Virus record (IMG/VR): IMGVR_UViG_3300050014_000054 | Location: 1-37,616 of that record | Source: a virus | Reading direction: 5' to 3' (one strand) | Length of the DNA: 37,616 bases | Part shown: positions 1 through 37,616 of the stretch, piece by piece | Layout of the letters: the number at the start of each line of letters is the position of its first letter | Position numbering within the stretch: the first letter of the stretch is position 1 | Notes under the pieces: model-generated | Database searches by the model: none | The model's input: the letters and a program-made list of their open reading frames with translations, nothing else | Told to the model about the DNA's origin: nothing | Made by a program: the position numbers and the translations under genes

Positions 1-248
1 CCCCTATTGACCCAAGTGACCAAATCCCAGACGCGCCCGCCAGTGACGCTCCTACAGCCCTAGAGCAATGGGCCGACAGTCTCGACGCCGATCACGGGGA
101 AATCGAAAACGCCGCCCAACTGCACAAGGCGTGGTCGGACACGATCAAGACTGAGCGTTGGGGGGATTTCAAAGAGACTTACCCAGAGCGCGCGGCGGAG
201 ATGGTTAAGGCGCGGACGAGTTGGATTGCTAAGTTGAAGGTGGGGTGA
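1..248 (+). CDS. C-terminal end of an unidentified rightward protein (partial)
   Basis: The reading frame starting at base 3 is open from the left edge to a TGA at 246-248, giving 81 visible residues. The start lies outside the window. The visible part begins Asp/Ala/Pro-rich, like a linker, and becomes a charged, Trp-containing helical segment ending WIAKLKVG. The stop overlaps the start of the next gene (TGATG), so the two are translationally coupled. Rightward orientation and position suggest the end of an early or replication operon. That is inference; I do not recognise the family. Confidence 0.6.
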   Translation, partial: PIDPSDQIPDAPASDAPTALEQWADSLDADHGEIENAAQLHKAWSDTIKTERWGDFKETYPERAAEMVKARTSWIAKLKVG

Positions 249-493
249 TGGCGGAAATTACCGACCCGCTAGAGCGCGTGATCCGTCCCATTGTAGAGGG
301 CCAGTTACGCTCGTTCGGGAACGACCACCCGGAAATCGTGGAGGCTGTGAATTGGTTCAAACCGCGCACGGACAAACTCACAACGTTTGTCAATTCCGGC
401 GCAAAGCGTATTGTTTCTGATCTGCTGTGCTCGGAAAACCGGGTGCGGCTGATAGCGGCCTTGGTGGAATATAGTGCTGCTGAGGAAGCTTAA
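248..493 (+). CDS. Small phage protein of unknown function (81 aa)
   Basis: The ATG at 248-250 overlaps the TGA of the preceding frame, a normal coupled start; a GTG one codon upstream is also possible. The product begins MAEITDPLERVIRPIVEGQL and is acidic to neutral and mostly helical, with no membrane segment, signal peptide or Cys motif. It is the last rightward gene before the convergent leftward lysis operon. I do not recognise the family. Coding is supported by the overlap with the upstream frame and by ordinary protein-like composition. Confidence 0.6.
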   Translation: MAEITDPLERVIRPIVEGQLRSFGNDHPEIVEAVNWFKPRTDKLTTFVNSGAKRIVSDLLCSENRVRLIAALVEYSAAEEA

Positions 494-619
494 GGCGGAG
501 GCGTCGTGACACTAGCGCCCTTGCAATCGGCCTGACATCGCAGAACGGGCCGATATTGGCTGACACGTTCATGCGGCCAAATGGGGCGGCGATCTGGAAT
601 AATGGTCTGGGTCGTCGCC
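494..619. other. Convergent intergenic region between rightward and leftward operons
   Basis: This 126-base gap lies between the stop of the rightward 81-residue gene and the stop of the leftward 60-residue membrane gene. A 7-bp stem (ATCGGCC at 526-532 with GGCCGAT at 548-554) is visible, as is a looser GC-rich pairing near 575-628. Neither has a clear T-run, so I see no convincing intrinsic terminator although termination is expected here. Confidence 0.3.
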
Positions 620-802
620 CTAACGCCCCAACCGTAAACCGGGAACCCCGCCAACGAACTGCAACAGGAACAAGATCGCCACAAGAGCGATGATGACAAT
701 AACCACCATCCGAACCGGAGGCGGCAACGTCAACTGATTGATCGCCCAATATGCGATGGCGATAATGAGACAGATGACTAAGAGGCTGACGATGATGCTC
801 AT
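620..802 (-). CDS. Small two-helix membrane protein of the lysis cassette (60 aa)
   Basis: The product is almost entirely two hydrophobic helices, about residues 3-20 and 30-50, separated by a short polar turn containing LPPPVR, with a short basic tail GLRLGR. Size and layout resemble the short membrane proteins often found beside phage lysis genes, including the Thivi_2564-type prophage family. It is the last gene of the leftward operon, just after the spanin pair. A role as holin, antiholin or envelope-modifying protein is plausible but unproven. Confidence 0.65.
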   Translation of the reverse strand: MSIIVSLLVICLIIAIAYWAINQLTLPPPVRMVVIVIIALVAILFLLQFVGGVPGLRLGR

Positions 803-835
803 GTTGTTTTAGCTCGCGTCATTGGTTTTGGTTCC

Positions 836-1150
836 CTAGTTCTGCCGGCCCGCGCACCAGCTCTTAATATCCCCAGCCCGCTTGTCACTCGTCATCGCGT
901 GATCCACCAACGACTGCACCCACTGGAAAAACGCTTCCGTAGCCGTAGCTTCAGGCGTACCGGGATCAGCCGCAATCACGCTGGCCCCCGCAGGCTTAGA
1001 CGGGATCGGCGCAACGTCCACCAGCAACGACGGCGGACACATAATCAGCGCAATCGCCGTGTCTGGCTTATCCGGCGCAGGTAGCGCCGAGGGCGAGGCA
1101 CAGCTCACTGTCGCCATACAGGCGCACGCCAGCAGGACTTTTCGCAGCAT
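836..1150 (-). CDS. Rz1-like outer-membrane spanin lipoprotein (o-spanin candidate)
   Basis: The 104-residue product starts MLRK followed by a hydrophobic stretch and Cys17 in TVSC, a plausible lipoprotein signal with a slightly atypical -3 residue. The following segment is Pro/Ala-rich (ALPAPDKP, APIPSKPAG), as in o-spanins. The start lies 83 bases inside the end of the preceding membrane-anchored gene, in another frame. This is the overlapping Rz/Rz1 arrangement. Expected role: outer-membrane lipoprotein that joins the inner-membrane spanin in the periplasm to disrupt the outer membrane at lysis. The assignment rests on architecture and context, since spanins are poorly conserved. Confidence 0.72.
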   Translation of the reverse strand: MLRKVLLACACMATVSCASPSALPAPDKPDTAIALIMCPPSLLVDVAPIPSKPAGASVIAADPGTPEATATEAFFQWVQSLVDHAMTSDKRAGDIKSWCAGRQN

Positions 1151-1544
1151 TTGAGGGAGCCTTGTTAATCAAGTTGTTTATGGCGCCATCACTGCGCCGG
1201 GTTTCATTCACGCGCGCCTGGCACGTCTTGTTGGTCGATTGCGCGTCTTGGATGGCCTCGGAATTGTCTATCGTGCGCGCCGTCGTAACCTCGTGGTAAA
1301 GGCGCTGCTCGGTCAGGAACGCGCTATGTTCTTGAGAAACGTAGGCCTCGGCGTAGGCCTTGTATTTGGTCAGGGCGGCGTCGGACTTGACGGCCTGCCC
1401 ATGGAACCACCAGCAGCCGACCAGCCCTAGGACGATCAAGGCAATGGTGCGCAGCGTGGGATCTAGAACGACCTTGGACGCGAAACTGAATATGGCTCCG
1501 AAGCCTTTGGAAATGAACGACCAGACGATGAGGGCAATGGTCAT
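1068..1544 (-). CDS. Rz-like inner-membrane spanin (i-spanin candidate)
   Basis: The 158-residue product has a hydrophobic N-terminus and a clear membrane helix at about residues 31-48 (LRTIALIVLGLVGCWWFHG). A long, charged, helix-prone periplasmic part rich in Ala, Glu, Lys and Gln follows. This is the i-spanin plan: N-terminal anchor plus periplasmic coiled coil. It follows the endolysin by 3 bases and its 3' end contains the start of the lipoprotein gene. Two Cys near the C-terminus (LCLALGATCAG) could form disulfides. The function is inferred from architecture. Confidence 0.72.
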   Translation of the reverse strand: MTIALIVWSFISKGFGAIFSFASKVVLDPTLRTIALIVLGLVGCWWFHGQAVKSDAALTKYKAYAEAYVSQEHSAFLTEQRLYHEVTTARTIDNSEAIQDAQSTNKTCQARVNETRRSDGAINNLINKAPSNAAKSPAGVRLYGDSELCLALGATCAG

Positions 1545-1547
1545 TGG

Positions 1548-2009
1548 CTAGGCTCGGTAAAAGGTGTGATCGAAGATGACGGCAACGAGCTTGTCATCGG
1601 TCGCCCATGGCGGCGAGCTGATATGCCTGTTGCAATACAGCACGGTTTCCGGGGTCAGCTTTTGAAACTCAGGGCCGCCAACAAAGCCGGAATCGGGCTC
1701 GCTGTCTATCACGGCGCGCTGGCAGTCATCCCAGATGGATTGCGTCATTGCCCGGATGCGCATGTTCTCAGCACGCGCGGCGATCTGAGCTGCGGTGAAA
1801 GCGACCTTCGTATAGACGCCATCCACCATATCGTAACTGAAACCGGAGAACGCGGCAGGGTGCTCAACTGTGCCTATTACCGTGCCATCCGACTGGTAAT
1901 GGAGCGCCATGCGGTAGCGCACCACGCGCAGGACGGCGACCTTGCCCTCATATGGCTGATTAGCCGCCTCGGACCAGGCGCACAGCGCCATCAGATCGTC
2001 ATCGGTCAT
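1548..2009 (-). CDS. SleB-type cell wall hydrolase, phage endolysin
   Basis: The 153-residue protein matches the Hydrolase_2/SleB catalytic domain over its whole length. It begins LMALCAWSEAANQPYEGKVAVLRVVRYR, where Glu14 corresponds to the conserved catalytic Glu, continues through a Phe-Ser-rich segment, and ends with a Trp plus HTFYRA motif typical of the family. SleB-like enzymes cleave peptidoglycan glycan strands. No signal peptide or membrane helix is visible, so release probably needs a holin. It precedes the spanin pair, completing the lysis set. A rightward gene starts about 100 bases away on the other strand. Confidence 0.88.
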   Translation of the reverse strand: MTDDDLMALCAWSEAANQPYEGKVAVLRVVRYRMALHYQSDGTVIGTVEHPAAFSGFSYDMVDGVYTKVAFTAAQIAARAENMRIRAMTQSIWDDCQRAVIDSEPDSGFVGGPEFQKLTPETVLYCNRHISSPPWATDDKLVAVIFDHTFYRA

Positions 2010-2111
2010 GGGTTTGGCGTCCCTGCACTATCGGCTTGCGTTTCACGTCAACGTGGACCACAAAGAGGCATAAGGCGGCCCGAAACCGCGAACCATATTG
2101 GACACTACCCC

Positions 2112-2495
2112 ATGAACCACGAGTCGGTCAAAGCGGCCTCTGAGGCTCCCGTTCGCGCAAGGACGTTCGGGCGGCATGTCTGCCTACATTGCGGGGCTCA
2201 TTTCGTGGCTATGCACAACCGGCAGACGACGTTCTGCGCCCTGGAGCACAAGCGAGCCGCGAACGATCTGGACAAAATCCGGGGCCGCGTTCTGACAAAA
2301 CTGGTGCAGACGTGGCGCAAGGGAAAGAAGACGCGCGATGTTCGGATCAAGGATGCTGCTCGGTTCGCGTTTCAGGAAATCTGCGCTCTAGGCGACCTCT
2401 ATAATCAGGAGGACGCCAAGGATGGGCGACCGTCTGCCGTGGCTCATACTCAGATCATGATCGCCGCTGGTCGCAAGCCAAGCGTGGATCGCTAA
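2112..2495 (+). CDS. Zinc-finger protein encoded against the lysis operon (127 aa)
   Basis: The ATG at 2112 begins MNHESVKAASEAPVRARTFG. Residues 26-45 carry CLHCGAHF followed by FCALEH, a C2-C-H zinc-finger pattern like the FCS-type fingers in many phage proteins. A basic segment with RG, a WRKGKK motif and a C-terminal helical part ending in GRPSAVAHTQ follow. Similar finger-plus-WR proteins occur in alphaproteobacterial phages, from memory. It is the only rightward gene between 500 and 37616. It is divergent from the endolysin gene and its stop overlaps that of the leftward holin candidate. No good Shine-Dalgarno is visible. DNA or RNA binding is inferred. Confidence 0.72.
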   Translation: MNHESVKAASEAPVRARTFGRHVCLHCGAHFVAMHNRQTTFCALEHKRAANDLDKIRGRVLTKLVQTWRKGKKTRDVRIKDAARFAFQEICALGDLYNQEDAKDGRPSAVAHTQIMIAAGRKPSVDR

Positions 2496-2869
2496 CTTCC
2501 CGGCGCAACCGACCCGGTAATCTGCTTGGTCACGTTTTCCATAATGTTGCGCTTCGTCTTTACCGCCGCAATGGTCTTGACGATATCCGTGGCCGACGCG
2601 CCGCCGAAATAGAACATGGACAGCAGTGCATTATAGAGGATCACATACAGGCACATGCGCGGCAACTGGCCAGCATCAATACGCCGGGTCATGTCCCAAA
2701 AGATGGCGTCCCCGATGAGGCAGAGGACGGTGGAAATCAGCCGACGCCACAGCATGGACGTATCCGGCAATTCCTCGCCGGCCATGACGGTCGGTTGCGC
2801 GCGAGGCTCAACGGGGGCAGCTAGTGTCGTGGGGGCGACGGGGGCCGGTTCAATCGCTGTATCGGTCAT
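2492..2869 (-). CDS. Membrane protein, holin candidate (125 aa)
   Basis: Residues 1-35 are Pro/Ala-rich and likely disordered. Two hydrophobic segments follow, about residues 44-60 (ISTVLCLIGDAIFW) and 73-90 (MCLYVILYNALLSMFYFGG), then a polar helical tail with KTKR. A cytoplasmic-tailed two-helix protein next to an endolysin suggests a holin that opens the inner membrane. The gene lies 3 bases after the single-helix protein at 2873-3148. Its stop overlaps the stop of the rightward zinc-finger gene. No family is recognised; the call rests on topology and position. Confidence 0.62.
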   Translation of the reverse strand: MTDTAIEPAPVAPTTLAAPVEPRAQPTVMAGEELPDTSMLWRRLISTVLCLIGDAIFWDMTRRIDAGQLPRMCLYVILYNALLSMFYFGGASATDIVKTIAAVKTKRNIMENVTKQITGSVAPGS

Positions 2870-2872
2870 GTC

Positions 2873-3148
2873 CTATTTCCCCGGTCGGATCTGATCGAGT
2901 TGATTGCTCATGTGGCGCAATAATTCGCGCTGATCATCCTGCGCCTGGCGGATTGAGGCGATATCAGTCGGGAGAGATTTATAATCTGCCCTTAATTGAA
3001 TGATTTCAGAAGTGTTCTGACGTGTCTGTGCATCGCCCGTAGCCTGCGACCAAATGGTGCCAATGGCTAATGCGAAAATCGTAATGATGGCGCTAATCCA
3101 TTGCGGTTCGCGATACCAGACTTTTTCGGGCATGGTTGGCCGATCCAT
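2873..3148 (-). CDS. Single-helix membrane protein with coiled coil (holin-associated candidate)
   Basis: The ATG at 3146-3148 overlaps the TGA of the fibre gene (TGATG) and is preferred over a TTG one codon upstream. The 91-residue product has one membrane helix at about residues 17-34 (WISAIITIFALAIGTIW). A helical, heptad-like polar region with IIQLRADYKSLPTDIASIRQ and a C-terminal DQRELLRHMSNQLDQIR segment follow. The plan resembles XhlA-like or spanin-accessory proteins. Together with the next gene it probably forms the membrane part of the lysis system. Function is inferred. Confidence 0.6.
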   Translation of the reverse strand: MDRPTMPEKVWYREPQWISAIITIFALAIGTIWSQATGDAQTRQNTSEIIQLRADYKSLPTDIASIRQAQDDQRELLRHMSNQLDQIRPGK

Positions 3149-4206
3149 CAAATTGGAGTGGCGACAGGATTTTTCGCGCCCTCTAGAACGGACAGCCGAG
3201 CGCGCAATGCCTTAATCTCAGCGAACGCCATCGTCAACGGCTCTGTAAGAGCGGTAGACCACGGCTGAAAGCCATCGTCTCCGGGGCGCTTGGAGAGATC
3301 ATCATCACCCTGTCGCACTAGTTTGGGAGCAACCGACAATAGGTCTTGCGCCATGGGTCCTATGCCATGTTCGCCCGTATCCCACGTGAAATTCCACAGC
3401 TCGATTTTGTCGAAGACATCGCCAGGATCATATGGGCTTCCCACGGTCTTTCGGCGCGCGTCTGACGTCGTATTTACCGTTATCGCATTGGCGCCATTCG
3501 GCACAATCGAACCGGCATTGTTCGTGTTGCTGAAGAACTCAAGATAGGTGGGTGACGTGCTATTCAGACGAATAGCTACCGCCGTAACTAGATTATTGCT
3601 GCCCGTGTAGGCGAATTGGGCCGCGTTCCCGTTCAGGTTTTCTATTGTCAGTAGCGATGATGCCGGATTAAGAGAAGATGTCGCGTTGCTGCTAAATGCA
3701 AAGGCGCTGAGAACACCAGTTGATGCATTGAACGTCAGATTAGCGGAACCTGCAAAAAATCCGCTGGAATTATATTGAACCTGTGTATTCGATCCTGATG
3801 CCGGGATGGCGCTATAGGACAGCGCGACATTCGTGCCGTCACAATAGGCTATCGTTGAGAAGCCTTGCAGAAGTGTGACGGTCGTTCCGCCACCAGCGGA
3901 TGAAAATGTGATGCTATAAGCGCCGGTCGTATTGTTGAAGATCGACCACGTTCCGCCGATTCCGGTCGGCAACTGATAATTGACCGCCGCCGTCAATAAG
4001 CCGCTCATGATGATGATGCGCGGGCGGTATTGAGTCAGGGTTAGGGTGACGATGCCGGATGCAGAGACGACGTTGATGGAAGTCGTATTACCGAATACGG
4101 CGTCGATAGCGTCCCAGTCAGCATTAACCGGGACATCCCAAGTGTTTACATCGTCGCCGTTTGCGGGCTTTTCCAGATGGATGTTAGTGCTAAAACTGGA
4201 TGCCAT
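3148..4206 (-). CDS. Tail fibre with C-terminal S74 chaperone domain (352 aa)
   Basis: The N-terminus (THLEKPANGDDVNTWDVPVNADWD-like segment at about 8-34) is of a type common at the start of virion-attached fibres. A Ser/Thr/Asn-rich beta region follows to about residue 245. The C-terminus is an intramolecular chaperone of peptidase family S74. Ser248 and Lys253 in SDARRK match the catalytic Ser-Lys pair, and GIGPMAQDLLSVAPKLV is the usual downstream motif. S74 domains trimerise the fibre and are then released by self-cleavage before the Ser. A C-terminal helix (AFAEIKALRARLSVLE) fits a trimeric coiled coil. The fibre probably binds the host surface. Confidence 0.85.
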   Translation of the reverse strand: MASSFSTNIHLEKPANGDDVNTWDVPVNADWDAIDAVFGNTTSINVVSASGIVTLTLTQYRPRIIIMSGLLTAAVNYQLPTGIGGTWSIFNNTTGAYSITFSSAGGGTTVTLLQGFSTIAYCDGTNVALSYSAIPASGSNTQVQYNSSGFFAGSANLTFNASTGVLSAFAFSSNATSSLNPASSLLTIENLNGNAAQFAYTGSNNLVTAVAIRLNSTSPTYLEFFSNTNNAGSIVPNGANAITVNTTSDARRKTVGSPYDPGDVFDKIELWNFTWDTGEHGIGPMAQDLLSVAPKLVRQGDDDLSKRPGDDGFQPWSTALTEPLTMAFAEIKALRARLSVLEGAKNPVATPI

Positions 4207-4215
4207 CAGATGCCC

Positions 4216-6507
4216 CTAAATCGCCCGCTGCGCCACAGACAATGCCTTAGTTATAACATCGTCCGGCACGTTCAAAAGTGGTTCGGTTTTCTTATTGGCC
4301 GCACGCTTGGCCTGTTTCGCCAGCTTCATCAGGCGGTCCACAAGTTGCTCATGCGTCATGCGAGATGTAGCGCCGCCGGTTGCGCGCATTATGCGGCCTC
4401 CAGTCTTGGCTGGCGTCGCATCGGAGCCGGTGATTGCCTGAACATATTTCTGCGTCTCTGAGGGTAGATAATGCAGCCATGATTTACCGCCTTCGGATGC
4501 CTTGGCAAGTGCATCCTTAACGCGTGAGGGTCCGGCATTATAGGCGGCAGCGCCGGCGATTGGATCGCCGAACATTTCGCTTAGATGGGCGTGATACGCC
4601 TGACCTAGCAATCTGTTGTAATCTGGATCATTGGCGAGCCGATTAGGGTCCCAATCGACGCCTGCAAGTTTCGCCGCTTCCGGCCCCGTTCCCGGCATGA
4701 TCTGGGCCGCACCAATCGCGCCCTTTGGGGATGTGATGACGTTTCCGCTCTTATCGAACTGCTGATTTCCGCTTTCCTGATGCAACATCTTTTGGAAGAT
4801 GCCGTTTGCATCAGACGGGACGGCGGGCGGCTGCTCTTGCTCCTGATCGGCACGGCCAGTGTAATAAGCACTGTCAGTTAGCGGAGATGATGCCACCTTC
4901 TCCCCAACACGCGACGCGGCCCCGGCGCCATAGTTAAGCGCGCCTGCAATCCGAGGCGACGATGCGGCCATGGCGGCAGGGATACTAGAAACCAATGCGG
5001 CAGGATTATGGAACGCCAACGGCAGAAGGCCAGCTGTAACCTCGCCCAAAGATGATCCGTTCCTGTGCCAAGGATGTAAAGCTGCCCCCGCCAACATGCC
5101 GCCAATTGTCGGGTCCTTATCCATCAATTGCTGCAACAGATTTTCGCCGGTCGGACTTTTCAGCGCCTTCAGGTTCTTGACCAGAGTCGCGCTCGCGGCG
5201 GTTTTCTGCCCTGTCCCGAGCGTCTTTGTCAGGTCATTAATGTTCTGCTTGGCGACCTGATATTGGTCCATCAGGTCTGCATATTTCGGATCGGCATCGA
5301 CCAGAGCTTTCCGCGCGCCGTGATAGATGCCCATCAACTGGGAATTAGCCTCAGTACCCGCGCTATAATCCTGCGCTTTATCCCAGATGGCGCGCTTCAG
5401 ATTATCGATGCCATTTAGGTCGTGATACTGCGCGTCTGGCGTGGCTTGCCAGTTGTTAACCATTTGCTCAACGTCATCAATCGCCTTATTGGCCTCAGGG
5501 AATTGGCCATTGTTAATACCGCCCATAAGCGTTGTTTCGCGCGCTTTGGAGACGGCATCATTGATCGGCTGAAATGACGGCGTTGTATTGGCAAGATCGC
5601 CCTTCCCGGCCAGATATTCCGAGCTGGCGTCATTGCGAATTTGGCCAACCGCCTTCTGTGCGGCCTGAGCAAACTCGGTTGCGTCTCCTTGGCCAGTCAC
5701 AAAGCGTGAATAGGCCGCGCGTACGGCAGGGTTAGTGCTAGCGCCGGCCTTCGTGGCCAATTCAAGCGCGGACGTCGGAACGCCGGCCATAATGCTGCTT
5801 GCACCGCGCGCGACCGGAGCAATGATCTTGGCTGGAATTTTGGCGACACGGACGGCATTGGCGACCGGATCAATTGCCGACCCAACCTTGGACAAAACCC
5901 CCGCCGTTTTAGCCAACCCGGCGGTATCAGCTAGCGCTCCAGCGCCTCCTAAAAGCGTGGATGCATCCATGGCGACGCTAGCGGGGTCGATCGCTAGCGC
6001 CTTCTTGAAACCCGGCACGGAACCGTATGTCGTCTTGTAATGGTTCTCTAATGCCGAAATCAGGGATTCATTCTTGGCCTTCTGCGCCGGGTCTTGTTGA
6101 ATACCCATTGCGCCCGCAGCCTGAGACACCGCGCCTTGGGCAACGTTGCCGATATTCTCCACCGTCTGAACGGGATGCGTAATGGCGTCCAGCATGGACT
6201 TGCCGACGCCTAGGGCGCTCGGAATGGCGTTCTTGAGCGCATCGGAGCCGACCTGTCCCCATGTCGGTTCGGGCTCGTTTGCGGGTGTAGGCGCGACAGA
6301 CGCTTGGAAGCGAGTGGGAGCGTGCGACTTCGAGGGCGTAGGCGCGGCGTGGTGCATAGGTGCTTGACGCGACGTATCGCTTAATGCCGCATCTAAATCA
6401 TCGACAGAGGCGACATTAGGATTAGGTCCGTTTTCGGAACCTGAGGATGGAGTCTGAGCCGTAGAGTCCAACTCGTCTAACGTTGCTATATTGGGATTGT
6501 CCGCCAT
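4216..6507 (-). CDS. Internal virion protein with lytic transglycosylase domain (763 aa)
   Basis: The C-terminal part (about 569-695) is an SLT-type transglycosylase domain. Glu578 in MLHQESGNQQF is the catalytic acid, followed by the family motifs GAAQIMPGT (about 598-606) and AAAYNAGPSRV (about 654-664). Upstream are repeated Ala/Gly-rich and amphipathic helices, as in T7 gp16-like ejection proteins. Residues 699-713 carry basic Gly-Gly motifs (KTGGRIMRATGG) also found in other proteins here, then a Lys-rich tail. Likely role: stored in the capsid, ejected with the DNA, locally opening peptidoglycan at entry. It lies 3 bases from the 1245-residue protein, its likely partner. Confidence 0.87.
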   Translation of the reverse strand: MADNPNIATLDELDSTAQTPSSGSENGPNPNVASVDDLDAALSDTSRQAPMHHAAPTPSKSHAPTRFQASVAPTPANEPEPTWGQVGSDALKNAIPSALGVGKSMLDAITHPVQTVENIGNVAQGAVSQAAGAMGIQQDPAQKAKNESLISALENHYKTTYGSVPGFKKALAIDPASVAMDASTLLGGAGALADTAGLAKTAGVLSKVGSAIDPVANAVRVAKIPAKIIAPVARGASSIMAGVPTSALELATKAGASTNPAVRAAYSRFVTGQGDATEFAQAAQKAVGQIRNDASSEYLAGKGDLANTTPSFQPINDAVSKARETTLMGGINNGQFPEANKAIDDVEQMVNNWQATPDAQYHDLNGIDNLKRAIWDKAQDYSAGTEANSQLMGIYHGARKALVDADPKYADLMDQYQVAKQNINDLTKTLGTGQKTAASATLVKNLKALKSPTGENLLQQLMDKDPTIGGMLAGAALHPWHRNGSSLGEVTAGLLPLAFHNPAALVSSIPAAMAASSPRIAGALNYGAGAASRVGEKVASSPLTDSAYYTGRADQEQEQPPAVPSDANGIFQKMLHQESGNQQFDKSGNVITSPKGAIGAAQIMPGTGPEAAKLAGVDWDPNRLANDPDYNRLLGQAYHAHLSEMFGDPIAGAAAYNAGPSRVKDALAKASEGGKSWLHYLPSETQKYVQAITGSDATPAKTGGRIMRATGGATSRMTHEQLVDRLMKLAKQAKRAANKKTEPLLNVPDDVITKALSVAQRAI

Positions 6508-6510
6508 CGC

Positions 6511-9500
6511 CTATTCACCCGTGAATACGCGGGAGAAATTTGGAATACCGTGTTTCGCGCCAAAGGCGTCTAACACCTTCACTTGGTCGGCGTAATCGGA
6601 CGACCCTGGCTTTGAAAGCGCGGCGTGTATCTTATGATATGCGGGTGCCTGATAAATGCCGGCCACAGCATCCCGCATGGCATTGTATACCGTTGGGGGA
6701 TTGTCTTGATTGAACGCGGCCAAAATATCCTGCGCTTCGTAATTGCCGTTCGGCGCATGGCTTTTGGCCTCCGCTAACACATTCTGCTGATCAATAGCGC
6801 GAGTGGCTGAAACAGCATTTTGCGCCATCAGGGTTGCGGCCGCCTTGGGATCAAGGGACGTGCCAGGGGCAAGAGACGTGAAATCACTAAGCGCCTGATA
6901 TGCATGTTGCCCGGCGCCAGTTGACTGCGCAGCTGCTTGCCCGAGTTGAAGTTTGTGCGCGATTTGGGCATCGCCCAAGCCCTGAATGGCCCATTCCGGA
7001 TGGCCATTATCGGTAACTAATGAATTGAACTTCTCAACGTAAGGCTGGAAAACCGGAGCAAGTGCGCCTTGCGACAGAACCCCGCTCCGCGATTGCGATA
7101 GAAGCGCCGCCGCTTGTTCATTCTGGATATTCTTGGCCGTCTTCGCATCCTGCGAGGTCTGATATGTATCAGCGATAATTTTATTAGATGTCGCAATATT
7201 TCCAGGATTTGGATTTATGCCCATTTCCGGCGAGTCCATCACAAATTGATGGGCCGACTTCGGAAGGACGTCCTGGACCGATTTTCCGAGGTACTTATAA
7301 GTCGGAGCCGACGCGTCTCCCGGAGCGCCAGAGATGGGCGCGCCCGCTTGTGTATTGCTATATTTCGTGCCCGTAGCCGGATCGATAATCAGGCCATTAG
7401 GGTCGGGGCGCAGAAGTCCGGCTTGTTGCAACTTATAGAAATTGACGGCATTTTCCTGTTGCGTCTTAGTCGTTTGCGCACCGATTTGCCCCGTCTGCGC
7501 CTTCCGCTGCGCCACGCCAGCCTGTTCCAACTCGGTCGCCGCCTTAGCTTTGGCCAGTTCCTGCTGTTGTGTCTGCAACTTCGGATAGGTCATCGCGCCG
7601 GCAGACAGACCTTGCGCTAGCGCCGTTCCGAAATTGCGCGTCGGAGCTGCCGTCATCGCCCCCAGGCCCGCAAGGAACGGCACAAGCGTCTGCTCGTCCC
7701 CATGGAATAGCCGATCAAGATAACCACCTTTGGGCGCGACCTTGCTGGCGATTGAATGCACAACGTCCGACGCGCCGTTGCCAAGTCCCGCTAAGGGACT
7801 TTGGGGGTTCGGCGTGACAGCGGAAAGGTCCGGGGCGGCGGTGGAGAGGCCGGGGTTTGTGGCGGGTGCAGGCGCGGCGATATCCGGATTGATCTGCGCC
7901 GGTTGAGGAGCAGCGGTATCAGGCGCACTGGAACCGAAATCCGTAGGCGGTCCCGCAGACCATGAGTCTTTGGGATGTCCTCGATGCGCCGCGCCTAGAC
8001 CGGCGGACGGAACATCAGTCGGTTTCTTTCCAGCCGGAAAATCCGCCATATTTCCGGCGCTTCCCTGCCAATCGCCTCCGCCAGACCCGGACTTTGCGTC
8101 CAGTGCATCCGTCGTCGGGTCGTTCTTAGAAACGTTCATCTTCTTGCCGATTGTGGAGATGATATTCCCTAGGCTCCACGGGTCATTTCCGGAAACCTGA
8201 GAGGGATTGTAATCTTGCAAATCAGGCGATCCGCCAGCGTCGTAACCCTTGCGGGCCGTGCCGCCAGCATTCATCGGGATAAACTTAGCCACCGTCGCGG
8301 CTAATTTTGCGGCGTCGGCCAGATCGCTAATCGTCGAATTACCGCTTCCCCCCGACAATGCGGGCGCAGACGGAAGTTTCGCGGTCGGTTGATCGTCGGG
8401 GATGTCCAGACCAAGCCCGGCATCGTAGGGCGTCCCGCCAGAGGCATAACGCTTGACAAGGCCACCCCTGCGGAATGGGGGCAGAGTGTCTTCTACCGGC
8501 GTACTCGTTACATCGCCAGGAGCGTCATTGGCCGTTTGCGGAATCTTATCCTTCAGCCAGTCATAACCCTTCGCGGCATTGCTGGCGAAATCGGCCACAT
8601 TGCTGGCCTGCTGGAGGCCCGATGTAGGCTTCTGAAGCTCTGACGCTCCCTTGAGTTGGCCAACGGGTACATTGGCCGTAGGAACGCGCCCAGAGCCGCC
8701 ATAGGGGCCGCTAGAGGGAGAGGCTGCGCCGCCAGCCAAACCAGCCGTATAGGGGCCGTACATGCCCTGAGAGTTGGACAGGATTTGCTCCATCAACTGC
8801 GGATCGAAACCGACCGGGCCACCCTCCGCATAGCCGTCGTCATTCGCCGGAACGAGGCCGCCGGAATAGAAGTGACCACGCTTGGCGGAATCCTCCGTCG
8901 CCTTGTCGTAATCAACCGTCTTGAAGCCGCCCGCGAGGCCAACCGCTTCGGGATGCTTCTTCTCAACGTCCTGCGCCAACAGACCAATGTGGGTCGTGTC
9001 GTCGCCCTTGTACCGATAGCTGTAAATCTTCTGGCCATCGTGCGTCTCGCCAATCGCACGAATATGTTCTTTCAGGCGCTTATCGGAGAACAGGCTGCCC
9101 GGTTGTGTCGTGGTGGTCGTGGACCCAGAAAGCGCGCCCGTTCCCTCAGCGATGTTCGCCAGGTATTGCGACACCTGGAACGGATAGGATTGCTGCTGAA
9201 GGAATTGATTATAGAGCGCGGTCTTCCCGGCCTGCTCGGTCTGTTGTTGCGTCGTGCCAGCCGCCAGCTCAGCTTGCGCGCCCTGTAGACCGGCGGTCTG
9301 AGCGCCAGCCCCGAGTCCGGCCAACGTCTGAGCCGTATTGGCTCCGGTATTATAGACCAGACTGCCAAGTCCGGATTGCGCTTGGGAAGCCGTGATGCCT
9401 TGGCCAAATTCCTGCTGACCGAGGGCGGCTTGTTGCGCTGCCGTACCTGTGCCCTGCTCGTATCCTTGCTGACCGATGGATTGAATCTGTCCGGAAGCAT

Positions 9501-10248
9501 TCGCGAGCGCGGCGCGGTTGGCTTGGGCCGCCGACAATCCGAGGCCCTGCTGTTGCTGAGCCGTCGCCAGAGCGTTCGTATAGCCCTGATTAGCGATGCC
9601 GGAATAGATATTGGCATTTGATAGGTTCTGCTGCTGCTCTAGATTGGCCGCCGCGATGCCCGCGCGATCCCCGCCGAAAGCGCCCGACGTGATCGCATTG
9701 CCGAGTTGTCCGGCTTGCTGCTGTTGATTGTTCTGATTGAGCAATCCAGCCGTGCTGCCCAGAACCGTGCTTAGGTAAGGGCTCAGATATTTGCCGATAT
9801 CCGCGCCGCTAAGATCGGTCGGATTGACCGCTTGGGCTCCAGCCAGAGCAAGACCGGTAGCGCCCTGTTGATAAGGCTGTGCGCCGCCAAGCGCGCTCGT
9901 ATAACCGCTAGCCGCCTGAGCCTGAAGCGGATTGGCATTGGACTGCGCCGACGTGATGTCTTGGCCAGCGGCGCTGTAGTACGGCTGCGTAGCGCCCTGC
10001 GCATTCAGCAATTGTGATGTTGCAGCACTGTAATACGGTTGCGCCGTTCCTGCGGCGGCGGTCGTTCCAGCGATGCCGGATTGTTGCGAATCCGTCAGGG
10101 GTGCGACGAACGCATTCGGATCGGTCGAGTAGGTTTGAAACGGCGTGGCGGCGGTCTGCTGCGCCTGGTTATTTACGCTGTTGTAGCGTGCCAATACGTC
10201 GGCGGGAACCGATTGCTGCTGGGTAGATTGGTTTGTTTTTCCCCCCAT
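6511..10248 (-). CDS. Giant internal-virion/structural protein with internal S74 domain (1245 aa)
   Basis: Residues 1-380 are Gln/Ala/Gly-rich with repeats of the type AQPYYSAA and many QQQ runs. Residues 386-455 form an S74 chaperone-like domain: SDKRLKEHIRAIG with Ser388 and Lys393, then HIGLLAQDVEKKHPEAV. Residues 455-860 are disordered and rich in Gly, Pro and Asp, with basic GG motifs (RRGGLVKRYASGG). The last third is helical. The start overlaps the acetyltransferase stop (TAATG). Size and position next to the transglycosylase protein suggest an ejection or internal protein as in Bcep22-like phages. The mid-protein S74 domain would, if active, cut the chain in two. Confidence 0.82.
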   Translation of the reverse strand: MGGKTNQSTQQQSVPADVLARYNSVNNQAQQTAATPFQTYSTDPNAFVAPLTDSQQSGIAGTTAAAGTAQPYYSAATSQLLNAQGATQPYYSAAGQDITSAQSNANPLQAQAASGYTSALGGAQPYQQGATGLALAGAQAVNPTDLSGADIGKYLSPYLSTVLGSTAGLLNQNNQQQQAGQLGNAITSGAFGGDRAGIAAANLEQQQNLSNANIYSGIANQGYTNALATAQQQQGLGLSAAQANRAALANASGQIQSIGQQGYEQGTGTAAQQAALGQQEFGQGITASQAQSGLGSLVYNTGANTAQTLAGLGAGAQTAGLQGAQAELAAGTTQQQTEQAGKTALYNQFLQQQSYPFQVSQYLANIAEGTGALSGSTTTTTQPGSLFSDKRLKEHIRAIGETHDGQKIYSYRYKGDDTTHIGLLAQDVEKKHPEAVGLAGGFKTVDYDKATEDSAKRGHFYSGGLVPANDDGYAEGGPVGFDPQLMEQILSNSQGMYGPYTAGLAGGAASPSSGPYGGSGRVPTANVPVGQLKGASELQKPTSGLQQASNVADFASNAAKGYDWLKDKIPQTANDAPGDVTSTPVEDTLPPFRRGGLVKRYASGGTPYDAGLGLDIPDDQPTAKLPSAPALSGGSGNSTISDLADAAKLAATVAKFIPMNAGGTARKGYDAGGSPDLQDYNPSQVSGNDPWSLGNIISTIGKKMNVSKNDPTTDALDAKSGSGGGDWQGSAGNMADFPAGKKPTDVPSAGLGAAHRGHPKDSWSAGPPTDFGSSAPDTAAPQPAQINPDIAAPAPATNPGLSTAAPDLSAVTPNPQSPLAGLGNGASDVVHSIASKVAPKGGYLDRLFHGDEQTLVPFLAGLGAMTAAPTRNFGTALAQGLSAGAMTYPKLQTQQQELAKAKAATELEQAGVAQRKAQTGQIGAQTTKTQQENAVNFYKLQQAGLLRPDPNGLIIDPATGTKYSNTQAGAPISGAPGDASAPTYKYLGKSVQDVLPKSAHQFVMDSPEMGINPNPGNIATSNKIIADTYQTSQDAKTAKNIQNEQAAALLSQSRSGVLSQGALAPVFQPYVEKFNSLVTDNGHPEWAIQGLGDAQIAHKLQLGQAAAQSTGAGQHAYQALSDFTSLAPGTSLDPKAAATLMAQNAVSATRAIDQQNVLAEAKSHAPNGNYEAQDILAAFNQDNPPTVYNAMRDAVAGIYQAPAYHKIHAALSKPGSSDYADQVKVLDAFGAKHGIPNFSRVFTGE

Positions 10249-10748
10249 TAATCACAGAGACCCGTCTTGCCGTTATATATCCAATACGCCCCACTCGGCT
10301 CACCAAGAATGCGAGAATACATTCTCACCTTAGCCTGAGTTCTTGCTGAACTGAGAATGCCAATTGTAAGAGGAATTCCTAGATCATCAGAAGCTTTTTT
10401 TGAAAAGCTACAAAGGCGAGCTGCCCTGCCGCCTTTTGCGCTTCTGTACTCGGGCCTCACAAAAATTGCGCGTTCCTCAAGCGTAGGAGAGTCGGAATAC
10501 CAGAGCGTTCCTATCCGGAGAACTACAATCGCCTCCACCAGTCCGCCAGGCTCTCCGATAATTCCGCATATTCCGTGATCTAAGGTCAATGCCGCCCAGA
10601 TATCCTGCAATAACTTAACGGGATTGGGCGCCGACAGCGCATTCTCATCACACGCCATAAGCGCGACTTCCATTACCGCATCCACATCATCCGGCGACCC
10701 TATGCGGACATGAACCTCGGCAACTTCTGGCGCGAAATGCTTTGTCAT
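10248..10748 (-). CDS. GNAT-family acetyltransferase-like protein (166 aa)
   Basis: The N-terminus VHVRIGSPDDVDAVMEVALMACDEN has the beta1-alpha1 pattern of GNAT acyltransferases. A central hydrophobic strand (GLVEAIVVLRIGTLWYSD) is followed by IFVRPEYRSAKGGRAARLCSF, which resembles the acetyl-CoA binding strand and loop (V-x-P-x-x-R/Q-x-x-G-x-G/A). GNAT proteins at this place, between adaptor genes and large internal proteins, are known from other phages; the substrate is unknown. The local base composition is noticeably more AT-rich than the flanking genes, with T- and A-runs near 10390, which may mark a separate origin. Confidence 0.72.
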   Translation of the reverse strand: MTKHFAPEVAEVHVRIGSPDDVDAVMEVALMACDENALSAPNPVKLLQDIWAALTLDHGICGIIGEPGGLVEAIVVLRIGTLWYSDSPTLEERAIFVRPEYRSAKGGRAARLCSFSKKASDDLGIPLTIGILSSARTQAKVRMYSRILGEPSGAYWIYNGKTGLCD

Positions 10749-10749
10749 C

Positions 10750-11577
10750 TCAATTTTTCTTCGGACCGGGTAGATTTGAAAGCGTCTTTACCAACTCAGC
10801 ACGCGATTGTTTTACGAACCCGTCCAGAGCGCGATGTCCGGCCTCTAGGTCGCCGTTGCCAGCAAACATGACCTGATTTGGCGATAGGACATACTCGCCG
10901 CCCGCCGCCACGATGGGGACGCCGCTAGTCTCGCCGCCCGCCGCTTTGTGCGGCATGGGCTCGCCATAAGGGCCGCCCGTCGCGCCGTAAGGCATACCGT
11001 GGCCACCATAGGGGTTTCCGCCGAACATGCGGCGCAACACCTTGAAGCCTGCGATAGTTGAGCCCTCGCCATGAGCACTAACGATATCAGCTGGTAAAAC
11101 GTAACTGCCCGAGGGAACCGTTAAAGGTAAATGGTCAGTGCGTCCAGCAACGCCGCTGTGAATCGGGCCTACATGAAATTGAGATTTTACGCCGCCTCCA
11201 TGGGCGCGGGCAGGTCGAGGCCACATCAGAACTGGAACGGACTTTATTCCAAGCTCCTTCGCCGCATGTGCGCGATGGCGACCATCCTCTTTCCCATTAG
11301 GATATATCGCGAGGGGATCAAGAGACCTGCCTTTCTGTATGTGCTGCTTTAGGTCATTGATATTTTCTCTCGCCGTATCGTCCATGGTTAATGGGCGCAC
11401 GGTTTTCAAGAAATTATCGGGGTGCATGTGCTCCATTTTTCCGCCGGTACTTTCATAATTTGAATCTCCGTACCATTCAGATTTTGGAGCAATCGGATAA
11501 GATAAAGCCTTTCCGCCACTCGCCCGTCTCTTCCGCGCAATCATCAGAGCATCAGAGATTTCCCGATCCTGCCCCAT
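10750..11577 (-). CDS. ParB-N-like domain structural-module protein (275 aa)
   Basis: The ATG at 11577 overlaps the upstream stop (TGATG); a GTG at 11580 is an alternative. Residues about 60-120 (RPLTMDDTARENINDLKQHI, then KEDGRHRAHAAKELGIKSVPVLMW) have the ParB/sulfiredoxin-like pattern, with GRHRAHAA as the nucleotide-binding-type motif. The rest is Gly-rich. It holds two related motifs, PSGSYVLPADIV and AAGGEYVLSPNQV, seen in several phage structural proteins, and a PYG-rich spacer. It sits in the head-tail cluster between a small head protein and the acetyltransferase. Whether it binds DNA, has nuclease or ATPase activity, or is structural cannot be decided here. Confidence 0.7.
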   Translation of the reverse strand: MGQDREISDALMIARKRRASGGKALSYPIAPKSEWYGDSNYESTGGKMEHMHPDNFLKTVRPLTMDDTARENINDLKQHIQKGRSLDPLAIYPNGKEDGRHRAHAAKELGIKSVPVLMWPRPARAHGGGVKSQFHVGPIHSGVAGRTDHLPLTVPSGSYVLPADIVSAHGEGSTIAGFKVLRRMFGGNPYGGHGMPYGATGGPYGEPMPHKAAGGETSGVPIVAAGGEYVLSPNQVMFAGNGDLEAGHRALDGFVKQSRAELVKTLSNLPGPKKN

Positions 11578-11918
11578 CACGAATAGCTCACCGTAACAAC
11601 CTGCCCTGACCCCGGCGCAACGACGATACCATAGCTTGTCGGTAGGTTCACTATGACGACGCCGACCGTCATGGGGATAGTGTAAATCTTGCCAGTCGTG
11701 ACGCCCAATGCGTTCGCGTCGTAGATTGCGCCTACCGCACTGCCTGCCGTAAGAACGCTAACCACGGCCACGCGCCCAGGACTGGATTTAACGAGCGTTG
11801 CCGTCGTCAATGCTGCCGCGTTTATGGCGCCCTGCACGTTGAGATAGGTCGTCGCGACATTGTTGACGGCGTTTACGAGGTTCTGAGCTGATGTGAGAAT
11901 GTCTGGGAGGGAAGCCAT
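11577..11918 (-). CDS. Small beta-rich virion-module protein (113 aa)
   Basis: An N-terminal helix (SLPDILTSAQNLVNAVNNVATTYLNVQG) is followed by a compact beta domain containing GSAVGAIYDANALG and a C-terminal YGIVVAPGSGQVVTVSYS. This short domain type is common in phage structural clusters as a stand-alone protein. The start overlaps the stop of the 693-residue nozzle-like gene (TGATG). A minor virion or tail-associated role is inferred from position; no enzymatic motif or membrane segment is visible. Confidence 0.7.
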   Translation of the reverse strand: MASLPDILTSAQNLVNAVNNVATTYLNVQGAINAAALTTATLVKSSPGRVAVVSVLTAGSAVGAIYDANALGVTTGKIYTIPMTVGVVIVNLPTSYGIVVAPGSGQVVTVSYS

Positions 11919-13999
11919 CAGAATTTCCCATCGGCGCTATAACGATAGCGCAGATTGCCAGTCCGCCAGAATGAGCCCGTATCGCTGCTAGCGAAGCCTA
12001 TTGATACCAGGCGTCCACGAAAGCGCGGGGTGATGAATGTCGTCGCCTGCGTCATAGGGTATGGGCCGAAAGTGATTGGAGTTTGGCCGGCATAGTCGGC
12101 GACGTAGAATGTTAGATTGACCGTCGCGTTCTGAGAGCCGTTGTAATATCCGAATCTCATATCCGGCCAGACCTGATCCACGAAGGTCTTTAGATCGGCC
12201 TCATCCATCGCATAGTAGCCAGTCTGGAAGCTCGCCAAGAGCGGCTGTCCATCCGCATCGGTGGATGTCTCGTGCTGGTAAATATAGCGCGAGTTTGGAT
12301 CGGCCCCGATAGGCGGTCCAAGCACGGATTGATCGATCCATGCCGAGCGCGCCAGCGAACCATAATCCCACTGCTGGATTAGATAATTGAGTTTGACATA
12401 GGAATCGACTTCGCCACCGCCGCTGAGCGATGGATAGAACCATGCAATCTCTCCGAAGCGAGAGTTCACGGCCACGCGGATTTTGCTCGCGTTGGCGCTA
12501 TCCAGATTCTGAAAGATAACGTCCCAGACGGAACAGGGTAGCGTCTCTACGCCATTCCCTGACAGTTGATAGAACTGCGACGGACCCATCCAATAGACGA
12601 TGCCATTAACCGATGCTGCCGCCTTACGGCTAATGAGCCCGCAGCCAAAACCAATCTCGTTGAACGAATAGATATATGGAGGCCCCGTATATTGCATGGC
12701 CCAGACGCCGAGATCGGTCCAGATCAGAGATTGTTGCGGACCTTGGATGCCGCCGACAATCTTTGATCCCTTGGGAACGCGATAAGAGCCGGCCTGATTA
12801 GTGACGGTTCCAATCCAGACGCCGTAATTGTTCACATCACACCAGCGAACCAGAAGCGGGTCCTGGATGCCAGTGACGGTCGAGCCCCAAGCAATGATCT
12901 GGCGCTGTGGCATAGCGACAAACATGCCGTCGTTGAGCGGAGGAGCTTGCGGAATTATTGTGGCAGTTGGCGCGCCAGAAAGCGGGTCCCACTGATAAAT
13001 CGGCTGGAATAGCGTGCCGTTGATCGGGACCGCTAGAAGCACCTCGCCCCAGTTATCCAGCGTCCAATCATTGGCCAATATCGCCGCTCCGGTACTCGGC
13101 GTGATTGCTGTACCGGTGCCATAGCCGCCGCTCCCATAACCTCCGATGCCGTAGCCGGTGCCAGCTGGGATAGCGCCCACGCCATAGCTATAGACATAGT
13201 AAGCGAGGCCACCGTTGATGAATCCGCTAGTCGATGCCGAAGCCACCTGAGTGCCATTGATCGTGAAGTTATTCGCATCGATCACGGAATTGACGATGTA
13301 ATTTCCGTATAAAGTGATGCCGCCGACCGTAGTGGACACCAGAACGGGATAGGTACTCCCTATCGTGTAGCCATGATTATTCAACGTCACGGTGACGACG
13401 CTGGAGCCGCTCACTGTGGTGAAGTTGGCAACTGTCGTAGTGGTGGTCGTGCTCGTCGCCGCCAACGGATTGCCTAGGATATCCGTTGCGGTGATTTGGT
13501 AGGTCGTATTGCTGGTCAAGGTCGTCGGATAAAGACCAAATAGGACCAGACCGCCCACGCTCATATGCGTCTCGATATAAACCGTGTCGTATGACGTGAT
13601 GCCGGTCGCAGTCGCATCGGTGATAGTCACGATGCTGCTGCCCAACGTGGTCGAGGCTGCTTGCGTTACGTCATCTGACGACGCTCGTGGCGTGATGTCC
13701 TGCAACACGCCATTAGTGATGACGCCGAGCTGAGACGATCCAGTGCTGCCGATCTGCTGCGTGCCTTCAGCAAGGTGCGTAACGGCGTTCGTGTCCTCCC
13801 ATGCCCAGAGCGCACGCACGATGGCCGTGGTCGTTGAGGCGTAGAAGCGAATCCATCCGCCTGTTTTTTGAATCACGCCCCCCAGAATAGGATCGGGCAT
13901 ATAGCGGATTAGTTGGCTCTGCGAGACGCCAGCCTCGTTTAGCGCCGGGGTGTCCGTCACCGTCACGCCCGGACGAAGCTTCACGCTTGCGTGCGCCAA
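11918..13999 (-). CDS. Nozzle/head-stabilisation-like tail protein (693 aa)
   Basis: The N-terminus LRPGVTVTDTPALNEAGVSQSQLIRY, followed by LGGVIQKTGGWIRFY, has the pattern of short-tail stabilisation proteins (P22 gp10-like and tail tubular B-like). The middle holds a Thr-rich beta insert (about 180-285) of the HGYTIGSTYPVLVS...NFTING type and a Gly/Tyr-rich stretch (GYGIGGYGSGGYG). The C-terminal half has many Trp and Tyr as in beta-propeller tail proteins. It lies between the adaptor gene and a small virion protein. It probably forms the distal part of the short tail. Naming by analogy only; a search is needed for the exact family. Confidence 0.75.
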   Translation of the reverse strand: MAHASVKLRPGVTVTDTPALNEAGVSQSQLIRYMPDPILGGVIQKTGGWIRFYASTTTAIVRALWAWEDTNAVTHLAEGTQQIGSTGSSQLGVITNGVLQDITPRASSDDVTQAASTTLGSSIVTITDATATGITSYDTVYIETHMSVGGLVLFGLYPTTLTSNTTYQITATDILGNPLAATSTTTTTTVANFTTVSGSSVVTVTLNNHGYTIGSTYPVLVSTTVGGITLYGNYIVNSVIDANNFTINGTQVASASTSGFINGGLAYYVYSYGVGAIPAGTGYGIGGYGSGGYGTGTAITPSTGAAILANDWTLDNWGEVLLAVPINGTLFQPIYQWDPLSGAPTATIIPQAPPLNDGMFVAMPQRQIIAWGSTVTGIQDPLLVRWCDVNNYGVWIGTVTNQAGSYRVPKGSKIVGGIQGPQQSLIWTDLGVWAMQYTGPPYIYSFNEIGFGCGLISRKAAASVNGIVYWMGPSQFYQLSGNGVETLPCSVWDVIFQNLDSANASKIRVAVNSRFGEIAWFYPSLSGGGEVDSYVKLNYLIQQWDYGSLARSAWIDQSVLGPPIGADPNSRYIYQHETSTDADGQPLLASFQTGYYAMDEADLKTFVDQVWPDMRFGYYNGSQNATVNLTFYVADYAGQTPITFGPYPMTQATTFITPRFRGRLVSIGFASSDTGSFWRTGNLRYRYSADGKF

Positions 14000-14003
14000 T
14001 GGC

Positions 14004-14792
14004 CTATCCTCGCGTCGGCGTGGCGACTAATGCCGGAGATTGCGATGCCCACCCTGTCGATTGGAACCTCTTTCTGGCCTCTTCGACAATCGCGCCTTTG
14101 AGCAGATTTTCATATTGCTCCTCGTAAGACCCCGCCATATTAGGGTCGTTCGATGTGGGGCCGAAGTTGCGTTGGAATTGACTGATGTAGATGAGGCTCG
14201 CCTGCACCAGCAAATCCGGCAAGTATGTCGAAATCCAAGTCGTCCCCGTCGCCGCAAGACTTGGCGTGGCGCTCTGATAGAGCGTCGGCATACGGATAGT
14301 GCCAGTGACATTGACCGTATAATTCAAGTCCGGATACGGGCCGAATAGGATGTTCGTATAGGTATTGCCCCCTGAGAACCCACCAGTATCGGGATTCCCG
14401 CCGTACATAGAAAAATATTGAGGTTGCGCGAGGACACTGGAGTCGCCCCACACATTCTGCATGAACTCCTTACTCACGGGCAAAATAGGAATGGATGCAG
14501 TACCCGAAACAATTGCCAGTGTTTGTATAGTTACAAAATCATTGACCGATATTTGAAGTACATTGTTTCCGGCGGTCAGATTATAAGATCCAGTTGTAAG
14601 CAATTGTTGTAGATCGAGATCACGCTGAATTCTAAGCTCTGCATAATTCAACATCTGAGAAATTATTGAGTTAAACGCGTCATCTACACCTTCGACTACT
14701 CCGTTAACTATCTGAGTATTCACAACAGCCATCGTAGCGACCTGTGTCACATAGCCATTATAGGTCAGCGGAGTGGTATTGGGCGTGGACAT
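14004..14792 (-). CDS. Head-to-tail adaptor-type protein (262 aa)
   Basis: The ATG at 14790-14792 overlaps the TAA of the fibre gene (TAATG), which argues against a start 10 codons upstream. The product begins MSTPNTTPLTYNGYV. An N-terminal helical part (DDAFNSIISQMLNYAELRIQRDLDLQQLL) is followed by a beta segment with ILPVSKEFMQNVWG, LFGPYPD and a C-terminal helix (DLLVQASLIYISQFQRNFG...EEQYENLLKGAIVEEARKR). This is the plan of gp4/gp11-type adaptors that dock under the portal. The 17448-18137 protein has a related plan. The first third of the gene is AT-rich relative to neighbours. Confidence 0.7.
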   Translation of the reverse strand: MSTPNTTPLTYNGYVTQVATMAVVNTQIVNGVVEGVDDAFNSIISQMLNYAELRIQRDLDLQQLLTTGSYNLTAGNNVLQISVNDFVTIQTLAIVSGTASIPILPVSKEFMQNVWGDSSVLAQPQYFSMYGGNPDTGGFSGGNTYTNILFGPYPDLNYTVNVTGTIRMPTLYQSATPSLAATGTTWISTYLPDLLVQASLIYISQFQRNFGPTSNDPNMAGSYEEQYENLLKGAIVEEARKRFQSTGWASQSPALVATPTRG

Positions 14793-16573
14793 TACGAATC
14801 GCGCCCTCTGCGGTCGATCCATCCCTGCGTGGTCAGGTAGAGAGATGAATTGATGTTGCCGACGATCCGTCCCCTGATTTGCGCCGACGTGTTGGTGCGC
14901 ACCGTCTGCGATAGCGTGCTGGCCGTGTTGCCGTTGCTGGTAACACCGATCCCGTTAACCGCGGGCAACGTATCCGCTGTGGCCAACGAACTAAGAAGCG
15001 CAGACACCGCGGCGGCGGTGTTTTGGAAGTTCCCCGCCACCATGGCCCCGACGACAACACCGGTTGGAACGCTCAGGGTGTAGGACACCGCAGTCTGCGG
15101 CGTCGAGGCCGCTACCGCAACGTCCAGCGTCGGCGTCGACCAAAGGAACTCGTCGCCATTTTGGGTGAAAAGCACCCAGTGCGCGGAGCCGTCGGTGAGC
15201 ATGGCGCCAATGCGGCGGAACAGCGTGTAGTTCGTGGGCAACGTCGGCGTCGTCGCGGAAAGCGAGCACAGGACGTCCACGACGCCGGTGTCAACGCGCT
15301 GGATCAGATAGGCATGATACCAAGTGGTGTTGGCGATCGCGCCCGTGTCCAGGCTCCCGTTTCCAGTCCCAAGAGCCCATGCGCTGGTCGTCTTGGTGAA
15401 GGCGCTCGCCAGGGCCATCGAGGCGGTATTGGTTGAGTCTATCGCGACACCCGCCGCGATCCCAAATGTCGATGAACCCCCAGCTGTCGATAGGGTAAGG
15501 CCGGTCAAATATGAACGGAGCACCGGGCCTTGTGTGGATCCGGTTCCCCCGGCGGTTACCGGAAGGGTTCCCGTTGTCAAAACTGAGGTGGAGGTTGCAT
15601 ACACCGCACCACCACTCGTGAACGACGTCAGGTTCGTGCCGCCGTGATTGGTAGCTAGCGTTCCCGTGATGTCAGCTGTGAGAGAGACGGAGCCGAAGGT
15701 GGGCGCTCCAGCCGCATTGCCATGCAGAACTGTCGTCGTGGTTCCGAGAGAGCCTAATGCGGTCGGCGCGGCGCCCACTCCACCGCCAAGAACAAGTGCG
15801 CTCGCGGTCAATAGCGCACTCGACGCCATCGTGGATGTGGAGGCGAAATACGGCATCCCACCGCTTGTTCCCGCCGTTAGGCCCGTGCCGCCATTAGCGA
15901 CAATCAATGTGCCCGCTAAGGTGATGACGCCTAACGTCGGGCTACTAGGAGTGAGGCCTGTGGTTCCAGCGCTGAAACTGGTGACGCCGACGCTTGAGGC
16001 GGCAGCCCAAGCTGGGATGCCCGCAGCGACCGTCATCACCTGACCGCTGGAGCCTACCGTTAACTTAGCCAGCGTATTGCTGGCCGACGCATAGATCATA
16101 TCACCGGTGGCGTAGATAGATTGCGCCGTGCCGCCATTTACGGCCCCAAGGACGCCTATTACACCCGTCGTGAGGGGCAGTCCTGTCACATTGGTCATGA
16201 CGCCGCTAGCAGGCGTTCCCAGGGCCGGCGTAATGAACGTCGGCGACGTGAGGGTCGGTGTCGTAGCCAGGACAATTCCGCCAGAACCCGTCACAGCGAG
16301 CCCCAGGGCCGTCTGGACGCCAGTTCCCAGAGCGGTTAAACCAGTGCCCCCATGGGCAGCGTTAAGCGTCCCAGCGAGCACCACGGCGCCGATAGATGGT
16401 GTGTTCGGCGTAAACCCGGTCGAGCCCGCACTGAAAGACATTCCGCTTCCAGTGGCCGTTGCGATCTGCGCCGTTGTGATCCGTACCGAGACGCCAGCCT
16501 GAACCGCCTCCATCTGCTCGGAACCATTCAAGGCAATGGCCAAGGGTAGATTCGGAATGGTCTCCCCGGACAT
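14792..16573 (-). CDS. Repetitive tail fibre/appendage protein (593 aa)
   Basis: The N-terminus MSGETIPNLPLAIALNGSEQMEAVQAG is of the virion-attachment type. Residues about 40-350 consist of repeats with the core A/T-G-T-L-x(3)-H/N/A-G-G-T-G/N, for example AGTLNAAHGGTGL, AGTLIVANGGTGL, TGTLATNHGGTNL and TGTLPVTAGGTGS. These are typical of beta-structured trimeric fibre shafts. The C-terminal part (about 370-593) is a separate beta domain containing NTTWYHAYLIQRVDTG and TLFRRIGAMLTDGS, a head domain common in phage appendages. No S74 chaperone is visible. It is flanked by adaptor and zinc-ribbon virion genes. Confidence 0.8.
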   Translation of the reverse strand: MSGETIPNLPLAIALNGSEQMEAVQAGVSVRITTAQIATATGSGMSFSAGSTGFTPNTPSIGAVVLAGTLNAAHGGTGLTALGTGVQTALGLAVTGSGGIVLATTPTLTSPTFITPALGTPASGVMTNVTGLPLTTGVIGVLGAVNGGTAQSIYATGDMIYASASNTLAKLTVGSSGQVMTVAAGIPAWAAASSVGVTSFSAGTTGLTPSSPTLGVITLAGTLIVANGGTGLTAGTSGGMPYFASTSTMASSALLTASALVLGGGVGAAPTALGSLGTTTTVLHGNAAGAPTFGSVSLTADITGTLATNHGGTNLTSFTSGGAVYATSTSVLTTGTLPVTAGGTGSTQGPVLRSYLTGLTLSTAGGSSTFGIAAGVAIDSTNTASMALASAFTKTTSAWALGTGNGSLDTGAIANTTWYHAYLIQRVDTGVVDVLCSLSATTPTLPTNYTLFRRIGAMLTDGSAHWVLFTQNGDEFLWSTPTLDVAVAASTPQTAVSYTLSVPTGVVVGAMVAGNFQNTAAAVSALLSSLATADTLPAVNGIGVTSNGNTASTLSQTVRTNTSAQIRGRIVGNINSSLYLTTQGWIDRRGRDS

Positions 16574-16576
16574 GGC

Positions 16577-17311
16577 CTAAATCCCCGTCTGCGGTATCGT
16601 CTCGTAAGCTCTCGGAAGCCCCACTAGCGCCGTTACGATGTTTGTCGTTGAAGTCAGAAGCGACCCAGCAGCAATAACCCTATTCACTTGGTAGGTAAAT
16701 GCCGTCGCTGTGGTCACGATCACACTGTAGAAGCCATCGGCTTCATTGTCCGATGCGCCCTCAACCGAAATCTGCGCATTGGTCGCCAGACCGTGTGGCG
16801 CTGAGCACGACACGGAGATTTGGTCAGTTCCGTTCGCTATGAGTGACAGAATGGGTAGACGAACTCCGTAGTGCGTCACGCCGTTCAGGGGCATGACCGC
16901 GCCCTGTTCCAGACCATTGGGCGGTCCAATCGGTTGCGTCGTGCGGGTGCTGCCGTCCTGCGTCAAACGCTGCACGGTCGGCGGGATAGGGAGGCCGGTC
17001 ACGGGATCGATTACAGGGAGCGCCGAGACGATGCGGTAGTCGGTGGAGTCGGCGGTGAAGTTCTCGACGCGCGCCTGGATGATGGGCGTCGGATCAGCTG
17101 GGACCACGATTGCGCGGAGTTGCTCTTGGGGCGTGTCGTAGCAGTCTGAGCAGACAAGAATGAATGTGTTAGCGAGTGCCGCGCCGCGCCAGTCGTATTG
17201 CCAGCGGAGATTGACGAAGTTGTAACGGAATCCGCAGCGATCACAGATTGCGTGGGCATTTGGATTCGATGGGGATGTGCGGGCGCGGCCTGATTTGGAG
17301 GCGTAGGACAT
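16577..17311 (-). CDS. Virion-module protein with N-terminal zinc ribbon (244 aa)
   Basis: Near the N-terminus are CDRCGF (about 23-28) and CSDCYD (about 54-59), two CxxC knuckles about 30 residues apart, flanking the conserved-looking LRWQYDWRG. These four Cys form a likely zinc ribbon. From memory this N-terminus is widespread in podovirus-like genomes at the same locus. The C-terminal 100 residues form a beta-rich module (DQISVSCSAPHGLATNAQISVEGASDNEADGFYSV split by turns). Its start overlaps the stop of the 46-residue nuclease remnant by one base. Role unknown; structural by context. Confidence 0.78.
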   Translation of the reverse strand: MSYASKSGRARTSPSNPNAHAICDRCGFRYNFVNLRWQYDWRGAALANTFILVCSDCYDTPQEQLRAIVVPADPTPIIQARVENFTADSTDYRIVSALPVIDPVTGLPIPPTVQRLTQDGSTRTTQPIGPPNGLEQGAVMPLNGVTHYGVRLPILSLIANGTDQISVSCSAPHGLATNAQISVEGASDNEADGFYSVIVTTATAFTYQVNRVIAAGSLLTSTTNIVTALVGLPRAYETIPQTGI

Positions 17312-17451
17312 TATGCCTTCTCCGCAAACGCGAATGACAATCCTTTGCCAGCCGTTTTATAGGCGCGGCGACCATGCCCCTTTCCCACGTAAAAGCAGAC
17401 ATCCTTGTCAGGACGCCAGTGTTCGTAGACGTAGAATTTTTTGGCTGTCAT
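17311..17451 (-). CDS. Truncated GIY-YIG nuclease-like remnant (46 aa)
   Basis: The ATG at 17449-17451 overlaps the stop of the adaptor gene (ATGA) and the TAA shares a base with the next start (TAATG). The product begins MTAKKFYVYEHWRPDKDVCF, then YVGKGHGRRAY. The YVY-x(10)-YVG-K-G spacing and the following Arg match the first catalytic motif of GIY-YIG endonucleases. Full-length members run past 90 residues and need a later catalytic Glu, absent here. It is either an inactivated homing endonuclease kept in frame or a repurposed small protein. Both overlaps show it is still fitted into the operon's translation. Confidence 0.7.
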   Translation of the reverse strand: MTAKKFYVYEHWRPDKDVCFYVGKGHGRRAYKTAGKGLSFAFAEKA

Positions 17452-18137
17452 GCTCTGAAATACGGAGCGATAGTTGGTGAGATGTATTGTTGAGCAGTCT
17501 CGATGTTGGTATCGGCAGCCCTAGTATAAGATAGTTCTGCTAATCCAGATAGCATTGAAACCTTATCTGGAGCCCAGATTACAGCTAACTCTACCGATAA
17601 CGCATCAGTAAAACATTTAAGCCATAAATACGGCACATCAACATTTTGCCCACTCGTAAAATTAGCGTCCTGTATTTGACGCAATACATAGAATTGAAAC
17701 GATGTTTGCGTACCATCTGGAACGGGCCACAATGTTACTGTCGGATTTAATAGTCTATCATTCCAAAAGGTCGTTGGGAAACCTTGCTGTTGTTTGTTTG
17801 GGTAACTGGAATATTCAGTTCTGCTTATAGGCAAAATTAGGCGGTCTGTCGTAACGCCGCCGCTGGTAGTCGAGATATACCCATCAAGAATGACTACCGT
17901 GCTCGGGTCAACCGAATAGGTGGCTGTGCCCTGCACAAGCGGAGTCGTCAGCAAATCCACCTGCCATAGGTTCACGCCGCGATTGCTAAAATCGACACAG
18001 ACCATGTTAGCGCCCATACGGGCGCTTTCCATATGCTCTTGCAAGAGCGCTGCTGATCGGATGCCGCAGCGATTGAACGCATATAGCACCGCCTCACCGA
18101 GGCCGGGGTTAAAATTATACGTGGAGCTAGTTGTCAT
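17448..18137 (-). CDS. Second head-to-tail adaptor-type protein (229 aa)
   Basis: An N-terminal helical part (LGEAVLYAFNRCGIRSAALLQ, then HMESARMGANMVCVDFSNRG) is followed by a beta part. That part holds ILPISRTEYSSYPNKQQQG, FPTTFWNDR, PTVTLWPVPDG and FYVLRQIQDA, and ends in a helix (LSVELAVIWAPDKVSMLSGLA). WPVPDG and FYVLRQIQDA are characteristic of phage head-tail joining proteins near the portal ring. Base composition at 17460-17860 is clearly more AT-rich than the surroundings. A GGGGG-type ribosome binding site precedes the start. It is probably one of two adaptor rings of the short tail. Confidence 0.72.
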   Translation of the reverse strand: MTTSSTYNFNPGLGEAVLYAFNRCGIRSAALLQEHMESARMGANMVCVDFSNRGVNLWQVDLLTTPLVQGTATYSVDPSTVVILDGYISTTSGGVTTDRLILPISRTEYSSYPNKQQQGFPTTFWNDRLLNPTVTLWPVPDGTQTSFQFYVLRQIQDANFTSGQNVDVPYLWLKCFTDALSVELAVIWAPDKVSMLSGLAELSYTRAADTNIETAQQYISPTIAPYFRA

Positions 18138-18148
18138 ATCGCCCCCTA

Positions 18149-18298
18149 CTACCCCTTAGGAGCCTTCTGGACGGCTTCCTTCTCATTCTCAGGCGGCACA
18201 GGCGCACAAGCCTGCAAAGCCGCCGTGGCCTGCTCTGAGAGCCTCTGTAGGCCCTGCTGAGCGAGTTGGACGAGTAGATTGTGCTGCTCTTGCGTCAT
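18149..18298 (-). CDS. Small helical phage protein (49 aa)
   Basis: An ATG at 18296-18298 opens a frame ending at a TAG 11 bases before the adaptor start. The product MTQEQHNLLVQLAQQGLQRL continues with an Ala-rich helix to QACAPVPPENEKEAVQKAPKG. It is a short amphipathic helix with an acidic, Pro-containing tail. No membrane segment. The family is unknown. Tight packing between a small membrane gene and the adaptor supports coding. Confidence 0.6.
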   Translation of the reverse strand: MTQEQHNLLVQLAQQGLQRLSEQATAALQACAPVPPENEKEAVQKAPKG

Positions 18299-18330
18299 GA
18301 GTTCATCCTACGGCTGTTGCCTGACCAGGA

Positions 18331-18492
18331 CTAGTGGCCAAGTTTCAAGCCGGACATGATTAAGGTTCCGACCGCTGCCAGTGCCATCATAACGCCAAAT
18401 AGCCACCCTGCGGCCTTCTCCAAGCCCCCGCCCCGGCCCTGGCTCTCATATCGAGCGTTCTCCAAGGCCAGCAGGCCACGGAACAGCTTCAT
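18331..18492 (-). CDS. Small single-helix membrane protein (53 aa)
   Basis: The start MKLFRGLLALENARYESQ at 18492 is chosen because GGGGAGA lies 7 bases upstream; an earlier in-frame ATG 12 codons upstream lacks such a site. A polar N-terminal part rich in Gly and Arg (QGRGGGLEKAAG) precedes one membrane helix at about residues 28-48 (WLFGVMMALAAVGTLIMSG). The tail is KLGH. It lies between the signal-peptide fibre and the 49-residue protein. Unknown function; an envelope role beside the exported-protein cassette is possible. Confidence 0.62.
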   Translation of the reverse strand: MKLFRGLLALENARYESQGRGGGLEKAAGWLFGVMMALAAVGTLIMSGLKLGH

Positions 18493-18566
18493 CTTGGATC
18501 TCCCCAGAAGGTGGGCGAACAGTCGCACAGCTTCGCTGGTTCTGCAAATTCAGTACGGCGACATGG

Positions 18567-19778
18567 CTAGAACCCAATGGCATCGAAGACGATCACGTCG
18601 GACGCAACGGTGGTCCCAGTAACGGTGCAGGACGTGGTGCTATAGGCCGTCTGCGCCAAGATATCGGCCACCGTGGTAATGTCGTGGGTATTGCACACCC
18701 AACCGTTCGGGGCCGTGGGTAGCGCAATGATGACCGTTTGGGCCGTGCAGGTCGCCGTGAACTTGCCGGCAGTGTTGCCGCCGACCTGGGAGGCGGTGGT
18801 GCAGGTTCCGGTTAGAGTCGGGGCCGAGCCGCCAGCTACGATGCCCCCATTAAGAATTACTTTTCTGCTGCCAGGGGTCAACACCACGTCACTACTGGTG
18901 GAAGCCAGGGTCAAGGCGTGAGCAGACGCCAGTACCTCTGCCTGCGCCGACGATGCGAGAGTAAGCACGCCATTGACGATGGTCAGGTTGGGGTTGTCCA
19001 ACGCCACGCCGCTGCTATCATGGCTAAAGATCGCGCCATAGGTCGAGAACCCAGTGAACTCTAATGTACCGCCAGAGCCGATCTGTGTCAGGCCGGTTCC
19101 CATGTAATTCAGCGCAGCACCGCCATTGTAAAAGCAATAGTTGTTTGTGCCGTGCACTAGAACGGGACACCACATTCCATATTGATTGGTCAGCGTTCCA
19201 TTGTTGATGGCGTCCAGCATTTGGAAACCGTAGGAATTCGCGACCGTCGCCCCGACGTCGACCGTTGGCTGATGGGTGAGCCCGGAAACGTCAGAGACTG
19301 TATTCGTGATCGAGATATGCGGGCGGCTCTGGAAACAGTGAGTATGGTTATCGGCAAGCGATCCCTTCGTCTGCACAACGCAGTCGTAAGAGGCATAACC
19401 TCCCGAACCGCTGCTTTGCTGATAGACGCCTTCGTCGCGGAAGGCATGAGAGCCTCCGCTGCTTAGAGGGTTGGTCGCGGTGCGCAGGGCTAATACAGCG
19501 GAGTCGTCTCCGCTGGATGCGTTGGTGCCAACAGCGACCGAACCAGCGAGCGTCGGCGACGTCGCCAGGACCACGACGCCGGATCCGGTCGTTCCGTTGG
19601 ACAGGTCAGAAGCGGCGGCTTGGGAAACAACGCCTGCGCCGTTGCTCTTGAGCGCGCCCGTCGTAGAGGATACGCCGGCCGGCGAGACCGGCCCGGTCAA
19701 CGACTGGGCGCGGACCGGCTGAACGGCGAAGGTCGCCGCGAAGGCCAAGATGATGATCGCGATCAGAAAACGCTTCAT
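18567..19778 (-). CDS. Fibre-like protein with Sec signal peptide (403 aa)
   Basis: The ATG at 19776-19778 gives MKRFLIAIIILAFAATFAVQ then PVRAQSLTG, a textbook signal peptide with likely cleavage after VRA. It ends one base before the upstream gene's stop. The rest is a Ser/Thr/Gly-rich fibre-like beta protein: NGTTGSGVVVLATSPTLAG resembles fibre shafts. Residue pairs such as GTCTTAS/ATCTAQ, WCPVLV/NYCFYN and VCNTHD/TSCTVTG suggest disulfides, as in exported proteins. Virion fibres normally lack signal peptides, so this is odd. It may be displayed on the host envelope or be a fibre with an acquired leader. Confidence 0.72.
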   Translation of the reverse strand: MKRFLIAIIILAFAATFAVQPVRAQSLTGPVSPAGVSSTTGALKSNGAGVVSQAAASDLSNGTTGSGVVVLATSPTLAGSVAVGTNASSGDDSAVLALRTATNPLSSGGSHAFRDEGVYQQSSGSGGYASYDCVVQTKGSLADNHTHCFQSRPHISITNTVSDVSGLTHQPTVDVGATVANSYGFQMLDAINNGTLTNQYGMWCPVLVHGTNNYCFYNGGAALNYMGTGLTQIGSGGTLEFTGFSTYGAIFSHDSSGVALDNPNLTIVNGVLTLASSAQAEVLASAHALTLASTSSDVVLTPGSRKVILNGGIVAGGSAPTLTGTCTTASQVGGNTAGKFTATCTAQTVIIALPTAPNGWVCNTHDITTVADILAQTAYSTTSCTVTGTTVASDVIVFDAIGF

Positions 19779-19779
19779 A

Positions 19780-20034
19780 TCAGTTGGCCTCCACGGTGGC
19801 GGGCGAAGACGCAACACTGGAGATGCAGTTAACCGCGTCAGCAGGGACAGGGTAGGATGACCACGTTCGGGTATTTCCGGGCTGGATGGTGAACGACCCG
19901 GCAGTATTCAGGACAGCAGTCGCCCCGAAGGCGCAGACGATGCCAGGAGCACACCCGCCGCCAGCGTTGATCGTTTGGGCTTCAGCCGCACCGGCAAAGG
20001 CAAGGAGAGTTAGGACGCTTGCGAAGGCTCTCAT
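19780..20034 (-). CDS. Small exported Cys-containing protein (84 aa)
   Basis: MRAFASVLTLLAFAGAAEAQ is a clear Sec signal peptide with an AEA cleavage site. The mature part is about 64 residues, beta-prone, with three Cys (GGCAPGIVCAFG and NCISS) that could form a disulfide. It contains LNTAGSFTIQPGNTRTWSSY, a beta-strand pattern. The start overlaps the previous gene's stop (ATGA), so translation is coupled to a second exported protein upstream. Target membrane or periplasm is inferred; no homolog is recognised. Confidence 0.68.
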   Translation of the reverse strand: MRAFASVLTLLAFAGAAEAQTINAGGGCAPGIVCAFGATAVLNTAGSFTIQPGNTRTWSSYPVPADAVNCISSVASSPATVEAN

Positions 20035-20486
20035 TGGTAGACCGCCGAAAAGGCGTGGCCTGTGGTGGGAGCCGTGATGGTGATTGCGTCCGTAACGACA
20101 ATGCTACCGCTGGCGCAACTGAACGTGCCGCCTGCTAGAATAGTGAACGGCGCAGCCATCGTGCCCACCTTGACCGACAGGACTTCGGTCGCAGTGGTGG
20201 GATTCTGGATCAAGCATCCCTTGCGGGTGGAGCTAGCCGCGATGGCGGTCTGATAGGTGGTGCCGGTCGTAACCGTTCCAGAGGCGTCGGTCGATGTAGC
20301 GCCAAGTGGTTGAGTGATGACGGTTTCGCCTGATCCGCCCGTTACATTCACGTTCAATCCGTGGTTCGTGATCGTGACGGCATCGGTATTCGCCGCGTTC
20401 TGAATCGTGACCGGAGTCGCCGCCAGCGCGGGGACAGCCGATAAAATCGAACACCCGGAAAATAGAGCGATCAGATATTTCTTCAT
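20031..20486 (-). CDS. Exported beta-sandwich protein with Sec signal peptide (151 aa)
   Basis: MKKYLIALFSGCSILSAVPA plus LAA is a strong signal peptide (basic n-region, hydrophobic core, ALA-type cleavage site). The mature protein is all-beta, with a C-terminal domain (RKGCLIQNPTTATEVLSVKVG, TFSCASGSIVVTDAITITAP) of a type common in phage surface proteins. Two Cys in it could pair. It is the first gene of a three-gene exported set. A GGGGA ribosome binding site is visible upstream of the ATG. It may coat the virion or the cell envelope; function unknown. Confidence 0.7.
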   Translation of the reverse strand: MKKYLIALFSGCSILSAVPALAATPVTIQNAANTDAVTITNHGLNVNVTGGSGETVITQPLGATSTDASGTVTTGTTYQTAIAASSTRKGCLIQNPTTATEVLSVKVGTMAAPFTILAGGTFSCASGSIVVTDAITITAPTTGHAFSAVYQ

Positions 20487-20495
20487 CTCTATCCC

Positions 20496-21146
20496 CTAGT
20501 ACGGCGTGTCGCCAGTTTGCAAGATGGTGGTGGTGACTGATCCGGTACCAGAGTTGAGGATCACACGAATCCACTGGGGCACAAACGTATAGGTCGCCTG
20601 CATGGTCGCGCTCGCGGCAACAAGCGCCAAATCCGGGAAGTTCTGCCACGTCATTGCATTCGGATTTACTGGCGAAGTCGGAGAGTTCGGATCGTCCATC
20701 GTCTGTTGAACCGTATAGTTCGCGGTTCCTGAGACGACGCAGGCGAGCGAAATCGACGGGTTGGCCCATCCATCCATACGCACCCACGGCGATGCAGCGA
20801 CGCCGTTCGTGCCGATCTGGATAGCGCCGGTCGCATTGGCAGAAATCGTGACCGACGATACGGTTTTGTAGCTGAGCACGGTAGCGACCGTCCCAATTCC
20901 TGTTCCCGCCACCGTCTCGCCAATGGCGTCACCGGCCCAATTTGTACCGACCAGTACAAAGTTATGCCCTACCTCACTAGCCGCGAAGGTGAACAGAACC
21001 TGGCGCGCCTTATCGAGGATCGCAACGCCGCCAGTCACGATCGTACCGTTCAGGGTGATGGCGCCGGCATTGGGCGTCTGGGATTGCGCGATATTGTTCG
21101 CGGCGGCGGTGACTAGAGGTCCGACTGTGACAACGATGGGGGTCAT
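20496..21146 (-). CDS. Virion surface/decoration-like protein (216 aa)
   Basis: A beta-rich protein without signal peptide, starting MTPIVVTVGPLVTAAANNIAQSQ. It contains FTFAASEVGHNFVLVGTNWAGDAIGETV and a C-terminal FVPQWIRVILNSGTGSVTTTILQTG. The last segment resembles phage surface proteins of about 200 residues found near capsid genes. A terminator-like hairpin lies upstream (21171-21191) and an AGAGGAGAG site precedes the ATG, so expression may be partly separate from the capsid block. Exact role unknown; virion component by context. Confidence 0.65.
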   Translation of the reverse strand: MTPIVVTVGPLVTAAANNIAQSQTPNAGAITLNGTIVTGGVAILDKARQVLFTFAASEVGHNFVLVGTNWAGDAIGETVAGTGIGTVATVLSYKTVSSVTISANATGAIQIGTNGVAASPWVRMDGWANPSISLACVVSGTANYTVQQTMDDPNSPTSPVNPNAMTWQNFPDLALVAASATMQATYTFVPQWIRVILNSGTGSVTTTILQTGDTPY

Positions 21147-21170
21147 GCGCGACTCTCTCCTCTAAGACAA

Positions 21171-21191
21171 ACGGGGGCGCGAGGCCCCCGT
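21171..21191 (-). terminator. Intrinsic terminator-like hairpin upstream of the surface-protein gene
   Basis: On the minus strand an 8-bp perfect stem, ACGGGGGC with GCCCCCGT and loop CTCGC, is followed by TTGTCTT, a weak T-rich tract. It sits between the GG/Cys-cluster gene (ends 21220) and the 216-residue gene. It probably attenuates read-through from the capsid block. Confidence 0.6.
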
Positions 21192-21219
21192 CCATACCGC
21201 CTTCTGTGATCGTTAGTCC

Positions 21220-21702
21220 CTATTCCATTTCCATGTCTAGGGACCGACCTTTGGGCGCTTCACCGTGGCGGGCCGAGGTGAAGGGATTCTCGTCAGACGA
21301 CGCGCGACCACCAGCCTTGCGCGGTTTGCGGCCGGCGTGATGCTTGGCGTGCTCGCCCTCGACATGACCGACGTGCTTCTTGTGGACTTCGCCGCCGCGC
21401 TTCTTGGTGGCTTCACCCTCAGGGCCGAAACCTTCGTGCATGACGTGGCCGCCACGCTTACGGGCTTCGACCTTACCGCCCGTGCACTTGTGGCACTTGC
21501 AAGTGTGGTGGTGAATCTCGCCACCGTGCTTCTTGTGCTTGGCTTCGACGTGGCCACCGCGCTTGCGCTTCTCGGCTTCGTCCTCGATCTTGGGAGCGTG
21601 CGTATAGCGGTCGCCCTTCGTTTCGATGTCCATCTTGGCTTCGTTCACGCCGCCGGTTTCGCGGTGCTTGCGCTCGTCGTGATGTTCTTTGTGGCCCTTC
21701 AT
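21220..21702 (-). CDS. His/Lys-rich GG-repeat protein with CxCxxC cluster (160 aa)
   Basis: An extremely charged protein of Lys, His, Glu and Gly. It carries repeated basic-GG motifs: RKRGGHVEA, KKHGGEIHH, RKRGGHVMH, KKRGGEVHK and RKAGGRASS. Cys68, Cys70 and Cys73 in TCKCHKCTGG form a CxCxxC cluster surrounded by His, a probable metal site. The segments KKHGGEIHHHTCKCHKCTGG and GEHAKHHAGRKPRKAGG have clear counterparts in the 355-residue protein at 26937-28004, but in the opposite order. No globular fold or membrane segment is apparent. Function unknown; a capsid-internal, nucleic-acid- or metal-binding role is plausible. Confidence 0.75.
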   Translation of the reverse strand: MKGHKEHHDERKHRETGGVNEAKMDIETKGDRYTHAPKIEDEAEKRKRGGHVEAKHKKHGGEIHHHTCKCHKCTGGKVEARKRGGHVMHEGFGPEGEATKKRGGEVHKKHVGHVEGEHAKHHAGRKPRKAGGRASSDENPFTSARHGEAPKGRSLDMEME

Positions 21703-21714
21703 GGCAGGCTCCTA

Positions 21715-22746
21715 CTAGGTCGGGTTGACGGCGACGCCGGAGGTAGCAGCGGTTGGCGCGCCGCCATCGATATAGGTATTGGCCAGAGCATTGGTATCAC
21801 CGAATTTAGTGATGCCAATCATGGTCGAATTCTTCTGGACAATCAGACCACCAGGCGACGCGCTGGTCAACGAGGCTAGCACCGTCATCTGCGTAGAAGT
21901 CGACTTGATGTTGTTGATGAACACGCAATCCTCGAACGATTGCCAACGATCCATGCAGGACGCTCCGGTTCCCAGAATGCCAAGCACGGTCGCGCTAGAC
22001 GTCTGGAACGGGAAGTGGCATTTTCGGAACGTATTGCGGGGCGTGCCGGCAGCGAATTCCACCGAAGCATTGGCCACCGTGCGCGTCACCGTATCAGTGC
22101 CGATGGTGCAATACTCGAAGGTGTTTTCGCCGGTCGTGCCTGTGAGGAGTAGTGAACGACTACCCGTGTCAACCGCCGAGGCGGCATCGGCCATGCCCTG
22201 GATATCCACGTTGTAGTAGAAGTTCCGGCCGCCAGAGTCCGTCCATGCGATCTGGTTCGTGCCGCCGGTTGTGAAGCCGTTGTAAACCGAGAAGTTGGCG
22301 AAGTAGCAGCCCTGACCGCTAACCACGACGAAGTTGCCGGAGGCGAACGTCGCTTGGGTATAAGTGGTGGATGGCGGCGCGATACGGGCGCGTTGGCTCG
22401 TAGCGGTAGGCGCGGTCATGCCGATCAGGTGGGTGGCATTGTTCGCCCAGGTGAGCGTTCCGGTCGTCGCGGAAGGCGTGGCGATTTGAGCATTGGCCAC
22501 CGAAAGGCGCTGAGTACCGGTCGTGCCGCCATTGCCGACAATGACCACGACATCGTTATTGCCGGATACGGTCTTGCTGTAGGCGACGTAGATGGTCGCC
22601 AGGGGACTGTTGATCGCGCCGGTGTTGCCGTCATTGCCATTCACGGCATCGACGAAATACCAGTGGCCCGTGAACATCGGAGCCCCGCCGATGCCGAAGG
22701 TCGGAACCCCGGCGACATCAAGGCCAGAAAGGTGAGTGGTGCCCAT
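21715..22746 (-). CDS. Beta-helix-like surface protein next to the capsid gene (343 aa)
   Basis: The N-terminus MGTTHLSGLDVAGVPTFGIG continues with WYFVDAVNGNDGNTGAINSP, a motif at the start of many parallel beta-helix proteins (pectate-lyase-like). Short repeated strand-turn units follow, such as YFANFSVYNGF, FYYNVDIQGM, NTFEYCTIGT, NTFRKCHFPF and SFEDCVFINN. These are regularly spaced and match right-handed beta-helix rungs. Gene position directly after the major capsid gene suggests a head-surface fibre or decoration; carbohydrate binding is possible. No catalytic residues can be assigned. Confidence 0.75.
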   Translation of the reverse strand: MGTTHLSGLDVAGVPTFGIGGAPMFTGHWYFVDAVNGNDGNTGAINSPLATIYVAYSKTVSGNNDVVVIVGNGGTTGTQRLSVANAQIATPSATTGTLTWANNATHLIGMTAPTATSQRARIAPPSTTYTQATFASGNFVVVSGQGCYFANFSVYNGFTTGGTNQIAWTDSGGRNFYYNVDIQGMADAASAVDTGSRSLLLTGTTGENTFEYCTIGTDTVTRTVANASVEFAAGTPRNTFRKCHFPFQTSSATVLGILGTGASCMDRWQSFEDCVFINNIKSTSTQMTVLASLTSASPGGLIVQKNSTMIGITKFGDTNALANTYIDGGAPTAATSGVAVNPT

Positions 22747-22764
22747 GGTCTTTCCTCTCGTGAA

Positions 22765-23679
22765 CTAGTTGGTGGGGAAAGAACCGAAGATCGAGCGCCA
22801 GTTGTAGTACGAGAAGCTGTAGCGCTCGTAGCCCTTGACCAGCAGGTTATCGGTGACGAAATCGACCTGCATGTCAGTCTCGAAGGCCACGCGGGTCATA
22901 TAAGACATGCCGTCGATATTGGTCAGCAGGAACCACGCGAAGGATGAGGTCAGGAAGTCGTTGACCATGTAGCCTTCGGGAAGGCCGCCGGCAGTCGTCA
23001 GGATAGCGTTGACATCGTTGTCGGCGGTGCCGGGGCGCAGTTCCGTCTTGGTCAGACGGATGGCGACCGGCTCAAGTTGCGGCGGCACGATCAGTTTGCG
23101 ACCGCGAGCGAACACCTTCAGGCCAGCTTGGTCGCGGAAGTTGGTGCGGATCGAGATCATGCTGTTGAGCAGCGTGGACTCGTTGAGGTCCGCTTGCACC
23201 GCAGGCGTATTGGCGACAGTGCTGCCGTCAATCGGGTGGGTCGTCGCGCAAAGCGCCACACCGTCGCCGCCGACCGACGCATTGTAGGTCGTGGCAGTGT
23301 TCAGGAGGTTGGCGCCGTAGATTTCCTTCGTTTGATTGAAGGATTCGATCAGGCCCAGGTTCGACGGGTGAAACTGCGTCTTGTAGAGGTTGTCGTCGAT
23401 GGCCTTGCGGGTGATCGCGTAGCCAAGGGCGATTTCCGTGTGCTCCTGGTTGTATACGTAACGCTCACCAGCGCCATTATCGAAGGACGTTTGACCGCCC
23501 TCAGTCTTCAATTGCGCCAGGCCGAGATACCGCATTTCAGCGGTGCGTTCGAGCGCCATCTTGGAGTTGTGCTTGGTGAAAATCTTGTCGTACTGAGACG
23601 GGATCATCTCGTACTTGCCCTCTACCCCGCGTAGGCCGGGGAGGAGCAGATCTTTGATTGCAGAGAGATTAACAGCCAT
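22765..23679 (-). CDS. Major capsid protein, HK97-fold, gpT-like (304 aa)
   Basis: The 304-residue product matches the Mu gpT-like/HK97-fold major head proteins. It has an N-terminal arm (AIKDLLLPGLRGVEGKYEMI), ERYVYNQEHTEIALGYAITRKAIDDN (E-loop to spine helix region), FNQTKEIYGANLLNTAT, a loop with HPIDG, and KLIVPPQLEPVAIRL in the A-domain. The C-terminus ends WRSIFGSFPTN. No N-terminal protease-processed delta domain is evident; a separate scaffold is encoded upstream. A GGGGAGA ribosome binding site precedes the ATG. It forms the icosahedral shell around the packaged genome. Confidence 0.85.
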   Translation of the reverse strand: MAVNLSAIKDLLLPGLRGVEGKYEMIPSQYDKIFTKHNSKMALERTAEMRYLGLAQLKTEGGQTSFDNGAGERYVYNQEHTEIALGYAITRKAIDDNLYKTQFHPSNLGLIESFNQTKEIYGANLLNTATTYNASVGGDGVALCATTHPIDGSTVANTPAVQADLNESTLLNSMISIRTNFRDQAGLKVFARGRKLIVPPQLEPVAIRLTKTELRPGTADNDVNAILTTAGGLPEGYMVNDFLTSSFAWFLLTNIDGMSYMTRVAFETDMQVDFVTDNLLVKGYERYSFSYYNWRSIFGSFPTN

Positions 23680-23693
23680 GGATCAATCTCCCC

Positions 23694-24635
23694 TTAAATG
23701 CCGGCCAACTGCTTATTCATGGCGTAATTGAACGCCACGATAATGCGGTTGTATGCGGTGGTCGCGTCGTTGCCGTTTTGGCCAGCTAGCGGGCTTGAGC
23801 CGATGGCCACGTTGTTCTGCAAGTTGACGATGCGGAACGGCAGGTAGGCCGGCGCGGTCGGCAGCGTGGTCAACGTGTATTGATCGGCGAAGAAGGTCGA
23901 AAGGCCGTTGGCAGTGTTGCCGTTGACGCTCGCGGGCGAGGCGCCAGAGACGGCATAGGCGAAGCCAATGTTCTGCCCGATGTAAGCCGTGCTGACCGCC
24001 GTCGAAGTCGTATTGGAGTTGGCCGTCTGCACGCTGAACTGAGCGTTCGGATCGGTGATGACGTAGGCTTCGACCGAGGTGCTCGTGTTGGCGTCAGAGC
24101 CGGGATAGTAGTTCGACCAAGTGACGCGCTTCTGAGCGACCGAGAGATATTTGCACCCGACGAACACACCCGCGACCGGCACATAGATCGTCGTGGTGCC
24201 CTGAGTGAGGGTGCTGGAGTACGCGGCCCCGACATTGAAGGTGACGGTGGTCGTGGTGGAGGCGGTGACGGGATATGTCCCGTTGATGCCGCCGCCGGTG
24301 GCGAAACTCGTGCCGGTAATGCCGATGATCGAACCGACGGGCGGCGCCCATGCGTTCGGAGAGCCGGGAACGCCGCTCGTGATGGCGGTGAAGGTTGCCA
24401 CCGCGACGCCCGCTGTGACCACGATGCCGCTGACGGTCAGGGTAACGGGCGCGTAGCCTTGGGTGACGAAGCCGGTTCCGACGCCGGTCACACCAGCAGC
24501 CATCATCACGGGATCACCGAAGAAGACAGCGCCGGTGTTCGACGAAGAGATTTGCATCGCGACCTGTTCGTAGGTCGGAGCAGAACCAGTTCCCGAATAT
24601 TGGCTGAAACCGTTGGGCGCGGACGTATTCGCCAT
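23694..24635 (-). CDS. Capsid decoration-like protein with inserted beta domain (313 aa)
   Basis: The two ends (NGFSQYSGTGSAPTYEQVAM, VFFGDPVMM and later VFVGCKYLSVAQKRVTWSNY, IGQNIGFAY, FRIVNLQNNVAIG) fit the phage capsid-associated decoration family usually about 150-200 residues long. Between them, about residues 62-155, sits an extra Thr/Val-rich beta module (TLTVSGIVVTAG, GINGTYPVTASTTTTVTF). This explains the larger size. The gene precedes the capsid gene and has its own promoter. Its start codon and Shine-Dalgarno lie inside a long hairpin. It is probably an outer-shell stabiliser. Confidence 0.72.
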   Translation of the reverse strand: MANTSAPNGFSQYSGTGSAPTYEQVAMQISSSNTGAVFFGDPVMMAAGVTGVGTGFVTQGYAPVTLTVSGIVVTAGVAVATFTAITSGVPGSPNAWAPPVGSIIGITGTSFATGGGINGTYPVTASTTTTVTFNVGAAYSSTLTQGTTTIYVPVAGVFVGCKYLSVAQKRVTWSNYYPGSDANTSTSVEAYVITDPNAQFSVQTANSNTTSTAVSTAYIGQNIGFAYAVSGASPASVNGNTANGLSTFFADQYTLTTLPTAPAYLPFRIVNLQNNVAIGSSPLAGQNGNDATTAYNRIIVAFNYAMNKQLAGI

Positions 24636-24667
24636 GATGGAAGACTCCTTGTTAGGAGGTCCATCAT
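24634..24667 (-). promoter_or_regulatory. RBS/start-codon-masking hairpin of the decoration gene
   Basis: On the minus strand ATGATGGA (24667-24660) pairs perfectly with TCCATCAT (24641-24634). Inside it CTCCT pairs with AGGAG around a 4-base AACA loop, with a 3-by-1 internal bulge. The inner AGGAG is the Shine-Dalgarno (9 bases before the ATG), and the outer arm contains the first two bases of the start codon. If folded, translation initiation would be blocked. Control at this step is inferred. Confidence 0.6.
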
Positions 24668-24704
24668 CTCGCGCCGAGGAGATTATGACCGGAAATTCGC
24701 AGTT

Positions 24705-24724
24705 CCCTCCACACCGGGGGAGGG
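24705..24724 (-). promoter_or_regulatory. 5' stem-loop at the start of the capsid-block transcript
   Basis: On the minus strand CCCTCC and GGAGGG form a 6-bp stem with an 8-base loop. It begins about 7 bases after the -10 hexamer, so it would form the 5' end of the capsid mRNA. Such 5' hairpins stabilise phage and bacterial mRNAs. This depends on the promoter call. Confidence 0.4.
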
Positions 24725-24730
24725 CGGTTA

Positions 24731-24760
24731 TGAATACGTCGATATTTTAGCGTCTGTCAA
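24731..24760 (-). promoter_or_regulatory. Promoter for the decoration/capsid block
   Basis: On the minus strand a perfect TTGACA (24760-24755) is followed by an 18-base spacer and TATTCA (24736-24731) as a -10 element. It lies just downstream of an intrinsic terminator and about 95 bases before the decoration start. The -35 is strong and the -10 imperfect, so activity or factor dependence is uncertain. Confidence 0.55.
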
Positions 24761-24766
24761 CTGCCC

Positions 24767-24793
24767 AATAAAAAGGGCGGCACGAAGCCGCCC
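24767..24793 (-). terminator. Strong intrinsic terminator after the scaffold block
   Basis: On the minus strand a 7-bp perfect stem, GGGCGGC and GCCGCCC with loop TTCGT, is followed by TTTTTATT. It starts 25 bases after the stop of the 191-residue gene and ends the terminase-portal-scaffold block. The capsid block has its own promoter immediately downstream. Confidence 0.85.
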
Positions 24794-24817
24794 AATTCAT
24801 CGTTTTATCCAGCAAAA

Positions 24818-25393
24818 TCAGTCTTTTGGTATTTCCACCGGCGTATAGGATTTCTTGACATTAGCGCGAACGCGCGGGTCATCTCGCTCGAATTGGCCTT
24901 CTGGGACCGAATTGAGTTGCGCTTCCTTCTGGCGCACCTGATTGCGCGCCTTGCGCAGTTCGATATCCCGCGCTTCGTCGGAAATAGATTGCGGACGCTC
25001 CATCAGTACCATGCCCTTGCGGTCAATGGTCTTAAACCGACCGTTATCGGGCATGTATGAAGGGTGACGATCAGCCGGAACCGCCGTCCAGCCGCGACGG
25101 GCGATCTGCACCTGATAGGCAGGGTCTTCCTGGCCAAGCGTCGTATGGCGCTTCCACTCGTAAGACCACCCATCCGGAACGTCTTTGGGATCGATATAGA
25201 AATCATCGGTCCCCTCATCCATGTCGCCCAGGTGGCCGCGCAGTTCCGCAGCTCGTTGTTCGGCACGGGCGCGAGGGTCATCTGCCCGCATATCGGGACG
25301 CGAATCAGCGCGGGCGTCTTTGTCTACGGTCGTCATCGTTGGATTCTCCGATTGCGGTGCACGAGGCATCCGACTGACATATTTACGGGCCAC
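24818..25393 (-). CDS. Conserved-type phage head-module protein (191 aa)
   Basis: The GTG at 25393 follows a GAGGAG site at a good distance. A charged, disordered N-terminal part (residues 1-60, rich in Asp, Arg, Ala) precedes a compact domain. The domain has DPKDVPDGWSYEWKRHTTLGQ, YQVQIARRGWTAVPADRHPSY and DRKGMVLMERP. The pattern WSYEWKR...GW..VPADRHP...LMERP is, from memory, common in podovirus-like head clusters next to the scaffold. The last 50 residues are helical and charged. It ends the late block before a terminator. Unknown biochemical role. Confidence 0.72.
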   Translation of the reverse strand: MARKYVSRMPRAPQSENPTMTTVDKDARADSRPDMRADDPRARAEQRAAELRGHLGDMDEGTDDFYIDPKDVPDGWSYEWKRHTTLGQEDPAYQVQIARRGWTAVPADRHPSYMPDNGRFKTIDRKGMVLMERPQSISDEARDIELRKARNQVRQKEAQLNSVPEGQFERDDPRVRANVKKSYTPVEIPKD

Positions 25394-25403
25394 ATCGGCT
25401 CCT

Positions 25404-26306
25404 CTAGTTGGGCAGCTTGCCTTCGCGCTGAAGAGTTATCTTCTGCTTGGCATATTCGGTATCGCTCATATCCATCATCTGGGCCATTTCGCGTTCGGCA
25501 GCGGTCAGGCGCACGGTATTGGGGCGTTGGCCGTTCGTCGAACTGCCCTCACGGCTAACTGGAGCCGCAGAAGGACTAGCGCGACGCTGACTCGACGCAG
25601 CGGCGTCCGAAAGAGCATCGCCGCCGTCACCAGCGGCATCGTTCGACTGACGCAGTTCCAGTTTGCGCTCGACGAAATCGAAATAGGCGTCGGTATCAGC
25701 CACGAAGCCCTCATCAATCGCGTCTTCGTGCGCTCGAACCATCTTGCGGTTAAGACGCTGATCCGTTGCGAACTGAGGATGGCTCCGTACCCAAGACGCC
25801 GAACGTGGCGACAGTTGTCCGGCGAACGATTCGACCAGATCGACAGTGCGAGGTTCCCGCTTGGGTTGGCTTTCGAGCGCTATCTTGCCCTGTTCAAGCT
25901 GCATGAGCTTGGCAGCGTTCGTGGACATATCCAATTGGACATCCGCCGCCGCGTCAAAGTCGCCGGCCGCCATCGCGTCTCGATAGCGTCCCTTGAGAAT
26001 ATCGTTCGACTGCTTGATCGTATCGATGGCATTCGTCACAAGGCTCAGGTTCGTGTCTTGGACGTTGTTCTCTGCGGCAGCAACCTTGTGCTCGGCCTCA
26101 CGGGCGCGCTTGTCGGCGTCGGAGCGCGCTTGCTGATCGGCAGCACGAGCGACCTTCTCATCCGCCAGTTGCTTCTTGAGGGTTTCGAGACCCTCTTCCG
26201 GCTCGATCACCTTCGGTTTTGGAGTGGCGCCCTCAACCTTGACGACCTCAGCCGCCGGGGCGTCCTCAATCACAACGTCGATATCGTCTTCGATGGTATC
26301 GGTCAT
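25404..26306 (-). CDS. Scaffold-like protein (300 aa)
   Basis: The start MTDTIEDDIDVVIEDAPAAE at 26306 follows the co-chaperonin stop by 5 bases and is preferred over an ATG 41 codons upstream inside that gene. The acidic N-terminus is followed by a long coiled-coil region (about 40-115; ETLKKQLADEKVARAADQQARSDADKR), a middle helical domain and a disordered Ser/Ala-rich segment. The C-terminal helix ends YAKQKITLQREGKLPN. This architecture and position before the capsid gene fit a scaffold that templates prohead assembly. No protease motif is visible, so removal may be by exit rather than digestion. Confidence 0.75.
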   Translation of the reverse strand: MTDTIEDDIDVVIEDAPAAEVVKVEGATPKPKVIEPEEGLETLKKQLADEKVARAADQQARSDADKRAREAEHKVAAAENNVQDTNLSLVTNAIDTIKQSNDILKGRYRDAMAAGDFDAAADVQLDMSTNAAKLMQLEQGKIALESQPKREPRTVDLVESFAGQLSPRSASWVRSHPQFATDQRLNRKMVRAHEDAIDEGFVADTDAYFDFVERKLELRQSNDAAGDGGDALSDAAASSQRRASPSAAPVSREGSSTNGQRPNTVRLTAAEREMAQMMDMSDTEYAKQKITLQREGKLPN

Positions 26307-26311
26307 TTTTC

Positions 26312-26704
26312 TCACCACACCTGATCGGGTTGTTGGATGCGCCCGCGAATGTCCACATCGTCCAGAATTCGGCACAGAACGCCGTTGACGGTAACGCTCC
26401 AGCCGTCTGATGGACGGAACACGGCCCACTCGCCGGCCACGAAGTCGATATCGGAATATTTCGCCTTGAACGAACCATCGAACGCCGATTCGCCTAGCTT
26501 TAGGACCAAACCGACCTTGGATTGATACTTATCTTCATCGACGGTTTGCGCCGTCAGAAATATGCCGCTTTTGGTCTTCTGTGGCCTGATATAGACGGCG
26601 CAAAGCACCTGATTGTTGAATATCTCGACATCGCTGATATCCCCAAGCTCCTTCATCAGGATTTCCTTGGGGTCGTCTTCATGGGCCATGACCATATGGG
26701 GCAT
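26312..26704 (-). CDS. GroES-like co-chaperonin (130 aa)
   Basis: Residues about 24-125 fit the Cpn10 beta-barrel: VEIFNNQVLCAVYIRPQKTK, then SGIFLTAQTVDEDKYQSKVG (the mobile loop that binds GroEL), VLKLGESAF, GEWAVFRPSDGWSV and CRILDDVDIRGRI. The order matches GroES (beta strand, mobile loop, GxVL, D-x-V-x). The N-terminus adds about 20 residues. Phage GroES-like proteins (T4 gp31-type) let host GroEL fold the capsid protein. Its place between portal genes and the scaffold fits that role. Confidence 0.78.
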   Translation of the reverse strand: MPHMVMAHEDDPKEILMKELGDISDVEIFNNQVLCAVYIRPQKTKSGIFLTAQTVDEDKYQSKVGLVLKLGESAFDGSFKAKYSDIDFVAGEWAVFRPSDGWSVTVNGVLCRILDDVDIRGRIQQPDQVW

Positions 26705-26714
26705 GTAGATTCCT

Positions 26715-26918
26715 TTATGTGCGGGCGAGAAGGATGGAATGCGCCGTCCCGATATGGTCGATGGCGCTACGCAGGCCGGCGATACGCCCGACCTGATATC
26801 GATAGTCCTCGATAGTCTGCACGCTGGAGCCGAGCGACAGGTTCTCGCTCAAGTGCGCAATTTCCTCATCGATCAGTTTCACCAGCTCTTTTTCGAACTG
26901 GTCGTTCTGCGTCAGCAT
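26715..26918 (-). CDS. Small helical head-module protein (67 aa)
   Basis: The product MLTQNDQFEKELVKLIDEEI continues as two amphipathic helices with RIAGLRSAIDHIGTAHSILL. No membrane helix. Proteins of this size and composition are common just upstream of scaffold or co-chaperonin genes in podovirus-like clusters, from memory. It is packed between the GG/Cys-cluster gene and the GroES-like gene. Function unknown. Confidence 0.65.
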   Translation of the reverse strand: MLTQNDQFEKELVKLIDEEIAHLSENLSLGSSVQTIEDYRYQVGRIAGLRSAIDHIGTAHSILLART

Positions 26919-26936
26919 GGATCTTATCGCTGGTTC

Positions 26937-28004
26937 TTATCGCTGGTCGCCATAAGCGCGGATTTTCTCAAGGCGACCGAGTCCGCCCCCACCGCCGCCG
27001 CCATATTCTTCCATGTCATGGGCCACAGTCTCAATGGTGCGACCGCCAGACTTGCGGGGCATCATGGGCGGGGGACCACCAGCCGCAGGAGGTGATCCGG
27101 TGAGGCCAGGGCCACCCATAGCCGGGCCTTGAGGCGCAGGCATCGGGACGCCCACAGGACGCGGCGCAGGCATCGGCATCGCTTGTTGAGCGCCTGCGTT
27201 ATCCGGCTTCTGGGCGATGATGATGTTGACGTTCATCTTGCCCTTGCCGGCGCGACCGCCAGATTTGCGAGCGATAGGGTCGGAATCAGGCGTTACACTT
27301 TTAGGCGCAAAATCAGATGCGCTTGGATGGTCCGCATAGATCGGCACTCGGTGATACCGATAAGCGCCGTAAACATTATCTCTGCGAACTACCGACCTTG
27401 TCGCCCCGGCGCTTGTTTTGGCTTTTCCGACAATATCTCCAGTATGACCGTCTTTAATATGATAGCCGACCGGGCCGCCATCAGCGCGAGCCATCCGACC
27501 ACCAGTCGGACGCGTGCCCTCAAGCGAGCCATCAGATACGCTACCGCCAGCGCATTTCTTGCACCCACAATTTTCCGCATGGACTTCGCCGCCGTGCTTT
27601 TTGAGCGCCTCGCGTTTGACCATGCCCTTGACCAGTTTGCGGTCTTCGGCTTCGTCACCATGCGGAGAACCCCCGCGCTTGAACCCGCCGATATGCTTGG
27701 TCCCGGCGCGCTCGTCGTTGGCTTCCTTCACATCTCGGTTTAGGTAACTGTCCGCCGACAATGCCGCGCCACCGCTTTTGCGCGGCTTCCGATCCGCGCG
27801 CATTTTTGCATGGGCGCCTTCGACCTTGCCGCCGCGCTTGTATTGCCGGGGCGACACGGGACGCTCGCCGGTCATCACGTCGGCGTCCAGAGGCTCCGGC
27901 GGGCTCCAAGAACTAGCATCAACCTTGGCATGAGGATCGCCAGACGCCAGACGATGCGCCTTTTCCTTCATGTGCTTGCGGGCGGCAACTGATGCTTCGG
28001 ACAT
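26937..28004 (-). CDS. Basic GG-motif protein with CxCxxC cluster (355 aa)
   Basis: Residues 1-160 are charged, with basic GG motifs: YKRGGKVEGA, RKPRKSGGAAL, FKRGGSPHG and KKHGGEVHAENCGCKKCAGG. Cys146, Cys148 and Cys151 form CxCxxC. Later come GGRMARADGG, a small globular stretch about 180-235 (HIKDGHTGDIVGKAKTSAG, YGAYRYHRVPIY), more RKSGGR motifs, a Pro/Met-rich linker and a GGGGGGG run before the C-terminal helix. It shares two motif blocks, in reversed order, with the 160-residue protein at 21220. AGGAG precedes the ATG. Role unknown; internal head component is plausible. Confidence 0.72.
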   Translation of the reverse strand: MSEASVAARKHMKEKAHRLASGDPHAKVDASSWSPPEPLDADVMTGERPVSPRQYKRGGKVEGAHAKMRADRKPRKSGGAALSADSYLNRDVKEANDERAGTKHIGGFKRGGSPHGDEAEDRKLVKGMVKREALKKHGGEVHAENCGCKKCAGGSVSDGSLEGTRPTGGRMARADGGPVGYHIKDGHTGDIVGKAKTSAGATRSVVRRDNVYGAYRYHRVPIYADHPSASDFAPKSVTPDSDPIARKSGGRAGKGKMNVNIIIAQKPDNAGAQQAMPMPAPRPVGVPMPAPQGPAMGGPGLTGSPPAAGGPPPMMPRKSGGRTIETVAHDMEEYGGGGGGGLGRLEKIRAYGDQR

Positions 28005-28053
28005 GGGCGGCTCCTAGTGTCTAACCGGCGTCCCGGCGCAGGAAGATAACACT

Positions 28054-28593
28054 CTATTTGACATCGAAAAGGCGATTTTTCAGGACCATGCCAGAGACGC
28101 GCAACGCGTGATCGATGATGCTAGGCGAATGCGCCGGTGATTTCGTCTTCCCGTGCTTAAGCCACGCCTTGAAGGCGTGCATCGAAACAGGCTCGATACT
28201 TCCAATGCGAGCGGTCCCTTTGGAATCGGAAAACGCCTTGCAATAAGTCTCGACCGCTTCCTTTTCGGAGCGGAATCCGAGCATCGCCTTGTGCTCATCG
28301 AACCGCCCCGTGCGGTGGTCAATCTGATTGATGATGAAGACGTGTTGGCTATGTGGATCGGGACCGACATAGACATCAACATGGTCGCCATCCGCGCCCT
28401 CGGTGCGCTTGATATAACCATAATCAGCTGGCAGGACGCAGGACCACCGCTTGCCCTTGGCATCGATCCCAGACCGCTCCGACCCGCGCTTGTTCTCAAT
28501 GGTAATTGGCAAGCCCTGAAAGGATAAGTGCTCCTTCCTGTAGTTTCCCGCCGCCTTCTGCGCTTCGGTCGGATTATGATCGACCATTATCAC
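28054..28593 (-). CDS. Pyrophosphatase-domain (InPase-like) phage protein (179 aa)
   Basis: A GTG at 28593 overlaps the portal stop (GTGA); an ATG two codons later is an alternative. The product has PTEAQKAAGNYRKEHLSFQG, IENKRGSERSGIDAKGKRW and YGYIKRTEGADGDHVDVYVG. ADGDHVDVYV contains the family I pyrophosphatase signature D-x-D-P/E-x-D with Asp68, Asp70 and Asp73, but His in place of Pro/Glu. GRFDEHKAMLGF follows. This matches the InPase domain known in phage polyvalent and MuF-type proteins. It may hydrolyse pyrophosphate or a related phosphate anhydride; activity is unproven. Confidence 0.8.
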   Translation of the reverse strand: MIMVDHNPTEAQKAAGNYRKEHLSFQGLPITIENKRGSERSGIDAKGKRWSCVLPADYGYIKRTEGADGDHVDVYVGPDPHSQHVFIINQIDHRTGRFDEHKAMLGFRSEKEAVETYCKAFSDSKGTARIGSIEPVSMHAFKAWLKHGKTKSPAHSPSIIDHALRVSGMVLKNRLFDVK

Positions 28594-30908
28594 GGCTTCA
28601 CGCCCAACTTCTTCTCAATCGGCTTAACTTTCTTAGCACCAGCCTCAGCCCGCGCCGGATTGGTCAGGATGTCTTTGGCGATACCCAGCGCGGCAATCTT
28701 CTCGTGCGATTTGCGGTCCTGATCGCGGTTCTGATTTTCAATCTCGGTATCATGCACTTCCACACCGAGGGATTTGGCCTTCGTCTGAGCATCTAGTTGG
28801 CGCGTCTGAGCATCCATCAGGTCAACCGGCGTATCGGTCTGTTGCCCAGCGCCAAGTCCCGGCTTTGGTGCGAACGCCCCCTGTTCGATCTTGGCCTTGG
28901 TTTCCGCGACCTTGGCGTTCGCGACCGCGCCCTTCGTATCGGCCTCCTGCTTCTCAATTTGCAGTTTGGCCATTTCCTTCTGCACTTCTGGCGGCGGTCC
29001 TTCTGCGGCTCGCGCTTCCGGTGACACAAAGAACTGATCCGGGTTGCTCCATCCAAGCGTTTGCAAAGCCACCGTATCGACGGCGATGGGGTCATATTGG
29101 TTCGGATTGGCGGCCTGCAACTGCTTGAGGCCCATGACCTTCATCACGCGCTGGCTATGGCTTGCCGTGTTCGGATCAGCCTGCGGAACGAGTTCGCAAT
29201 TGTTCAGCGCCGCTAGGAACGTCTTCTCATCCCACTTACGGTTCGACTTGCCCTTGCGTTGCCAGAAGCTCTCCGGGTGTTCGCGGAAACATTCGGCCAG
29301 GAGGCTAAATTCCTCCGCCTGGGCGGCGTGTAGGCGCTTGTGGACCGAGTTGAGTACTTTGGTCGCCTGATCGATCAACGCCAGCGTAGTGCCCACCGGG
29401 GCGTCCGCGCGGCCCTCTCCAACCTGCTGCTCGCTGGTCCCGCCGATGCGCATACCTGTTTGCTGCATCTCATCGGTCAGCTGCATTAGCGCCGCCATGC
29501 CCGTCGTCTGATAGGGCAATGGCATGATGGCGTCACGGATCGGTGCGCCGCCGGTCTTGACCAGCGCGCCACCACCAGGCGGAACACGGAAAATGTTTGT
29601 GTTCTGCCGCGCTCCGGTGTCCGCCATCAGGAAGCCGGGGAAATTGGCGTACATGCCCGAGTCCAGCATCTCGCGCCAAGCCGCCGTCAGGGCGTTGGTC
29701 GTATTGCCGAGAATGTGCAGCAGGCCGATGTCGTAGAAGCCGAGGCCGGGGACGAATGGGTACTTGACGAACGTCCTGCGCGATACCGGCAACTCAGCGC
29801 TGTCCTGATCGTAGTTGCGGACGACGGACAGGATTTCGCGCGATGACAAGTCAATCGTCACCCGGTAGGGGATTTCCAGTCCACTATCGCGCCCCTTGTA
29901 CTTGTGCTCGAACCCCTTGATGTCGAGCTCGCAAGTGCACTCGTAAATCTCACGATTGCGGTCCTCGGGATTGCTGGTGTCTGGACTCTGACCAGCTTGC
30001 GCTTTCTTTTCGAGTTGAACGCTGTCCAGATTGGCCGCCAAAGGCGTGTGTAGATCGATATCCTTGTAAACCCCTAGGATTTGCATCCTCTTGACAGTGG
30101 AGGGGCGCATTTTGATGCGATGAGTCACGCGCTTGGCATTGCTCATGTCCGTGGCCGAGTCGCTGACGATCAGGTCATCGGCATCCACGGATTCGCTTAC
30201 CGGGCGCCCACGAAGCGGACAGAAATACACCTTCTTGAACGCCGTACCGCCGAAACCGAGCATCAATAGCATCCGGTCGGTATCTGGATAATATTCAGTC
30301 GCCGTCGAGGTCAGGTAGTGGTTTAGATCCTTCTCAAGATCGTCGGCGCTGTTGTCCTCGGGCAGAGTCGCTTCGTTGTCATCGTTGCGAACCTTCACCG
30401 GACCATCGGTCGGCAGCAGTTCGGAACGCGCGTTGGCCTGGAAGCGCAGGACGGCCTCTAACAAGAGCGGGTGACGAACCTTGCTCATGCCTTCGACCGG
30501 AGCGCCATCGGACGCGCCTTGCAATCCCGGTATCTCGATCTTCAGGCCAAGCAGTTTGATGCCGGTCGCGCGGGACTCGATCCAGTCCTTGCGGCTTTCA
30601 ATGTCGTCGGAAATGCCGCGCAGAAGTTCCTCGGATATGCGGCCCAACTCTAGATGATCGATGTCATCGACTAGGTTCTCAAACCAGCCGCCCTTATCGC
30701 GCTCCGGGCGGTCCTCAAGGGATTTGCCGTCCAGCGAAATCGTGACCGAGCCGTCGCCGTGTTCAATGCTGAGCACGTCTCCGTTGTCGTCGGCTTGCGG
30801 TTTGTCGGCCTCATCGTCCGCCATCTCAATGGTGATGTCGTCCGGCAAGTTGGAGTTGTCCGGCTCAGGTCCCGGTTGGCGAATCGTTGCGGGGGCTAAG
30901 CCGGCCAT
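28590..30908 (-). CDS. Portal protein, P22-type (772 aa)
   Basis: The acidic N-terminus is followed by the typical portal core: LGRISEELLRGISDDIESRKDWIESRATGI (wing helix), a DLEKDLNHYLT segment and YLPGLGFYDI-like region KYPFVPGLGFYDIGLLH. Next comes the long crown/stem helix region around GEGRADAPVGTTLALIDQATKVLNSVHKRLHAAQ. Residues about 620-740 are Ala/Glu/Lys/Gln-rich helix, as in the P22 portal barrel. It forms the dodecameric vertex through which TerL pumps DNA. The stop overlaps the next start. Confidence 0.92.
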   Translation of the reverse strand: MAGLAPATIRQPGPEPDNSNLPDDITIEMADDEADKPQADDNGDVLSIEHGDGSVTISLDGKSLEDRPERDKGGWFENLVDDIDHLELGRISEELLRGISDDIESRKDWIESRATGIKLLGLKIEIPGLQGASDGAPVEGMSKVRHPLLLEAVLRFQANARSELLPTDGPVKVRNDDNEATLPEDNSADDLEKDLNHYLTSTATEYYPDTDRMLLMLGFGGTAFKKVYFCPLRGRPVSESVDADDLIVSDSATDMSNAKRVTHRIKMRPSTVKRMQILGVYKDIDLHTPLAANLDSVQLEKKAQAGQSPDTSNPEDRNREIYECTCELDIKGFEHKYKGRDSGLEIPYRVTIDLSSREILSVVRNYDQDSAELPVSRRTFVKYPFVPGLGFYDIGLLHILGNTTNALTAAWREMLDSGMYANFPGFLMADTGARQNTNIFRVPPGGGALVKTGGAPIRDAIMPLPYQTTGMAALMQLTDEMQQTGMRIGGTSEQQVGEGRADAPVGTTLALIDQATKVLNSVHKRLHAAQAEEFSLLAECFREHPESFWQRKGKSNRKWDEKTFLAALNNCELVPQADPNTASHSQRVMKVMGLKQLQAANPNQYDPIAVDTVALQTLGWSNPDQFFVSPEARAAEGPPPEVQKEMAKLQIEKQEADTKGAVANAKVAETKAKIEQGAFAPKPGLGAGQQTDTPVDLMDAQTRQLDAQTKAKSLGVEVHDTEIENQNRDQDRKSHEKIAALGIAKDILTNPARAEAGAKKVKPIEKKLGVKP

Positions 30909-30911
30909 GCG

Positions 30912-31121
30912 TCATTCGTCCCCTAGAGCCGATTGCAGGCAGTCCATTTCTTCGACGAAGAGCCGAATGCCTTCCTGCGCGGCCAAGGTATCCGTTTTCA
31001 TTTCGATTTGATAGACGCGGCGGCTGTCGTGTGGCGGCCGGCCCGTCACGGTGATTTCCCACAATGGAACGGGACCGGGGCGAAGCTGATCGGCGGTTGC
31101 TTGGCAGAGGATGCGGGTCAT
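30912..31121 (-). CDS. Small protein between terminase and portal genes (69 aa)
   Basis: The start overlaps the preceding gene's stop (ATGA) and it ends 3 bases before the portal start, so it is translated within the late operon. It begins MTRILCQATADQLRPGPVPL and contains a beta-prone WEITVTGRPPHDSRRVYQIE followed by a C-terminal helix with EEGIRLFVEEMDCL-like residues. It looks like a compact alpha-beta protein. No family recognised. Confidence 0.65.
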   Translation of the reverse strand: MTRILCQATADQLRPGPVPLWEITVTGRPPHDSRRVYQIEMKTDTLAAQEGIRLFVEEMDCLQSALGDE

Positions 31122-31585
31122 GGGGTAACCGCCTGTATCGCCAAGTGCGCGTCATTAAGCCAGTGGGTCCATGCGGGCTGGAAGGGGCCGCGATGCATGG
31201 ATATAGGACCATTTCGGCCAACTAGGGCTAGCGATTGGCCTCGATAACCGATGCAGAGTTCATTCAGCTGCTCAGCAGGAAGGCCCGACAAGCGCTCGGC
31301 TACAGCGCGATAACGTTCATTTTCTGGTGTAGCTTTCGACCATTCATCCCATTCAGTAATAGCTGCGTCACGGAGAAGCGTCCATGCGTCATTGACCAAT
31401 TGGCGCTTTGGCCCCGTGCACTCGCCGACCAGATTGTCTTCAATTTCAATACGAGACGCACCACAGATTGTGCAATTATCAGTGATAGGGCTTATCTGAT
31501 GACGGACGCGATCAGTCATTCCCGTCTGCGCTCCCTGCCCCATCTGCGAATTGGCGGTATCCTTCTCATTCGTAGCCATCATCAT
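31118..31585 (-). CDS. Protein of unknown function with CxxC knuckle, between TerL and portal (155 aa)
   Basis: Three consecutive ATGs begin the frame at 31585; the first is taken. The first 30 residues are polar and disordered, then DNCTICGASRIEIEDNLVGEC carries a CxxC plus a further Cys 17 residues later, a partial zinc-knuckle pattern. The rest is helical, Trp-containing (DEWSKATPENERYRAVAERL) and ends AWTHWLNDAHLAIQAVTP. It follows TerL by 4 bases and overlaps the 69-residue gene. Not recognised; DNA-packaging accessory by context. Confidence 0.65.
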   Translation of the reverse strand: MMMATNEKDTANSQMGQGAQTGMTDRVRHQISPITDNCTICGASRIEIEDNLVGECTGPKRQLVNDAWTLLRDAAITEWDEWSKATPENERYRAVAERLSGLPAEQLNELCIGYRGQSLALVGRNGPISMHRGPFQPAWTHWLNDAHLAIQAVTP

Positions 31586-31589
31586 TCCC

Positions 31590-33221
31590 CTATGCCGGAT
31601 AAAGCGGATCAGCGCCGCGACCTGTATATGTCTTCATATTCTCGATTTCCGCAATGCGCTCGGGTGCGCGCACGAGCAAGCCAAGGTCCCGCAGATGGCG
31701 CAAAGCCTGGCTAACCGTGTCCACAATATCGTCATGCTTGCCCTTGGGGAACTGCCCAACCTGCGTCATCGTCATATCGGCCCATGCGCGGTCAGGCGCA
31801 TAGACCATGCCCTCCGCGAATAGGTGCTGGACGCTGTAGAGGCGCGATAGCTTGTCCTGACTCTTGGGATCGAACAACTGGACGGCGAATTCTTCCTGTC
31901 CGTATAGGCGCCTGATTTCCTGCGCCACGGAATGACCAGCGGCTTTATTTTCCACGAGCAACTTGTCGCACTTCAAAGCCCGGCACGTCTTGCCGACCTT
32001 CTCGACCAGCTCATGCAGTTCGAGGCGCGCCTGCCATGCGTTCATGAGCATGACCTTGGGCGCGCCGTCCTGATAGGAGCGGTCCTGAAACATCGGGCGT
32101 CCGTTCGCGTCCAATATCCGGTTCGCCTGCATCTTGGCGTCGCCAGTGAAGACGCCCCAGACCGTCAAGGCGCTGAAATCGTTGCTCGTCTTGGTCGTGT
32201 AGGCCGTGTCCAGCGACGCGATGATGTAGTCCATGGGCGGAAAGGCGTCGGCATCCCAGAGTTGCCACCAGTCGCGCTTGATAACGCCGCCGCCGGCTGG
32301 CTCAGGACGCTGTTGCATTTGCCCCGCATAACCGAACGGACCTAGATCGACGCGAAGAGAATCTACTTCCTTTTGCGGGAAACGCTCAGGCCAGAGAAGT
32401 TCACCCGCTTCTGTGCGCGGGTCTTTCCAGCCGATGACGGTCGTGAATGAACGCTCGGGCTCAAATTCCATGGGCAAGCAAAGATGGACCCATTCGCCGT
32501 GGTCCTTACTGAGGATATGCCCGCTCCAGTCGTCTTCTGCCAATCGCTGCTGAACGCCGATGAAGGCCCCATATGTCGCGTCGTTCAAACGCGTCCGCAT
32601 AACTTGATCCCACCAGTCATTCGTCGTGGTGATCGTGGCCTCGGAGAAAGCTTCTCCGGCCGCATTGGCGTCGTCGATGACGCCGATCATCATTCCCTCA
32701 CCAGTGGTTGACCCGCCAATGGAGGTAATCAGCCGCTCGCCACCTTGATCGTTCGAGAAACGACTTTTCACGTTCTGGTCGCTGGATAGTCGGAACCGAT
32801 CTCCCCAGTGTGATTGATACCAAGGAGACTGAATAAGGCGCCGACACTTCACCGAATCCCGTAGAGAGAGCTTTTCGGCGTATGACGCATGAAGAAACTG
32901 AACTTGGGGTCCGCTGGTTGGGCTATTCCTTGAGGGCGGCTGAGCCCAGCACCATGCAGGCAGTGCGACAGAGCATAGCGACGACTTAGACATTCGAGGA
33001 GGAATGTTTATCAAGAGTCGCTTTATCTCCCCGTCGATGACGGCTTGGAGGTGTTCAGCAACCGCCTCGATTGCCCACCCATCGCTCCACGGGGATGGGT
33101 CAATGGCGTGCCAGCCTTCTCGCAGAAACAGGTACAGGCTGTCCTCAAACTCGATGCGATCCAGCGCCAGCAACTGCTTGTCGCGGTCCACAAGCACGCC
33201 GTTTCCGATATCGATCAGCAT
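31590..33221 (-). CDS. terL: Terminase large subunit (ATPase plus nuclease, 543 aa)
   Basis: The ATPase half has a Walker A-like INIPPRMSKSSL (residues 71-82), lacking the usual Gly before Lys, and a Walker B-like MIGVIDDANA with Asp183/Asp184. The nuclease half has Asp338 (ASLDTAY), Glu424 (LLVENKAAGHS) and Asp497/Asp498 (GKHDDIVD), the RNase H-like metal residues. Length is normal for TerL. It translocates phage DNA into the prohead and cuts it. Its ATG is 4 bases after a possible 27-residue peptide gene overlaps begin, and TerS lies upstream. Confidence 0.97.
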   Translation of the reverse strand: MLIDIGNGVLVDRDKQLLALDRIEFEDSLYLFLREGWHAIDPSPWSDGWAIEAVAEHLQAVIDGEIKRLLINIPPRMSKSSLCSVALPAWCWAQPPSRNSPTSGPQVQFLHASYAEKLSLRDSVKCRRLIQSPWYQSHWGDRFRLSSDQNVKSRFSNDQGGERLITSIGGSTTGEGMMIGVIDDANAAGEAFSEATITTTNDWWDQVMRTRLNDATYGAFIGVQQRLAEDDWSGHILSKDHGEWVHLCLPMEFEPERSFTTVIGWKDPRTEAGELLWPERFPQKEVDSLRVDLGPFGYAGQMQQRPEPAGGGVIKRDWWQLWDADAFPPMDYIIASLDTAYTTKTSNDFSALTVWGVFTGDAKMQANRILDANGRPMFQDRSYQDGAPKVMLMNAWQARLELHELVEKVGKTCRALKCDKLLVENKAAGHSVAQEIRRLYGQEEFAVQLFDPKSQDKLSRLYSVQHLFAEGMVYAPDRAWADMTMTQVGQFPKGKHDDIVDTVSQALRHLRDLGLLVRAPERIAEIENMKTYTGRGADPLYPA

Positions 33222-33298
33222 TTTGCGAGGTGGTTAATCACGACGTAGATGGCGATCACGAGCAGGACGAAATGCACGGACTTAGCCCTCCCCTTCAC
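33215..33298 (-). CDS. Possible 27-residue membrane micropeptide between TerS and TerL
   Basis: A GTG at 33296-33298 opens a frame ending TGA at 33215-33217, overlapping both the end of TerS and the start of TerL. The product MKGRAKSVHFVLLVIAIYVV plus INHLAKC is a basic N-terminus with one membrane helix. A second GTG at 33277 would give 20 residues. The TerS-TerL gap is otherwise empty. No good Shine-Dalgarno is visible, so this is weak. Confidence 0.35.
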   Translation of the reverse strand: MKGRAKSVHFVLLVIAIYVVINHLAKC

Positions 33299-33755
33299 TC
33301 TTCGCCAACTTCACCACATCACGCATCACGTCACGTTGCTCAGGCGTCATGCGGCGAGGATCGATCACATTCTGCTCAATCGGCTGGCGGTCAACGATGG
33401 TCCGCGAAATGGGCGTGCCGATAATCTGGTTCCGCACCTTCTCAGCCGCAGCTAGGCGCGTGGCCTCGTACGTGCTTGTGCGCATGATATCGACCATGGC
33501 TTCAAGCGCCTCATGGGCTACGAGGTCGGCGTTGAACTTGTCTGGGTTACGCTCATAGCCACCGGGAGGACTGCCGACGTTCTTGGGCTTGTGATCTGGG
33601 TCCATACCCTTCGCGGGACCGCCCCAGCCTGGACCTTGAGCCGGAATACCAGACGCGCCGTTACCCTTACCCTCAGGCGTCCGTCCGCCGGGGCGTTTCT
33701 TGTGACCCCCAGTCGGACGGATCGGCACAACCTTATCGTCTTCGGTGTCGCTCAT
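33282..33755 (-). CDS. Terminase small subunit candidate (157 aa)
   Basis: It directly precedes TerL. The N-terminal third is Gly/Pro/Lys-rich and disordered (PTGGHKKRPGGRTPEGKG, PAKGMDPDHKPKNVGSPPGG). The C-terminal part is helical (DLVAHEALEAMVDIMRTSTYE, TRLAAAEKVRNQIIG) then DPRRMTPEQRDVMRDVVKLA. A helical oligomerisation core after a flexible basic N-terminus fits small terminases that recognise phage DNA for packaging. No clear helix-turn-helix is assigned. The start lacks a good Shine-Dalgarno. Confidence 0.75.
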   Translation of the reverse strand: MSDTEDDKVVPIRPTGGHKKRPGGRTPEGKGNGASGIPAQGPGWGGPAKGMDPDHKPKNVGSPPGGYERNPDKFNADLVAHEALEAMVDIMRTSTYEATRLAAAEKVRNQIIGTPISRTIVDRQPIEQNVIDPRRMTPEQRDVMRDVVKLAKSEGEG

Positions 33756-33802
33756 GTGCGGACGATATGACTGATTGCGGGTTGGGGCAACGACCTGACA
33801 CG

Positions 33803-33833
33803 AAAAAGGCCCCGGAGGATGAGCCCGGAGCCT
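33803..33833 (-). terminator. Intrinsic terminator between the small-gene operon and the terminase block
   Basis: On the minus strand AGGCTCCGG pairs with CCGGGGCCT (9 bp, one G-T pair) around a 9-base loop, followed by TTTTCG. It sits 34 bases after the stop of the 75-residue gene. A weak -35/-10-like pair (TTGCCC, TATCGT, 17-base spacing) lies between it and TerS and may start the late block. Confidence 0.75.
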
Positions 33834-33866
33834 AATTCCGCTTCGGCATGGGGCCGGAGGCGAAGT

Positions 33867-34094
33867 CTACGCGGCGGGGGTCACAGTGCTGATTCCGGTG
33901 GTGGCGTCGATGCCATTGGACAGCGCGTCCAACTCAGCAGCGGTGGCGCCATCGGTCGGGGGAGCGGAATTGGCCTTGGCGGTCAAGTTGGCCACGGCGG
34001 CGGTCAGACGATCAAGAGCGACGGACATTTTGCGGATTTCCCAAATTGTGAATGTGGTGACAACGGCGATCAATATAATGATGGTTTGCGACAA
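33867..34094 (-). CDS. Small membrane-anchored protein (75 aa)
   Basis: One N-terminal membrane helix (IIILIAVVTTFTIWEI, about residues 4-20) is followed by a helical heptad-like region (MSVALDRLTAAVANLTAKANS) and a Thr/Ala/Asp-rich tail. It is the last gene of the small-gene operon before the terminator, 3 bases after the GcrA-like gene. A short membrane-anchored coiled coil could be an envelope or lysis accessory. Function unknown. Confidence 0.6.
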   Translation of the reverse strand: MSQTIIILIAVVTTFTIWEIRKMSVALDRLTAAVANLTAKANSAPPTDGATAAELDALSNGIDATTGISTVTPAA

Positions 34095-34097
34095 TTG

Positions 34098-34379
34098 TCA
34101 CCTTTTGGTTTGGGGTTGTCGGCGCGCGGCATGATAGGCCAAAATCCTATCCGTCGCCTTTTGCCGCCGCGTTCCGTCATCTCTAGCCCAAGATGCCTTA
34201 ACGCCGGCACTAACACGCGACTTATGGGTTCTAGGGCCGGATTTCAGACGGACGCCCTCTCGGTGACACTTGCCCGCTACCGCATTTCGGGTGACGCCGA
34301 ACCATTCAGCAATCTCCCCGCTAGATTTCCCCTCTGATGCAAGCGTTCTTAGTTGCTCGGTCTGCTCATCAGTCCACAT
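34098..34379 (-). CDS. GcrA-like DNA-binding protein (93 aa)
   Basis: The ATG at 34377-34379 overlaps the upstream stop (TGATG); a GTG one codon upstream is possible. Residues 1-42 (MWTDEQTEQLRTLASEGKSS, GEIAEWFGVTRNAVAGKCHR) match the GcrA helix-turn-helix, whose consensus is WTDE...L...W.G.S..QIA..LG-VTRNAVIGKVHRLGL. GcrA is an alphaproteobacterial cell-cycle regulator that acts with sigma70 at CcrM-methylated GANTC promoters. The rest is basic, Arg/Lys-rich, and lacks the normal GcrA C-terminal domain at this length. It may tune host or phage promoters. Confidence 0.75.
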   Translation of the reverse strand: MWTDEQTEQLRTLASEGKSSGEIAEWFGVTRNAVAGKCHREGVRLKSGPRTHKSRVSAGVKASWARDDGTRRQKATDRILAYHAARRQPQTKR

Positions 34380-34546
34380 CACTCAATTCCCTTTGCTGGC
34401 CGTAAATCCCGCACGCCACCGCCAACGCGCACAATCGGCGGACGGCTCACACGGAACGCCTCAGCAGACCGCGCCAGTTTGCGATTGTTCTCGAACAGAA
34501 ACAGCGTGTGATCTGGCGTTCCGGGCTCGACGAAGCGGAGGATCAT
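34379..34546 (-). CDS. Small protein of unknown function (55 aa)
   Basis: The ATG at 34544-34546 overlaps the stop of the membrane gene (ATGA) and its TGA overlaps the GcrA-like start (TGATG). The product MILRFVEPGTPDHTLFLFEN continues with RKLARSAEAFRVSRPPIVRV and GGGVRDLRPAKGIE. It is beta-prone and basic, no membrane segment. Unknown family; both couplings support coding. Confidence 0.65.
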   Translation of the reverse strand: MILRFVEPGTPDHTLFLFENNRKLARSAEAFRVSRPPIVRVGGGVRDLRPAKGIE

Positions 34547-35055
34547 CGCGGCCACACGATAGCAGCCGCCGCGAGAATGCCGAACAGCCAGCCATGGAGC
34601 GCGTCAACTTCCGGGTCCACGTCATGGCCCTTGCGGTTTTCCACGCCAAACCAGATGGCTACGACGGTGGCCAGCATGGCGAAGACCAGCATCGACACGA
34701 TGGCCACTGCCGGCGACACGCCCATGAAACTCAGGGCCGCCATGGGGAAAAACGAGGACACGACGTTGCGGGCCAGTTCGCGCAATATCTGCGATGTCGT
34801 CTGCGGGTCCATTGATCCGCCGAACGATGACCAGCCGAGGATCGAGCGCCAACATGCCCAGCCGACGCCAAGGCCAGCCCACGGCAATACAGGCTTATGC
34901 GCCAACGTGGCGGCGATCACGAGGACGATCACCACCACGGGTGCAGTCAGATAGATGGATTTAGTTGGCCACCAGGGCTTGAGACTGCGGCCCGTGATGA
35001 AGTCGGCGGCGCAGAACAGGGCGGCCATGCCGGCGAAAAAGAGGATGCGGTTCAT
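34543..35055 (-). CDS. Multi-pass membrane protein of unknown function (170 aa)
   Basis: The start MNRILFFAGMAALFCAADFI at 35055 overlaps the preceding stop (ATGA). About four hydrophobic segments are visible: residues 3-20, 38-55 (IYLTAPVVVIVLVIAATLA), 100-130 (NVVSSFFPMAALSFMGVSPAVAIVSMLVFAML split by a turn) and a C-terminal one (ALHGWLFGILAAAAIVW). A GWSSFGGSMDPQTT loop lies between. No transporter motif. Position in an operon of small genes suggests a host-envelope interaction, such as exclusion; that is inference. Confidence 0.6.
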   Translation of the reverse strand: MNRILFFAGMAALFCAADFITGRSLKPWWPTKSIYLTAPVVVIVLVIAATLAHKPVLPWAGLGVGWACWRSILGWSSFGGSMDPQTTSQILRELARNVVSSFFPMAALSFMGVSPAVAIVSMLVFAMLATVVAIWFGVENRKGHDVDPEVDALHGWLFGILAAAAIVWPR

Positions 35056-35234
35056 CGAACATACCCAACGGAGGCCCATGCCCCTGGCGCGAAATCCCTA
35101 ACCCGAGGACGGTAATTCGAGAACATCGAACTTGGTCGCTTCAGAAGCAACAGTGCTCCGCTCTCGTGTACCTCCCACATATCGGCGTCGATTAATATCG
35201 GCTGCTTGCGGTCGCTTATCAGGACTTCGATCAT
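35052..35234 (-). CDS. Small beta-prone protein (60 aa)
   Basis: The product MIEVLISDRKQPILIDADMW continues with EVHESGALLLLKRPSSMFSN and ends YRPRVRDFAPGAWASVGYVR. The start overlaps the stop of the helix-turn-helix gene (ATGA) and the stop overlaps the next start. It looks like a compact beta protein with no membrane helix. Not recognised. Coupling to the regulator gene suggests co-expression. Confidence 0.6.
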   Translation of the reverse strand: MIEVLISDRKQPILIDADMWEVHESGALLLLKRPSSMFSNYRPRVRDFAPGAWASVGYVR

Positions 35235-35422
35235 GCGGCGCTCTTTTTGGCCGACCGCTTCACCAGCTCGGCCATCTTCTCAGCCACCAGCGCGGGGATT
35301 TCGACTTGACCTTGCTCATACCTGCGCACGGTGCGCAGAGATTTGCCAAGGTGGATCTGACCGAGTTTGATCTGGGTCAGGCCGATGGACAGGCGCGCGG
35401 ACTTGAATTCATCGGGGGTCAT
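35231..35422 (-). CDS. XRE-type helix-turn-helix regulator (63 aa)
   Basis: The start MTPDEFKSARLSIGLTQIKL at 35422 overlaps the previous stop (ATGA); an earlier in-frame start is rejected. The helix-turn-helix is LGQIHLGKSLRTVRRYEQGQ, about residues 20-39, matching the XRE/Cro pattern of a positioning helix and a recognition helix with Arg-Arg. The C-terminus is a Lys-rich tail. Such small proteins act as repressors or Cro-like switches. A palindrome over a promoter lies 270 bases upstream (35698-35731) and is a candidate operator. Confidence 0.8.
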   Translation of the reverse strand: MTPDEFKSARLSIGLTQIKLGQIHLGKSLRTVRRYEQGQVEIPALVAEKMAELVKRSAKKSAA

Positions 35423-35673
35423 TTGCGTCCGAACGTGTGCTTCGGGTGAAAGCCGGTATCTATGTCGGACCACGTGTCCCGCATGGGCTTTACGACGGGC
35501 AATTCATGCTGCTTCTGAATTGCTAACGCGAGGTAATAGGCCCACGCTCTTGCAGCCGGATCATCGCTCATCTCATCCCGACTCTCAGGCGACCGTGCAG
35601 CCTCCAACTCCCGTTGCATCCGTTCGGCAAATTCGTCCGCCTCACGCTGGCCTCTGTCGTTCATAAACGTCAT
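35419..35673 (-). CDS. Small acidic helical protein (84 aa)
   Basis: The ATG at 35673 is chosen because GGAGG lies 5-10 bases upstream; a start 14 codons earlier is less likely. The product MTFMNDRGQREADEFAERMQ continues as charged helix with ELEAARSPESRDEMSDDP, then AWAYYLALAIQKQHELPVV and a C-terminal DTWSDIDTGFHPKHTFGRK. It is the first gene after a promoter-palindrome region. Unknown function. Confidence 0.6.
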   Translation of the reverse strand: MTFMNDRGQREADEFAERMQRELEAARSPESRDEMSDDPAARAWAYYLALAIQKQHELPVVKPMRDTWSDIDTGFHPKHTFGRK

Positions 35674-35693
35674 ATCAGCCTCCAATTGAGCGC

Positions 35694-35722
35694 AGGCTAG
35701 GCCACACTGGCGCATAGGTCAA
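35694..35722 (-). promoter_or_regulatory. Promoter candidate inside the palindrome
   Basis: On the minus strand TTGACC (35722-35717) and TAGCCT (35699-35694) are separated by exactly 17 bases. It would drive the 84-residue gene and the downstream helix-turn-helix gene. The -10 is imperfect. Confidence 0.45.
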
Positions 35723-35731
35723 TGTGGCCTA
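35698..35731. promoter_or_regulatory. 12-bp inverted repeat, operator candidate or hairpin
   Basis: The arms TAGGCCACACTG (35698-35709) and CAATGTGGCCTA (35720-35731) are complementary at 11 of 12 positions (the twelfth a G-T pair in RNA), with a 10-base loop. It overlaps the stop codon of the 46-residue gene and covers the promoter above. There is no T-run, so a regulatory palindrome is more likely than a terminator. Confidence 0.55.
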
Positions 35732-35869
35732 ACGAGCAGGGTTATTCCGCGTCGGCGTCCTTAAGGCGCGGATCACCAGTCGCTCCTCGGGCGTGCCTTC
35801 GGTGTAGAACCGCTTGACCAACGCTCGGTTCTCGTCGCTAAGCCCCTCAGGGGAGGTGTTGGAGGTCAT
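35729..35869 (-). CDS. Small helical protein (46 aa)
   Basis: The ATG at 35867-35869 overlaps the stop of the 184-residue gene (ATGA). The product MTSNTSPEGLSDENRALVKR ends FYTEGTPEERLVIRALRTPT plus RNNPAR. A short charged two-helix protein with no motif. Its stop lies in one arm of a palindrome. Unknown function. Confidence 0.6.
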   Translation of the reverse strand: MTSNTSPEGLSDENRALVKRFYTEGTPEERLVIRALRTPTRNNPAR

Positions 35870-36420
35870 GGGCGCACCGGTCCATCAAGGGGTTGAACGG
35901 CGATCACCAAGTCGGCAGGATCGCAAGCCTCGGCGGTGTCGCCCGTTGAGAAACGCGCCCAGACACGATTGCCGTTCCACGAACTCAACGATCCGGCTTC
36001 GGCGCGTCCGAAGTCCCGATAGATTACCGTGCGGCCTTTGTCGGCTTCGGTGAGTTCAGCCAAGACAAGCGGTCGGACAGTCCAACTGCCGATCCACCCA
36101 TGCCGCCGGTCGCTGACATTGTGAACGATCTCCTTCAGCTTGGCGAGTTCGGCTTGATAAGCCTCAATGTCGATTTGCTGCTGAGCGCACGTCTCCATAA
36201 GCTCACCCTCCCCGTTAGAGGGGATGCGCGAGAGGACGGCGATCAGGGCGTCGCGCTGGCGGTAGGATAGGTAGCCGCACCACTGATCTTCATCCGTTGC
36301 CAGATCATGGTCGGAGGATCGTTCCCACACGCACGTTCCCGATGCCTCCATCGCATTACGTAATGCGGCGGAAACGCTTTGCGCCCGTTCCACTTCGTTC
36401 TGTTCACTCTCGACGGTCAT
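35866..36420 (-). CDS. Protein of unknown function (184 aa)
   Basis: An N-terminal charged helical part is followed by ALRNAMEASGTCVWERSSDHD, DQWCGYLSYRQRDALIAVLS and a coiled stretch (QQQIDIEAYQAELAKLKEIVHN). A beta-rich C-terminal part follows (RTVIYRDFGRAEAGSLSSWNG, RVWARFSTGDTAEAC, DLVIAVQPLDGP). It is a two-domain small protein with no family I recognise. ATGA overlaps on both sides mark it as part of the small-gene operon. Confidence 0.6.
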   Translation of the reverse strand: MTVESEQNEVERAQSVSAALRNAMEASGTCVWERSSDHDLATDEDQWCGYLSYRQRDALIAVLSRIPSNGEGELMETCAQQQIDIEAYQAELAKLKEIVHNVSDRRHGWIGSWTVRPLVLAELTEADKGRTVIYRDFGRAEAGSLSSWNGNRVWARFSTGDTAEACDPADLVIAVQPLDGPVRP

Positions 36421-36581
36421 CCCGCTATCCTTCCAATGATCCAGCAGAAAGCCGGGGCGATCCTGTAGCCGATGGTGATCACGGTGATCGCGCCGACGCC
36501 CGCAAGGAACACGAATACGAGGCTTAACGGCGCGATGACCCGGCGCTCGAAGTCGTCGGAGCGTTGGGGTTGGGTGGTCAT
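36417..36581 (-). CDS. Small membrane protein (54 aa)
   Basis: The ATG at 36579-36581 overlaps the stop of the preceding membrane gene (ATGA). A polar N-terminus MTTQPQRSDDFERRVIAPLS is followed by one or two membrane helices (LVFVFLAGVGAITVITIGY, IAPAFCWIIG) and a short basic end. It is the second of two adjacent membrane proteins. Role unknown. Confidence 0.62.
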   Translation of the reverse strand: MTTQPQRSDDFERRVIAPLSLVFVFLAGVGAITVITIGYRIAPAFCWIIGRIAG

Positions 36582-36823
36582 GGGGTAGGGTCCTTGGATT
36601 TAATGCGGCTGTGAGCCAATTGCGAGATGAGGATAAAAGGCACGGTGGCCAGTAGCATGGCCGCCATCACCGGCCAAAAAATGATGCTGAAAAACAGGAC
36701 CGGGTAGATCGCTCCATCTTCCGGTGGGTCGGCCCTGTTAGCGCCGACCATCCATGCAAAACCTACGAGCAGCCATATGGTCGGGATTAGGTAGGCCAGG
36801 AACCACATGGTATCGGTGCTCAC
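36578..36823 (-). CDS. Two-helix membrane protein (81 aa)
   Basis: A GTG at 36823 overlaps the upstream TGA (GTGA) behind a GGGGGATGG ribosome binding site and is preferred over the first in-frame ATG five codons later. The product MSTDTMWFLAYLIPTIWLLV has one helix, a polar GANRADPPEDGA loop, then a second long helix (YPVLFFSIIFWPVMAAMLLATV) and a Lys-rich tail. Unknown function; an inner membrane location is expected. Confidence 0.62.
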   Translation of the reverse strand: MSTDTMWFLAYLIPTIWLLVGFAWMVGANRADPPEDGAIYPVLFFSIIFWPVMAAMLLATVPFILISQLAHSRIKSKDPTP

Positions 36824-37107
36824 GCTCCATCCCCCGGCTGATTGGCTGCCCGAGCCTTTTGATTTGCTGCATGTGAAAGCTCGGCTTGCCGATCTTTTGG
36901 GAGTCCCCGCCACCACTCACGCTGGCCCAATGGCAGGCTCTCAATCCGCTCGTTGCGCGCCAGCTTCCCGACAATGACGCAGGACATGCAACGCACTGAC
37001 CACTTTGGGCCGGGGCCGTTATGCTGCTTCTCGAAGAAGCCTTCCCCCGCTGGGACACTTGCGGCGCAGTCACGACACGGCCCAGGATATTGATTGCGCG
37101 CCATCAT
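36820..37107 (-). CDS. Zinc-ribbon-like protein (95 aa)
   Basis: The ATG at 37105-37107 overlaps the upstream stop (ATGA); a second ATG follows directly. Near the N-terminus CRDC and, about 29 residues later, CMSC form two CxxC knuckles around HNGPGPKWSVR, a likely zinc ribbon. The rest is basic and helical (GKLARNERIESLPLGQREWW, RGLPKDRQAELSHAAN). Nucleic-acid binding is plausible. Not further identified. Confidence 0.65.
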   Translation of the reverse strand: MMARNQYPGPCRDCAASVPAGEGFFEKQHNGPGPKWSVRCMSCVIVGKLARNERIESLPLGQREWWRGLPKDRQAELSHAANQKARAANQPGDGA

Positions 37108-37616
37108 TCCGCTCCCGGCTGATTGAGGGCGGCAGCAGACATAGCCGCCATGCTGCGTAGAATGTCGCGCATGGGCTCCAGCAAGCCAGGATGCCGCGCA
37201 CCGTTGACCTTCACGTCCTGCTCTTGATTGGCGAGGGCGGACTGAATGCGTTCGTTCAGAGCCCTCAACGTTGCCTGGGCTCTGGCCTCCTGTCGCCTGC
37301 CCACATCGCAAGCGTTTGCAAAATCAGTCTCGGCGGTGTTGGCTCGGGCTTCGGCGGCATGGGTCGCGTTGCGAAGTTTCAGGTTGATATCGCCGCGCGC
37401 CGTCGTGACGCTTTTGTCTTTGCAGCGCATCGGGCGTCCCCGGATCAGCAGGTGCATCTGCTCAAACTCGTCCCAGGTCATGCTGACCCAGGCCCCGCCA
37501 TCTCTGTTCGACGGGTAGACTTGATCGACCCACTCCATCGACTGGCGCAGTTCGGCCACTTCCCCCTCTCGTTCGGATAGCTGAGATTGGAGGGCTTCGA
37601 CCTCATCTTGCGCCTG
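37104..37616 (-). CDS. Coiled-coil protein, 5' end outside the window (partial)
   Basis: The frame is open from the right edge to its TGA at 37104-37106, so the start is probably outside; an internal GTG at 37559 gives 151 residues but the upstream 19 codons (EVEALQSQLSEREGEVAELR-like) continue a coiled coil. Next come WVDQVYPSNRDGGAWVSMTW, DEFEQMHLLIRGRPMRCKD and a long Ala/Glu/Arg-rich helix. It is the first visible gene of the small-gene operon. Unknown function. Confidence 0.65.
   Translation of the reverse strand, partial: QAQDEVEALQSQLSEREGEVAELRQSMEWVDQVYPSNRDGGAWVSMTWDEFEQMHLLIRGRPMRCKDKSVTTARGDINLKLRNATHAAEARANTAETDFANACDVGRRQEARAQATLRALNERIQSALANQEQDVKVNGARHPGLLEPMRDILRSMAAMSAAALNQPGAE

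Follow-up and report, generated by a model that had tools for sequence, protein, structure and literature searches.

Three consecutive genes in the virion module of a tailed phage code for proteins that each begin with a Sec-type leader, and the explanation favoured here, at slightly better than even chance, is that of an accessory cassette for proteins of the tail-fibre/adhesin class, which would be exported through Sec, cleaved, disulfide-bonded and joined to virions at lysis. The window, i.e. the whole stretch of DNA analysed, is a 37.6-kb IMG/VR record of this phage, with terminase, portal and major capsid protein encoded on the minus strand. The genes of the trio, termed P1, P2 and P3, lie inside the virion module between the conserved gene g216 and a head-tail adaptor of the SU10 type; the features needed in the following are compiled below in window positions.

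22765 to 23679, minus strand: major capsid protein (phrog_371, E=2.7e-9), the query for finding backbone relatives
20496 to 21146, minus strand: g216, conserved virion-module gene, upstream boundary of a variable slot
20031 to 20486, minus strand: P1, 151 aa; predicted Sec leader (residues 1-22), short variable part and conserved C-terminal domain
20421 to 20486, minus strand: predicted leader of P1, MKKYLIALFSGCSILSAVPALA, followed by ATPV; score 12.3
20034 to 20324, minus strand: P1 C-terminal domain; residues 91 and 124 of P1 are invariant Cys, and a model of low confidence is all-beta
19780 to 20034, minus strand: P2, 84 aa; predicted leader and about 15 aa common to 255-aa relatives, remainder unrelated
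19978 to 20034, minus strand: predicted leader of P2, MRAFASVLTLLAFAGAAEA, followed by QTIN; score 13.0
18567 to 19778, minus strand: P3, 403 aa from the ATG; predicted leader, fibre-type repeat (SNGTTGSGVVVLATSPTLAG) and C-terminal domain
19707 to 19778, minus strand: predicted leader of P3, MKRFLIAIIILAFAATFAVQPVRA, followed by QSLT; score 6.2, core hydropathy 3.56
18570 to 18863, minus strand: C-terminal domain of P3, with 4 of the 8 Cys of P3 and 73% identity to the leader-bearing L006:5956-7392
18331 to 18492, minus strand: 53-aa protein with a single TM segment, 5' end within 18466-18549
17448 to 18137, minus strand: SU10-type head-tail adaptor, downstream boundary of the slot

An initial sequence-only reading of the window had described three coupled open reading frames with Sec-type leaders, followed by a 53-residue membrane protein, and both descriptions hold. 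The leaders were recognised by eye and by a scoring program, the genes of P1 and P2 share 4 bp (ATGA), and a gap of 1 bp separates the stop of P2 at 19780 from the ATG of P3 at 19778. The adaptor was assigned through phrog_12985 (E=8e-12) and through Pfam PF24175 (E=1.1e-5; 26.4 bits, just below the cut-off of 27). The phage carries other, leaderless fibre-like genes at 14792-16573 and 3148-4206, so that its possession of a fibre does not depend on the trio.

Leaders, Cysteines and Structure Models

The leader scorer was home-made and combined a cleavage-site matrix, based on E. coli leaders, with charge and hydrophobicity rules; one of 31 control leaders failed, and the scores serve as a guide, not as a verdict. 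Among shuffled N-termini of 129 phage genes a score of 5 was reached in 0.25% and a score of 10 in none of 6450. The predicted design of a leader for Sec and signal peptidase I, with a positive n-region, a hydrophobic h-region and small residues at -3 and -1, is strong in P1 and P2, whose own N-termini scored as high after shuffling in only 3 and 6 of 2000 cases, respectively. By the same measure the leader of P3 is weaker (243 of 2000), although P3 has the strongest hydrophobic core in the trio. A lipobox with Cys at +1, as expected of a lipoprotein processed by signal peptidase II, is absent from P1-P3, the +1 residues being Ala, Gln and Gln. Among the minus-strand genes of the virion module, only P1-P3 score as leader-bearing at their own start; the remaining positives in the window are a lipoprotein-like frame at 836-1150 and a few frames with internal starts or on the wrong strand. 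This lipoprotein-like frame, with its lipobox-like start (MLRKVLLACACMATVSC), overlaps an Rz-like gene (phrog_312, weak), and the two together (836-1544) are a probable spanin pair.

The mature parts had been described as beta-rich and as carrying paired cysteines. Pairing applies to P1 and P3, with 2 and 8 Cys, and fails for P2, which has 3; the relatives of P2 have 255 aa and 4 Cys, and P2 is probably a shortened or recombinant version of them. Beta structure is seen in the C-terminal half of P1 only, where the AlphaFold model reaches a pLDDT of 65-74 (50 overall), the model of P3 (pLDDT 35) being uninformative. Whole-protein searches gave no family match for P1-P3 in Pfam and PHROGs and no match for P1 and P3 among cultured phages. 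Neither P1 nor P3 could be related to a solved structure; the similarity of P3 to a sensor kinase (4k0d, E=0.0019) was judged a chance match, the sequence of P3 being repetitive. A Foldseek search with the P1 model returned two uncharacterised proteins of uncultured phages in BFVD (best 3.8e-6) and no convincing match in the PDB.

A Variable Slot in the Virion Module

The site of the trio was compared in 80 backbone relatives with capsid proteins 88-92% identical to that of the window. Their common gene order, with gaps in some, is capsid, g343 or another gene, gHis, g216, the slot, the SU10-type adaptor, g244 and g593. The slot is empty in most relatives of sufficient length, contains leaderless repeat-rich or adhesin-/fibre-like genes in L044, L048, L060, L061 and L100, and is occupied in L087 by a different leader-bearing pair of 176 and 640 aa. 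Since its contents differ among capsid relatives, the trio is taken as an accessory insertion into a variable slot of the virion module. No strong leader was present at the slot in the annotated relatives MW202675, CRP-901, HTVC027P, DSL-LC04, QDWS535 and 023Pt_psg01.

Two further genes of this region deserve mention. A 160-aa protein rich in His/Lys/Gly repeats (KRGGHV) is encoded at 21220-21702, adjoins the capsid genes and is kept in many relatives. A 46-aa GIY-YIG fragment at 17311-17451 has versions of 228-256 aa nearby in relatives, which suggests that it is what remains of a homing endonuclease.

Related Cassettes and Probable Exchange Between Phages

When the trio was sought in other phages, as the sequence-only reading had proposed, parts of it were recovered: the C-terminal domain of P1 in six other phages with other backbones, at 52-92% identity, P2-like proteins, longer than P2, in L002 and L003, and the C-terminal domain of P3 in L006. 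The N-terminal parts of the P1 homologues are dissimilar, and nearly all of those with a readable start have a leader of their own; their genes usually adjoin further leader-bearing genes of the tail-collar, GDSL-hydrolase or fibre-like kind. In L002 and L003 the cassette consists of a P1-like gene, a P2-like gene, whose product shares its first 32-33 residues almost entirely with P2 of the window, and a leader-bearing GDSL-type hydrolase (L002:4108-5292, L003:7078-8403; Pfam PF13472, E=1.2e-6), possibly a secreted glycan esterase. The cassette of L002 includes in addition a leader-bearing protein of 152 aa, and a leader-bearing protein of L005 matches Pfam Collar above the cut-off. In a homologous pair from L002 and L006 the mature part is highly conserved, and the leaders differ in their letters and keep their design (AAPAFA/SP and APALALA/NP, the slash marking the predicted cut). 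Scans for the C-terminal domain of P3 and for the L002/L006 leader family added few new loci, and the sole genome match of the P1 domain is a 7-kb MAG contig with no reliable host.

The DNA itself is shared in part. Positions 20304-19931 of the window are 84-92% identical to unrelated phages (92% with L011, on the same contig as L002), and 84 bp at 18549-18466 match the beginning of a gene with a leader in L011/L111 at 96% identity. These identities point to exchange between unrelated phages, which can explain the shortened P2 as well as the hybrid 53-aa frame; the latter looks like a recombinant join, as its start lies within the 84-bp stretch. It could accordingly be argued that the trio is mobile "moron" cargo, kept by recombination at conserved leader DNA and devoid of a selected function in this phage, and the shared DNA, the mosaic joins in P2 and the 53-aa frame and the variability of the slot all agree with such a view. 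We regard it as improbable, given that the three frames are intact and coupled, that the leaders differ among most cassettes while their design is kept, and that the leader-bearing proteins show Cys parity.

A more serious alternative, although clearly on the unlikely side of even, accepts export and dispenses with the virion: fibre parts would have been turned into decoys or receptor blockers, either soluble or bound to the envelope. Such proteins might, again with a probability well below one half, stop superinfection or keep new virions off debris, in the manner of T5 Llp or of a receptor-destroying enzyme. In L002, L006 and L007 the cassettes lie close to endolysin genes, the GDSL-type partner could alter surface glycans, and the window phage has its separate leaderless fibre-like genes. 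The missing lipobox speaks against placement of P1-P3 in the outer membrane; a further argument comes from the survey described in the following section.

A Tail-Fibre Domain With and Without a Leader

An N-terminal domain with the motif PYxLTNGxxADAxQVMANFNxI is common to a leaderless neighbour in L002 and to leader-bearing genes in L006, L007 and L112. Relatives were found by scan (192), and 80 loci were sampled, leaders being called by a simple charge and hydrophobicity rule. A leader directly precedes the fibre domain in 56 of the 80 loci and is lacking in 24. A pair of Cys flanks the domain in 35 of the 56 leader-bearing proteins vs 0 of the 24 leaderless ones (Fisher p=3e-8); after dereplication at 80% the counts are 28/41 and 0/16 (p=1.7e-6). 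The NG motif follows the predicted cut after 11 residues (median and mode), and in leaderless genes the same number separates it from the initiator Met; the predicted cut thus regenerates the leaderless N-terminus. In the leader-bearing genes the median distance from initiator to NG is 32 residues. Mature leader-bearing cassette proteins with any Cys have an even count in 20 of 22 cases (p=6e-5), compared with 84 of 205 other genes.

The leader-bearing and leaderless proteins occupy one locus, the same tail gene (mostly 540-720 aa) being found directly upstream in 51 of 56 and 16 of 24 loci, respectively. On the tree of this upstream tail protein the leader state changes eight times, seven of the changes being forced by well-supported branches. 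Among tree-independent pairs the Cys pair follows the leader in about five of seven and opposes it in none, a borderline result (median p 0.06). Several leader-bearing proteins of other phages match PHROG tail-fibre families (best 3.4e-23, 1.6e-14 and 1.2e-11), and together with the repeat motif of P3 these domain matches support the assignment to the fibre class. The terminases of the phages with leader-bearing fibres are only 25-29% identical to the closest cultured ones, and no cultured phage was found in a search with the leader-adjacent fibre domain alone. A match to the fibre of SU10/phiEco32 type (Kuravirus; PDB 7z47 chain D, 1.5e-7) was considered for this domain and rejected, as the alignment places it at the neighbouring stem motif GANSDITSLTGLTTPLSxxQGGTG, which occurs in leader-bearing fibres of other phages. 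This match is internal to the coliphage fibre, with no leader before it, and the similarity touches neither the leader-adjacent domain nor P1-P3.

Tail fibres normally attach through their N-termini, and one may therefore ask whether the hydrophobic segments are uncleaved parts of cytoplasmic virion proteins, serving for instance in trimerisation or docking; the leaderless versions at the same locus would fit this picture. It is very improbable, because the combination of a K/R n-region, a hydrophobic core and an AxA-like site recurs with different letters in many lineages, because the Cys pair and even Cys counts accompany the leader, and because the predicted cut restores the leaderless N-terminus. 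That the leader stands exactly before the N-terminus of a leaderless fibre, and that the Cys pair occurs only with it, is most readily explained by a Sec leader that works and is cleaved. A functional leader that is cleaved, followed by oxidation, is thus very probable on strong comparative support, and disulfide bonds are probably formed in exported proteins of the tail-fibre class. Export and periplasmic disulfides, as proposed in the sequence-only reading, are well supported by Cys parity, by the association of leader and Cys pair and by the regenerated N-terminus. Its premise that phage structural proteins normally lack leaders needs narrowing, since leaders on fibre-module genes are, as judged from this survey, common in a large group of uncultured phages.

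The same survey bears on the decoy. Where the fibre domain occurs, the protein with the leader mostly sits at the primary fibre locus and has the mature N-terminus of the leaderless fibre; a free decoy would need neither, which counts against it. Virion decoration during lysis is consequently the best supported of the three roles originally suggested for the trio, because in other phages fibres with a leader come from the primary tail-fibre locus, where they are the positional orthologues of fibres without one; no positive evidence was obtained for coating of the cell envelope or for a block to superinfection. Since leader-bearing proteins occupy this locus, the simplest expectation is for the exported copies to end up on virions all the same, once periplasm and cytoplasm are mixed at lysis. 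Joining of virions after export is hence the best reading of gene position and of N-terminus orthology in other phages. For the trio itself the chain of reasoning is longer: the fibre domain is absent from P1-P3, and their link to the class, which consists of shared cassettes, leaders, cysteines and a fibre-type repeat, is not one of homology in all parts. As the trio lacks the domain, and as fibre-like genes without a leader are present elsewhere in the window, action as a decoy or receptor blocker retains a minor share of the probability.

Proposed Pathway and Comparison With Known Systems

According to the favoured explanation, export followed by attachment to virions, each protein of the trio would be made with its leader and sent through Sec to the periplasm, where signal peptidase I would cut the leader and the mature protein would fold with disulfide bonds. 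The mature proteins would most likely meet progeny virions once lysis has breached the inner membrane, and would then attach as surface or tail appendages and take part in binding the next cell. Extended to a large and mostly uncultured group of tailed phages, the proposal is that receptor-binding fibres are routed through Sec, cut and oxidised in the periplasm and attached outside the cytoplasm at lysis, the leader being a switchable add-on that one fibre locus has gained or lost at least seven times; in this general form it is tentative and falls somewhat short of an even chance.

Textbook assembly of tailed phages, fibres included, is cytoplasmic. The virion proteins pIII and pVIII of M13 have cleavable leaders, and pIII has periplasmic disulfides; M13 particles form in the inner membrane, and the cell is not lysed. 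The likeness to the present proteins lies in the leader-bearing virion proteins and the difference in the backbone, which is here that of a tailed phage (terminase, portal, capsid). T5 Llp is a phage-encoded, exported lipoprotein that blocks the receptor and is made during infection. The trio resembles it in being phage-encoded and, by prediction, exported, and differs in the lack of a lipobox and in the fibre-class nature of its leader-bearing relatives. Lom of phage lambda has a signal peptide, is encoded between the spike and fibre genes, and is an outer-membrane beta-barrel (PMC12309495). P1-P3 matched no outer-membrane beta-barrel family. Neither Llp nor Lom is of the fibre class. A literature search, mostly of open-access sources, turned up no account of tail fibres that carry Sec leaders, and the trio is classed here as a variant, undescribed in the literature found, of the tail-fibre/adhesin proteins of phages, its route of biogenesis being probably an unusual one.

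The survey suggests that the oxidising periplasm, and not the cytoplasm, may be where part of the virion is made. If fibres are indeed exported, oxidised and added only at lysis, one step of virion assembly takes place outside the cytoplasm, host-range proteins could use disulfide-stabilised folds disfavoured in the cytoplasm, and the Sec and Dsb genes of the host become host-range factors. In either case, a leader combined with even cysteines provides a simple rule for recognising exported adhesin-like proteins in metagenomic phages, many of them without a family match today.

Leader-Bearing Genes in Other Virion Modules

Pelagibacter phage HTVC023P (L103), a cultured phage with a related capsid protein (41%), has two consecutive genes, gp45 and gp46, between capsid and adaptor (23481-25556). 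The product of gp45 has a leader score of 9.6 and 4 Cys, that of gp46 a leader-like start (3.6) and 2 Cys. The pair thus resembles the trio in its leader or leader-like starts within the same capsid-to-adaptor interval, and differs from it in that no similarity to P1-P3 was seen; both products are annotated as hypothetical proteins. For experiments it is the system most readily at hand.

Three consecutive genes closely follow the portal in L201:10067-14059 (record G012). Two of the products have Sec leaders, with 8 and 14 Cys, and the third has a twin-arginine-like start (SRRLFL) and matches a virion structural PHROG (1.9e-5).
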